Positions 1-57,046 of a DNA stretch of 57,046 nt are shown piece after piece. Each line of letters starts with the position of its first letter. Position 1 is the stretch's first letter. Source of the stretch: Basidiobolus meristosporus CBS 931.73 (lineage: Eukaryota; Basidiobolomycota; Basidiobolomycetes; Basidiobolales; Basidiobolaceae). The notes below the pieces were generated by a model that made no database searches, was not told the DNA's origin, and was given only the letters and a program-made list of their open reading frames with translations. The DNA is taken from positions 1 to 57,046 of the forward strand of contig MCFE01000569.1 in assembly GCA_002104905.1 (NCBI GenBank). The letters run 5' to 3'. A program made the position numbers and the translations under genes.

Positions 1-2081
1 ACTCCATTTGAAGCATGGTATGGATACAGACCAAGTGCAGAACATCTAAGAATATTTGGGTGTACAGCACATGCCAAAAAACTGGCCGGAAATCAGTCAA
101 ATTTGAGCCAAAAAGTGTAAAATGCATATTTTTGGGCTACTGCAATGAGAGTAAGGCATACAGACTCTACAATACCAAAGCAAAGAAGCTTATCAAGTCC
201 AGGGATGTGTTGTTTGATGAAAATTCAAAATTTTCACAAAAAATGACATCAGATGATGACGAAAATTTGATCTCAAGTCCACCAATTGTCAGGATTGAAT
301 CAGAGCAAAACAATGAAAATTTTTTCACTCCAGAGGACTCTACAACCGTGGTTCAGCCAGAATCAGTGCCCAGGAATATCCCAGAAGTGATCATTCCAGT
401 ATCAAATGCCTGGAGATCAAATTGGACAAGAAATAGCCCAAATTACTATATTAATGAGGGTACAAACTTAGCCTATGCCTATTCAGTCCATATTGATGAA
501 CCCCAGACTGTAAAAGAGGCCCTAAATAGCCCTCAGACAAAGTTTTGGAGATCTGCAATGACTGAGGAATATCAGGCCCTGATGGAAAATCAAACTTGGG
601 ACTTAGTCAAATTACCAATCAACCAAAAATCAATTGGATGCAGATGGGTCTTCAAGACAAAATACAAGGCTGATGGTACAATTGAAAGATACAAAGCAAG
701 ACTTGTAGCCAAAGGATACTCTCAAACAAAAGGACTTGACTATACTGAGACCTTTGCACCGGTAGCCAAGTTCAATTCCATCAGATTAATATTGGCTATT
801 GCAGCAAAATATAAGTTTTTTATTCATCAAATGGATGTAAAAACTGCATTTTTGAATGGAGAACTTGATGAGGATGTGTATATGGACCAGCCTGATGGGT
901 TTGTTGACCAAAATAACCCCCATTTGGTCTGCAAGCTTAAAAAGTCACTATATGGTCTCAAACAATCACCAAGAGCCTGGAATTGCAAGATAGATTCTTA
1001 TTTGGAATCTTTGAGTTTCAAAAGAAGTAATGCTGACTATAGTATATACTATAAGACAGATAGAGCAAATCCAGTTCTATTAGCTCTATATGTGGATGAT
1101 CTTATTATAGCCGCCAATAACCTAGAAACATTGGAAGAGACTAAATCCAGCCTATCTAAGGAGTTCAAGATGTCCAATCTAGGAGAACTTAGTTACTACT
1201 TAGGGATTAAGTTCTCCATAGACAGAAGTACCCAGACTATTACCCTAAGCCAATCCAAGTATATTCAAGATATACTAAAGAAGTACAAAATGGAAGACTG
1301 TAAACCAGCAGCTACCCCAATGGAGACAAACCTTAACTTGGTCAAAACTCAACCAAATCAAGAGAGCTTGGTGCCATCTGAAAGCCCTGACTTTCCTTAT
1401 CAATCTATGGTCGGCAGTCTGATGTATATCATGCTTGGAACACGTCCAGATATCTCATATTCAGTGGGAGTTGTCAGCCAACATAATCAGAATTATGGAT
1501 CTGATCATATTGCAGCAGTTAAGCGGATTTTTAGATACCTAATAAGGAACTGCTGATATCTGCTTAAGATACACTTATAAGGATTCAGAACAGGATCTTG
1601 TGGGATACTCTGATGCTGATTGGGGACGAAATTTAGAAGACAGAAGATCCACCACAGGATACACCTTTCTTTACTGTAAAGGAGCCATTTCATGGAATTC
1701 AAGAAAGCAACCAACCGTAGCACTTTCTACTACAGAGGCAGAGTATATGGCAGCCTGTGAAGCTACAAAAGAAGCAATGTGGTTAAGAAAGCTCTTTACA
1801 GATTTAGGCCTATGTCAAAAAATGCCTATTACTTTATTTCAAGATAATCAAGGATGTATACAATTAGGTAGAAATCCAACTTTTCATGCTAGAACCAAGC
1901 ACATAGATATTAGACATCATTTCATACGTGAAGCTATAGAGAATAACTTAGTTAGCTTAGTTTACTGTCCTACAGATGAAATGATTGCAGACATATTTAC
2001 CAAACCATTAGCTAGAGACAAGTTTGAATATCTTAGGTCAAAATTAGGACTAGTCAGTATGAACATTTAGCTGAGTGGGAG
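1..2081 (+). pseudogene. Ty1/copia retrotransposon copy 1, 3' part of pol (integrase end, RT, RNase H)
   Basis: This is the 3' half of a copia polyprotein, cut by the window edge. Base 1 corresponds to base 6717 of the full element at 4462-9145, and the two are nearly identical. The reverse transcriptase is visible (YVDDLII at about 1090-1110), followed by the RNase H motif YSDADWG (about 1603-1623). Relative to the full element it has one A missing near 108 (run GTCAAATTT against GTCAAAATTT) and one T gained near 1543 (CTAATAAGG against CTAAAAGG). The second change ends the long frame at 1556, and RNase H resumes in another frame to 2070. At 240-246 it keeps six A where the full element has five, so here the joint between the two pol halves is in frame. 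It ends in a polypurine tract just before the LTR. It is a recent, frameshifted copy. Confidence 0.93.
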
Positions 2082-2430
2082 TGTTGTAAAAATTCGTATT
2101 TCCACCTAAATATTCACCTAACTTAGTCACTTAGATCATCACCTCCAAATCCTAGAGAATACTGACCAAATTCCTTGTTGGGATTTACTTAGAATATTTT
2201 CACCAACATACCAGGTACCCAGAACATGAAAATTCTCAAAGTTGTCCAAACAGCCCCAAACTTTGCACACATGCTCTTGGGACCTTCCTTAACCTATTCT
2301 TCGTGTTTGTAATGCCAAGACCATGTAAAAGTATAAATACTACTTTTACATTCAATAAATCATTAAGTGAAAACCACATAATCTACTTGTTCTCCCAATC
2401 ACTTCCAATATCTCCAAGACTCTTACAACC
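2082..2430 (+). repeat. 3' LTR of copia copy 1
   Basis: It begins TGTTGTAA and follows the 349-bp LTR of the full element with scattered substitutions. The last base of the expected TTACAACA terminus is C instead of A, exactly where the sequence switches to an inverted gag fragment. No target duplication can be read because the right flank is another element. Confidence 0.9.
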
Positions 2431-3051
2431 CTTATTAGCACTTGGTTCTCTTAATTGTTCATCCAGAAGCCTTCCATATATGTAATTTAAGGTTGAATCT
2501 TCAGTTCTGGACTCTAGGGCTGATACAAGGCCCTGAAACTTGTCTGTCAGGCTATTCTGAATGGTAACTATCACATCCTCATCAGTAGTTGGTACACCCA
2601 CAGATTCCATTTCATCTACCAGCAGGGTAATTCAGTTAATCAGATTTTCAATTTCTTCTCCTGGCAGCATCTTTGTAGTAAAGAATTATTGTCTCAGATA
2701 CATTCTCTTAGCAGCTGAGCATGAATGGTAGGTGTCTTCTAATGCCTTCCTGGGATTCTTTGCTGTTTTTGCTCTTGAGCATTGAATTAGCAATTTGTCT
2801 TTAACATTAAGGCAAATGCAATTAGAGGCACTTTGTTCTTTCTCTGGTACTCAAAGGCTTCCTCTCCCACATTTTTAGGAGGGCATTCTTCTCCCATGAC
2901 AGTATCCCAAAGGCCTCTTTCTTGTAGCAGCATCTTCATCATCACCTTCCACACTTGGTAGTTAAATCCATCCAACTTTTCAGCAGAGGGAACAGTTCCA
3001 GTAATAGCAGTAGTAAATATTGCGGAGAGTGACAGCTTGGGGCTCATAACC
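2430..3051 (-). pseudogene. Inverted copia gag fragment
   Basis: Read on the minus strand, this matches the first ~600 bp of gag of the full element, from the start ATG region (beside 3051) to about residue 205. Several frameshifts and substitutions break the frame; the longest open piece runs through the neighbouring LTR to 2787. It is truncated at 2430, where it abuts the 3' LTR of copy 1 head-on. The tRNA-primer motif is still visible (CTCATAACC on the plus strand near 3043). It is a degenerate 5' end of an element in the opposite orientation. Confidence 0.88.
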
Positions 3052-3400
3052 TGTCCTAAGAGTCTTGGAGATATTGGAAGTGATTGGGAGAACAAGTAGA
3101 TTATGTGGTTTTCACTTAATGATTTATTGAATGTAAAAGTAGTATTTATACTGTTACATGGTCTTGGCATAAAAAACACATAGAATAGGTTAAGGAAGGT
3201 CCCAAGAACATGTGTGAAAAGTGTGGGGCTGTTTGGACAACTTTGAGGATTTTCATGTTTGGGGTACCTGATATTTTTGTGAAAATATTCTAAGTAAATC
3301 CCAACAAGGAACATGGTCAGTATTCTATATTATTTGAAGGTAATGATCTGAGTGACTAAGTTAGGTGAATATTTAGGTGGAATTACAAATTTTTACAACA
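3052..3400 (-). repeat. 5' LTR of the inverted copia fragment
   Basis: This is a full-length 349-bp LTR in inverted orientation, ending TTTTTACAACA at 3400 on the plus strand, the complement of the LTR start TGTTGTAAAAA. The other terminus reads TGTCCTAAG instead of TGTTGTAAG, so it is older and more diverged than the LTR pair of the intact element. Confidence 0.9.
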
Positions 3401-3479
3401 GCTATAATACAAACATAAAGCTGAACACATAGATCTCTGCTGCTACTGTATCCATTCTCTACTCCATCTTGCACCATGT

Positions 3480-3749
3480 GTGGAGAGTATTGGGCCTTGC
3501 TTCACCTTTTCGGAGTTTCCTATGGAGCGGATGTGTGGGAAGATAGGTAGACATGTTGAGTTGCAGGTACTACCATATCCCAATCTCATCAAGAATAATA
3601 CCATCAAATCTGTCATGCATGTGATAAGTTGGCACTTGGAGGACAGCCAGGAAGAGCTGGAAAATACTGAGGACAGATGTACACATGGAGACACCTATTT
3701 CTATGGCATCAAGAAGCTAAGAAGCCTCAAAATGTGGGTAATCAGTTAA
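3480..3749 (+). pseudogene. Possible DNA-transposon (Plavaka-like) transposase fragment
   Basis: An isolated 89-codon open frame contains FTFSEFPMERMCGKIGRHV followed by LPYPNLIKN. The pattern 'xMERxCGxL ... PYxNLxN' recalls the conserved tail of fungal Plavaka/CACTA-type transposases, where an M-E-R-x-C-G motif precedes a P-Y-x-N-L motif. Nothing else of a transposase, and no terminal inverted repeat, can be seen around it. The family call is from memory of the motif only and could be wrong; a short chance ORF is the alternative. Confidence 0.3.
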
Positions 3750-4053
3750 GTAATGCAAAGTTGGGTTGGGTGCAACAAGCAACTAATCTTTGTTAGGAAA
3801 ACTCTACCAAGGTATGCTGGGTTCCTCTTGGGTCACAAGCCAGCTTCTACACCATTCTATACATAATTCATGCAAACTAGAGCCAGAGTGCACCTATAAG
3901 GGGGACTAGAATCCAGCAGGGAGAAGGAATATATTGGCTAAATACCAAGAGTTCTTTGAGGAAATTCTGGAGGTGTTCATGGCAGAAATGGCAGCAACCA
4001 AGCATATGTTTGGAAGATGTATATGTTACCAGCAGTACAGGTATATGACAACT

Positions 4054-4461
4054 ATGCAAGTATCATACTAAAAAGCTGTAAAGTTGAGGTGATAGAAGTA
4101 TGTCAATTGTGGCAGGTGTGTCTTTGTATAGGTTAGTAAGCAGGAGGCCATATTTTTTTTGATGCAAACTATATGTGGAGTACCCAAGGTAGTAGTGAGC
4201 AAGCAAATAAAGAGGGGTGATTCTACAATGGAATATATGAATTGCACATGGAGAGGTAGAAAAAGGAAATACCATTTGGTAAGTTAGTATGGTAGCATTA
4301 TACAGAAATTGCTGTTGGCTGCCATACTGCCATTATAATGCCATTAGAGTGTTCCTGTGAAGTCATTGAAATACCATCAAGTTTTTTGCCATATAAGGCA
4401 ATTGGCTGTTCTGCCAGTTGGATCCATTTAAATTAGTTTTAGAGCACAATAAGACCACAAC
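4054..4461. repeat. Interspersed repeat X, left part of copy A
   Basis: From GCAAGTATCATAC onward this is recognisably the same sequence as 9370-9860: shared blocks include the segment near 4090 (AGAAGTATGT..AATTGTGGCAGG) and the block TTTTTTGCCATATAAGGCAA near 4383. It stops at 4461, where the intact copia element begins, and resumes at 9146. No coding potential is apparent. It is probably part of an older non-coding mobile element. Confidence 0.8.
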
Positions 4462-4810
4462 TGTTGTAAAAATTTGTATTTCCACCTAAATATTCACCTA
4501 ACTTAGTCACTTAGATCATCACCTTCAAATCCTAGAGAATACTGACCAAATTCCTTGTCGGGATTTACTTAGAATATTTTCACCAAAATACCAGGTACCC
4601 AGAACATGAAAATTCTCAAAGTTGTCCAAACAGCCCCAAACTTTGCACACATGTTCTTGGGACCTTCCTTAACCTATTCTACGTGTTTGTAATGCCAAGA
4701 CCATGTAAAAGTATAAATACTACTTTTACATTCAATAAATCATTAAGTGAAAACCACATAATCTACTTGTTCTCCAAATCACTTCCAATATCTCCAAGAC
4801 TCTTACAACA
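4462..4810 (+). repeat. 5' LTR of the intact copia element
   Basis: 349 bp, TG...CA ended with 8-bp perfect inverted termini. A TATAAATA box lies at 4712-4719 and an AATAAA at 4733-4738, so the transcript probably starts around 4740. From there to 4815 there is no upstream ATG. Confidence 0.93.
4712..4719 (+). promoter_or_regulatory. LTR TATA box
   Basis: TATAAATA inside the 5' LTR, about 100 bp before the first gag ATG. The same string is present in the 3' LTR and in the other LTR copies in the window. Confidence 0.6.
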
Positions 4811-4822
4811 GGTTATGAGCCC
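4811..4822 (+). promoter_or_regulatory. Primer binding site, half-tRNA initiator Met type
   Basis: GGTTATGAGCCC directly abuts the 5' LTR. It is the exact complement of the anticodon stem-loop of eukaryotic initiator tRNA-Met (GGGCTCATAACC, CAT anticodon in the middle). Drosophila copia and yeast Ty5 are known to prime from a cleaved 5' half of this tRNA rather than from its CCA end. There is no TGG expected for 3'-end priming, so half-tRNA priming is the best reading. The gag ATG (4815) lies within this site. Confidence 0.75.
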
Positions 4823-6962
4823 CAAGCTGTCACTCTCTGCAATATCTACTGCTGCTATTACTGGAATTTTTCCCTCTGCTGAAAAGTTGGATGGCACTAA
4901 CTACCAAGTGTGGAAGGTGAAGATGAAGATGCTGCTACAAGAAAGAGGCCTTTGGGATATTGTCATGGGAGAAGAATGCCCTCCTAAAAACGTGGGAGAG
5001 GAAGCCTTAAAGTACCAGAAGAAAGAACAAAGTGCCTTTAACTGCATTTGCCTTAATGTCAAGGACAAATTGCTAATTCAATGCTCAAGAGCAAAAACGG
5101 CAAAGAATGCCTGGAAGGCATTAGAAGACACCTACCAGTCATGTTCAGCTGCCAAGAAAATGTATCTGAGAAGAAAATTCTTTACTACAAAGATGCTGCC
5201 AGGAGAAGAAATGAAAAATCTAATTAACAGAATTACCCTGCTGGTAGATGAGATGGAATCTGTGGGCGTACCAACTACTGATGAGGATGTGATAGTTACC
5301 ATCCTGAATAGCCTGACAGACAAGTTTCAGGGCCTTGTATCAGCCCTAGAGTCCAGAACTGAAGATTTGACCTTAAATTACGTATATGGAAGGCTCCTGG
5401 ATGAAGAATTAAGAAAATCAAGCGCCAATAAGAAGGAAGAAGAAAATGCTTTAATAAGCAATGATAACCAACAAAGGAGGTACCCAAGACCCTACAAAGG
5501 CAACAACAACCTATTTTGCAACTACTGCAAAAGGAAAGGACACACATCAGACCGGTGTTTCAAAAAGAGAGATTATCAGCAAAAGAAGCCTGAATATGGA
5601 AATGCTGCAACAACTGAAGATAGACTATTCATATCTGCACTAAATATGACCACAAACAAGGATTCTCAGACGTGGTATAATGACTCTGGAGCTTCTCAAC
5701 ACTTTACACACCAAAAAGAACTTTTTACCCAATATCAAGAAATTCCAATTAAGAAGGTTTTCATGGGTGACAATAGAACACTTGATGCAGTGGGAGAAGG
5801 AACTATCCAAGTAAACCTTAGAAGCAGTGAAGGAAGCCATACACTGACCTTTAAAGAAGTACTCTATGTACCAGAAATAGCCAAGAACCTACTCTCTGTA
5901 AGCAAGGCCACAGCAGAAGGACTCAGTTTCAGTTTTGACAATTCTGGATGCAGGATCACTGATCAAAATGGTGCTCATATTTCTTTGGGCATCAGAGATC
6001 AGAACCTATACAAGTTGACTTATATTCCATCATATCTGGAAGCCAATATAAGTAACTTAAATGAAGAAACACCAATGCTTTGGCACAGGAGATTTGGACA
6101 CATCAATTTTGATTATTTGCGCAAAATGATCAAAGATCAGCTAATTTCTGGAGTGAAAATTGATCCCCCAGCTAATTTGGAGCACTGTGAAGCCTGCATA
6201 TATGGGAAACAAGCCAGACAACCGTTCAAGAGCTCTGGGTTAATCAAAACTAAGAAAAAATTAGATCTAATTCACTCAGATCTGTGTGGACCTATGCAAA
6301 ATTTATCCTTAGGCGGGATGAAGTATTTAATCACTTTTATTGATGATTATACAAGATACACATGGGTCTACTTCATGGAGAGAAAGGAAGAAGCTCTGTC
6401 TAAGCTCAGGGAGTTTAAAGCCATGGTGGAGAGAGAAACTGGTGAAAAAATCAAGAAAATACGCTCTGACAATGGTGGAGAATATACCTCAAAACTCTTC
6501 ATCCACTTCTGCAAAATTCATGGGATAAAGCAAGAGACTACTGTACCATACTCCCCACAGCAAAATGGAGTAGCAGAACGAGCTAACAGATCAATAATTG
6601 ATATGGCAAGATCTATGATCCATGATCAAAAATTATCCTATGATTTTTGGGCGGAATCAGTTGCCACTGCTGTATATCTTAAAAATAGGAGTTATAACAG
6701 AATACTTTGTGATTCTACTCCATTTGAAGCATGGTATGGATACAGACCAAGTGAAGAACATCTAAGAATATTTGGGTGTACAGCATATGCCAAAAAACTG
6801 GCCGGAAATCAGTCAAAATTTGAGCCAAAAAGTGTAAAATGCATATTTTTGGGCTACTGCAATGAGAGTAAGGCATACAGACTCTACAATACCAAAGCAA
6901 AGAAGCTTATCAAGTCCAGGGATGTGTTGTTTGATGAAAATTCAAAATTTTCACAAAAATGA
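4815..6962 (+). CDS. Copia Gag-protease-integrase, front part of the polyprotein
   Basis: 715 codons. The start is the ATG four bases after the LTR, the first ATG of the predicted transcript; the frame is open further upstream but only through the LTR promoter. Domains in order: Gag with the UBN2-like segment LTDKFQGLV; a CCHC zinc knuckle CNYCKRKGHTSDRC (about residues 234-247); aspartic protease motif NDSGAS (about 290); integrase HHCC zinc finger (HRRFGHINF ... CEACIYGKQ); integrase core with HSDLCGP, RSDNGGEY and SPQQNGVAERANR. All catalytic residues I can check are present. The frame closes at TGA 6960-6962, four bases into the next ORF, because one A is missing from a run relative to copy 1. 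Fragments of the same gag occur at 2430-3051 and 10178-11058. Confidence 0.92.
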   Translation: MSPKLSLSAISTAAITGIFPSAEKLDGTNYQVWKVKMKMLLQERGLWDIVMGEECPPKNVGEEALKYQKKEQSAFNCICLNVKDKLLIQCSRAKTAKNAWKALEDTYQSCSAAKKMYLRRKFFTTKMLPGEEMKNLINRITLLVDEMESVGVPTTDEDVIVTILNSLTDKFQGLVSALESRTEDLTLNYVYGRLLDEELRKSSANKKEEENALISNDNQQRRYPRPYKGNNNLFCNYCKRKGHTSDRCFKKRDYQQKKPEYGNAATTEDRLFISALNMTTNKDSQTWYNDSGASQHFTHQKELFTQYQEIPIKKVFMGDNRTLDAVGEGTIQVNLRSSEGSHTLTFKEVLYVPEIAKNLLSVSKATAEGLSFSFDNSGCRITDQNGAHISLGIRDQNLYKLTYIPSYLEANISNLNEETPMLWHRRFGHINFDYLRKMIKDQLISGVKIDPPANLEHCEACIYGKQARQPFKSSGLIKTKKKLDLIHSDLCGPMQNLSLGGMKYLITFIDDYTRYTWVYFMERKEEALSKLREFKAMVERETGEKIKKIRSDNGGEYTSKLFIHFCKIHGIKQETTVPYSPQQNGVAERANRSIIDMARSMIHDQKLSYDFWAESVATAVYLKNRSYNRILCDSTPFEAWYGYRPSEEHLRIFGCTAYAKKLAGNQSKFEPKSVKCIFLGYCNESKAYRLYNTKAKKLIKSRDVLFDENSKFSQK

Positions 6963-8785
6963 CATCAGATGATGACGAAAATTTGATCTCAAGTCCACCA
7001 ATTGTCAGGATTGAATCAGAGCAAAACAATGAAAATTTTTTCACTCCAGAGGACTCTACAACCGTGGTTCAGCCAGAATCAGTGCCCAGGAATATCCCAG
7101 AAGTGATCATTCCAGTATCAAATGCCCGGAGATCCAATCGGACAAGAAATAGCCCAAATTACTATATCAATGAGGGTACAAACTTAGCCTATGCCTATTC
7201 AGTCCATGTTGATGAACCCCAGACTGTAAAAGAGGCCCTAAATAGCCCTCAGGCGAAGTTTTGGAGATCTGCAATGACTGAGGAATATCAGGCACTGATG
7301 GAAAATCAAACTTGGGACTTAGTCAAATTACCAATCAACCAAAAATCAATTGGATGCAGATGGGTCTTCAAGACAAAATACAAGGCTGATGGTACAATTG
7401 AAAGATACAAAGCAAGACTTGTAGCCAAAGGATACTCTCAAACAAAAGGACTTGACTATACTGAGACCTTTGCACCGGTAGCCAAGTTTAATTCCATCAG
7501 ATTAATATTGGCTATTGCAGCCAAATATAAGTTTTTTATTCATCAAATGGATGTAAAAACTGCATTTTTGAATGGAGAACTTGATGAGGACGTGTATATG
7601 GACCAGCCTGATGGGCTTGTTGACCAAAATAACCCCCATTTGGTCTGCAAGCTTAAAAAGTCACTATATGGTCTCAAACAATCACCGAGAGCCTGGAATT
7701 GCAAGATAGATTCTTATTTGGAATCTTTGAGTTTCAAAAGGAGTAATGCTGACTATAGTATATACTATAAGCCAGATAGAGCAAATCCAGTTCTATTAGC
7801 TCTATATGTGGATGATCTTATTATAGCCGCCAATAACCTAGAAACATTGGAAGAGACTAAATCCAGCCTATCTAAGGAGTTCAAGATGTCCAATCTAGGA
7901 GAACTTAGTTACTACTTAGGGATTAAGTTCTCCATAGACAGAAGTACCCAGACTATTACCCTAAGTCAATCCAAGTATATTCAAGATATACTAAAGAAGT
8001 ACAAAATGGAAGACTGTAAACCGGCAGCTACCCCAATGGAGACAAACCTTAACTTGGTCAAAACTCAACCAAATCAAGAGAGCTTGGTGCCATCTGAAAG
8101 CCCTGACTTTCCTTATCAATCTATGGTCGGCAGTCTGATGTATATCATGCTTGGAACACGTCCAGATATCTCATATTCAGTGGGAGTAGTCAGCCAACAT
8201 AATCAGAATTATGGATCTGATCATATTGCAGCAGTTAAGCGGATTTTTAGATACCTAAAAGGAACTGCTGATATCTGCTTAAGATACACTTATAAGGATT
8301 CAGAACAGGATCTTGTGGGATACTCTGATGCTGATTGGGGACGAAATTTGGAAGACAGAAGATCTACCACAGGATACACCTTTCTTTACTGTAAAGGAGC
8401 CATTTCATGGAATTCAAGAAAGCAACCAACCGTAGCACTTTCCACCACAGAGGCAGAGTATATGGCAGCCTGTGAAGCTACAAAAGAAGCAATGTGGTTA
8501 AGAAAGCTCTTTACAGATTTAGGCCAATGTCAAAAAATGCCTATTACTTTATTTCAAGATAATCAAGGATGTATACAATTAGGTAGAAATCCAACTTTTC
8601 ATGCTAGAACCAAGCACATAGATATTAGACATCATTTCATACGTGAAGCTATAGAGAATAACTTAGTTAGCTTAGTTTACTGTCCTACAGATGAAATGAT
8701 TGCAGACATATTTACCAAACCATTAGCTAGAGACAAGTTTGAATATTTTAGGTCAAAATTAGGACTAGTCAGTATGAACATTTAG
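6959..8785 (+). CDS. Copia reverse transcriptase-RNase H, rear part of the polyprotein
   Basis: 608 codons from ATG 6959, overlapping the previous stop as ATGA. The RT palm is intact (MDVKTAFLNGEL, then YVDDLII), as is the RNase H domain (YSDADWG, STTEAEYMA, KHIDIRHHF). In copia elements this is normally continuous with integrase, and it is continuous in copy 1. The ORF may therefore be untranslated unless a -1 frameshift or re-initiation at the overlapping ATG occurs. The protein is otherwise free of stops, consistent with a very recent lesion or a homopolymer sequencing error. Confidence 0.92.
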   Translation: MTSDDDENLISSPPIVRIESEQNNENFFTPEDSTTVVQPESVPRNIPEVIIPVSNARRSNRTRNSPNYYINEGTNLAYAYSVHVDEPQTVKEALNSPQAKFWRSAMTEEYQALMENQTWDLVKLPINQKSIGCRWVFKTKYKADGTIERYKARLVAKGYSQTKGLDYTETFAPVAKFNSIRLILAIAAKYKFFIHQMDVKTAFLNGELDEDVYMDQPDGLVDQNNPHLVCKLKKSLYGLKQSPRAWNCKIDSYLESLSFKRSNADYSIYYKPDRANPVLLALYVDDLIIAANNLETLEETKSSLSKEFKMSNLGELSYYLGIKFSIDRSTQTITLSQSKYIQDILKKYKMEDCKPAATPMETNLNLVKTQPNQESLVPSESPDFPYQSMVGSLMYIMLGTRPDISYSVGVVSQHNQNYGSDHIAAVKRIFRYLKGTADICLRYTYKDSEQDLVGYSDADWGRNLEDRRSTTGYTFLYCKGAISWNSRKQPTVALSTTEAEYMAACEATKEAMWLRKLFTDLGQCQKMPITLFQDNQGCIQLGRNPTFHARTKHIDIRHHFIREAIENNLVSLVYCPTDEMIADIFTKPLARDKFEYFRSKLGLVSMNI

Positions 8786-8796
8786 CTGAGTGGGAG
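8786..8796 (+). other. Polypurine tract
   Basis: The bases between the pol stop and the 3' LTR read CTGAGTGGGAG, a purine-rich stretch in the position where plus-strand cDNA priming occurs in LTR retrotransposons. The same string precedes the LTR of copy 1 at 2071-2081. Confidence 0.6.
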
Positions 8797-9145
8797 TGTT
8801 GTAAAAATTTGTATTTCCACCTAAATATTCACCTAACTTAGTCACTTAGATCATCACCTTCAAATCCTAGAGAATACTGACCAAATTCCTTGTCGGGATT
8901 TACTTAGAATATTTTCACCAAAATACCAGGTACCCAGAACATGAAAATTCTCAAAGTTGTCCAAACAGCCCCAAACTTTGCACACATGTTCTTGGGACCT
9001 TCCTTAACCTATTCTACGTGTTTGTAATGCCAAGACCATGTAAAAGTATAAATACTACTTTTACATTCAATAAATCATTAAGTGAAAACTACATAATCTA
9101 CTTGTTCTCCAAATCACTTCCAATATCTCCAAGACTCTTACAACA
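8797..9145 (+). repeat. 3' LTR of the intact copia element
   Basis: 349 bp, identical by eye to the 5' LTR except T at 9090, and followed by the target duplication ACAAC. Confidence 0.93.
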
Positions 9146-9258
9146 ACAACAATGCCATGCAATTATTGTCACAGCACTAATCAAGTCTTATCAAGTTTTA
9201 TAACTTTATTTGGCAGTAAAATTAGCAAAACACCGTTGTAATCCCGCCATAAAATTGT
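9146..9258. repeat. Interspersed repeat X, right part of copy A
   Basis: The sequence resumes repeat X where it broke off at 4461: AACAATGCCATGC, then a TTTATTTGGCAGTAAAA segment and a TGTAATCCCGCCATAAAATTG end, matching 9856-9966 of copy B with substitutions. Confidence 0.75.
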
Positions 9259-9308
9259 TTAGAGGGCCACTAATTCCAAGCTGCTAGTATTATGGTGGTC
9301 TCTAAACA
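9256..9308. repeat. Imperfect inverted repeat (hairpin)
   Basis: TGTTTAGAGGGCCACTAAT on the left pairs with ATTATGGTGGTCTCTAAACA on the right around a short loop (TCCAAGCTGCTAGT). The arms resemble abutting terminal inverted repeats of a small DNA transposon. The hairpin lies exactly at the right end of repeat X copy A. Confidence 0.5.
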
Positions 9309-9369
9309 GGATCCTGACAAGTGATCCTGATTTGATCCACCCACAGGACCAAATTATTTTTCATAGAGT

Positions 9370-9966
9370 GCAAGTATCATACTGAAAAGCTGTAAAGTCA
9401 AGGCAATAGAAGTATGTGAATTGTGGCAGGTGTGCATGTTTGTAGAGGTCAGTAAGTAGGAGGCTGTAGTTTTTTTTTATTCAAACTACATGTGGATTAC
9501 CCAAGGAAGTAGTGGTAAGCAAATAAAGAGAGGTGATTCTAAAGTGGAATATATGAAATGTTCAAACTATATGTGGAATACCCAAGGTAGTAGTGGGTTA
9601 GTAAACAAAGAGGGGTAAATCCAAAGTGGAATATATGAATTGCACAAGGGGTGGTAGAAAAAGGAAATACCATTTAGTAAATTAGTATAGTAGCATTTTA
9701 CAGAACTAGCTGTAGGCCACTGTGCTGCCTATATAACACCATCAGAGGCCTGCAAAGAGACTGTCAAAACACCGTTAGGTTTTTTGCCATATAAGGCAAT
9801 TGGATATACTGGCAGGTAGACGCACTTAAATAGTTGTAGAGTGCACCAAGACTGCAACAATGCCATGCTACCCTTGGCAAAACACCATACAGATACTGTC
9901 ACATTTTTTAAGTTTATTTGGTGGTAAAAGTAGCCAAACAGTGTTGTGATCCTATCATAAGATTGA
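9370..9966. repeat. Interspersed repeat X, uninterrupted copy B
   Basis: This copy is the empty-site counterpart of copy A. At 9850-9865 it reads AAGACTGCAACAATGCC, where copy A reads AAGACCACAAC, the copia element, then ACAACAATGCC. It also carries a local tandem duplication at 9479-9638 that copy A lacks. Confidence 0.8.
9479..9638. repeat. About 80-bp tandem duplication inside repeat X copy B
   Basis: Two imperfect units starting TTCAAACTA(C/T)ATGTGGA and ending AGTGGAATATATGAA lie head to tail at about 9479-9556 and 9561-9638. Copy A has a single unit at about 4163-4241. Confidence 0.75.
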
Positions 9967-9975
9967 GAAGACAAT

Positions 9976-10177
9976 CAGAAGCAGTGCCAATAGAAATAGA
10001 TGCTACGCAGAAGAATCCTACCTCCAAAGAATACAAGTAGAAATGACCTTTGTTTTAACTACCACCAGCAAGGGCATATCTCAAGGTACTGCCCTCAGGG
10101 AAGAAATGGATGCCAGTCAGCAAGAACCTTCCACCATATTGAAGCCCTTGAGCATAGTAATGTGGCAGAAGGGCGTG
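9976..10177 (+). pseudogene. Ty3/gypsy Gag fragment with decayed zinc knuckle
   Basis: One frame reads EAVPIEIDATQKNPTSKEYK then stop, matching the 'PMEIDAT' segment that precedes the knuckle in many fungal gypsy Gag proteins. After a frame change the next frame reads LCFNYHQQGHISRYCPQ. This is a CX2CX4HX4C knuckle in which the second cysteine has become tyrosine. The piece joins directly to an inverted copia fragment. It is a relic with no coding function. Confidence 0.55.
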
Positions 10178-11058
10178 CTAAGTATTGGATTCCAGATATA
10201 ATGGAATATAAGTCAACTTGTAAAGATTCTAATCTCTGATACCCAAAGCAATATGGGCACCATTTTGACCAGTGATCCTGCATCCAGAATTGTCAAAGCT
10301 GAAACTGCATCCTTCTGCGGTGGCCTTGCTACAGATACTAGGTTCTTGGCTATTTCTGGAACATAGGGTACTTTTTTGAAGGAAAGTGTATGGCTTCCTT
10401 CACTGCTTCTAAGGTTTACTTGGATAGTTCCTTCTCCCACTGCATCAGGTGTCCTATTGTCACCCATGAAAACCTTCTTAACTGGAATTTCTTGATATTG
10501 GGTAAAAAGTTCTGTTTGGTATGTTAAGTATTGAGATGCTTCAGAAACAATAAACTATGTCTGAGAATCCTTGCTTGTGGTCATATTTAGTGCAGATATG
10601 AATAGTCTATCTTCAGTTGTTGCAGCATTTCCATAGTCAGGCTTTTTCTGCTGAGTATCTCTCTTTTTGAGGCACCAGTCAGGTGTGTGTCCTTTCTTTT
10701 GCAGTAGCTGAAAAACAGGTTGCTATTGCCTTTGAAGGGTTTTGGGTACCTCCTTTGCTGGTTATCATTGCTTATTAAAGCATGTTCCTCTTCCTTCTTA
10801 TTAGCACTTGGTTTTCTTAATTGTTCATCCAAAAGCCTTCCATACACATATTTTAAGGTCAAGTCTTCAGTTCTGGACTCTAGGGCTGATAAAAGGCCCT
10901 AAAACCTGTCTGTCAGGCTATTCAGGATGGCAACTATTGCATCTTCATCTGTAGTTGGTATGCCCACAGATTCCATCTCCTCTACCAGCAGGGTAATTTT
11001 GTTAATTAGATTTTTCATTTCTTCTCCTGGCAGCATCTTTGTAGTAAAGAATTTTTGT
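10178..11058 (-). pseudogene. Inverted internal copia fragment (Gag to protease)
   Basis: On the minus strand this runs from mid-Gag (VDEMESVGVPTTDED, near 10960) through the zinc-knuckle region to the protease-linker segment ending near HISLGIRDQNLYKL (about 10215). It is clearly related to the intact element but diverged, with a stop near the protease DSGAS site and frameshifts near the knuckle. No LTR is attached at either end. It is the oldest copia piece in the window by eye. Confidence 0.85.
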
Positions 11059-11985
11059 CCAAGAAACATTTATCTGACAATCTGGCAAGAGGTTTGCTCC
11101 AGAGCCCCATGCTGGACTACCAAGAGGAAGCGCTAAGATACCCCCATCGAACACCCTCGAAGTAGATTCCCCCGGAAGACAGCGCATATCACCGACCCCG
11201 GTAACCGTTGCTTGATTCCAAACATCAACAAAAAGGAGCAGGCATCCCACACATCACCTGGTTATTTGCTCGACGGGGGTGGAAAAGAGCCATGTTGCTT
11301 TTGTTTTATCATGATCGTTACAGGCCTGGCCAAATCCAGATACAAATCGACCTGGTGAGGTGGAGATAAGCTTGCCTCGAAATGGCCAGCCTGAGGGCAG
11401 TCTAATGACATCCAGAAATCACCCAACCTCCCGGCCACCATAGACTTCAAGGGGCCCCTCCCCCATTCACAGCACAATCCCATGTTCAGTGGTGCAGGGG
11501 ACCTCATCAATACTCCACTCCCTTCCCTGAACCAACCATATCGTACAATACACACCCCTCCCATCCCCGCAACCACCACTCACTACGAAATGAAACACCA
11601 ACTTGGTTGGAAACATCGGTGGCGTGCGGTTCAGAGGCGTCAGCTGGGGTATTTACCTCAGTTGGGGTGAGGCGTGGTTGAGATCACCCAGTGTGGGTGC
11701 TCGCGGCTCCGATAAGGCCCGCCGCCATTACAATCCAGAAGCATTGTCGAGCCCACGACGTGAGCGCTTGGCGTCAACAGAGAGTTTAGGATTTCTGGAG
11801 AGTGATTTATTTTGCGAAAAACCAAAGATCTTCAAGAAAATAAACAGGATACGGAGGGTGGGGAGTGGGAAAACGGTACGCTAATAGAGAAATGTTAAAA
11901 TCAGATGTAGGAATGGGGGATATATATGTCGGTAATCAGTCGCGAAACAGGTGGTGAATATCTCTAAAATCCTGTGAAGAACCCT
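11059..11985. other. Gene-free interval next to PAB1
   Basis: No ORF here resembles a known protein. Base composition is richer in G+C than the transposon region to the left. It should contain the PAB1 3' UTR and termination site near its right end. I see no RNA gene. Confidence 0.4.
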
Positions 11986-14010
<2,025 letters not shown>

Positions 14011-17000
14011 AATAAAACGAGAGGATGGTTAGGCTAAGTGCCAAGAGAAGAAAGAAGGAAGAGAGAGCACGAACTTCTGAGAGTGAACAATACGTCGCGA
14101 AAAGGGGTCTGAACCCGCAGGAAAAAAAGGGTACAGAATTGGAAAAAAAATTCTTGACGCATCTTTTCAAGGAAAAATACCAATTTAGCTCACTCGCACG
14201 ACATCATTGGTCGAAACTCCTAAACTTTCTCCTTAGATTCAAGGAAGGGCATCAACCCATGGAATCCAAATTACAGGAACATCGGACGGTGAGTCAGTCG
14301 AAGGGTTGAAAATTGTTGCAAAGATTCGTAGAAAATAAAACTGGATCCCTGATTCAGATTTGAGAACGTTCGTACAAAATTCACAAGCGCTGTCATGCAA
14401 TCCAATTTTCTAGAGCCAATCACTAGCCTCTTCCCATATGATCAGTTGATTGCGCTTGCAATATTCAATGAGAAGTCCCTGTAGCCGCCTAGGTATTTAC
14501 TAGTCAGTAATATGTATTCTGAGCCAGGATACCACTATTCAGCTGGAACACGAATCTAGCTGTCGTGCAGAGACGCGTTGATAGGCCTCGGGAATAACAC
14601 GCTTCAGTGTCCGTACGACGTAGGTTACATTGTGTGACCATTCTGTTGCTTCGTACACCGAAGGGGTACATGGTTTTTTTTCACTAAGCGTTTAACCAGA
14701 GAAAGTCGTCATAAATATGCTTTTTGCATTAAATGATAACTACCAAAATTAGTCTAGTATCGATGTTCAGAGATGGAAACTTTTGGAGGATCAGCGGCAT
14801 ATGGGCTGGATCCCGTTAAAATGATGTCCCTTGATGGGACAAACATGAAAAATGTATCACAAGTTGTGATAGAATCCTATCCACAGTCGAATTGTGAGCA
14901 TGACTACCTGGCAGCTGTGAGCAATTGGCATCGCGTGTTTAAAGAGACAGGCCAAGATTCCTTGCGAATGAGGTGAGGTCAGAGTCAAGGTGCATCGTAT
15001 AGTGCACCAAAATCTTAGCGCTAAGACGACTTCCCATATCTTCAACCTGATAAATGCTGGTCAAAGCCATACGATGTGCTATGGCGCGAACGCGTATTCG
15101 CGGACTATTGCGAGTGTGTGGAAAGCAGCATAGGCATGGTCATGTACTCAGGTGCAACAGTTCTAAAGCCGGATTAGTGATTGGCGGTAAGCGATCCGAT
15201 GGACTCCACCCCATTCTTTGATGGACACTGCTAATTTAGTTGGTTGGTCTGTTGGAGGTATATGTTGGCCTAAAAACGATTGATGCAATTTTGGGGCAAT
15301 GGCAATAGCGATAGCCAGTGAAGGGCCGGTGCAAGATTTCCCTTAAAAGCCAGGGCCTCAAGATCTGGATTGATACCTGGAAATAGGGATAAACAAATGT
15401 CCAGCATAGATGTCCATATTTGTCTAAAAAATCCCTGACAAACACGTACTTTCAACCTGTAAGCAAACTAACCAACAGATCTGGTGTTTTTTAGGTCCAA
15501 ACGTAGGTTCGTGATATACACGTTTCTAAGATACACGACTCCATACTCGAGGTCATTCGAACCACCAAAACCATTTCATTTCGTAGCCCACTAAACCTAG
15601 ACTCATTTTCATGTCAACTTCTCGCCATTAAATAAGACACAGCAACGTATATTATATATAGTTGGAGGCCAAAATAAGTCAAGATGTATGACATGGTATA
15701 GGCCAAAAGTAAGTCAGCCAGCGTTTCTCTGGTGGCAAACGCCAGGTGCATGGTTGATGTTTTGAATTCTTCCCATTTCCACGATACATGGCATAGAGTG
15801 ATGATATTAGTCGCAAAAATGCTGCGAGAGCTCCCAACAGAAGCTGGCATCGGTATTCAGTCGGTTCAATCTATCAACCACGTAGTTCATCCATACAAAC
15901 AAATCAGTGTGGCTGTGATTTACAACAACGTTTATCCTGGGGCCAAATCGAAGCAAAATCAAGTCATAGAATGTCACTGATATCTGGAGCCACGCCTTGT
16001 GGTTGGTTCTTTTGTACGACACCTGCAAGGTTGCTGAATTAGAGTCATGGTGTCTCTCTTGACCTTGTGTAAACACGAGAAAGCCTGTAGCAGCTTGCCA
16101 ATATAGGCTGCTAGGTCCAACAATGCAAGGTATCTATTTATGGCCCAATGATCAAGCACATATCTCATTATGACCTTATTCCTTGGTGTTTCACACTCAA
16201 ATAGGCCACACCTCAAGTACCACGGTTGTGAGTAGCTCTTTGCTGCAAAAATCGGCGTTTACTAGCACATGTCTCAGTGGTAGGTGCTTCTAGCAGTTCA
16301 TATGGAGAGAGGGGTATACAGAACTTGGGCAATGTCTGATAAAGGTTTGTTGGCGATTGACCCATGTATGTTAGCCTGGTCCTCGGGCGTTTTTTCTGCA
16401 GTGTGCACGGTCTGATATTGGTGGGACAGTGAGTGAGCATTTTGGAGTAACTGAATTGATTGGTTATTCCCTCCAAGTTATTAGAATCAACCTCATTCTT
16501 TCTGGAATACCAAGGGTGGCTGGATTCGTCATGCCAAGCCACCAAGAGCGTTGGGCAAATGCAGGATTTGGAACTGAGCTGAATTTTGGACAAGCACTTT
16601 CATCTGTTCCAATCTCCCAGATATGGTTGGGGATCATTTAGTCATCATTACCTCGGATTATAGCAGCACTGGATTCCGCGGCTTATCTGTGAATGCTCCG
16701 TGTGTTGGCGAATTCTGATCCGAGCCACATTGGCAGAAACAGCATGTTGCGTGAACAAGCCCAAATCGCTACGAAGTTAATCCTTTAAGTGCTCCAAGTG
16801 GACCTTGTCTTCCACGTCGTGACCTGATGTGTGATAGACGGCTTGTCCATCGTAGGTCAATGACTTCATCGAAGTCAGTGAGAATCTCTCGGCTGTGTGG
16901 GAAAGTACTGGGGAAGTTGTATCGTCGCAAGTAACTCTTGGTTGACTCATTTGTATGGTGCCGATTGGTATGGGTTACTCTATCATGAACAAATCACAGC

Positions 17001-17438
17001 CTGTCTTCTGATCAGTGTTTAGTAATTGAGATACGGCAGTATTACCTTGAGGTGAATCCACTCATTTTGGCAAGCCATTGGGTGATTTTCTTTATCTCTC
17101 GACATAAGTGCACATGTTTTGGTTTTATGAAGGATTTAAACATGTGCCAATTTCTCGTGCAATCATATCATTCAGTGGGGTTAATATCAGGGAGTCGCGT
17201 GAGATTCGATTTTCAGTCGTAGCCCCAAGAGCACTTCGGATCCAGAGATCTGGGGTCGAGTTTTTGATCAAATATGCAGGAAGCAAGTCGTGCTACAGAG
17301 TCTATCGTTATTTTGGTACTATTCCTGCATTTTTCCAAGCTTCTCTGCAAGACATCTCTACTACAAATAAATAGGTAGCCCATTACAACACCCCGTCTTT
17401 TCTAACTCTTCACCTTGTTCCATAGAGACTCAATTGAT
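14011..17438. other. 3.4-kb interval without a recognisable gene
   Basis: Short ORFs occur (for example 14773-14976 and 16213-16593) but none has a recognisable domain, and I could not chain them by splice sites into a protein. The left end should hold the PAB1 promoter. Near 15550 a weak B-box-like string exists without a matching tRNA fold. Confidence 0.4.
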
Positions 17439-18765
17439 ATGGCGGTTTCTCACTTTGACCCCAGAAGACACGGTTATTTCGGTAAGCTTTCTATGGCCAA
17501 CCTACTTCCCGACAACTTGCCAACATACCTGTTCGTTCATGTCCATAGGTGCTGATGTTGGAGGGACTTTGGCTAAAGGTAGCTTAACCGGGAATATTCC
17601 TAGCCCGATAACTGAACTAACTACGCTTCAGTCATGTTCTACGAGCCCGACAATGACACTGTTATTTCGAAAGTACGTGAATTTGTGCTGTCGTCAACTA
17701 CTTATGGTTCAACCGGACAACGCGACACTCAGCTTACTGTAAACCTCCCCAAAGCCAAGCTTCACTTCATACTTTTCGAGACAAGTAGAATGCACCAAGC
17801 GATAAAACTTATCCGCAGTCAAAATATGCTGAGCGGAGTCAAGAGCATTTCTGTTACTGGTGGAGGCGCGTTCAAATTTTCGGAACTGGTGAAAGACGAG
17901 CTCGGCTGCCTTATCACCAAGAGGGATGAGATGTACTGCTTGATCCATGGTCTTAATTTTCTCCTGCGAAATGTAAGCAACGAAGTCTACTATTTCGTAG
18001 AGCCCGAGGATGATACGAACGAAGAGACGGCTATTTGCGATGTGCGTGAGGAGATGTTTCCCTATTTGCTGGTTAACCTTGGAACGGGAGTTTCGATCTT
18101 GAAAGTATCGGGCTGGGATGATTTTGAAAGAGTGTCTGGAAGCGGCCTGGGTGGAGGCACCTACTATGGTTTGTGTAGGCTTTTGACGCAGGCAAAGGAC
18201 TTCAAAGCCACCCTTGACGAGGCTGTCAAAGGCGACGGCAATGCCTGCAACATGACCGTTGGGTAATCCCTAAATATATTAGTGACTATTTCTTTTGGGC
18301 TAATTGAACGCCGTTAACTCGATAGTGATATATATGGTGGATCTTATGGATCTCTGGGGCTTGATGCCAATATGACCGCTAGCTTTTTCGGGAAGGTTAC
18401 AATGGAGGATTCTTATAGGGAGAACATAAAAGAGGCCGACATTTGCAAGGCGCTGTTGTATATGGTAACCAATAATGTAGGTCAGATAGCATATCTCAAT
18501 GCCCGATTACAGGGCTTGAAGAATATCTATTTTGCTGGCAACTTCCTGAGAACAAACAAGATCGCCATGAAGTATTTATCAAAGGCAATCCATTTCTGGT
18601 CGGGGGGTGAGATGAAGGCACTGTTTTTACACCATGAAGGATTTTTTGGGTATGTATTGTGTCTATGAATCCTGGTAGAGTCGGCTATGTTCACTCACAG
18701 TCTTGTTTAGTGCGTGTGGTGCGTTTTTGGATTCTGACCAGCCCAACACTTGCGAACCGTCGTGA
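17439..18765 (+). CDS. Pantothenate kinase (type II, eukaryotic)
   Basis: The enzyme phosphorylates pantothenate with ATP, the first and controlling step of coenzyme A synthesis. Five exons (17439-17481, 17549-17578, 17632-18262, 18326-18649, 18711-18765) give 360 aa. The glycine-rich ATP loop GADVGGTLAKV is assembled from exons 1-3, with exon 2 only 30 nt. Further family landmarks are STTYGSTG, TGGGAFKF, LLVNLGTGVSIL, GSGLGGGTYYGL, DIYGG (split by intron 3), FAGNFLR and the C-terminal HHEGFFGACGAF. The last motif is split by intron 4, and its reading frame fixes the final splice. The N-terminus is short compared with vertebrate isoforms, matching a cytosolic fungal enzyme (yeast CAB1). Confidence 0.95.
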
Positions 18766-21329
18766 ATAGCCATGCCATCCGTGCCGGTGCGATGCTAGAG
18801 AGAAAAAGCATCCATCAATATGTACAACCTTCATTGATTTCGTGGATTGTCTCCCAGGAATCCATTTTCTCATCAATTTTATCCTGCCCCTCCCCATCAC
18901 AGTTCACTGTATATTCCCCACTCTATTAAATCCCAAAATCCGTTCAAACTTTTGATTCACAAGAGTGGTTTTGGGTTTTATTCTTGATGAAAAGGCGACA
19001 TGCGGTGAATCGTTTTCCCACCATATAACGACATGCCTATTTGTCCAAGCTCCAGACATTATTTAATATACACGAAGGACCTGCTTCAGGCTTAGGTAAT
19101 GTAGTGTTCCCCTTGCTTTGGCTCTGTTCGAGATACCCTGCTGCGCAACTCCATTTGTTTGTATAAATGCTGGCTCACCGTACATATATGTATACTTAAA
19201 TAGCTTCGTATATGGGATTGTCAAGTCTGAATTTATTATGACAACGGATGCTACACCTTCTCCAATATATACAAAGATTGTGAATATCCAGTTGGGTTCG
19301 AGTCACACAATTGGATATACAATCTCAAGATCAGGCCCAACGCTTGCAACTAGCAGAGCAACGGGGATTACCGTACGAAGTATACTGATTAACAAAAGAC
19401 GGGCTTTCGGTCGTATTCATCAGGGGAATAGGTGTTGAAAACCTTTTCGAATCTGCTAAACCGAACTGACTTAATTGAGCGTGAACGCTTGCTCGGACGG
19501 GTCGCTAGACAAGACTCGAGCCCAGAGAAAGATCGGGTCCTGGTCACCTCCTTCAATCGCCAAGCAAAACTAACTGCAGGAATATGTGCCGAATAGGTGG
19601 ATATCGTATGAAGGGCAGACTGCCATAGCAGATAGCAGATTACCCAGTAATGGATGAGGTAGAGCACTGGGAAAGAGCTACTCTGCTCCATGACAATTGC
19701 AGCACTCCCTGGGCTCCATTCCATCGCTGGTTTTGCCATGGTGATTAATTTAGAGATGGTAGGCGTTTACACCTTGTGGGAAGAAACCAATAGCACTTCG
19801 CTCGACGAAGAACAGAGAATGGGGTAAATATTCTTGATTGTTAAAAAGCATCAAGCCTGGGTTCGGGCGAGTGGTGCGCTCTTTATACCTTATTAGGGCC
19901 AATGGCATCCTATTTCGACCCCAACTCAGAAATTCATGTGGGAGTAGATTGATTATCGACGATGATCGTTTCAATTTCAAACACCAGTGCACAAAACAGT
20001 CGAGGGGTTCGGATGCACCAATCCGCACAAAGTATGAGTATCAACAACAAAGGCTCGGATTTGTGGGCTCCGTGGCGAATGAAACACACGCTATTTGGTT
20101 ATTTCTCGACCACCGAGGATTGCGCGATGACTATGTTGATAGACATCATTATTACATCGATTTTCGAATTTTAGAACACGAGAGGGTTAATTTTAGGGGC
20201 TGAGCGGTAAACAGTCAAGCCCATTGACCAGTCTTTCCCAACAGGACCATGCGCGCTTGCTCTCTGAGTACATTCGTTGGTTCCGTGTTTCTTCCTGATG
20301 AAAGATGGCATACACTCCGGTCTTGGATCAGGGGCTCGCGAATCCAGGTTTAATCACCTTCCTGGGGGGTGACAGGGCCGTATGCCTGGATTCCCACCGA
20401 CGTGTCCCCAGGCTCATCACGCTATATGCGCTTCGTCATGGCCCTGTAGAGTCCGGCATTGCTGATAACAGCCGCCTACCCAAACCAGAACACGCCTCAA
20501 GCCCAGTAATCACTGGAGCCATCACTGTGGAACAACGGAATTGTGCCCCATTCAGGAGTCGCTCACTTGACATTGTTCTCATATTAATTTTGAAGTGTGA
20601 AAGCATGATTCTAGACTTGGATTCATTCGGCAATGTTTCAACTGCGCGATCATTCATCAAATCCAAGTAAATAAATAGTATTCCTACAAATATCCACGAA
20701 CCATCCATGTCCATCGGAGTCACTTCTGAGACTCACATATGGCTCGAGTAGTCCCTGCATGAATGCTGCTTTGATCGCCTGTCCATGATTCACGATAATG
20801 CCGCAGTGTAGATACTGTGAAGTATGGCTCTACTCTCAGCCCGATTCGGCCTTCATTTGCAATAGGCCATTATAATCTTTGAATTCTTCCGATTGGTTTA
20901 TATCCATACGTTGCGAACACGAGCGTAGGCTATGATTTAAATATAGCCAAGATGTTAACCTCCAAACCAGCTCCTGAATTCATGTTAGCATAACTATGAC
21001 AAAAAAATTGTCCATATTTTTGAGGGGCAGATTCTGTATCTCAAGACAGGGCTAAAGTCAATTGAACTATTTCACGATAATAATTGCATATTCTCGATTT
21101 CAATCCTAGAATTCACCTATTTCAGTTGAATGATTGATGTTGTTTATTTCACCAGAACTCTGACCATAAACAAACGATCTCTAGCCAACCACAGCATTTC
21201 GCTTCAATAACGTAGAAATTCGCCAAATACCCAAATGCTAGGAAGAGTCACCTCTTCTATCATTTGAAAACAAATATCACGCGTCAGCCAGATATTTACT
21301 AGTTTGCAATAAACGACTTTATTACCATC
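18766..21329. other. 2.6-kb interval without a recognisable gene
   Basis: Open frames at 19118-19438, 19389-19739 and 19838-20203 lack recognisable domains and overlap on opposite strands. I see no repeat shared with the rest of the window and no RNA gene. Confidence 0.35.
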
Positions 21330-22961
21330 ATGTCCTCAGCCGTGCCCATGGAGATATCGGAGCGTGAGCCTCTCAAGAGATTATACGAAGAGTTCCCTAC
21401 CATACAGGACGACGTTTCTGCTTTTGAAGGGTAAATTCACACGTTTTCATCGCTCGCCCAAATGATCTGGGGAAAGAACTAAATAGCATCTTTCTCCATA
21501 TATTATGGCACGCTTTGTACCATACTGGTCCCTTATTAACGCAACAATTTCAAAAATATAGAGTCAAAACTCAACTCAGCACTGAGAAATTCTTCTTTCA
21601 AGAGCTCCACGAACAATTTGACAAACAAGCAGGTCAAACTAGTGACCTGAAGGCGAAGCTTCCAGCATATTATGCTGCAAAAGCCGCTCGTCTAGAGGTA
21701 ATTGTACATTGTAAATTTGTGAGAGGCATAATCTCATCCTATACGCGTTGTTAGAAATACTTCGAAGAATTAAAGGATATCTACTTGGACGTGGAGACCA
21801 AAGAGAAATTCCTGAAGACTGTCCAAAAAGAATCTCATCTACTCCTCGACCAAAGTGACCTGGACCGTCAAGGTGCGGTTATATTTCACCGGGTATATAT
21901 TTTGCGGTACTTACGTTGTGTGTATCCCTGATAATAGAGAAGAAGAACGCCGCTCGTGGCAAAAGCTTAAATAACGCTGAACTGGTTTTCAGCGAGGTAA
22001 AGAGCGAGATTAGAGACATATGCGCCAACTCAATCCAAGGTATGGTGTATTTACCTGTGTATATTCCGCTAGAGTTTCCTGCTAATGATGTATGTTAAGA
22101 CCATGAGCAAACCATGAGGGATGTAAATGCACTTTCCAACCTCGTTGTCGAGACTAAAGAAAAGGTAAACCCTCCGAACCTCATGAGCCCTTACAAATGC
22201 TAAATTTCCCTCTAGGAACAAAAAATCGCTGACCTGACTAATCCTGAGAAGAACGAAGTAGTAAGTAATCTTGCCAGAATGTCTTGGCTGCCATTTGGTG
22301 TAACCATTTTTTGTTAGAAAATGGACCTCGAGAAGTCTCAGCGAATCCTGGACGAGCAGGTTAGTGGTGTTGACAAGAGTATGTTGTGCGAATACAGCTT
22401 GAATTGACATATATGGTTTTAGACTCAAGAGTTTCAGGATGTATATTCTTCAATTGAAGAGAAGAAAATCAACGTCAATGATCTCAAGTGGAAGATAGAG
22501 ACCCTTCAACAGGAGGTTGCCCAGCTTCAAGAGCAGCGGCAGGAGGCTGAGAAGAAAGTCCTTGCTATATCAAGCAAGGCTCAGAACCAGGATCCCAGAG
22601 TAGAGAAGCTTTGCAAGTGGTGAGTTGAGTGTAATAGAGTGTATATTGTACCGAAGATAGTAACAGTTTATGTGCTGGTCCTAGGTATCGCTATGCAAAC
22701 AACGGATACCGTGAGCTAGCAGGAGTTGAATCAGTGGAAATGGCCAGCGAGGCGGAGCTTGTCGTCCGATTCAAAATCCCACGGTTCTCTAACCCTGCTC
22801 TTCACATATTTATTGATCCCAGCACCCAAACCATTGAAGATGCTAGTGTGGTGAATTGGGATGGCGACATCACCGACATCATCGACTTTGCCAAGAAATT
22901 CGATAATCTCCCTTTCCTTATTGCTCAAGTCCGTGCTAGGATTCTCGAGTCATCCTCTTAA
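21330..22961 (+). CDS. Coiled-coil kinetochore protein, Sos7-like
   Basis: Nine small exons (21330-21430, 21562-21697, 21755-21872, 21938-22039, 22100-22164, 22216-22260, 22318-22359, 22423-22619, 22685-22961) join in frame to give 360 aa. The N-terminal half holds the segment FEELKDIYLDVETKEKFL, which I associate with fungal Sos7. A long coiled coil follows (about residues 100-270), then a compact C-terminal domain starting WYRYANNGYRELAGV and ending in a helix (FLIAQVRARIL), reminiscent of the RWD-like ends of Spc24/Spc25/Sos7. Sos7 partners Spc7/KNL1 in the outer kinetochore of fission yeast. Gene structure is firm; the family is inferred from motif memory, with Spc25 or another coiled-coil kinetochore subunit as alternatives. 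Confidence 0.6.
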
Positions 22962-25428
22962 GCAATACTGTGCTGGTTTCAAGTACTCGTTCATAGAGTC
23001 TATACTTTGTTATTATTTTTCGATGAATGATGTGTCCCTTCAGTCATTTCTGCTCTTTCATTGCAGTGTTTTTTCTTCATGTTCAATAATTATGTTTCTC
23101 AGCTTTGGATACTTGGTCAAATTCTTGCACGGCTTGGGTGATGTACACTCTTGATATGATCATTAATAAAATCCTGAACCGTGGAAGGCGCTGGTCTAGG
23201 GATGATTGAATACGGGTCACATTTGGTGAGGGTTCCCTCTCACATGCCCTTGCACCACGGCCTACAAACCATCAGTGATCTGCTTCGGGCGACTGCAATG
23301 AATCCGATAAGGTGGCTTGAAGTACCACACAAACAACAACATCAAGCAATCAATTTCGAGATTTTTCGAATCACAGCTTGCTACTATGTGAGACCAACAG
23401 ATGTGTAGGGGTCTTGGATAAAACTGGAACTTCAAAGAAATGCGATTTGAGGCATTGTGTGTGGTGAGTTTGGTTACCCTATGGGCGTTTGTGCTTTAGA
23501 TGATCCAGGAGAGCCCGTCATGAAGATGCGCGATGGTGGAACGAAATTTCGGAACCCCAAGCGTGATTGTCAGACCAGTGCTGAATGGTTGACCACCGAC
23601 CACTGATCGACATGAATGTTTGGATGGCTATCGGTTAATAATTATTGTTGCCACAAACATCGTTGGTCCGTACATTCCACATGCATATACCACGCCAAGA
23701 TCCAATACTATCGTAGATAGCCAGAGGACAAAATCAAGTGCTCTGGCAGAATCATCGGTCTTGGGGCGGATATGACACTGTGCTATCGAGATGATGTGCG
23801 TAATCATGCTGAGCTATAATGTTTGGTATCAGGTGCCGTGTGTAAGCAACGGTTATCTCGACATGAGGCAACAGCCCAACGAGGAGTCTGGGCCTGCTCT
23901 CATATCACTCCTGATATCTCGGGTTATCTTTCCTCCAACACAGCATCCATGTGCACTCCTCAGATCTGTAATGCATATGGTCGCCTCGCCGAAAGCTGTT
24001 TGGGTTGATGTGGATGAATCCTTGGTCGAAAGGGGGAAAGCTGGAGAGCGATGTGCAGGTGCTTGAGCTGTCCCTGGGATGTGCAATGAAATCATCCAGT
24101 GACATCTGATTGAATATGTGTCAACTTCCCAAACCATCGCATGGGCAGCTCGACCACATCCAGCAGATGCAGCTGTAGGCTGGCACACGCTCGTTCTGTC
24201 CAAGCCCTCGATATCAGGCAGATTCATCGGCAACCTTGTATCCTCGTAACATTCAGAGGAGTCAAGTCCAGTGAGGTGAGTGGTGAAGGCTCGGAGGTCG
24301 CTGTGGTATCCCTTGAAACTGGGGATTTAACCGAAGTGGGCTGTAATGAAAGTTTGTAAATAAATTAAATCCAGCAAGTTCCAGGGTTCCATGAAGCACG
24401 ATTCATTGACATGACCTGCACAAGTCCAATACTTTGTTTATGACGCTCGGTAGTTTCACTCCGCTCTGATACTCGATACAGACATATTAGGTAATCGCAG
24501 TTCTGCCCTACCAGCAGCCGATTTCCTGGCGGATCGCCTCTGATCAGGATTCCGAGCTGGACGACCGGTGTGTGGTATCGTACCACCAGATGCCACCAGC
24601 GGAAGGAACAGAGTGCGCATACAGATTCCCCAACAAACCCTCCTAGTGGTCTTCGCGCCGAGAGAGACTCATGACTTCAGCACAAGCGGTATGGCTGACT
24701 GCCTTGTGACCAAGCCTCTGAAAGTCGATGGCTTGATCCAATTAAAGTTGGAGAGATCCCAGGATTGGCCAGCTGATTGGGTGTAGGCCGGGGTGAATAC
24801 TAAGTGATTCAAATGTCTTGACAACGAGGGCGGAAGTATGGTTTTGTTGGGATGAATAAAAATAAATCGCTCTACAGTAGCCAGAATTTAATTGAAACAC
24901 GTCCTCTCAAGTGGTCCTCATGTAGAGATATTAAAAATAAGGCTTACTGCTTTCAGCTTAATGCTTATATTGCCTTGAAGTAGAGTCATTGAGCTAGCTG
25001 CATCCCGATTCCACTTCGATCCCCCTATTCCGTGACACATCCTTGGCAATATAAATATTCTCCTTATCTAATCGAGTCGTCCTGACCATCAGCCATTCAT
25101 TGGATTTTCTCTCTTCTCATCCCTTCCTAGCCACCTCTTGTTACCTCTCTTGACCTCCTTGAACCTCAGGGCATCCAGCTTGAATAGGGTTGTGAAAGTC
25201 AATCTGCTCTTCCATAGGTAGTCGGTTTACTTCTCGGTCCAGTTCCTCGGTAGGTATTGAATCGATTCGTTTATTGTCCACTCGCATTGACCGGGTCTCT
25301 ATTCGGTAGCATTTACACCCCCACTCCCCTCGATTAATCCACCCATCGACCCACCTGGACCAACCTCCTGGCGAGGTGCATCCTACATTCAAACCAGCCT
25401 CTAACGCCGTGCATACTCCTTACCAAGT
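22962..25428. other. 2.5-kb interval without a recognisable gene
   Basis: Scattered ORFs (23181-23408, 23791-24066, 24141-24359 and antisense partners) show no domain I recognise. The last ~350 bp are pyrimidine-rich (many CCTC and CTCC runs before 25429), which fits the promoter and leader of the following gene. Confidence 0.35.
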
Positions 25429-28087
25429 ATGCTCTTGCTCTCCCCTAAAGGTAACCTATTCGGGCAACCATGTGTCATCTATCCATAGCCGACTGGGACT
25501 AACCTGTGATTTTGCATTTCTTCAACGCATGTTCCTTTTGCCTGCTGTCTGTATCTCTCACACCCGATCTTTCATAGATGCTTTATACATAACTCCCAGA
25601 TCCGCGAAAAATATTCTAACTCAGATCGGATCAAGGCCGATCTCGGATGATGCTGTGTTTGCCATCAATGGTTTCTTGGATGAGTTGCTTTATTCCTTGA
25701 TTACTTATCTACCAGGAACTGGCACGGTGGGGATCTCCGATATGGATGCCGCGCTGGTCAAAGTCCTGCCAGACAACAGCTTGGCAGTGGAGATCATTCA
25801 ACAGGCTCGTAAAAGCAGAAAAATCCAAACTCCAGTCACGTATTCGTCTTCTCTTTGGAACAATCCTGCTTGCGTAGACTACTCCCGCAATACGTTGTCC
25901 ACCGAAAGAATTCGAACACGGTACGAGCAGCTGCGATCTTTCTGCCTACGATGCAGTTCTCTCGGTGCTCGAAGTAGTGTCAAATCAATCCGATTACTTC
26001 GCGGTACTATATCTTCGAGTAACTTCAGCCCGACCGTCACTTTCTACGTCACGGCCATGGTTGAGTACCTAGCCAAATATCTGTTGAACAGTGTCGGAGT
26101 GTTGGCGAAACAGCTTCTGAAGCCGTCTGTGGATCTTGAGGATGTTTTGCACGCATTCGGATTGAACGAGCAGATCAAGGAGGTTTTTTTAAAGATGGAT
26201 CTCAGGAAGAAGCTCGAGGTAAGGCTTACATCCTGGAGCTGCTCTTCACCATTTATTGAATCGATGGAACTCTACACACAGAAAAAACTGGGCTTCGACT
26301 GTAACAACAATAACCGACTTAGTCTCTTGGAAAGCCATGAACGACCGATTTCTCTAGGTAGGCCATATTCAAGAATGTCGACCGGCGCACTCTCTAACCC
26401 CCTTGTAGAGGAGTTTCCCCATGCATCCAATCCGTTCTCTTTGATTCGAAGTCGGATCGAAATAGCCGAGCAAAGGCCAACTGCCAAGGCAAAGTTCGCT
26501 GGAGCAAAACTGCTCACATCCATTCCTTCTTTTCTTAAGCGGGGGAAGAGAGAGGAACCTGGCCTCTGGCCACCGAATGTTGCCTTCAACCAGTCACGCC
26601 AGTCGCTTGCAGGCCTAAACACCCACTCACCCAAAGCAGAGTACTTTCGCTATATGCCTACTGTGGGGTCTGATGACGCTACTGTCGCAGACTCAGCCAT
26701 GTCGGTAAATGGCTCCGCCCTGGACGAAATGGACAGAAACAAAAAGGTATGCACTCAACATGCAGCTGCCCATAAATTACATCTGAAAGAATCGTGGATA
26801 TTCACGGGGAAATCTGGTTTTGTAGAACTTCGAATTCGAGGAGCTTCTAGAATCGGATGCTACTCAACGTGTTTCTTTAACCACGAAGCGGTTGAGGACA
26901 ATCGAGGTAGGCCGGATGCATTGCTAATTTGCGAACTGGGAGCTGATGATGTATAATTGTGCAGTCTCGCAAACGCTTAAACTCTCTGCGACCTCGAGAG
27001 TCCATTCACAAGGATATCTCTGCAGTGGAAGAACGGTCAGATGAAGGAGAATCAAGCACTATGAGTCAATCGAACTCGGTTGTCGAGCCCTACGCATCCA
27101 CACTAAGGCGTTCCCAAACATTGTACGAATTCCTTAAAACCTCTAATCCAGAAGCCTCCGTCAGATCCAATCCAGCGCCCAAGGTACGTATACCCAATAC
27201 TGACGGTCCATCATCAGGTTATTAACCCTCCTTAGGTCGAGCCATTTGGCAAACTGATTCCTCGGGACCCGGTCGTTTCCTTTAAAAGTATATTGATGAA
27301 TTGGGACACCTCGTCAGACGAAGATGAGCTCTCATCTGTAGAAGGAGCGGCCAGGTATACATTCAAAGTGGCGAGACGGAATCGACGGAACTCCGAGACA
27401 CTGCAGGATTTTCTAAAGAATACGGGGCCTGAGGACGTAGATACCAAAAACATCGGATTAAAGGTGAATCGAACCTTGTCCAGAGCCGGCACTCAACTGC
27501 AGAGAATTCATCATTCGATTCGCCGGTCAGCAACCACCCGTGGGAAAGTTCAAAATCACGAAACACCAAGAAACACGGAGCACACTCGTGGTGAAACCTC
27601 AACTCCACGCAAAGAGCGTAGACGTAGACGTGTCTTATCGGTACCTACCGTGTTTGATACCAGCAGAACCATCCCTCTTGAACAAAAGAGCCGCCAAATG
27701 GACGCATTACGGAAAAGGGAATCCATGCCCACCGGCACCTGGTCCGCGAACTTAAGTAGGTCATCGACCAGTATCCGCAGACCAACACGCCCGTTTTCGG
27801 CCAGCGAGGATAGGTACTCGCCTAGCATTCGCGCCAGGCGTCGTGACGTGAGTTCGCTCATTCTTAGCAGTACCTCAGAAATATCCACTCTTCCGCCTAG
27901 CACGCCAACCAATTTGAGTATGCTGAAGAGCAGCGGGGTTTCCGATTACCCCGACTTGTACTTTATTTCCGGCATGTCCAACACCTCAGCCTCGAAGAGA
28001 AACTCCATCGCAGCCACGCCGCCTGAAATGATGATTCCGTTTTGTCTCTGCGCCGAGTGTCTGAGCGGAATGATCCAGAATTTTTAA
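25429..28087 (+). CDS. Large protein with two histone-fold-like segments
   Basis: Seven exons are proposed (25429-25450, 25578-26218, 26282-26357, 26409-26746, 26826-26906, 26965-27183, 27236-28087), about 742 aa. The N-terminus has two stretches that look like paired histone folds. The first is H2B-like (TPRSAKNILTQIG ... DDAVFAINGFLDELLYSLI). The second is H2A-like (TVTFYVTAMVEYLAKYLL ... VDLEDVLHAFGLNEQIKEV), close in pattern to the H2A alpha-2 helix YLAAVMEYLAAEVL. A conserved-looking block NFEFEELLESDATQRVSLTT follows, then a long Ser/Arg-rich, probably disordered tail. The function is unknown to me. The intron at 26358-26408 (51 nt, in frame) is optional. The stretch between the two folds and the far C-terminus may hold further introns. 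Confidence 0.65.
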
Positions 28088-28795
28088 GATTCGATATATA
28101 TACATATATTATGATCGGTAACGTTTGCTTATCTTGTAACATTTTCTACGTTTTGACCAGGAGCTGCATTTGTTCAAAATCCCCCTTCCAGTTGATTACA
28201 TGGTTGCGCAGCAGTCCCTTTTGTACGTCCCATACGTTTTGTTACCCAATGGCCAGTTTTCGACAATTTTGTGGGTTTTCTGTGATATGGGACACTCCCC
28301 CGCGTGAGCGTTCGTAGCCTGTAGAAATTCGGTTCGGTCCACCGACATTTGTTCTTGATTTTGGTATATCCCTTCGCTTGAGCACCCGGGTCCAGCTATG
28401 ACATGGCGAAATCAACACTAACTCTTATCCCAGCCACCGTTCACGCAAACTTCCTTTAATCCCCTCCTACTTGTTTTGGCTCAGTATCATGCATGGCAAT
28501 AAACTTGCAACAAGCCCCCTGTCCTTTAACAGCTGCGTGTGCTCGTCGACCCGGTGCTTATACAACTACGGCAAGTGCATCATGGCGAGCTGGTTACTTT
28601 CAAGGAATTTATGGCTGGTTTAAATAATAGCAACAGCGTATCTTAGCAAACTGATGGAATAAAACATGGGCTAGGCTACAGTTCCATTGGTCAGCATGGC
28701 AGCTGGCCTCAACAGCGTTCCTTCGACATTTTCAAGAATCGGCACAGGGGGAAACAAATAAAAATTGAAAGGGGAGTATAGCGCGCAGAGCTTGG
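28088..28795. other. Convergent 3' interval
   Basis: This lies between the stop of the histone-fold-like gene and the stop of the oppositely oriented ALY/Yra1 gene. No ORF of note is seen; it should contain both 3' UTRs. Confidence 0.4.
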
Positions 28796-30194
28796 CTATT
28801 CCTGCATGGTGGCCTGCAGAGAGGGAGAGGGGGGTAAGTGAGTGAATCGCGTGACGCTTGGTGACTGCCACTTACTCCACTGTCAACCTGCATGTAGGTG
28901 TCTAATTCCGCGTCCAAGTCGTCTCTATTAGCAGGCTCGCGCTTGTTGTCGGCCTGGGATTTGCTGTTGTTCCCGCGTCTACCGTCTCTTCTTGGGCCAC
29001 CTCGGGAACGGTTGTTGCCAGATCTGTTGGCGCTACTATGATGTTGATGATAAGGTTCCCAGGGTTAGAGTAGAGTCAGTGTTCGTTAGATGATTGGGAA
29101 ATAAAGATGGATGCCACTTCTGACATGTGCCGTTGTCTGATCCTTGATTGCCCCGGTCTTCGCAGGAAGGATAATCCCAAAACAACCCATCGACTGGGCG
29201 CACCAATACCTCGCCTTTCTCAAACCTCCCTTCCCACGCTCGGTATTGCTGAGTTTCATTTACAAAAAACCAGTGCATATCCCTTCGATGGGGCAGCGTG
29301 TTGAGAGCGGAGAGACTGGTGCGGAAGAATCGCTTACTACCATCTGACCTCCGGTCTTTCATGCAATGGCCGAGACAAGTTTCGAAGAGGCAACGTTCAC
29401 GTGGGACAGACCAGCACCGTGGCCAAAAAAATGGATGGGTAGAAAATGAACATACTTTCTGGATGCACCACCAAGTCGGCTCAGAACAGAGGGTTGCGAG
29501 GTGGACGAGCCTCGGCCAAGAGGTGCGTACGCGATGACCATAGGCTTTCCTGTTGGTGTGAATAAAATTCCATGAACACGGAGCGGCTGAAGATGGAGAT
29601 GGACTTCTCTTACCATCGAGGGTGACATTGTTGTACCGCTCGATTGCTTCGGCAGCATGGGCTGGGGTCTCGAACTGCACCTTCGCGATGCCGGTAGATC
29701 TTCCGGCTGCGTCGAATACAATGTTCACCCTTTTCAGGGGGCCTACGGTCGAGAATAAATCCTGAAAGCCGGGGGAACACTTTAGTCGAACCGCCAGGCT
29801 GACTAGGGGAGAGAAACAAACCTCGAGATCTTGCACGGTTACTTCGTAGTGAAGGTTGGCAACCTGGATTTTTCTGTACGTGGAGGTGTCGCCTCCAGCG
29901 GCAGTCTGGCTGTTGCCATCAAACAAGTCGTGTGTCCACTGATCACCATCACTGCCGTTACGGCGAGGTCTCTACGAGGATAGGGCTAGATTAACGAAGT
30001 GCACGGTGGAACAATACAAGATGAACCAATACCTGGCGGGAGTACGGTGTGGAGCGGTTTCTGTTGCTGTTTCTACCACGATCCCCTCTCTTAGTTGATC
30101 TGTGGTTGGAATCTCCACCTCGGAGTTTCTTGTCGCTCTTGATCATGTCCTCGAGAGACATGTCAAGGATGTTGCTGTTATCGGGGGCATCCAT
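28796..30194 (-). CDS. YRA1: ALY/REF family mRNA export adaptor (Yra1)
   Basis: The TREX adaptor couples spliced mRNA to the export receptor Mex67/NXF1 in the nucleus. Six exons (30194-30033, 29971-29822, 29761-29614, 29549-29456, 29035-28876, 28813-28796) give 243 aa. The N-terminus carries the UAP56/Sub2-binding motif (LDMSLEDMIKSDKK). RG/RN-rich arms flank a central RRM with IQVANLHYEV, LFSTVGPLKRV and TGIAKVQFET. The C-terminus has the second UAP56-binding motif LDAELDTYM. The last coding exon is only 18 nt. Intron 4 is 420 bp, several times longer than other introns in the window. The gene is divergent from RNase H1 with 355 bp between starts. Confidence 0.92.
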
Positions 30195-30549
30195 TTGAAG
30201 GAGTAGGCTGGCGGTGGAATAGAAGTGATAGTGGGAAAGAAAAAGCTCGGAAGCGCGTCAGTCTCATGTACGGTTGCAAAATGAATCAACTCGTCTCCCA
30301 CCCATCATTATACTATTTGATTTGCTGTCGAATTCACGTCCATCCCACCAAAATCGTACAGTATGGTTTAATGGGACCACAATCCCAATCAGATCTGGTT
30401 TAGTTGATTCTTGAATCTTCGCTCACCTTGGTGCATGAGGGGCAAATTTTTTTGATCATTTGGGGTGGCGTACAATGGATTATTCCCAAGGGAGCTGCTG
30501 AAAATCTGCTGGTTTCTTCACGACCACAACTAGCACTGCTTCGTCTCCC
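30195..30549. promoter_or_regulatory. Shared divergent promoter region, YRA1/RNase H1
   Basis: 355 bp separate the two ATGs in opposite directions. I see no strong TATA box or recognisable factor site. Confidence 0.4.
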
Positions 30550-31664
30550 ATGTTGCGCATTACCCGGCGATGGGACATTCTGACCAACACACAGTTGGCG
30601 ACTCGTTTGTTTTCCACCCTGGTCCTCCTCAACAAGAAGGACTTCTATATCACCATGGATGAGTTCCTTGCCTTCAGAAACAGTGCTCAGCAAAATCAGG
30701 GCATTCCCGAGACCGCAAGCACCTCAGTCAAGAGAAACTGGAGCGGAGCGACTGAGGGAAAAGCCAACTATATCAATGACTTGCTTACCCAAGGGAAATC
30801 GGACGTGGCGGTATATATGACTCCCGCCGCCCCCACTACCAAGAACAGTAAGAACGTGGAGTCGGTTGGGCTACGACAGAAGCTTTCGAAAGCATTGAAA
30901 CCGGAAGAGAATTCCACTCTCGAAAAACTACTGAGTAGTGACGACCTGGAGGAAGGTGGGGATTTTTGGTTACGTATAAGCCGTTGATACTTGACTCAAA
31001 TAATTATAATTCAAGCCAACGACCCTGCGCAGCAGAAGATAGTTGTCTATACTGACGGTAGTAGCCGCGGAAACGGGCAAGCCAACCCAAGAGCTGGAGT
31101 AGGTGTTTACTGGGGGGACAACGATCCTAGGTAAGTTCCCATTTTGGCTACATATGGGTGATTGCTGATTTCTCACCTGGAGTGCAGGAATGTGAGCGAA
31201 CGTCTTGAAGGTAGACAAACAAATCAGCGAGCAGAGATCACCGCTGCCTTGCGTGCTATTCAAACGAGCGGCGACGACAAGTCGGTGCTAGAGATTCGTA
31301 CCGATAGTAACTATGTGATTCAATGTGAGTGGCATTCTTGCAGTGGGTTAGTGATGGATGAGTGCTGACCTTCTTTTCTTAGCTATGACTCAATGGGTGT
31401 ACGGATGGCTGAAAAAAGGGTGGAAAGGGGTGACGAACAAGGACCTGCTCCAGGAGCTGCACACCGCCATTCAGAAACGTGAAGGAAAGATCATTTGGGT
31501 AAGGCTTTCGGTGTCTCCGCATCCTACACCAACCTGCTAACACAACGTCTCCACAGACGCATATTCGTGGACACACAGGAGTCTATGGCAATGAGATGGC
31601 GGACAAGTTGGCGAATCTTGGCACGGAAAAACCATTGCTAGGGCCCAGTGCCAAACGCTCATAG
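30550..31664 (+). CDS. Ribonuclease H1
   Basis: The enzyme cleaves the RNA strand of RNA-DNA hybrids. Five exons (30550-30955, 31016-31130, 31188-31324, 31383-31498, 31557-31664) give 293 aa. The catalytic domain is complete, with the four acidic residues in VYTDGSSRGNG, TNQRAEITAAL, IRTDSNYVI and GNEMADKLAN, plus the KGWKG and HIRGHTG motifs. The usual N-terminal hybrid-binding domain (F/Y-x-V-x-x-G-x-x-P-G-I-Y-x-x-W) is not visible. Instead about 40 residues rich in Arg, Leu and Thr begin MLRITRRWDILTNTQLATRL, which looks like a mitochondrial presequence. The start is the first ATG of the open frame; an upstream exon encoding a hybrid-binding domain cannot be excluded. Confidence 0.93.
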
Positions 31665-32653
31665 ATGCATCACCTATTCATTCCAGAATCCCATGTAAAC
31701 TTATACATTTAGCTAGCATTTAGTATATAATATAGTGAAACTGTTCAAGACCGGTATTAAAACTAAGATATTTCGATGTTGACATGGCTATCCCATTGAT
31801 GGGTCGAGTTACGAAACTGCCCGTATCGTCACTAGCATTCCCAACCATAACCGCATTGTTGTAGCATCCCCATGAAACCCTCACGACGAGCGGTTCGTAC
31901 GATGCTCATGCTGGTTCTGGGATGTAGACCAGGTTTGGATGCGATTCCAGGGGCGCCACTGGTCGGGAAGAATCTTTGCTTCTCAGCTTCGCGAATAGCT
32001 ACCGCAAGACCATGTTGGCACTTTGGCTGTGCTCGAGTGCGTTGGTTGGCGGGACGTAGCCTGATGAAGTACAATCCTGGGCAGGCCCATCGTCATCCTC
32101 ATCGACCTTGCGCTCCTGTCTCACTGTCTAGAGGCTAAGCAACTGTGTCATCGAGTCGCCGCCGACCTGGCATCAGGCTAGGTATTGTCTGGTCGATGTA
32201 TCGGTTGAGCCCAAAATCAGGCGAATCTGAAGTGTTTTGTCCCAGATCTTGCAATTGCCCATTCCAAGTCACTGCATCGTGTAACAACTCATCGAGTCTA
32301 ATGGCCCAAAGCAGTAATTGAAGATATACACAAATGAAACATTCCAAACAGCATGTCAAATATAGATAACATGACTACGGGCAGTTGTGAAGAAAGGGTC
32401 CCAGATCGCGTAAGCAACAGCACCTCAATGCATCTTGGTTTCATGCCGCCAGTATTTACAATACCCGTCGGTATCGATCTCGTGGCAATATCGGTCAAAA
32501 GGCCGATTCGTAGCACCGATTCATTTATCAACGCTGGCTGGCCCCGTCTCCACGTACAATTGCGCTGTTCTCCCCGAAGTTTCCCAGCAATATTGGCATT
32601 CTGGCTGACCAACCTCCTCATTTTTGATCGTTGAAGCCTTGTAACCGCAAACC
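31665..32653. other. Interval between RNase H1 and the Cyc8-like gene
   Basis: Overlapping ORFs on both strands (31832-32138, 32298-32708) have no recognisable domain. This is presumed promoter and leader of the downstream corepressor gene. Confidence 0.35.
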
Positions 32654-34895
32654 ATGGTTTCTCTTGAACCGTCGCCGCAACTATCGAGTATCTCTCAAAA
32701 GCTGGCATCTATCAATGAACACACTTGGCTGCAGCTTGGTAAGGTCCATTTTCCACAACATGCTACTCACTGCCAGCTCTGAAACAACAATGAATAGGTA
32801 CTTTGGCGGAGTTGATGCTGGATCACAACCGAGCGATAAGTGCTTACGAAGCGTCGCTAAGACACAACCCTCGCTCCGTATCTGCCCTAGAGCACATAGC
32901 CTCTCTGTACGGGGTGTGTGAACAGTTTCCGAAGGTAAGCAGGTGTTTCTTTGAACAGCGCACGATATCCTAGTAATGGCTCCCAGGCTGTGCCGTATTT
33001 ACAGCAAATTCTCAACATCGAGCCCAATCGCGGAGATATATGGGGCTCGTTAGGACATTGCTTTCTCATGATGGATGATCTGCAAAAGGCACACATTGCA
33101 TATCAGCAAGCTTTGAATCATCTTCCTCATCCGAGGGTAAATAGGACTGCACTATGGAAGATTACCATGCCCGAGTTAATCCCGTCTGGTCCCTGTAGGC
33201 ACCGAAGCTGTGGTATGGCATAGGTATACTTTACAATCGGTGTCACTCGCTAGAGCATGCCCAAGAAGCCTTCTCAACCGTTCTTCGTATGGATCCGATG
33301 TTTGAGAAGGCTCAGGAAATCCATTTCCGGCTTGGAATGATATACAAGGAGCAGAAAAAGTTCGAGAAAAGTCTCCAGGTTAGGCTATTCCCAGGTCTTG
33401 AATTGCTGCAGAACTTCCATTAAATTGATTCTAGTGCTTTCAACATATACTACACTCGCCGCCTCCGCCCTTCACTTCGGTCGACATATGGCTCGAGATA
33501 GGTCATGTATACGAGCAACAACAGGAGGTATCAGGCATCGCCACCTACTTCATACTGCGGGTTTCTGACGATATCCTTTAGTTTCAATTGGCAATAGATG
33601 TGTATAGCCGCATTCTTTCCCTAAATCGCAACCACGCCAAGACGCTGCAGCAGCTCGGCAAACTTTTTCATCAGCAAGACACTCCTTTCACCAACCAAAA
33701 TGCCGCCATCTCTTATTTAACCAGATCTCTTACGGCTGACCGCGCCGATGCTCAAACTTGGCACCTTCTAGGGCGATGCTACATGACCAAGCGGAATCAC
33801 AACCAAGCACATGAGGCCTACAAGCAAGCAGTCAGCCTTGATGAACAGAGTCCTGCATTGTGGTGTTCAATCGGTGTGCTTTATTACCAAAACCAACAAT
33901 ACAGCGATGCCCTGGATGCTTACAGTCGTGCCATCCGTATCAATCCGTACATGAGCAGGGTTTGGTACAACTTGGGTGCTCTCTACGAGTCGGACAATTT
34001 TCAAGTAAAGAAGGCACTGGAGGCCTATCAACGGGCCGCAGAGCTTGACTCTAACGACACACACACCAAGAAACGAATACAATTGCTTATGAATACACTT
34101 GGGATTAGGTCACAACTAAATGCCCCAGTGCCTCAGGGCATTGATTCATCGACACGTCGCGTCAATGGAAGTTGTTTATTTCCTTCGAGATACAGTTTGT
34201 CACACAGATCGCACAAACACCCATGCCGGGTATCCGGAAGTATGTGCTCAAGAAGCCTTCCGATTGTATCTCGCAACTCCACCGATTCATATGGTAATGA
34301 ATACCTCACCCCCCACTTACCTGGTAACCCGGCTGCTAGACAGGCTCGAGAGAGTGTGGATTGTAATCCGAAGACCTGGGGTTCGTACACTCCGAATGCT
34401 AGTACAAGGCCATATCTTTTACGCAAGAGAATACCCAACATCTCTATGTCATGTGATGACGCTTCTCGTCAAAGTAGAAGACCCGAAGGGCCACCGGCAC
34501 AAGAAACGCACTCCACAAATAGCCACCAGTCTGGTGGCAACACCTACACTAGTGGTGCAAACAAATACTTATGCATCGCCACCAGCCTGGACATTTATAA
34601 CAACAGAGACAGCCCATTACTCTTTTGTAACAGTGACAGCAGTAACAGAAGAGCTCAACCTGAACCTAGCCTTCAACCTTACGTGTCCAGTTGTAGAAAC
34701 ACTCATAGCGTTGAGTCAAATCCATCAAGGGGATCAAGGCCAAGTCAAAATGGTAGCCCACCTTATGATATCCCGGACAAGAGTGGAGTTATCGAGTATC
34801 AGTTAGATGCTGAAATGGAACACACACGAACAGATAGCAATACAAAAGAATACGGAGTCGAAAGCGGTTTGGGGAAAGAAGTCACTCACACTTAG
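32654..34895 (+). CDS. TPR corepressor, Cyc8/Ssn6-like
   Basis: In yeast Cyc8 pairs with Tup1 as a general transcriptional corepressor. Six exons (32654-32738, 32798-32934, 32987-33136, 33199-33378, 33435-33527, 33582-34895) give 652 aa. The first ~385 residues are a run of about ten TPRs. Recognisable units are WLQLGTLAELMLDHNRAISA, DIWGSLGHCFLMMDDLQKAH, LWYGIGILYNRCHSLEHAQ, DIWLEIGHVYEQQQEFQLAI, TWHLLGRCYMTKRNHNQAH, LWCSIGVLYYQNQQYSDAL and VWYNLGALYESDNFQVKKAL. This order and spacing match Cyc8. The C-terminal ~265 residues are Ser/Thr/Pro/Asn-rich and low in the long Gln runs of yeast Cyc8. Splicing in that tail is untested, so the exact end could differ. Confidence 0.92.
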
Positions 34896-35702
34896 GTGCG
34901 AAAGAGAACCCGCACTGGGTTGATTGGGAGAGGCTGTATAGTGCCATAATTACGCGAGAGAGTTCTCCAAACATAACACATTAGGTCGAGCTGGAACTCT
35001 GGCAAGAACTGTGTGTGTAAAATCCTAATTTCCCTAAGCTCCCCTTTTCAACCAGCACAGATCGTAAAGTCAAATACCTTTATTTACCTATCTATCTTAT
35101 TGCGTTGTTTCTGGCGATTTTTCTTGCTACGTTATTGGTTCTTTCGTTAAAGACACATGTTTCACTGCTTCGGATGATAACCACAGTACATTTCCTAGAT
35201 ATCTTGTACAAAATCAGTTAAGCATCAGGCGTTCGCTCCTCTAATAAATCCCAGCTGTTTACCACATGAATTGCTCGCACGCCAGTATGTTGGCCTAGTG
35301 CTTATGTTTCACTGCAGTATCAGTAGCAACAGTGCCACTTACAATGCATGCTTGCTCCGTTCTGGCCCCAACCGATATTCTTGCGAGTAGTGCTCCATCA
35401 TTTCCCGTGGTCATGCATCAGACAAAGTTCTACTGAAATTGCATCGCTGCTTTACTTATATTGGTAATTAATTGATGGAAGAGAATCACATCAATATCAA
35501 AAAGCCTCTTGGGTGGTTGATTTACACTGTTACAATACAAAACGGTATTTCTAAAAATGCGAGAGAGGACTCTTGAGATCTCTATACTACATGAGAAAAG
35601 TAACACGCTTCAAGGGGGACCCGAAATAAGGCCGAGCAACTAAGAAGGTTTGCTGAGAGCCAGAAAGAGGAGTAATAGTGTACTGTGTGACGTGGAACCA
35701 TC
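34896..35702. other. Convergent 3' interval
   Basis: Lies between the stops of the Cyc8-like gene and U2AF35. It is A/T-rich with no ORF of note and presumably holds both 3' UTRs. Confidence 0.4.
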
Positions 35703-36496
35703 TCATTCATGGTCGCGATCATCGCGACTTCTGCGTGAGCTTCGACGATCGCGATTTCTACGTTCACGAGATGGGCTACGGCTTCTACTCTGATACTTTT
35801 GGCTTTGGCCAGTCTCCTTCAGAGTGGCGCGCTGTGCGGCATAAAGCTCCTTACGTAGTTTGCGGGTTACTACTTTCAGATGCATGAAGTTACAGAAACC
35901 ACCGCGGGTACATTCAGAATTCTCATACTGACGGCAACATGCCTCTCGAAAGTCGGTCACTGGAGAGAGCTCGGCGTATAGAGGGCGACCTATAACAGAT
36001 CGGTCAATACATAAGGGGCACCACTTGCTTGTTGTGAAAGGCTGTACTTACCAGCATAGAATCTTTGGTTGAGAGACTCCACAGCTTTACCGGCATCTTC
36101 CTCATAACGGTAGCGAGCATAGACGTTGCCTACCAAGTGATCGCCCACGTTGTCACAGATGTTCATCTCCTCTATTTCGCCATACTTCGCCAATTCCATA
36201 AAGATGTCCTCGTAAAACATGTCAAAGTGCTCCTGAAGTTGCTCTGGGGTCAAGGTACACGAAGGATCGTGCGCCGGGTTCTGATAGACATTGCTAAGTA
36301 AAATCGTTTGAGAAAATGTGGGTTTAACATGCTTGCGAGAACAACGATCGCCGTGTCGGCACGCACCGATTTTGAAGTAAAAGGAGCAATTGACTCTGTA
36401 GAAAGAAGAGATTAATAACGCTGCTCGCATCCTACGTGCAGAGAGAACTTACTTGTCTTTTTCGGTACCGTAGATCGAAGCGAGATAATCAGCCAT
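35703..36496 (-). CDS. Splicing factor U2AF small subunit (U2AF35/U2AF23)
   Basis: The protein recognises the AG of 3' splice sites together with the large U2AF subunit. Three exons (36496-36453, 36395-36052, 35989-35703) give 224 aa. The start [15 protein letters not shown] is typical of the family. Zinc finger 1 is C-x8-C-x5-C-x3-H ([16 protein letters not shown]). The UHM-type RRM follows with [15 protein letters not shown]. Zinc finger 2 is C-x7-C-x5-C-x3-H ([19 protein letters not shown]), preceded by [11 protein letters not shown]. The tail is a short RS domain ([20 protein letters not shown]). At the position of the UHM tryptophan (human Trp134 in NNRWFNG) this protein has Phe (LNQRFYAG). 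Confidence 0.96.
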
Positions 36497-37353
36497 GGTG
36501 CAAACACTTTAGTACGACGATTGGTGTTGCTGGAACGGTCCAGTAGTAAGAAAAATATATGGAACGAACCATCGTACGAGAGTGGGCCCCTTTATGTATC
36601 AGACCATCGATGATGATTCTAGAAATTTTGGATTGCCGTAGAAATTTGCTCATCAACCAGAGTATAAAAAGCAATTTGACCAGCAGAGCAATCGGGCACC
36701 CATCCGGTCATTTGACCCACCACTCGAATCGAAATTCCATCCACGGCAGATGGCACAGGTAAGGCACCAAATTAAACAGACCATTCACCCCGCTGCTTAG
36801 TTGATGTCTCGAGATATGCTACAGAATGAAAAATTCCCCGAACACTCCACGATTTCCAACAGGCTAGTTAAATGCGGCAAGTCCATTTATGGAATTCATT
36901 CTGGTTTGTTCGCTATAACAAACAATCAGTTTGTATTCGATCGCTTGCAACGGCTGCCACGAAGCCCTGCTGCGTTGTGAGCCGCATGCACGGAGGGTGC
37001 CAGCATGAATATGGAAACATGCTGCGCATTGCTAGATATATTCAATGGATCATCAGACCTCGGCAGACAGGTTGATGCGCAGCATGGTCCGTGTCGCGAG
37101 CTGGCGAGCACCGTGGGGTATTCGAATCCACTTCGGTCATCATATTGCACACGCCCCAATATATACGCGAAGACGAGGCGTTTTTATGCACGCTGGGTTG
37201 AAGGTTACGACTATTTAATAGAAGAGTTAAGATTACAAGGAGTCTGGGTAGTGATGGGGCGTAAGCTACGATGCATACATCTAGAGGTAAGTACAATTCC
37301 CACTGCGGTTGAAATCAGCCTACGTTGGAAAAAGAGGTATGTGGTCGACTATA
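36497..37353. other. Interval between U2AF35 and PEX14
   Basis: Contains the U2AF35 promoter (right of 36496) and the PEX14 3' region. Open frames at 36872-37397 and their antisense partners have no recognisable domain. A T-loop-like string near 37120 is not supported by a tRNA fold. Confidence 0.35.
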
Positions 37354-38401
37354 TCAATTGCTTTTGGTTGCAAGTGGTGAGGATACAAAGGGGTTAGGCT
37401 GGGGCTGTGGTGGGGTTTGGGCTGCGTTGATTTGGGGCGAGCTGGCTGGAGTGTTGCGACGAATCAGCAGGCCCTTCAACGCCTTTAGGTCATCGTGCAA
37501 GCCGGCTACCATGGCGTATTGTGCGGATTTCTGGCTTTCCAACATCTAAGATTTCTGGGTTTAGAATCTAGCAGCAAGGCTCCTGGCAATCACCCTCGAG
37601 CTTACCTGTGGGATGGAGTGCTGAAGCTCATCAAGCTGCCTACTTAGGGATTTGAACTCTTGGTCTCGCACAGATTCTTGTAGCTGGAGTGTTTTGACTG
37701 AAGCACTAAGGGCCTCAACGTATTCTTTCAATGTGGTGGTTTGTGAGGCCACGTCCGCGAGCTGCTCAGCGGAAGTGTTTTTCGTAGCTGGGTTGAGGGG
37801 AGTTCTATTGAGTTGAAGGCCAGCAGGCTCTTTGGGGTTTAAGGCCGTCCCCTCCCCCTTGATTCCGCTAGACTTGCTATTTTCATCTGTTCTGCCACTA
37901 AAGCTCTGAGCCGAAGATTAACGCTTGAACAACATCCGTGGAGCAAATATGCTAGAAAGGGTTTACCTTGACAAGCTCGTACATACCATACACACTTCCC
38001 AAAGCACCAACCGTCATGGTCAAATAGCTCTTCCAGTGTTTCCTTTCTGGCTTGTGGAAGGGGATTACGTTTCTCCAGGCCTCAAGCCGACTTTTTTCCT
38101 TAGCCTCAACTTCTGGCTGTTGGGCTTCGTTCTCCGCGGATAGGAATTGGGCAGAATCCCAGGCCTCGCTCTCCGGAGTTTCGGTTTCGCTCGAAACGTT
38201 CGAGGCAACACTCCTGTGGTTAACAGGAGTTGCCACAGGCGGCCCTTGGATTTCGGCGTGTCTGAGAGCCTCCTCAATCTCCAGTTTAGACAGCCCCTTG
38301 CTATTTAAAAACTCCAGCTTTTGGTGCAAGCTTTTGTTTTGCACCTGGGGGAGTTGGAGAAATTTGGTGGCACTTTCCACTAGCTGTTTGCGCTCGGACA
38401 T
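37354..38401 (-). CDS. PEX14: Peroxisomal membrane protein PEX14
   Basis: This is the docking component for the PEX5-cargo complex on the peroxisome membrane. Three exons (38401-37967, 37905-37606, 37545-37354) give 308 aa. The N-terminal PEX14 domain (residues about 1-50) is plain: ERKQLVESATKFLQLPQV, then NKSLHQKLEFLNSKGLSKL and EIEEALRHAEI. A single hydrophobic stretch follows at about 125-142 (YLTMTVGALGSVYGMYEL). Downstream are coiled-coil segments (TLKEYVEALSASVKTLQLQ, LSRQLDELQ) and a Pro/Gln-rich C-terminus. It is divergent from the acyl-CoA synthetase gene, about 1 kb away. Confidence 0.93.
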
Positions 38402-39431
38402 GTTGAATAGAAAAATGCTTGAATACAGAAGTCAAAAGACCACCACCTGTAGCCAGAAGGATAAAGCAGATCGAGCTTCAGCGCGAATTTCCACAATCAG
38501 GTATTTTTGTCGGCTTCGCATGATTTTTCCAACCTCAGATCCAGTGTGAACAAGTGATGACACTAGCTCGAAATGCACCATTCGTTTGATATGTCGATTT
38601 CAGTCTTGATCATCAGCTAAGCAGCTGCAGGAGTTTAGTGGAAATTCGAAGTGGGTTACACATAATTTTACCGGATACGGATGCCGGTGTAAGATGATGA
38701 AAACCATTTGATCAGGGGAGCCGTTACTCAGCAACACCGATATTTCTGAGCAGCAATGGTTACCCTTGTGCTGCCGCCCAGGGGCGAAGACGGGTGAGAA
38801 GTTGGAGCTGAATGAGATCTCTGCAGCAATTCCCGGAGACCGAACTCTGGGCGGCATATCGCAGCTGCTCAATCAACCTGTGGTTGTGGCACACAGGCCT
38901 ATTGTTGATGCCCAAGTCGGCACACCAGAAACACCATCCATCTGGAACACAGTGTCAAAGCCGGGCTCACTCCATGAGACAGCGGATTGTGGACTAGCAA
39001 TCAAGACATTGTTCCTGCCCTCCCCTCCAGTGATGTTGGGCCATGCTCATGCGCTGGACCAATTATCCATGGGCTTCCAACTGAGCCACCCGTGGATGCA
39101 TTGAGGTCCAGATCTCCATATTAAGACAAATGGCTTGTTATGCTATACGCAATTGCGAGGGCAATGGGAGCAAATCTTGTGTGACATTCTTGACACCACA
39201 GAATAGGTTTGATTTCAGCAGATTCCTGATTTTTTCAGAGAAATGTATGGCAGCCGTCCAATGAAACGTGTCCCTCTGATCGTGAATGGCAAGCCAAGTC
39301 CCATTTTGGTCATCATGCCCAAAATGTGTTGATAGGGTCAAGAAATTCATGCGGCACATAAAGCCAGACGAGAAGCGGGAAATATCTGTTGACTTCAGCT
39401 ATTCCGCAAATTTGTTTTGAGTCATTCACTG
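38402..39431. other. Divergent interval, PEX14/acyl-CoA synthetase
   Basis: 1.03 kb between two start codons facing away from each other, presumably both promoters. Small ORFs (for example 38766-39104) have no recognisable domain. I did not find a convincing oleate-response element. Confidence 0.35.
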
Positions 39432-41660
39432 ATGGCCTCGAGTAAAGTGTACTCCCTTCCAGTTGGGGAAGAAACAGAGACGTCTGGAATCCCTCATCGT
39501 TACTACAAAACCACCGACGCGCTCTCGAACTTCCCTCTCCCGGATGTCACCACTTTGTACGATGTCTTTCAACATAGTGTTCGTACTTACCAAAACCAAG
39601 AATCTCTGGGCTACCGGAAGGTGACGAAGGTAATCTCAGAGGAAAAGCTAGTCAAGAAAAACGTAGGGGGCGAAATCCAGGAGGAGCTCAAAACCTGGAA
39701 CTATTTCCAACTAAGCCACTACAACTGGTATTCCTATAACGATGTCAATAAGATATCCACCTCCATCGCGGCTGGTCTGCTGCAAATAGGCCTTGGCCCC
39801 AAAACCAAGCTTCTTATCTTCGCAAAAACAAGGTAAAGAGCCCTGCAAAATGCGTCCTTGCTCGTGTCACTCACTCCTCTGCCATTTATTGATAGCGTTG
39901 AATGGATGCTTATGGCCCAAGGTTTTCGCCTCTCCCTTTGAATACCTATTCTGTCAGCAACCTAACCTGTTGTATACTTCTAGCTTGTTATATGCAAGGC
40001 ATCATTGTGGTTACGGCCTACGACACATTGGGTGAGGAGGGTGTATTGCACGCCGCCAATGAGGGCGAAATTCCCGTTATGTTTACAACTGCCGAGCTGT
40101 TAAAAACCGCCTCTAATGTTGCCGCCAAAGCTTCCTCCTTGAAGCACGTGATCTACATGGAGACGGCCACTGCGGAGAATATTGAGAGTTTCAAAGCCGC
40201 CAACTCTGTGGTCGAACTGCATTCTTTTGACCAAATCAAGGAACTTGGCGAGCAGTATCCAGCTGACCATCAGCCTCCGAAATCCGATGACCTAGCATGT
40301 ATCATGTATACATCAGGAACAACCGGCACTCCGAAGGGAGTCATGCTAACCCATTCCAACCTCGTTGCTGGCGGTAAGTATCGTCTCCATCGCATAGTAA
40401 GCGACATGGCGGGTTTCTAATGTCTCTTGCCACTTAGTTGCTGGAACCTCCGTGATGTTTAAGCACATTCTTGGCCCGGGCGATATCATTATCGCCTATC
40501 TTCCACTGGCCCATGTCTTGGAATTCCTGGTTGAGCACGCCATTATGTACTGGGGTGTCGCTGTGGGGTATGGATCCATTAGAACTCTCACTGACGCCTC
40601 TGTACGCAACTGCCTGGGAGATTTGCGCGAGTTGCGCCCTACGATCCTAACAGGTGTGCCTGCTGTCTGGGAGACCATCCGTAAAGGGGTTGTGAGTAAA
40701 GTTCATGAGGCGGGTGGCTTGACCACCACGATATTTGAAACTGCTCTCTCTGTCAAAAAATTCTTGACAGGCTACGGCATCCCCTGTCAATTCATTGACG
40801 ATCTCTTCTTCAAGAAAATCAGAGATCAAACTGGGGGCCGACTTCGTATTGCGCTATCTGGAGGGGCACCCATTGCTCATGAGACTCAGGAATTCCTGAC
40901 TCTGACGGTGTGTCCAATTCTTCAGGGATATGGTATGACCGAGGCAACGGCCATGTGCTGCCTCATGACTCCCGAGTCATTCTCCTACGGAGCCAGCGGG
41001 CCTCCCGTCCCATGCAGTGAGATCAAGCTTGTCGATGTGGAGGATGCTGGATACAGCCACCGTAACAACCCGCCTCAAGGCGAGGTATGGGTCCGCGGCC
41101 CCACCATCATGAAAGGCTATTTCAATAATGAAGAACTCACCAAAGAGGTATTGACTGAAGATGGCTGGCTAAAAACAGGTGATATTGGTGAGTGGAGACC
41201 TGACGGGAGCCTGGCTATTATCGATCGCCGAAAGAACTTGGTTAAGCTTTCGAATGGTGAGTATATTGCCCTTGAAAGGCTGGAGGCTCTTTATAAGACC
41301 TCTCTGTATGTTCAAAACCTGTGCGTTTACGGAGACTCGTTCCAAAGCCACCCGGTTGCACTTATTGTCCCAGTTGAGGATAGACTTCGCAAGCTGGCCC
41401 AGCAAAAAGGAGTACCTGATGTGGCAAATCTCTCCATGAGCGAGCTTTGTGCAAACAAAGAAGTAAAGAAAGGAGTCTTGGAATCATTCAAAGATATCGC
41501 AAAAAGATCTCGTCTTGTCTCAGCTGAAGTCATCCAAAACATACATCTCTGCGAGGAGGAATGGACTTCAGAGAACAACATGCTAACCGCGGCACAAAAG
41601 GTAAAAAGAAGGGATGTTATACAGAAGTATCAGGCCGAGGTGGAGGCTATGTACAAGTAA
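39432..41660 (+). CDS. Long-chain fatty acid-CoA ligase
   Basis: The enzyme activates long-chain fatty acids to acyl-CoA by way of an acyl-adenylate. Four exons (39432-39832, 39896-39921, 39984-40373, 40438-41660) give 679 aa, the normal length. Motifs: AMP-binding P-loop [19 protein letters not shown] (about 284-302), [19 protein letters not shown], and the FACS signature spread over [20 protein letters not shown] and [18 protein letters not shown]. The start is the first in-frame ATG ([12 protein letters not shown]); the frame is open a few codons further but without ATG. Exon 2 is a 26-nt microexon encoding most of VEWMLMAQ, and both neighbouring splice pairs are required to keep the conserved frame. 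No obvious transmembrane segment or peroxisomal C-terminal SKL is present. Confidence 0.96.
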
Positions 41661-42165
41661 ATCGATCTCCAGAAAATAGCAATTGCTTTATATTCGCTAG
41701 TGAAATTAATTCTTATTGAAGCTGTAAATTCAGTATTAATAAATCCACCAAGGTACTTGTTATGATAAAGAATACAAAGAAATCCCTCGCCATCCCATTC
41801 TGAACGCTGCCTCCATCCTCTGATGATTTTCTTGTTGCTATACTCACCACTGGCCATGCCTCTACACAACTAACCATATACATCGCCGCTTTGGTTAGTT
41901 CCCCATGGCTCAAGGGTGACTAATTTGATACCATTTAAGCAATCATCGGCTCCACTCGGATTTACAGGATTTTTTTCTACATTCAACAGTATTGGCACCG
42001 AGTCATACGTATCAGTTGATCACACAAAGGAAATGCCGGAAATTCGTAAATAACAATGCTACAGAGTAATCGATGTTTTAGAAAAGATTGAATTCTTTTT
42101 CAACCCAACTTACCAAGTGACCACACTGCACCCTGCTCTCGCTCGACTGCTAGTATCTTCCGAGA
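41661..42165. other. Interval between acyl-CoA synthetase and SRP19
   Basis: About 0.5 kb, A/T-rich, with no ORF of note; it contains the upstream 3' UTR and the SRP19 promoter. Confidence 0.4.
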
Positions 42166-42940
42166 ATGAGTCTCAACGAGCTGAAAAAATTGGCCAGACA
42201 GAAGCAGGACAACTTCTTCCTCGATGATGAGGATGACATTGATAACATGGACTTCCCTCTCCCTGATGTTCCTTCTGCTGGCCCTTCATCAGATACTGGG
42301 ATTCGTTATATTGACTCAGATGAAGTTTTCAAAAGGTAGCTGTTGCTCATCCTAAACGAATTTTGGCACTTTGGGTGGTAGCTTATCTAACCATGTTCGG
42401 ATCTCAGATGGATCTGTGTATACCCAGCTTACTTAGACAGCGAAAAAACGGTGGAAGAAGGTAGAAGAATCCCAAAGGACAAAGCCTGCAAAGAACCACA
42501 AGTCAGACAGATTGCCGAAGCAGCCAAGGAGCTTGGCTTTCCAGTAGCGATCGAGGTAATTTAATGGGCTCTTTAGGACAATTCCACACAGCAAATAACT
42601 CAGTGATACCAAAGCCCACAAAAAGATATCCCCGCGATGGGCTGACCTTCGGCCGTATCAAGGTTATGCTGAAGAACGAAAATGGCTTTTTCAATAGACC
42701 TGATATTGTTACTCGTAAGGACCATGATTGCTGCGCCGTGATAATACAGACGTTGACCATTTTACTCACCCATGAATCGTAGGGAAACAACTCTTTCTCA
42801 AAATCGCCTCTGTTTTACCTGCCGTGCAGGCTAGAATCCCCGCCGAGCCAAAGCCTACTTTGATGAACACTATGGCCGTTGCTGAGTCGTCTCAGTCCAC
42901 CACCAGTGCCCCCAAGAAAAAGAAGAAGGGGAGAAAATAA
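42166..42940 (+). CDS. Signal recognition particle 19-kDa protein (SRP19/Sec65)
   Basis: The protein binds SRP RNA and helps load SRP54. Four exons (42166-42335, 42408-42555, 42615-42714, 42783-42940) give 191 aa. After an acidic N-terminal extension (NFFLDDEDDIDNMDFPLPDV) comes the SRP19 core: RWICVYPAYLDSEKTVEEGR, RIPKDKACKEP, AAKELGFPVAIE, then the basic segment KRYPRDGLTFGRIKV. The C-terminus ends in a lysine-rich tail (PKKKKKGRK), as in many SRP19 proteins. The frame across all three introns is fixed by these motifs. Confidence 0.93.
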
Positions 42941-43759
42941 ACGAATCGTTGCCACTCATGGTCTACACGCTATCCATGTGTAGCCAACTCGAATATTTTT
43001 GTTTCAAACACAAAGAACCAGATAAATTAAGATGTAGATATTTCATATCTCATTGTTTATAAATCATTTGGACTCGGTTGTGAAGCATTCCCTATATTAT
43101 ATAAAGATGTGAACTTCCTGATAACACGGACTGGCAGAAACATCGATACCCTGGAGATAGAATAGAATCGGCTAGGCTAGAAAGCTGTAGAATTCACGAA
43201 TTACCGTCTTGTGAAGCTTCGGAGGGCTGCGGATTTCTTCCAATCCGTTTCTAGACCAGCCATGACCTATTGAATGTTATGAGATGACTGCCGAATGACA
43301 GTCTGATGTATCGCATCTTGTTGTAGTGCGGTACTATGTCTAGGGACTTGAAGCCACTTCTTTGTGACGTCTACACGTTATGCTGGATCATGTATACTAG
43401 ATGTTTTCCCGACATCATATGCGACCAATGGATATCTGATGGTTTGCACATCTTGCATGTTGATTTCCTGGAACTGTACTTCATTTATCCTGCAAACTCA
43501 AGTGTGCTTATGGGGCTAAATGGTGGGTATTTGTACACGAACGAGAATTCAGCTCCAGGCGCACATGTGACATTCGAGCCAATCTTTCTGGTGGCTGTTC
43601 AGGGCCAGAACAGCTGGCAATTGGGTGATCAGGATCGAACTCAATTTATTCATTGGAACTGATTTTGTAGCCCTTGGGGGCGAGCGAAGCAAAGGTTTGA
43701 TATACGCTCAGAAATTCAAGATATCCCTATGGATCCTTACGAAAGTGGATGATCCTACC
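42941..43759. other. Convergent 3' interval
   Basis: Lies between SRP19 and the oppositely oriented inhibitor gene. An ORF at 43336-43662 shows no domain and overlaps nothing conserved. Confidence 0.35.
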
Positions 43760-44134
43760 TCAAGCATAACGAATGCTGTATATTCCATCTCCAAGATAAG
43801 TGGTCTTCCTCGAAGCTTCAGCACCAGTCATGGTGTGCATACACTTGACTGGGGATATCCTGAAGATATATGGGTCACGAGAGAAACGTTCAGTAAGCGT
43901 GCGAGGTAAGAAGGCAGAGAACCCACGATAAACAGTCCCATATCTGAACTTCACGTATCCCCCATAGTCAACAATGGTGTCTTCCAAATACTGTTCATAA
44001 TCATCCGGGGCATCATCCTCGATCTCAATGATGTATTCAGAATACCTAGCATTGCGCGAGAACCTCTTTTGGTCATAGGCTCCAACGACGTGCAATATCA
44101 AGAGCAAACTCAAGAGAATCGCTAGTAGCTTCAT
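43760..44134 (-). CDS. Secreted stand-alone inhibitor I9 (protease propeptide-like) protein
   Basis: 124 aa in a single exon. The N-terminus is a clear signal peptide (MKLLAILLSLLLILHVVGA, cleavage probably after the last Ala). The body matches the I9/subtilisin-propeptide fold: YSEYIIEIEDDA at the start, a central VKFRYGTVYRGFSAFLP, then RDPYIFRISP, where 'GFSAxLP' and the terminal 'I..I.P' are typical. There is no attached peptidase domain. Stand-alone I9 proteins such as Pleurotus POIA1 and yeast Pbi2 inhibit subtilisin-type proteases, which is the likely role here. The start was chosen at the signal peptide; the open frame extends 22 codons upstream but across the promoter. Confidence 0.8.
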   Translation of the reverse strand: MKLLAILLSLLLILHVVGAYDQKRFSRNARYSEYIIEIEDDAPDDYEQYLEDTIVDYGGYVKFRYGTVYRGFSAFLPRTLTERFSRDPYIFRISPVKCMHTMTGAEASRKTTYLGDGIYSIRYA

Positions 44135-44181
44135 AGTCTTCAAGTCAACAGCGTGTAGTCTTTGTACCAAGCCAAACCATA

Positions 44182-44189
44182 CTTTATAT
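44182..44189 (-). promoter_or_regulatory. TATA box of the I9 inhibitor gene
   Basis: ATATAAAG on the minus strand, about 50 bp before the chosen ATG. The short distance supports the downstream ATG as the true start. Confidence 0.5.
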
Positions 44190-46919
44190 GCTATCCTCAT
44201 TCGGGGTCACGTGAGGGACCATCAATGATGAACAACCCAGTTGATGTTTTTGGCAACGAAAACTCGTCACCATAAAGATGATTCCGGTACTTCAAGAACA
44301 GAATAGATTCTTAAGATTCATATGAAGCTCGTCATCATCCATTGAAACCTAAAACTTATTGTCTCAAAGGCTGCCTGATTTGCTGTGGATAACCGGATAA
44401 ATCAATGAAATGATTATGCTCAACAGCAGGTCTAGCAAAGTGGTTATCATTGTAGGAAACTGTTGGTACATATTCCGCAGATGATCAATACACTCTGCTT
44501 CCAACAGAGACTGACATGATTTATTATTTCATAACCTGTGGCTGAAGACCATGTGCTATTGGCAGCACCGCCTACAGATGACTTGTACTATCCGGAAACT
44601 AGGAGATGGGAAGATGGGCAAAAGCAGAATACCCTGCAATACATACTGGATTGCCAATCATCAAGAATACGCCATGAATCGATGCCTGGGAACAAAGCAT
44701 CTGCTATAGGCCGGTGGTTGAGCAGCAATTTATCCTAGCCTGTGAGATGCACTATGCGCTAGAATTTTTCGTACCATTCCTTTGTCAAGCGTTGATGAGT
44801 CAGTGAAGCAGGGCCGTTACACTTCTGATCGATGTTCACTCCACTTCATCTCACTTCACACTACTCTGTATTTTTCTTACCATTTGTGGCAAAGGGATTG
44901 ATGGTTGATTGCGATGATGATATTTCTTGTAGCCTCGATCCATATAACGGAGTCTGGGTAGGACTGCCCATCACTGGTGTTGATAGCCTGGCTAGTAATC
45001 TAAACCTCCCCCACTACACCCAAGTAGAAGAACAAAACTTCACTCCTGATCTTTTTAACGTCCAAGCAAAGTTAGAATTCGCATTCCGATGTGCGTCAGG
45101 ACCCCGTAATTGATGACCGCCATATTCACCCACCGGCAGTTCATACAATCATGTGACAGAGCAAGAATGGCATTGACCAACTCCATATTTTCAATCAGTT
45201 GAGAAACGTGACAAAAGCAATGCCCTAGGCGCAATCAATGTATTGTATAGTTGAACAATATTTACACCTTGTTGTAATATATACAGAGATTCTACTAAGG
45301 CCATGAACATACGTTTTGGACTTGAGCTGCCAAAAATCAGCCAGGTCACATGTTGCTGTAGACTCTATGTAATTACCTGTGCCATAGGTCAAGGCTCGTG
45401 TTAATCCCTAACTATACCACTATCAAACAAACAAAACTTACCTGGGTGGAAGTCAGTACTTTCTGAAGGCGTTAGAGTTTCTGGAAAAACCAAGCATGTG
45501 CACATATATCAATGTATATACTAGTGAAAACCAATTCTCTCCGACCCGAGATTCGATTCACAGGTATCTCTTGATCCCTTGCTCTTGATCCGAATGTGAT
45601 TTCGGTTTCATAGAATAGCATGATTCGGAGATTCCATCAAATACATGAAACAGAGAGTCATAGCAGGCGCTCTGCATCTCATGAGGAAAGTTCGATTATG
45701 CCATTCGTGCTCCTGATTAGTATGCTTCATGGCATCTGCCATGTTGAACAAGTTAGCGACAAGCATTGAAGAACACAATGCCGAGAAATCTATCATCTAA
45801 CCGACACGTGATAGGGTCAACAGCCTTCCCAAGGTCTATGGGACTTGAAAGCAGAACTGGTTCTAGATGGCCAAAATACTCGAAGCCCAATCAAAGAGAA
45901 CTAAGCAGTCCTCGAAACGAACAATTAGGCAAGGTGACTTGTATACCTTCCTGCAATGGATACTTCCCTCTTTATACTGTGATCGACATGCTATATTCTA
46001 GAACAACTCAAATGAGCAGCTACAATCAGGATATCTACTACAACCGAAACTTGTTACAATGCTTGTGCCCCATAAGTTATGGGAGTTTAACGTCATGTCA
46101 TAAGATGTGGGAAAGGCCTGATTGCGCGGAGTGAAACGGCTAATTGAAATGATATGTTACTCCTTTTGTTGGAAATTCTTTCCGAGCATGCAGCAGTAAT
46201 TGTTGTTCACCGAGGAGTGCTATATGTGTATGCGTCCCAAAACAGACATCCTATTCCAGTATTGCTTCTATTTGATCATGGGATGCCTTGCTTTCCTATA
46301 TGGTAATGCCATAATCCGCCATTTGCTCATAATTAAAAATCCAACTATAGTCTAACACGCATTAAATTAGTCAATATTTCAAATGCCGAGTATGCTTCTT
46401 GATTGTTAAAGCTAAATAGCAATTAATCTCCACAAATCAGCTAGGGGCACATATTGTAATCAAAATGGTACAGCTGGTTTTTAGCATGCAAATTAGAAAT
46501 CACTCTATTGATGAGAAACGCAAAACATAGCCCCAATGATAGATGTCGGAAGTATGCTGATTGGCTTAGATTGATATAGTTTGATCAAACAACTGAACTA
46601 CCAATATTATATGTAGCTTAACAGTGACTAATCAATTCCAAATCAATACAGTTACTAATATATAATTATTAATTCTCAATTGTATCTAAGTTTGAGATTG
46701 TACTACTGCGGTACATGTTATATAATAGGGGCGATGTGACACTCTACATATAATCGACTTTTTACCTTGACTTCCTTCGTACCTGATCCGGCGTTCGTTT
46801 AAAACCTTTTCATATCCCCTTCGCACATAATTTCGCATTTGTATCAATCCCTTTTAATCATCACTAATCCTTCGTTTCTTTTATTTCCTGGAACCGTCGC
46901 TTCTTCAGTTGCCATTAGA
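44190..46919. other. 2.7-kb interval without a recognisable gene
   Basis: Only short ORFs without domains occur (for example 44538-44738, 44832-45113, 45766-46134). The right part (about 46150-46750) is strongly A/T-rich, followed by a pyrimidine-rich leader before the MUB1 start. Confidence 0.35.
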
Positions 46920-48161
46920 ATGAGAGAATCCAATTTTTCCTTCCCTTCACAGAATAGGGCCAGTGTTACTATTACTTCCTCTCTTTACGATCGAAGAGCC
47001 CTTGACTGTACTTCTATCCTTCCCTTAATCAATTCGTTATCGCATTTAATCTACCTTACAAGCACCTCTCCGCGCATAAGGGAAATCATCACGAAAGATG
47101 GTGGTCTTGAACGTCTCATCCGAATTTTAAAAACAACCAAATTGGACGATAAGCGACAAGCGTGGAAATGGTCTATGGCCTTTCAAAGTATAGTGAATGT
47201 TGGTGTCCGCGGAACTGAGACAATCCGTACAAGAGTCATCGACGCTGGAATGGTTACCATCATAATACAAATACTGCGGAGTTTCCAAAAGGCCGTTGAC
47301 CAAGTAAAATCAGAAAAAGAACGTGAAACTCAAGAAATCCCCGCGAGCCAAGAATCTTTCAGCAGCTCAAACAATCAATTATCGTTGTCTCTTGCGTTGA
47401 ATCAAGAATCTGAAGAAAATATTAACTCGAACAATCCTTTCCAAAGAAGTTTACCCTCGCTGCGTCGTACACTTGCAACTCAACAACTACAGAACTCCAT
47501 AAGCAACAGCTCATCCAGCATCCAGCCCGTCTACGGAGGTTCGTCAAACGTAGCGATGGATTTCGAAGCTGTATCAGAAGACTCCCAACCCTCAACTCCA
47601 ACAGCACAACTATTTCAATTATCTACCCAAAACGAATCCGATAATCAAAATAATTTGGAGGCAGATGGTACTCTTCATAGCCCAGCTGAAGAGGTTTTGT
47701 ACCGTGAGGAAGATATCCTTCTCTCACTGCAACTCCTAGCATATGTATCGAAGTATCCACATCTTCGACAACGACTACATTCTGATTTTGAGTGCAACGT
47801 CTTCAGCTTGGTGGAGAGCTTCACAAGTAGAGGACATAGCTCTGATATTCAGTGCTGGGCTTCCATCATAATGCGCAATGCTTGTCGAAAGGATGAGGCA
47901 CGAGGAGGCATAAGGCAGTGTGGAAATATGAGTTGTGGTAAATGGGAGAGATTCCCAAGAGAATTCTCAAAATGCCGTAGATGTCGCAAAGCAAAGTATT
48001 GTTCAAAAGTCTGCCAATCTAAAGCTTGGGCCGATGGTCACCGCCATTGGTGTGTTGAACGACATGCATCTGATTCAAGCAATAACTCCTCGACATCTCA
48101 ATCCCAGCAAAGCCCGTTACCTCTCACTAATTTGTCATTGACCACCACCACTATATCCTGA
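46920..48161 (+). CDS. MUB1: MYND zinc-finger protein, samB/MUB1 family
   Basis: MUB1 of yeast works with the Ubr2 ubiquitin ligase on Rpn4; samB of Aspergillus affects conidiophore polarity. The gene is a single exon of 413 aa. The family start is unmistakable: MRESNFSFPSQNRASVTITS, SLYDRRALDCTS, LPLINSLSHLIYLT, then KDGGLERLIRILK. An Asn/Ser/Gln-rich middle follows (about 150-260). A second conserved block begins EDILLSLQLLAYVSKYPHLR. The C-terminal MYND finger has its cysteines and histidine in CGNMSC...FPREFSKCRRCRKAKYC..VCQSKAWADGHRHWC. The open frame extends upstream only with TTG/CTG codons, so ATG 46920 is the start. Unlike most neighbours it has no intron. Confidence 0.93.
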   Translation: MRESNFSFPSQNRASVTITSSLYDRRALDCTSILPLINSLSHLIYLTSTSPRIREIITKDGGLERLIRILKTTKLDDKRQAWKWSMAFQSIVNVGVRGTETIRTRVIDAGMVTIIIQILRSFQKAVDQVKSEKERETQEIPASQESFSSSNNQLSLSLALNQESEENINSNNPFQRSLPSLRRTLATQQLQNSISNSSSSIQPVYGGSSNVAMDFEAVSEDSQPSTPTAQLFQLSTQNESDNQNNLEADGTLHSPAEEVLYREEDILLSLQLLAYVSKYPHLRQRLHSDFECNVFSLVESFTSRGHSSDIQCWASIIMRNACRKDEARGGIRQCGNMSCGKWERFPREFSKCRRCRKAKYCSKVCQSKAWADGHRHWCVERHASDSSNNSSTSQSQQSPLPLTNLSLTTTTIS

Positions 48162-49568
48162 TCTTCATTTCGTCAATATGTTATATCATAATTCTCGCTT
48201 GCCCTTTGTACAACGATACATATGTCATTGCATTATCCTATCTGGCCTTTAAACTAATAGACTGTTTATAATATTACACAAAAATTAACCCGATATTGTT
48301 GCAATTTTTATGGCTATTGTTGGTTACATCGAGAACAACTATCCGAGCACACCTGTGTGCATTGTTCCATATTGGGTCAAAATGGTAATGAAATATTGTA
48401 TGGTGCTCAGTTCTTGTTGATGCTGTTTACCTACATAATGTATATGTATATTATTCGTATCCATCACATAGCCACCATCATCCAAGCCTCGTCCAACGGT
48501 GGGAAGTCACTATTACACGAGATATTCCGCAATATAATGATGATATTTGTAAGATCGCTAGATTTGGTAGTGCATGGGAGCAATCTCGCTCATCGATCTC
48601 TAGACTAACTTATGAAGTACATGAGCGCTAATGCAGAGCCATAAAGGGTCAATATCATTAGATAAGATGGTGTTATACAGATAGGAAATTGGTTACCATA
48701 CGGAGTAACCGTTAGTCAGGGGTTTTGGAATTCCAGTTAACCAATTCGTGTAGTTCATCTGTAGGCCCTCGACACCACGCGGCATTTTAGACTCCGCGCG
48801 AGAGGTCCATCTTCGTAGGTAGATACCAAGGGATATGCATGATGGCTCCCCGATGCTGTGGCAACCTAGCAATGGCACAAAGCTAGTTCAAGACCCGTTC
48901 AAGCATCTCCATATATTTGTGTGATCCGACCCATTTACACGTGTGGGTACTGGATTTTGGCCAAAAGGATCCGAAATATCAGATCTCTCAGTGCCTACGT
49001 GCTCACAAGATTTGTTTAGACTCGGGATGGATGCCGAAGAAGGATCCATAATGCCAATAGAAGAATTGCTCATCTCCGAGGGGAGAGTATTTTTGGAGAG
49101 AGCTCTGGAGCCGTCGGTGATATGAACGGTGCGGTGCTCTCTCGATGGGAATGATGGATAACGATCTGATCCAAGCCAACACTACTAAACCACTGGTTTC
49201 CACGTCCCAGATTCTCGTTCGAATCATCGGTGGGGGGCTTCATATCTTGATTTGCCAGATTTGACACTGTCCTGGGATGTTGAGGTGTATGTTTTGGCCA
49301 TGATCGCATAGCCGCAGAAAGGTCTGAGTCATGCTGCCTTCTGGAGAGATCCTTTAATAATTGGTCGTGTCCAGATCGAGCCACGATCATTCTCTAAATG
49401 CCTCTATTGCTATTTAGATCTGAGCTAAACCCGGTTACAGTTGGTGGGCTCATCCCGATGTGGTACCATGAATACCCAATGTCGAATAATATCGGTATCA
49501 GCTATTCCACAACAAAAAAGGTTCCAACGGGCTGACTTCCAGTTTACAAGTTGCCCTTGGTTCAGAAC
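48162..49568. other. 1.4-kb interval without a recognisable gene
   Basis: An ORF on the minus strand (49070-49390) and small plus-strand ORFs lack any recognisable domain. The right end should include the MFS transporter promoter. Confidence 0.35.
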
Positions 49569-51262
49569 ATGAATGACTGCTCAACAGCGAAGAAAATTAC
49601 AGCTACTCCATTGCCCACCAAGCAACTAGTCGTCCTCTGTCTGGTTCGACTGGCCGAGCCAATCAACTATACGATATTGTTTCCGTTCATGTACAGGGTT
49701 GGTTATATGAGTCAGAGTATGCTTTACCTTCTGTTAAAGTTGTTTTCGTGTTCCGCCAATTCTAGATGGTGAGGTGGATGAATGTAGGTGAAAATGTAGA
49801 AGATGTTAGTTCTTATGCTGGGCTCATTGCTGCTTCTTTCGCAATCGCTCAATTTATCAGCGGTACTTATGATATGCCTATCCTGGAACTCCCACTTGCT
49901 CATGTATATTAAACCGGGGTTTTAAAGGAATTCCTTGGGGGGCTTTGTCCGATCGTATAGGCCGAAAACCCGTAATACTGATGGGGTTGGTCGGAAGCAC
50001 CATAGGTATATTGCTGTTCGGTTTAAGCCGAAGTTACATAATGGCCATCACAGGTCGCTCCCTAGCCGGGCTGTTGAATGGCAACATAGGTGTCATAAAA
50101 TCCATGCTGGCGGAGATGACCGATGCAACCAATCGTGCGAAAGCTTTTACGCTGCTACCACTTGTCTGGGGGGTAGGCAGTGTGGTGGGCCCCTTGCTAG
50201 GTGGCCTGCTGTCTGAGCCAGCATCACAGTATCCCTCGATATTCGGGGAGAATACGTTTCTAATCCGGTATCCATATTTTCTACCTTGTGCAGTAGGTGC
50301 TTCTATCAGCATGGCTGGGACAATCTTCGGGTTCATGTACTTGGAAGAAACACTCGTCAAGAATGTTGAAAAGATCCCAGATGTACCCCGCACACCGAGC
50401 AGGCGCGACCATAGTGAAGATCCGGAAGCCCAGCCGCTAATCAGTCAAGAGACTCCCAAGTCGTCTAAACTGTCGTTTTACTCGTCACTCTCTAAGCCAA
50501 TTCACGTTGTGGTATTGTCGTACGTGCTGTTTTCACTGCAAAGTGTTATGTGGGACGAGCTCTACAATTTATGGGCCGCGATACCCCCAAGTCAATATGG
50601 TCTGGGGCTGGACCAGCAGAAGATTAGCTTTACCTTAGCAATCGTCGGTCTTCTTACCCCTATTGTGCAATTCCTTATATACCCACCCCTCCAAAGGCGC
50701 TACGGAGATCTGAGGTGTTATATGGTTGTGCTATTCGTTTACATTCCATTTTACTTCTTGCAGCCCTTCATCGCGGATCTCGCACGGTATGCCACCAATT
50801 TCCCTCCTGGCTCGAGCGAATACTCCTGGATTTGGACCGGTGTTTGGGCTGGAATAGGATTTTGTCTAGTAACCAAAGTTATATGCTCGCCAATCTGCTT
50901 TACCGCGACATCAATATTACTTGCTGAGATATGCCCATCAAGTGATACCCTTGGTGCTGTTAATGGGTGAGCAGCTGGAACCGTCAACTTTCATGACCCA
51001 TTTTACTCATTGTAACTGTCATAGATATTCTCAAGCAGCAGTCTCTCTTGTGAGGGCTATTGGGCCAGCATTGGGTGGCTTTTTACTCTCGAAGTCTATC
51101 AAGTCGCCGATGACTTTCCCATTCAATAGTCACTTGGTATGGACCGTCTTGTCGCTGATTGCACTGGTAACCTGGTGTGAGGCACATTGGGTCAAAGCTG
51201 TACTGGCCGAAGCAAGTTCTAAGAGTGCTGATTGTGAAGCGTCGCAAGAGCAATTGGCATAA
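49569..51262 (+). CDS. Major facilitator superfamily transporter (ZIF1/multidrug-like)
   Basis: Four exons (49569-49697, 49766-49862, 49928-50966, 51025-51262) give 500 aa with about 12 hydrophobic segments. Helix 1 has the fungal pattern LCLVRLAEPINYTILFPFMY. The loop 2-3 signature is GALSDRIGRKPVILMGL. The TM4-TM5 region holds GRSLAGLLNGNIGVIKSMLAEMTD and WGVGSVVGPLLGG. The C-terminal half contains AVSLVRAIGPALGGFLLS. A hydrophilic central loop (about residues 220-265) separates the two halves. This type of fungal MFS is related to plant zinc-induced facilitators; the substrate cannot be told from sequence. The splice at 49697 uses a GTTGGT donor, chosen because other donors break the frame. 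Confidence 0.88.
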
Positions 51263-53188
51263 ACGCTTCGTAGCGAACGGGTTGAGGCATTATTTAGGAA
51301 ATAGTATGTACATGCATATAGACTCTAGCAATGGTAGTAGACCTGCTCGCGCAGAGCCATGAAAGGGCAATGCTGGCTTACTTTGAGGCTGTGATGCAAA
51401 AAGATCTCGATATTGGAATACAATCATTGAGCTTGACTATTTCCCTTGGTTGATGATTGAATGGCAAGCGAACGCTATCTTCTTTGTAGACACAGCATTA
51501 AACTCTAGAATTCTTCAAGTGGTTACGGCAGGCTCGAATATTATGAATGGGCTCCCAAGTAGTGTTTACGCAATGTCTTTAGATGCTAGGTATATTGCTA
51601 CCTAAGTGTGCTCGAATCATGATTTCATTGTATGGAGTCGGATTCCGGCAACTATGTGATATCGAAAAGGAGATTCAAGAATGTAGAAAGTCGGAGAGGA
51701 TCCCTAGCGATGAGCATAACATCGATCGCAGAGGTGGAGTCCTTTTTGATATCGTTGAGGCTTCATGTCATCGGGTTTTAGGTTTCAGAGTAATCTTGAA
51801 GACCAAATGTACTTCTAAGTACTACTTTCATACAACCTGCCAATTTCTCAATTCCTAGGAACCATATCCAGTATTGCTAGCTTAGATGAACCGAGCATTA
51901 TAGTGGGCTGAATCTTTCACGTGCCAGGATACTGTACAAACACAAATCCTTCCAAAGATGATGCCCTAGTAGCCTTTTGAAAGCCGTTTATTCATGTGGC
52001 ATTATCACTGAAAATCCAGAGTTGAACCGATAGCATTGGCCGGTTTCTAGGGAACCGCTTCGACTTTGCATCCGCAATCCAATATACATACAAAAAATAC
52101 TAAAGATGTAGTCAGCGTACGTTAGGTACTTTGGATGTCCTTCTATTGATAAAGGCCAATTGCTACAGAGTTCAAGAGCAGCTGGGTCGGTGGTTGGTGT
52201 ACTGCGTAGCCGCATTGCTGTTGAGACAATACCCATCGATGTAAAAGCGGAACACATCTGCTGTAATATTAATCTAAAAAACCCATTTTCACCAAATGGC
52301 TAGGTGAATTTTGCGGTAGCTACCAGTGGTATGGCCACATCATGGTTACCAATAACCACGAGATCTACAGAGAATGCCTATGGGAATGTGTTTCAGTGAA
52401 TATCGCCAAGATACAATCATGCTATGCAGGTGGATCGTACAGGTGCATGCAGGGGGGTAACGGCTAAGCTGACTTCGCTCTAATGCCATTTAAACATGGG
52501 GTGATATATACATATTAATCTTTGCAGCCCCAAATTGACCCGTGGAGTAAAAAGCTGATGCTTGGAAATGTCGGTATTGTGCATGTATCCAACGCAAGTG
52601 ATCTGCAAGTGGCAGGTCAACAGAAAACAATATGGGCATTGACAATACCTAGAAAACCGTGGTGATGATAGAAACCCATGAGTACACAGACTACTGTAGC
52701 AAAAACTGCACTCGCGAGTAATTAGCCACTTGGCAAGTCCTTCTCCAATAGGCATTTGAAAAATGGTTCATATCCTTTTTTAGTACAGTGCTGCTGCCTC
52801 TATCCCGAGTTACTAAGGCTCCCAACTAGCGAGCAGGGCGTTTGATAAAGTCAAAAGTACACCACATCATCGTAGTAATTGTTGGATTTCATTTGAAGGG
52901 GAATTTGCTAGATGCTGGGAATGTGAGAATTGGTTGCCATGATTGACCGCAAAATCCTAAAATAGTCTTCGTCCACACTACACCATGACTGGCATTGTGA
53001 CGAGAACCAATGGGGCTAGTGATTGGTTTTAACTAATAACGCTACTTCGATGATTGGAGGAAGCTACAAATGGATTTCATGGATGCTGTTCATGTCGATT
53101 CAAGCGTTTCTGAGGATTTTGGTTTGGACATTACCGCGCTTTGAACTGTCGGTTCTATTTCTTATAAAGAGGGCCTGCGCTATTAAAC
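51263..53188. other. 1.9-kb interval at the start of the subtelomere
   Basis: Only short ORFs without domains (51583-51858, 51988-52257 minus, 52480-52755 minus). No telomeric repeat or copia sequence is seen here. Confidence 0.35.
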
Positions 53189-54895
53189 ATGTCTGGCCTT
53201 CATCAAACCCTACCCGCTTTGATAACTTCTTTATCAGCCGAAGTAAAAGAAATAATTTTTTTCTATGTTGGCGATGTGTGTTTATATGCTGATTCTTTCG
53301 ACAGGCCAGGGAGCTTCTTTGAAGCCTTGGTAATCGGCCAAGGTGGTCCTGGGTTTGTTTTGGAAGAGGCCATCAGAAAGTGCCACAAACGGCTCATCTG
53401 GTGGCTACTAACAGCCGTAGCCTATCCAATAGACTATCTTCTCGCAAGTACAGCCTGTTATGGGGACCTATCTGTATTGGTATACATCGTCACTTTAATT
53501 GGTGAAGAATACAAAGAGTACGACACTCCAGCAAAACTCCTTTGTATAATCGAGGGAAAGTCACATATGTTGGACTACCTGCACCAAAAGAATCCCAGGT
53601 TTAAAGAGGGGGAACCTTATACTAGCTGTCTACAAACCTCTCTGATCGCAGGAATATCCAACTCGAGCAAGATGTACTCTTGGTACATGAGAAACCAATT
53701 TATTTTTCCTCCGATAGACCAGAGGTACCTCATAAGGGGATGTCTTCAGAATGATGACATTGCCGGGGCGATAGAGCACATCGACAATAGTGGCCTTGCA
53801 GGTTTACAAAAAGCCTTGGCATATGTCTCTTCTGGAGCAGAAGAAACATACCGATGGTTAGTTCTCAGGTATGCTGGAGAAGCAGATGTTTTGATGTATA
53901 TTGCTAGAGCATGTGCAAGAATGGGATATGTCGACACCCTTGAAAATCTTCTCAAGCAGCCATACAATGTGCATGTCGAGTATGATTTCTTTGCGGCAAT
54001 TCCTGATCTGGCAGTCGTCAAGGTCCTTCATAAGTATGCCTACAGGCGGAACAGTATTTCCTGCCTGTTGCATGCCGGATGTATCGCAAAAGTCAAATCC
54101 CGCTTTACTACCTACCGGACGCTGCGATGCTACCGAGAGCTATTAAGCACCTTCACATCAAATGAAAGTCTCCTTCAGGTGACTAGCCCCTTTTGCAAGA
54201 AACGCCACTCAGAAGATGTATTGTTGTATTTGGTGGACTTGGCTCAGGTTACCTCAGATCCTCGGCTGCTGATGAAGTATACTCGATATTCCATTGAATG
54301 TGGACATCTGAGGCTGCTGAAGAAGTTGAAGCCGTTTATTCAAGCAAGGAGTTGGCAAAGCCTCTCTCAGCAGATCGAGGCAGGAAGTCCGCATATATAT
54401 CGCAGTGGAAGTGTAGAGGTTGTTGATTATCTCTACAAATCGGGAGCCACCCAAGCAATACGGTTAGATTCTTTGATCACAAGGTTTGATCTAAGATCCA
54501 TTGAGAATTTTATGGAAAAAGGTGTTGTGAGGAATCCGGAGGATGAAAGCCTAGTAGAATGGAGCTTAGAAACCAAGCGGGGTTTGACGAAACAGATTTG
54601 GCGGAGCAATTCCTGTCTTGTCGGCCTTGAATATATGGATAGAAAGGATCGGATAATGAAGTTGGTAGAGTCTACCAGTGATGTATTTTGTTACCGAGAG
54701 CACTACTGTAGATTGAAAGCCGGCAACACTACACCTATTCTATCCAATACTAGTATTCGTTTTACTAGTATGCTAGCAAATCGATGCCCTCGTTCTTCGT
54801 CCAATCCATTGTACGATGAATTCCTCAATCATATGAAGTGTAATCTTTGGGAAACAAATATGCTCTTATTTATCCCCTGCGTTATGGAAAGATAG
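53189..54895 (+). CDS. Subtelomeric protein with F-box-like start and ankyrin-like repeats
   Basis: 568 aa in a single exon. The first 30 residues (LITSLSAEVKEIIFFYVGDV) resemble the core of an F-box. The rest is a string of helical repeats with degenerate ankyrin character: YLLASTACYGDLSVLVYIV, MYIARACARMGYVDTLENLL, YSIECGHLRLLKKLKPF and RSGSVEVVDYLYKSGATQAI. Such ANK/F-box proteins often expand in fungal accessory regions and can act as ubiquitin-ligase adaptors, but neither activity is shown here. It is the last gene before the telomeric retroelement array. Codon use looks ordinary, with no intron and no premature stop. Confidence 0.7.
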   Translation: MSGLHQTLPALITSLSAEVKEIIFFYVGDVCLYADSFDRPGSFFEALVIGQGGPGFVLEEAIRKCHKRLIWWLLTAVAYPIDYLLASTACYGDLSVLVYIVTLIGEEYKEYDTPAKLLCIIEGKSHMLDYLHQKNPRFKEGEPYTSCLQTSLIAGISNSSKMYSWYMRNQFIFPPIDQRYLIRGCLQNDDIAGAIEHIDNSGLAGLQKALAYVSSGAEETYRWLVLRYAGEADVLMYIARACARMGYVDTLENLLKQPYNVHVEYDFFAAIPDLAVVKVLHKYAYRRNSISCLLHAGCIAKVKSRFTTYRTLRCYRELLSTFTSNESLLQVTSPFCKKRHSEDVLLYLVDLAQVTSDPRLLMKYTRYSIECGHLRLLKKLKPFIQARSWQSLSQQIEAGSPHIYRSGSVEVVDYLYKSGATQAIRLDSLITRFDLRSIENFMEKGVVRNPEDESLVEWSLETKRGLTKQIWRSNSCLVGLEYMDRKDRIMKLVESTSDVFCYREHYCRLKAGNTTPILSNTSIRFTSMLANRCPRSSSNPLYDEFLNHMKCNLWETNMLLFIPCVMER

Positions 54896-55190
54896 ACTAG
54901 GAAGAAGGAAAGTTGTCAAGGATGGCAAGATCTTTCAAGTTTGAAAACTTGAGCAAATAAAAAACAATTTTGTTAGGTCTTGAAGTTGCCCCTAAATGTT
55001 CTTGTGGGATACTTTCACTCTTGATTATCCTGGAGTCTTTTGAGATCATTTAACTGACAAATTGCTTTGAAACCCATATTAATCTCTGAGTTTTCAAGTA
55101 GTAGTTTTACCCTTCCTCTGATGCACATACACAATCTATTTCATTAAGTAAGTTATCTGACTTAAACTTTGTTTCTTTTGTGGTTTAGAG
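54896..55190. other. Spacer between the last gene and the telomeric array
   Basis: About 0.3 kb, A/T-rich, with no ORF. It includes the 3' region of the F-box/ankyrin-like gene. Confidence 0.4.
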
Positions 55191-55300
55191 TTAGGGAGGT
55201 GAATGTTATCCAGAGGTGAAATCTGTTTCTCAACAGCTCAAATTAAAGAAGCTAAGTGCCACATGTGTAGCCTTTGTGCAATTAAATAAAGGGGTAGGCT
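55191..55300 (-). mobile_element. Telomeric retroelement 3'-end copy A (oldest)
   Basis: On the plus strand it begins TTAGGG, then follows the same order of words as the younger copies with many changes: AGAGGTGAAATCTGTTTC, then AAAGAAGC. It is a diverged 5'-truncated 3' end in the same orientation as copies B-D. Confidence 0.5.
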
Positions 55301-55301
55301 A

Positions 55302-55411
55302 TTAGGGGGGAGACAGTCACCAACAGGTGAAACCTTTGTTTCAGTTGAAACAAAGAAGCCAGCAGTACTGATTTAGCTTTGATACAAGAGTGTGTAGGTG
55401 AGGGGAATTGG
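55302..55411 (-). mobile_element. Telomeric retroelement 3'-end copy B
   Basis: Starts TTAGGGGGG on the plus strand, then AGACAGTCACCAACAGGTGAA and AAACAAAGAAGCCAGC, matching copy D at 55650-55735 (AAAGTCACCAAGGTAGGTGAA and ACAAACAAAGAAGCCAGC). It is 5'-truncated and ends at a copia LTR fragment. Confidence 0.65.
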
Positions 55412-55584
55412 TGTTGTAAGAGTCTTGGAGATATTGGAAGTGATTGGGAGAACATGTAGATTATGTGGTTTTCACTTGATGATTTATTGAATGTAAAAGT
55501 AGTATTTATACTTTTACATGGACTTGGCATAAAAAACACATAAAAAAAGGTTAAGGAAGGTCCCAATAACATGTGTGCAAAGTT
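55412..55584 (-). repeat. Truncated copia LTR fragment
   Basis: Contains the last ~173 bp of the copia LTR in inverted orientation, with the intact terminus TGTTGTAAGAG at 55412 and the TATA region inside. It breaks off at GCAAAGTT. The genuine LTR continues TGGGG at this point, but here the sequence becomes AGGGGGAGGGTTAGGGG. Confidence 0.88.
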
Positions 55585-55602
55585 AGGGGGAGGGTTAGGG
55601 GA
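55585..55602 (+). repeat. Interstitial telomere-like tract
   Basis: AGGGGGAGGGTTAGGGG, preceded by GTT from the LTR, is a degenerate TTAGGG-type tract between the broken LTR and retroelement copy C. Confidence 0.65.
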
Positions 55603-55646
55603 GGGAAAGTCACCAAGTTGGTGAAATCTTTATTTGAGTTAAGAAC
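55603..55646 (-). mobile_element. Telomeric retroelement 3'-end copy C
   Basis: AGGGAAAGTCACCAAG then GGTGAAATCTTTATTTGA is nearly identical to the 3' tail of copy D. It is severely 5'-truncated, keeping about 45 bp. Confidence 0.7.
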
Positions 55647-55777
55647 TAAGGGGGGAGGGAAAGTCACCAAGGTAGGTGAAATCTTTATTTGATTGCAGAC
55701 AAGTCTAACTACAAACAAAGAAGCCAGCTGGGAATAGAAGATTCCCAAAGTAAACACTAAGTTGAATATGAATAAAT

Positions 55778-56506
55778 CTAAGCTAAAGTTAAGGCAGTAT
55801 CCCAGAGTACACTGGAGTTCAGGTTCATGGGGGAGTGAAGTAGATAAGCTTGAGAGATATAATAATCTTTGAGGAAGTGGGTAACAGCAGGTGAAGGGGA
55901 GTTTTTGATAAGTGAAGTGAATCTTGAGAGCAGAGATTCCTCTAATGAGAAGGTCTTGTAAACTGGAGAATCAGGAAACTCTTTAAAGGCATGGTCAGTA
56001 GGTTCCCAGTAAAACTGGTCAGAGACATTTTGAGAGAACTCTTTAGCAATACTTTTGTCAAGTACTATCTCCAGAGTGTGATTGTTGATAAATCTCATGT
56101 TAACAATCTTGGATAAATTGTAACCTTGTTGCTTGAGATACATCCTATGTTCAGATATAGGAATGAACTCCACATTGGCAAAGTAGCAGACAGCCCAGTC
56201 AGTAGCAGGAGGCAAATCAGAAGTGGCAGGAAACTTTCTTTTAGTCTTGGGAGGAGCAGCAGGATGTCTTGAGGAAGCAGGAACAGGCTTTTTGACAGCT
56301 TCAGAGTAGGAAGAGTGAGCAGGAGCAGATGATTCTTGGGGAGTCTTGTTGACAGGAACAGCTGGCAGAGAGACAATAGATTCTTGCAGATCAGAGAAGG
56401 CAGAAAACAGCTTTTGAACTTGTTTCTTGAGTAAAGCATTTTCAGCTTCAACAAGTGCAAGCCTTTCCTCAAGGAAGGAAATCTGAAGGGAATGGAGTGA
56501 AGCCAT
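55778..56506 (-). CDS. ORF1 (Gag-like) of the telomeric retroelement
   Basis: 242 aa from ATG 56506. Residues about 5-45 form a coiled coil (LEERLALVEAENALLKKQ), followed by a Pro/Ser/Lys-rich linker (about 55-95). A globular part starts WAVCYFANVEFIPISEHRMY and continues YNLSKIVNMRFINNHTLEIV, with the beta-alpha-beta rhythm of an RRM-like fold. Coiled coil plus RRM-like domain is the plan of many LINE ORF1 proteins, and I recall similar 'YF.g....P.......L....' segments beside reverse transcriptases in fungal LINEs. No zinc knuckle is visible. The ORF ends cleanly in TAA/TAG context rather than by truncation. Assignment to a retroelement rests on domain plan and position. Confidence 0.55.
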   Translation of the reverse strand: MASLHSLQISFLEERLALVEAENALLKKQVQKLFSAFSDLQESIVSLPAVPVNKTPQESSAPAHSSYSEAVKKPVPASSRHPAAPPKTKRKFPATSDLPPATDWAVCYFANVEFIPISEHRMYLKQQGYNLSKIVNMRFINNHTLEIVLDKSIAKEFSQNVSDQFYWEPTDHAFKEFPDSPVYKTFSLEESLLSRFTSLIKNSPSPAVTHFLKDYYISQAYLLHSPMNLNSSVLWDTALTLA

Positions 56507-56546
56507 AGGAAATAAGAAGAAGAGGGTGAGATGGGGTGGGTGGGTG

Positions 56547-56772
56547 GGAAAATTAGCAGGGAGAAGAGAAGGAAGGAGCAAAAATTCCAGAAGTCAGAAT
56601 TTATAGATGGATGGACAAGGGTAGATGGATGGATTATTCCTGGGTTAGGAAAATTAGCAGGGAGAAGAGAAGGAAGGAGCAAAAATTCCAGAAGTCAGAA
56701 TTTATAGATGGATGGACAAGGGTAGATGGATGGATTATTCCTGGGTTAGGAAAATTAGCAGGGAGAAGAGAA
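56547..56772 (-). repeat. 101-bp tandem repeats in the 5' leader, promoter-like
   Basis: Two full units (56547-56647, 56648-56748), identical by eye, and the first 24 bp of a third (56749-56772), which runs into the telomere. On the element strand each full unit contains CATCTATAAATTC, a TATA box; the proximal one is about 100 bp before the ORF1 ATG. Units meet at the string GGGTTAGG (56642-56649 and 56743-56750 on the plus strand). Confidence 0.8.
56599..56606 (-). promoter_or_regulatory. TATA box of the telomeric retroelement
   Basis: CTATAAAT on the element strand, repeated 101 bp further out (56700-56707). The distance to the ORF1 start suits a fungal RNA polymerase II promoter. Confidence 0.45.
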
Positions 56773-57046
56773 GGGTTAGGGTTAGGGTTAGGGTTAGGGT
56801 TAGGGTTAGGGTTAGGGTTAGGGTTAGGGTTAGGGTTAGGGTTAGGGTTAGGGTTAGGGTTAGGGTTAGGGTTAGGGTTAGGGTTAGGGTTAGGGTTAGG
56901 GTTAGGGTTAGGGTTAGGGTTAGGGTTAGGGTTAGGGTTAGGGTTAGGGTTAGGGTTAGGGTTAGGGTTAGGGTTAGGGTTAGGGTTAGGGTTAGGGTTA
57001 GGGTTAGGGTTAGGGTTAGGGTTAGGGTTAGGGTTAGGGTTAGGTT
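56773..57046 (+). repeat. Telomere, (TTAGGG)n
   Basis: About 274 bp, roughly 45 perfect GGGTTA units running G-rich strand 5' to 3' toward the window end; only the last unit is short (TTAGGTT). This marks the physical right end of the chromosome. Confidence 0.98.

Follow-up and report, generated by a model that had tools for sequence, protein, structure and literature searches.

Arrays of hairpin-tailed retroelements at the chromosome ends of Basidiobolus meristosporus, likely copied onto worn ends and re-capped by telomerase

Telomeres that carry retroelements are known in two forms: telomerase has been replaced, as in Drosophila, or telomerase telomeres have been invaded by one or a few types of element, as with MoTeR, FoTeR and TRAS/SART. 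TRAS1 nicks within its telomeric tract. HeT-A, TART and TAHRE are arranged head-to-tail with the 3' poly(A) toward the centromere, and terminal addition is the mechanism described for them (PMC5537684). The MoTeR elements face outward with their 5' ends, occur in autonomous and non-autonomous forms separated by short (TTAGGG)n, and have truncated copies that seed telomeres (PMC7367193). FoTeR of Fusarium oxysporum is likewise end-only and 5' outward, with 5' tandem repeats, common truncated copies, 4–55 copies per genome and typically 3–7 repeats retained on its 3' side (PMC12857005). For SART1, annealing between RNA and target has been proposed, and at least three repeats are required at the target (PMC7265360); for endonuclease-independent human L1 insertion at dysfunctional telomeres, a LINE reverse transcriptase (RT) is described as possibly using an exposed 3' end as its primer (PMC10088271).

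In Basidiobolus, an early-diverging fungus, at least 1,510 tails of a shared type (1388 forward, 122 reverse; 0 matches to a reversed-pattern control) were counted in the assembly, belonging to several likely cooperating families, Gag-only and SINE-like ones included, under TTAGGG caps. As judged from sequence, these are likely arrays of mobile elements copied onto worn ends and then re-capped by telomerase; a literature search with the terms used found no published report of Basidiobolus telomeric element arrays. The window, meaning the whole stretch of 57,046 nt that was analysed, is contig MCFE01000569.1 of Basidiobolus meristosporus CBS 931.73 (GCA_002104905.1), with a telomere at its end. 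Four tails were found there on one strand (A at ~55189, B at 55302, C at 55595 and D at 55650), the coding sense of all four copies being the minus strand, and a telomere-like string stands ahead of each tail; the common orientation and the TTAGGG-like strings agree with the original prediction. That prediction also spoke of four copies of one tail, which had to be abandoned as B belongs to the E LINE family, C to the F LINE family and D to an ORF1-only family, while A is diverged.

Copy A (55189–55301, minus strand; GTTAGGGAGG...GGTGAAATC) is what remains of an older element's 3' end, short and diverged; its tail proper occupies ~55189–55226 with the stem partly lost, it has weak partial matches alone elsewhere, and its outer limit was set at the start of copy B. 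Copy B (55302–55411, minus; TTAGGGGGGAGACAGTCACCAACAGGTGAAA...) is a 3' fragment whose loop and flank are of E-family type, and E-family tails of other arrays match it (query positions 112–222), mostly at 89–93%. Between B and C lies a Copia LTR-like fragment (55412–55589, minus), which is not a telomeric element, matches in either orientation the sequence flanking the Copia element found in the window, and served as the orientation control. The string TTAGGGGGAGGG (55583–55594, minus), recognized from sequence, overlaps the edge of this LTR match and is possibly an abortive tail only a few bases long, or else a diverged telomeric remnant. Copy C (55595–55649, minus; loop GTT) is a 3' fragment with the loop and flank of the F family. 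Copy D (55650–56774, minus) is a nearly full-length ORF1-only telomeric element with 44 long genome matches; it comprises a 3' hairpin, TCACC-AAGGTA-GGTGA (55664–55679, minus), preceded by AATAAA when read as RNA, an ORF1 of 242 aa (55778–56506, minus) and 5' tandem monomers of 101 bp with embedded GGGTTAGG (56542–56774, minus), two of them whole (56542–56743) and a third in part. The terminal (TTAGGG)n tract (56772–57046, plus strand; start approximate) reaches the contig end. The proposed order, with the youngest and longest copy outermost, fits the window, but in other arrays the outermost place can be taken by a short, truncated copy (L022, L024).

The families found in the arrays are the LINEs E and F, each with two ORFs, the ORF1-only D and G, and the SINE-like S (0.5 kb), all of which share a hairpin near the 3' end and a C-rich RNA terminus; read as RNA, the element 3' end is the hairpin followed by CCCTCCCC or a similar string, with no oligo(A). 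The hairpin rests mainly on cross-family conservation, since its folding is only modestly better than that of shuffled sequences (z of -1.1 to -2.4 in four families). The E tail is followed by ORF2 at two loci (L020 and L081), and the F tail by ORF2 and ORF1 in L027 plus L076. The 5' ends seen are 101-bp monomers (D), 100–101-bp monomers (E) or the S head, with short TTAGGG-like motifs only; such embedded motifs occur near the 5' ends of D, G, E and S, and none is present in the single F leader read. In S, A- and B-box-like strings were noted by eye, but ARAGORN returned 0 tRNA genes at five loci and one S copy gave no Rfam tRNA match up to an E-value of 5, so the family is named SINE-like only. 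No known RNA family was found in the window at the gathering threshold. A single telomere-dedicated retroelement had been envisaged; on the long contigs checked the elements are indeed end-bound, but they form several families.

The ORF1 of D stays open over its 242 codons in every one of 24 copies, with a pN/pS of 0.32. In its C-terminal part it shares homology with the ORF1s of E and F, E-values across the ORF1-bearing families running from 5e-19 (D–E) to ~2e-6 (G–F); its N-terminal coiled coil was judged by eye, and no Pfam domain was found in D ORF1. D encodes only ORF1, and the longer partner expected to supply RT was found in E, with an ORF1 of 523 aa before an ORF2 of 922 aa, and in the similar F, both carrying the same kind of tail. 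A complete-looking E element sits directly beneath the cap in contig C516. ORF2 contains an RT (PF00078, 1e-24) with catalytic FADD/YADD and, upstream of it, an endonuclease match (PF14529, 0.00035) below the gathering cut-off. The whole-ORF2 AF2 model was poor (mean pLDDT 53) and the endonuclease part, residues 1–210, was used alone; it is predicted to adopt an APE-type fold with the GDxN and SDH motifs kept, and among the 50 matches listed its best TM-score by target length is to the TRAS1 endonuclease (1wdu, 0.66–0.67). On sequence and model grounds E and F are classed as APE-type non-LTR retrotransposons (LINEs), having an RT, an upstream endonuclease and a separate ORF1. The glutamate of QET is replaced by aspartate (IDV) in all four members covering the site, and this aspartate may still be functional. 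It would be odd for ORF2 to keep an endonuclease fold and motifs that are never used. ORF2 has five close relatives at 48–80% identity, after which identity falls to 32% or less, with the same result from single and profile searches. A TERT RNA-binding domain (PF12009) is present on contig C880, in two adjacent pieces.

The placement of the elements is strongly polarized. Over the window end and 20 related loci, tail matches with up to three mismatches number 86 one way and 2 the other, far beyond chance given 3 matches in a base-shuffled control. Among the first 100 tail places, 90 point toward the nearer contig end, and the 10 that point to the farther end are all on contigs of ~20 kb or less; on contigs above 100 kb, all 37 tails point to the nearer end and lie within 22.2 kb of it. 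The D family has at least 44 long copies. None of the 44 lies more than 10.5 kb from the end it faces, and in 43 the 5' end points to the closer end of the contig, the exception being on a 12.8-kb contig. On contigs of at least 40 kb, 33 of 33 D copies are 5' outward and within 10.5 kb of an end, as anticipated, and mixed orientation and internal spread, which the original prediction had named against itself, are contradicted by the contigs checked. The end distances rest on 29 contigs for tails and 39 for D among 1311, and all counts come from one assembly, whose repetitive ends may have been collapsed or duplicated. All 114 listed E ORF1 pieces share one strand (111 of 480 candidates scored), and contig C424 (312,558 bp) is bounded on either side by telomeric repeat, with S copies mirrored. 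As a control, a Copia LTR is dispersed through the same assembly with no strand bias (988 forward, 1094 reverse).

In the 75 parsed inner junctions 0–25 bp of telomeric repeat are kept, versus terminal tracts of 168–271 bp at 17 loci, a difference which favours reverse transcription on eroded ends followed by telomerase capping. By script, a whole TTAGGG occurs within the 24 bases before the tail in 63 of the 75 and is absent in 12; two of these 12 resemble decayed repeats, and in several the interior of an element is joined via the G-run alone. It is considered quite probable that the ends are built by a telomere-dwelling non-LTR community, whose C-rich RNA 3' ends would be reverse transcribed on eroded ends before telomerase recaps them. 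A chromosome end would wear down to few or no TTAGGG repeats, and this short or broken end, rather than a nick, would prime reverse transcription from the C-rich RNA 3' end, which could anneal to the G strand; the LINE ORF2 protein would serve all of these RNAs in trans, and telomerase would then add the TTAGGG cap. Such arrays would amount to a second route for rebuilding chromosome ends. A wider reading is tentative: two end systems, with telomerase at the tip and a LINE, Gag-only and SINE guild rebuilding eroded ends, recruited through the shared 3' hairpin and C-run, where 5' TTAGGG-like motifs could reseed telomerase, the whole being a HeT-A/TART-like sharing of tasks that would have evolved independently in a fungus with telomerase. 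The arrays make retroelement healing of eroded ends ahead of telomerase a directly testable question, and the families offer naturally occurring RNAs that share a single type of end.

The resemblance to HeT-A and MoTeR proposed at the outset holds for architecture, polarity and placement but not for membership in either group. As in HeT-A/TART, the elements are head-to-tail, 5' outward and confined to ends on the long contigs checked, and an abundant Gag/ORF1-only element (here D and G) accompanies RT-bearing relatives (E and F); by analogy, D and the second ORF1-only family would relate to the E and F LINEs as HeT-A does to TART. In contrast, they end in a hairpin and C-run rather than oligo(A), are capped by TTAGGG, include a SINE-like family, and have a distantly related ORF2, which shares at most 32% identity with the proteins listed beyond its own group; with a TERT domain present, these ends are not HeT-A-type telomeres devoid of telomerase. 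With MoTeR1 and MoTeR2 of Pyricularia (Magnaporthe) oryzae they share a fungal host, outward 5' ends, autonomous and non-autonomous forms, short inner (TTAGGG)n and the seeding of telomeres on truncated elements, but MoTeR1 is CRE/SLACS-related with a restriction-like endonuclease, and two ORFs with an APE-type endonuclease indicate that the Basidiobolus elements are not MoTeRs. A single MoTeR/FoTeR-type ORF with a restriction-like endonuclease after the RT was rejected on the two ORFs and the APE-type domain before the RT, and MoTeR-type 5' TTCGGG(TTTGGG)n on 5' ends that are monomers or the S head. Interstitial MoTeR tracts reach more than 20 repeats, whereas three perfect repeats precede 67 tails in the whole Basidiobolus genome. 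FoTeR is similar in its end-only placement, outward 5' ends, 5' tandem repeats and frequent truncation; it differs by its restriction-like endonuclease, and the portion of its description available mentions no ORF1-only or SINE-like partners (PMC12857005). TRAS1 and SART1 of Bombyx are likewise telomere-specific LINEs within telomeric repeats, with TRAS1 supplying the structurally closest endonuclease among the matches listed, but they enter at a fixed base, unlike the tiny, variable remnants here; fixed-base insertion of this type was rejected on the 0–25 bp remnants and the 12 junctions without a whole repeat. Human L1 insertion at ends is occasional, whereas in Basidiobolus such arrays are how the examined ends are regularly organized. 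Overall, the array interpretation is upheld with corrections to the number of families, the MoTeR identity and the presence of telomerase.

Ordinary target-primed reverse transcription, in which an APE-type endonuclease would cut one strand within the innermost repeats of the tract and leave the old tract outside the new copy, is judged unlikely. The APE-type endonuclease retained in ORF2, its likeness to that of TRAS1 and the whole TTAGGG at most junctions are all in keeping with such a nick. Against it, all 75 remnants are short compared to the tips, as would not be expected if elements entered mature tracts at random, 12 junctions fall below even one whole repeat with several formed via the G-run alone, the QET residue is altered, and SART1 needs its three or more target repeats (PMC7265360). 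The outer tract also varies in phase, its first telomeric bases past the outermost element taking five phases over 17 loci, and often overlaps that element by 1–4 bases. A nick at the telomere base could yield identical junctions.

Spread mostly by recombination or break-induced copying between ends, with real transposition rare, is very improbable. MoTeR arrays grow partly in this way (PMC7367193), monomer arrays differ in length between Basidiobolus copies, and 10 of 89 flanks are redundant; the remaining 79 are distinct junctions, which contradicts one local segmental duplication and counts against copying between ends, as do the many differing truncation points and the constraint on D ORF1. 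Of the 13 flanks that fall in shared clusters, 11 are complete 5' ends belonging to S or D and thus represent targets used repeatedly. Part of array growth may be recombination.

It is scarcely credible that assembly has produced the pattern artificially, or that these are ordinary dispersed LINEs whose survival is highest close to ends. Although contigs also end at repeats and terminal TTAGGG is absent at 4 of 21 loci, such a reading is largely contradicted by the dispersed, unbiased Copia LTR, the 37 outward tails on long contigs and the TTAGGG tracts at the contig ends of the other 17 loci. As foreseen, D is in most cases joined to sequence of the TTAGGG type.

The window, one whole contig of the CBS 931.73 assembly (1311 contigs and 89.0 Mb were searched), encodes a polyadenylate-binding protein at 11986-13560 on the minus strand, a 100% match to a Basidiobolus meristosporus CBS 931.73 protein, and closes with a terminal TTAGGG tract at ~56772-57046. 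The four tails (A-D) of the original prediction are present and confirmed in sequence to share one orientation; they are not copies of a single tail: the bases separating the conserved halves GTCACCAA and GGTGAAATC differ and define families (GGTA, AGTA or GGCA in D, GT in S, CA in E and GTT in F). In the window, tails B, C and D are of the E, F and D types respectively and A is decayed, with a Copia LTR fragment separating copies B and C. Ahead of copy C, TTAGGGGGAGGG at 55583-55594 resembles an aborted tail of only a few bases.

Fetched arrays served to characterise families D, G, E and F. One of them, E, is a LINE with a complete-looking copy directly under the cap in contig C516 (locus L081), where the tail is at 123, ORF2 (922 aa) at 175-2940 and ORF1 (523 aa) at 2944-4512, followed by 100-101-bp 5' monomers and by TTAGGG from 4893. 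A second LINE, F, has open frames for ORF2 (949 aa) and ORF1 (497 aa) where locus L027 is joined to L076. D holds ORF1 alone (242 aa), flanked by 101-bp 5' monomers and a ~128-bp 3' part, and G is a further ORF1-only family (L009:4680-5591; joined L027/L076 12974-13864) with 42-43% protein identity to D. Homology links the D and G ORF1s with the ORF1s of E and F, at E-values from 5e-19 to about 2e-6. The SINE-like S, ~0.5 kb long, measures 513 bases from head to hairpin in 9/9 complete copies found in loci, and its head occurs 193 and 10 times on the two strands. By motif count, the D monomer arrays in L017, L019 and L028 are expanded to about 8-13 copies.

Placement in the genome is strongly terminal. 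Among the 44 longest D matches (from at least 134 matching pieces, on 39 contigs, with 40 of 2053 candidates scored, a lower bound), 43 point their 5' end at the nearer contig end, as do 33/33 on contigs of at least 40 kb, and none of the 44 is more than 10.5 kb from the end it faces. E ORF1 falls on one strand in 114/114 pieces among the matches listed (111 of 480 candidates scored). The exact tail pattern occurs 1388 times forward and 122 times reverse across the whole genome, while the same pattern read backwards has 0 matches there. As TTAGGG 30-mers are distributed 6978/73 by strand, contigs are mostly stored telomere-right, and the test is therefore distance to the end, not strand alone. 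In the first 100 tail places (29 contigs of fetched lengths), 90 tails face the nearer end, including 37/37 on contigs above 100 kb, all within 22.2 kb; the ten facing the farther end are all on short contigs (about 20 kb at most). The orientation control, a dispersed Copia LTR, is divided 988/1094 between strands, and in the 45 of 100 listed places that fall on the same long contigs, 28 face the nearer end, at distances from 0.5 to 330 kb.

At the inner junctions, a tail is usually preceded by a partial TTAGGG repeat whose final G-run varies in length. Over 75 junctions parsed for the four main families, this remnant of telomeric repeat spans 0-25 bp, in a set that left out four D, E and S rows that did not parse and seven tails of other types. 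Tip tracts measure 168-271 bp in the 17 loci, out of 21, that reach a capped end; no tract is seen in the fetched stretches of the other four. Three perfect repeats precede 67 tails genome-wide, against 1,510 tails by the stricter tail pattern. At 12/75 junctions the 24 bases leading up to the tail contain no whole TTAGGG; two of these (L023:4045 and L028:65) look like decayed repeats, and the others join via G bases alone, as copy D of the window does to copy C, L012:4983 to the 5' end of another D and L028:5115 to a truncated D. Flanks are distinct in 79/89 cases, and shared clusters account for 13, namely 11 full-length 5' ends of S or D and two cases of an S cut at nearly the same point. 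On the outer side, the first telomeric bases begin in five phases across 17 loci. By eye, cap and element share 1-4 bases in the window, L011, L012, L022, L024 and L025, with no overlap in L013 and L014. At nine places in the genome, three or more TTAGGG follow the same D 5' end, and in L022 the cap comes directly after a tail some tens of bases long.

In coding sense, the common RNA end comprises, in this order, AATAAA, a hairpin (UCACC-loop-GGUGA) and a C-rich end, with arms identical across four families and loops that differ. ORF2 carries an RVT_1 domain with FADD or YADD, and a TERT RNA-binding domain is encoded at contig C880 in two adjacent pieces. In the simplest account, every step of which we infer, ORF2 protein would bind the shared RNA end (in cis for E and F, in trans for D, G and S), the RNA C-run would pair with the G strand at a chromosome end that is short or broken, copying would reach the RNA 5' end or stop early, and telomerase would then extend the new 3' end. 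Such short remnants on the inner side point to an eroded end as the substrate rather than to a normal telomere.

The main rival account is still entry through nicking where the TTAGGG tract begins, at its base, because the ORF2 endonuclease fold survives. Residues 1-210 are modelled as an APE-type endonuclease (pLDDT of at least 70 in 16/21 ten-residue blocks); a PDB search with the model gave full-length L1 ORF2p as its first three matches, and the remaining matches listed are APE1/ExoIII-type nucleases and retroelement endonucleases. Of the 50 matches listed, TRAS1 EN (1wdu), which is also a short target, scores highest when the TM-score is taken by target length (0.66-0.67). The GDxN and SDH motifs are retained, and the QET position reads IDV in P0001, P0002, P0004 and P0006, the 4/4 group members covering it; in APE1, the QET glutamate is a metal-binding residue.

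In 24/24 copies (28 motif matches, four of them chance matches elsewhere), the D ORF1 frame stays open over exactly 242 codons, with a pN/pS of 0.32 over 276 pairs, which indicates constraint, at least in source copies. The E ORF1 starts with a cysteine-rich, zinc-ribbon-like stretch (CPNC...CKC), for which a Pfam search of that ORF1 gave no match above cut-off, and the F ORF1 (joined L027/L076 10263-11753) with a similar one (CTAC...CKAC); both are absent from D and G.

Telomere-like motifs are embedded in the elements: GGGTTAGG within D monomers, GGGTTAGGG within G monomers and, on the same strand, the S head, and TTAGGGTTAGGG within the E leader (L081:4519-4530), with none in the one F leader examined (L027, up to about 11810). 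Outside long tracts, GGGTTAGG favours the telomere-ward G strand by 143 vs 5 in 165.9 kb of arrays, a bias that is not independent evidence because much of it comes from telomeric remnants and from a few families repeated many times. As a guess, these motifs might reseed telomerase.

Among known systems (PMC7367193, PMC5537684, PMC7265360, PMC10088271, PMC8381367, PMC4700185, PMC12857005), the nearest by logic is Drosophila HeT-A/TART, by host group MoTeR and FoTeR, and by type of endonuclease TRAS/SART; the Basidiobolus elements depart from each of them in at least one defining feature. For Basidiobolus telomeric retrotransposons, a search of open-access literature gave a single paper, on DNA methylation; no report of a telomeric SINE was found in open-access literature, and for telomeric LINEs in early-diverging fungi none of the open-access matches listed was on this group by title.

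Contig C424 (312,558 bp; L077, L078) has CCCTAA repeats at its start and TTAGGG repeats at its end, and each end carries S copies, oriented as mirror images. Being telomeric at both ends at 312.6 kb, it indicates that small chromosomes may exist in this strain and, together with the many TTAGGG-capped contigs, suggests a large number of chromosome ends.

Elsewhere in the window, Ty1/Copia copies and LTR pieces lie in both orientations at 15-9149, including two long Copia ORFs end to end (4683-6962 and 6959-8785). A major-facilitator transporter at 49873-51262 (plus strand) is read in two frames, with an intron likely near 50970, and a 568-aa open frame with a sub-threshold ankyrin match (53189-54895, plus strand), just interior to the array, is the last long host-like frame ahead of the telomere.
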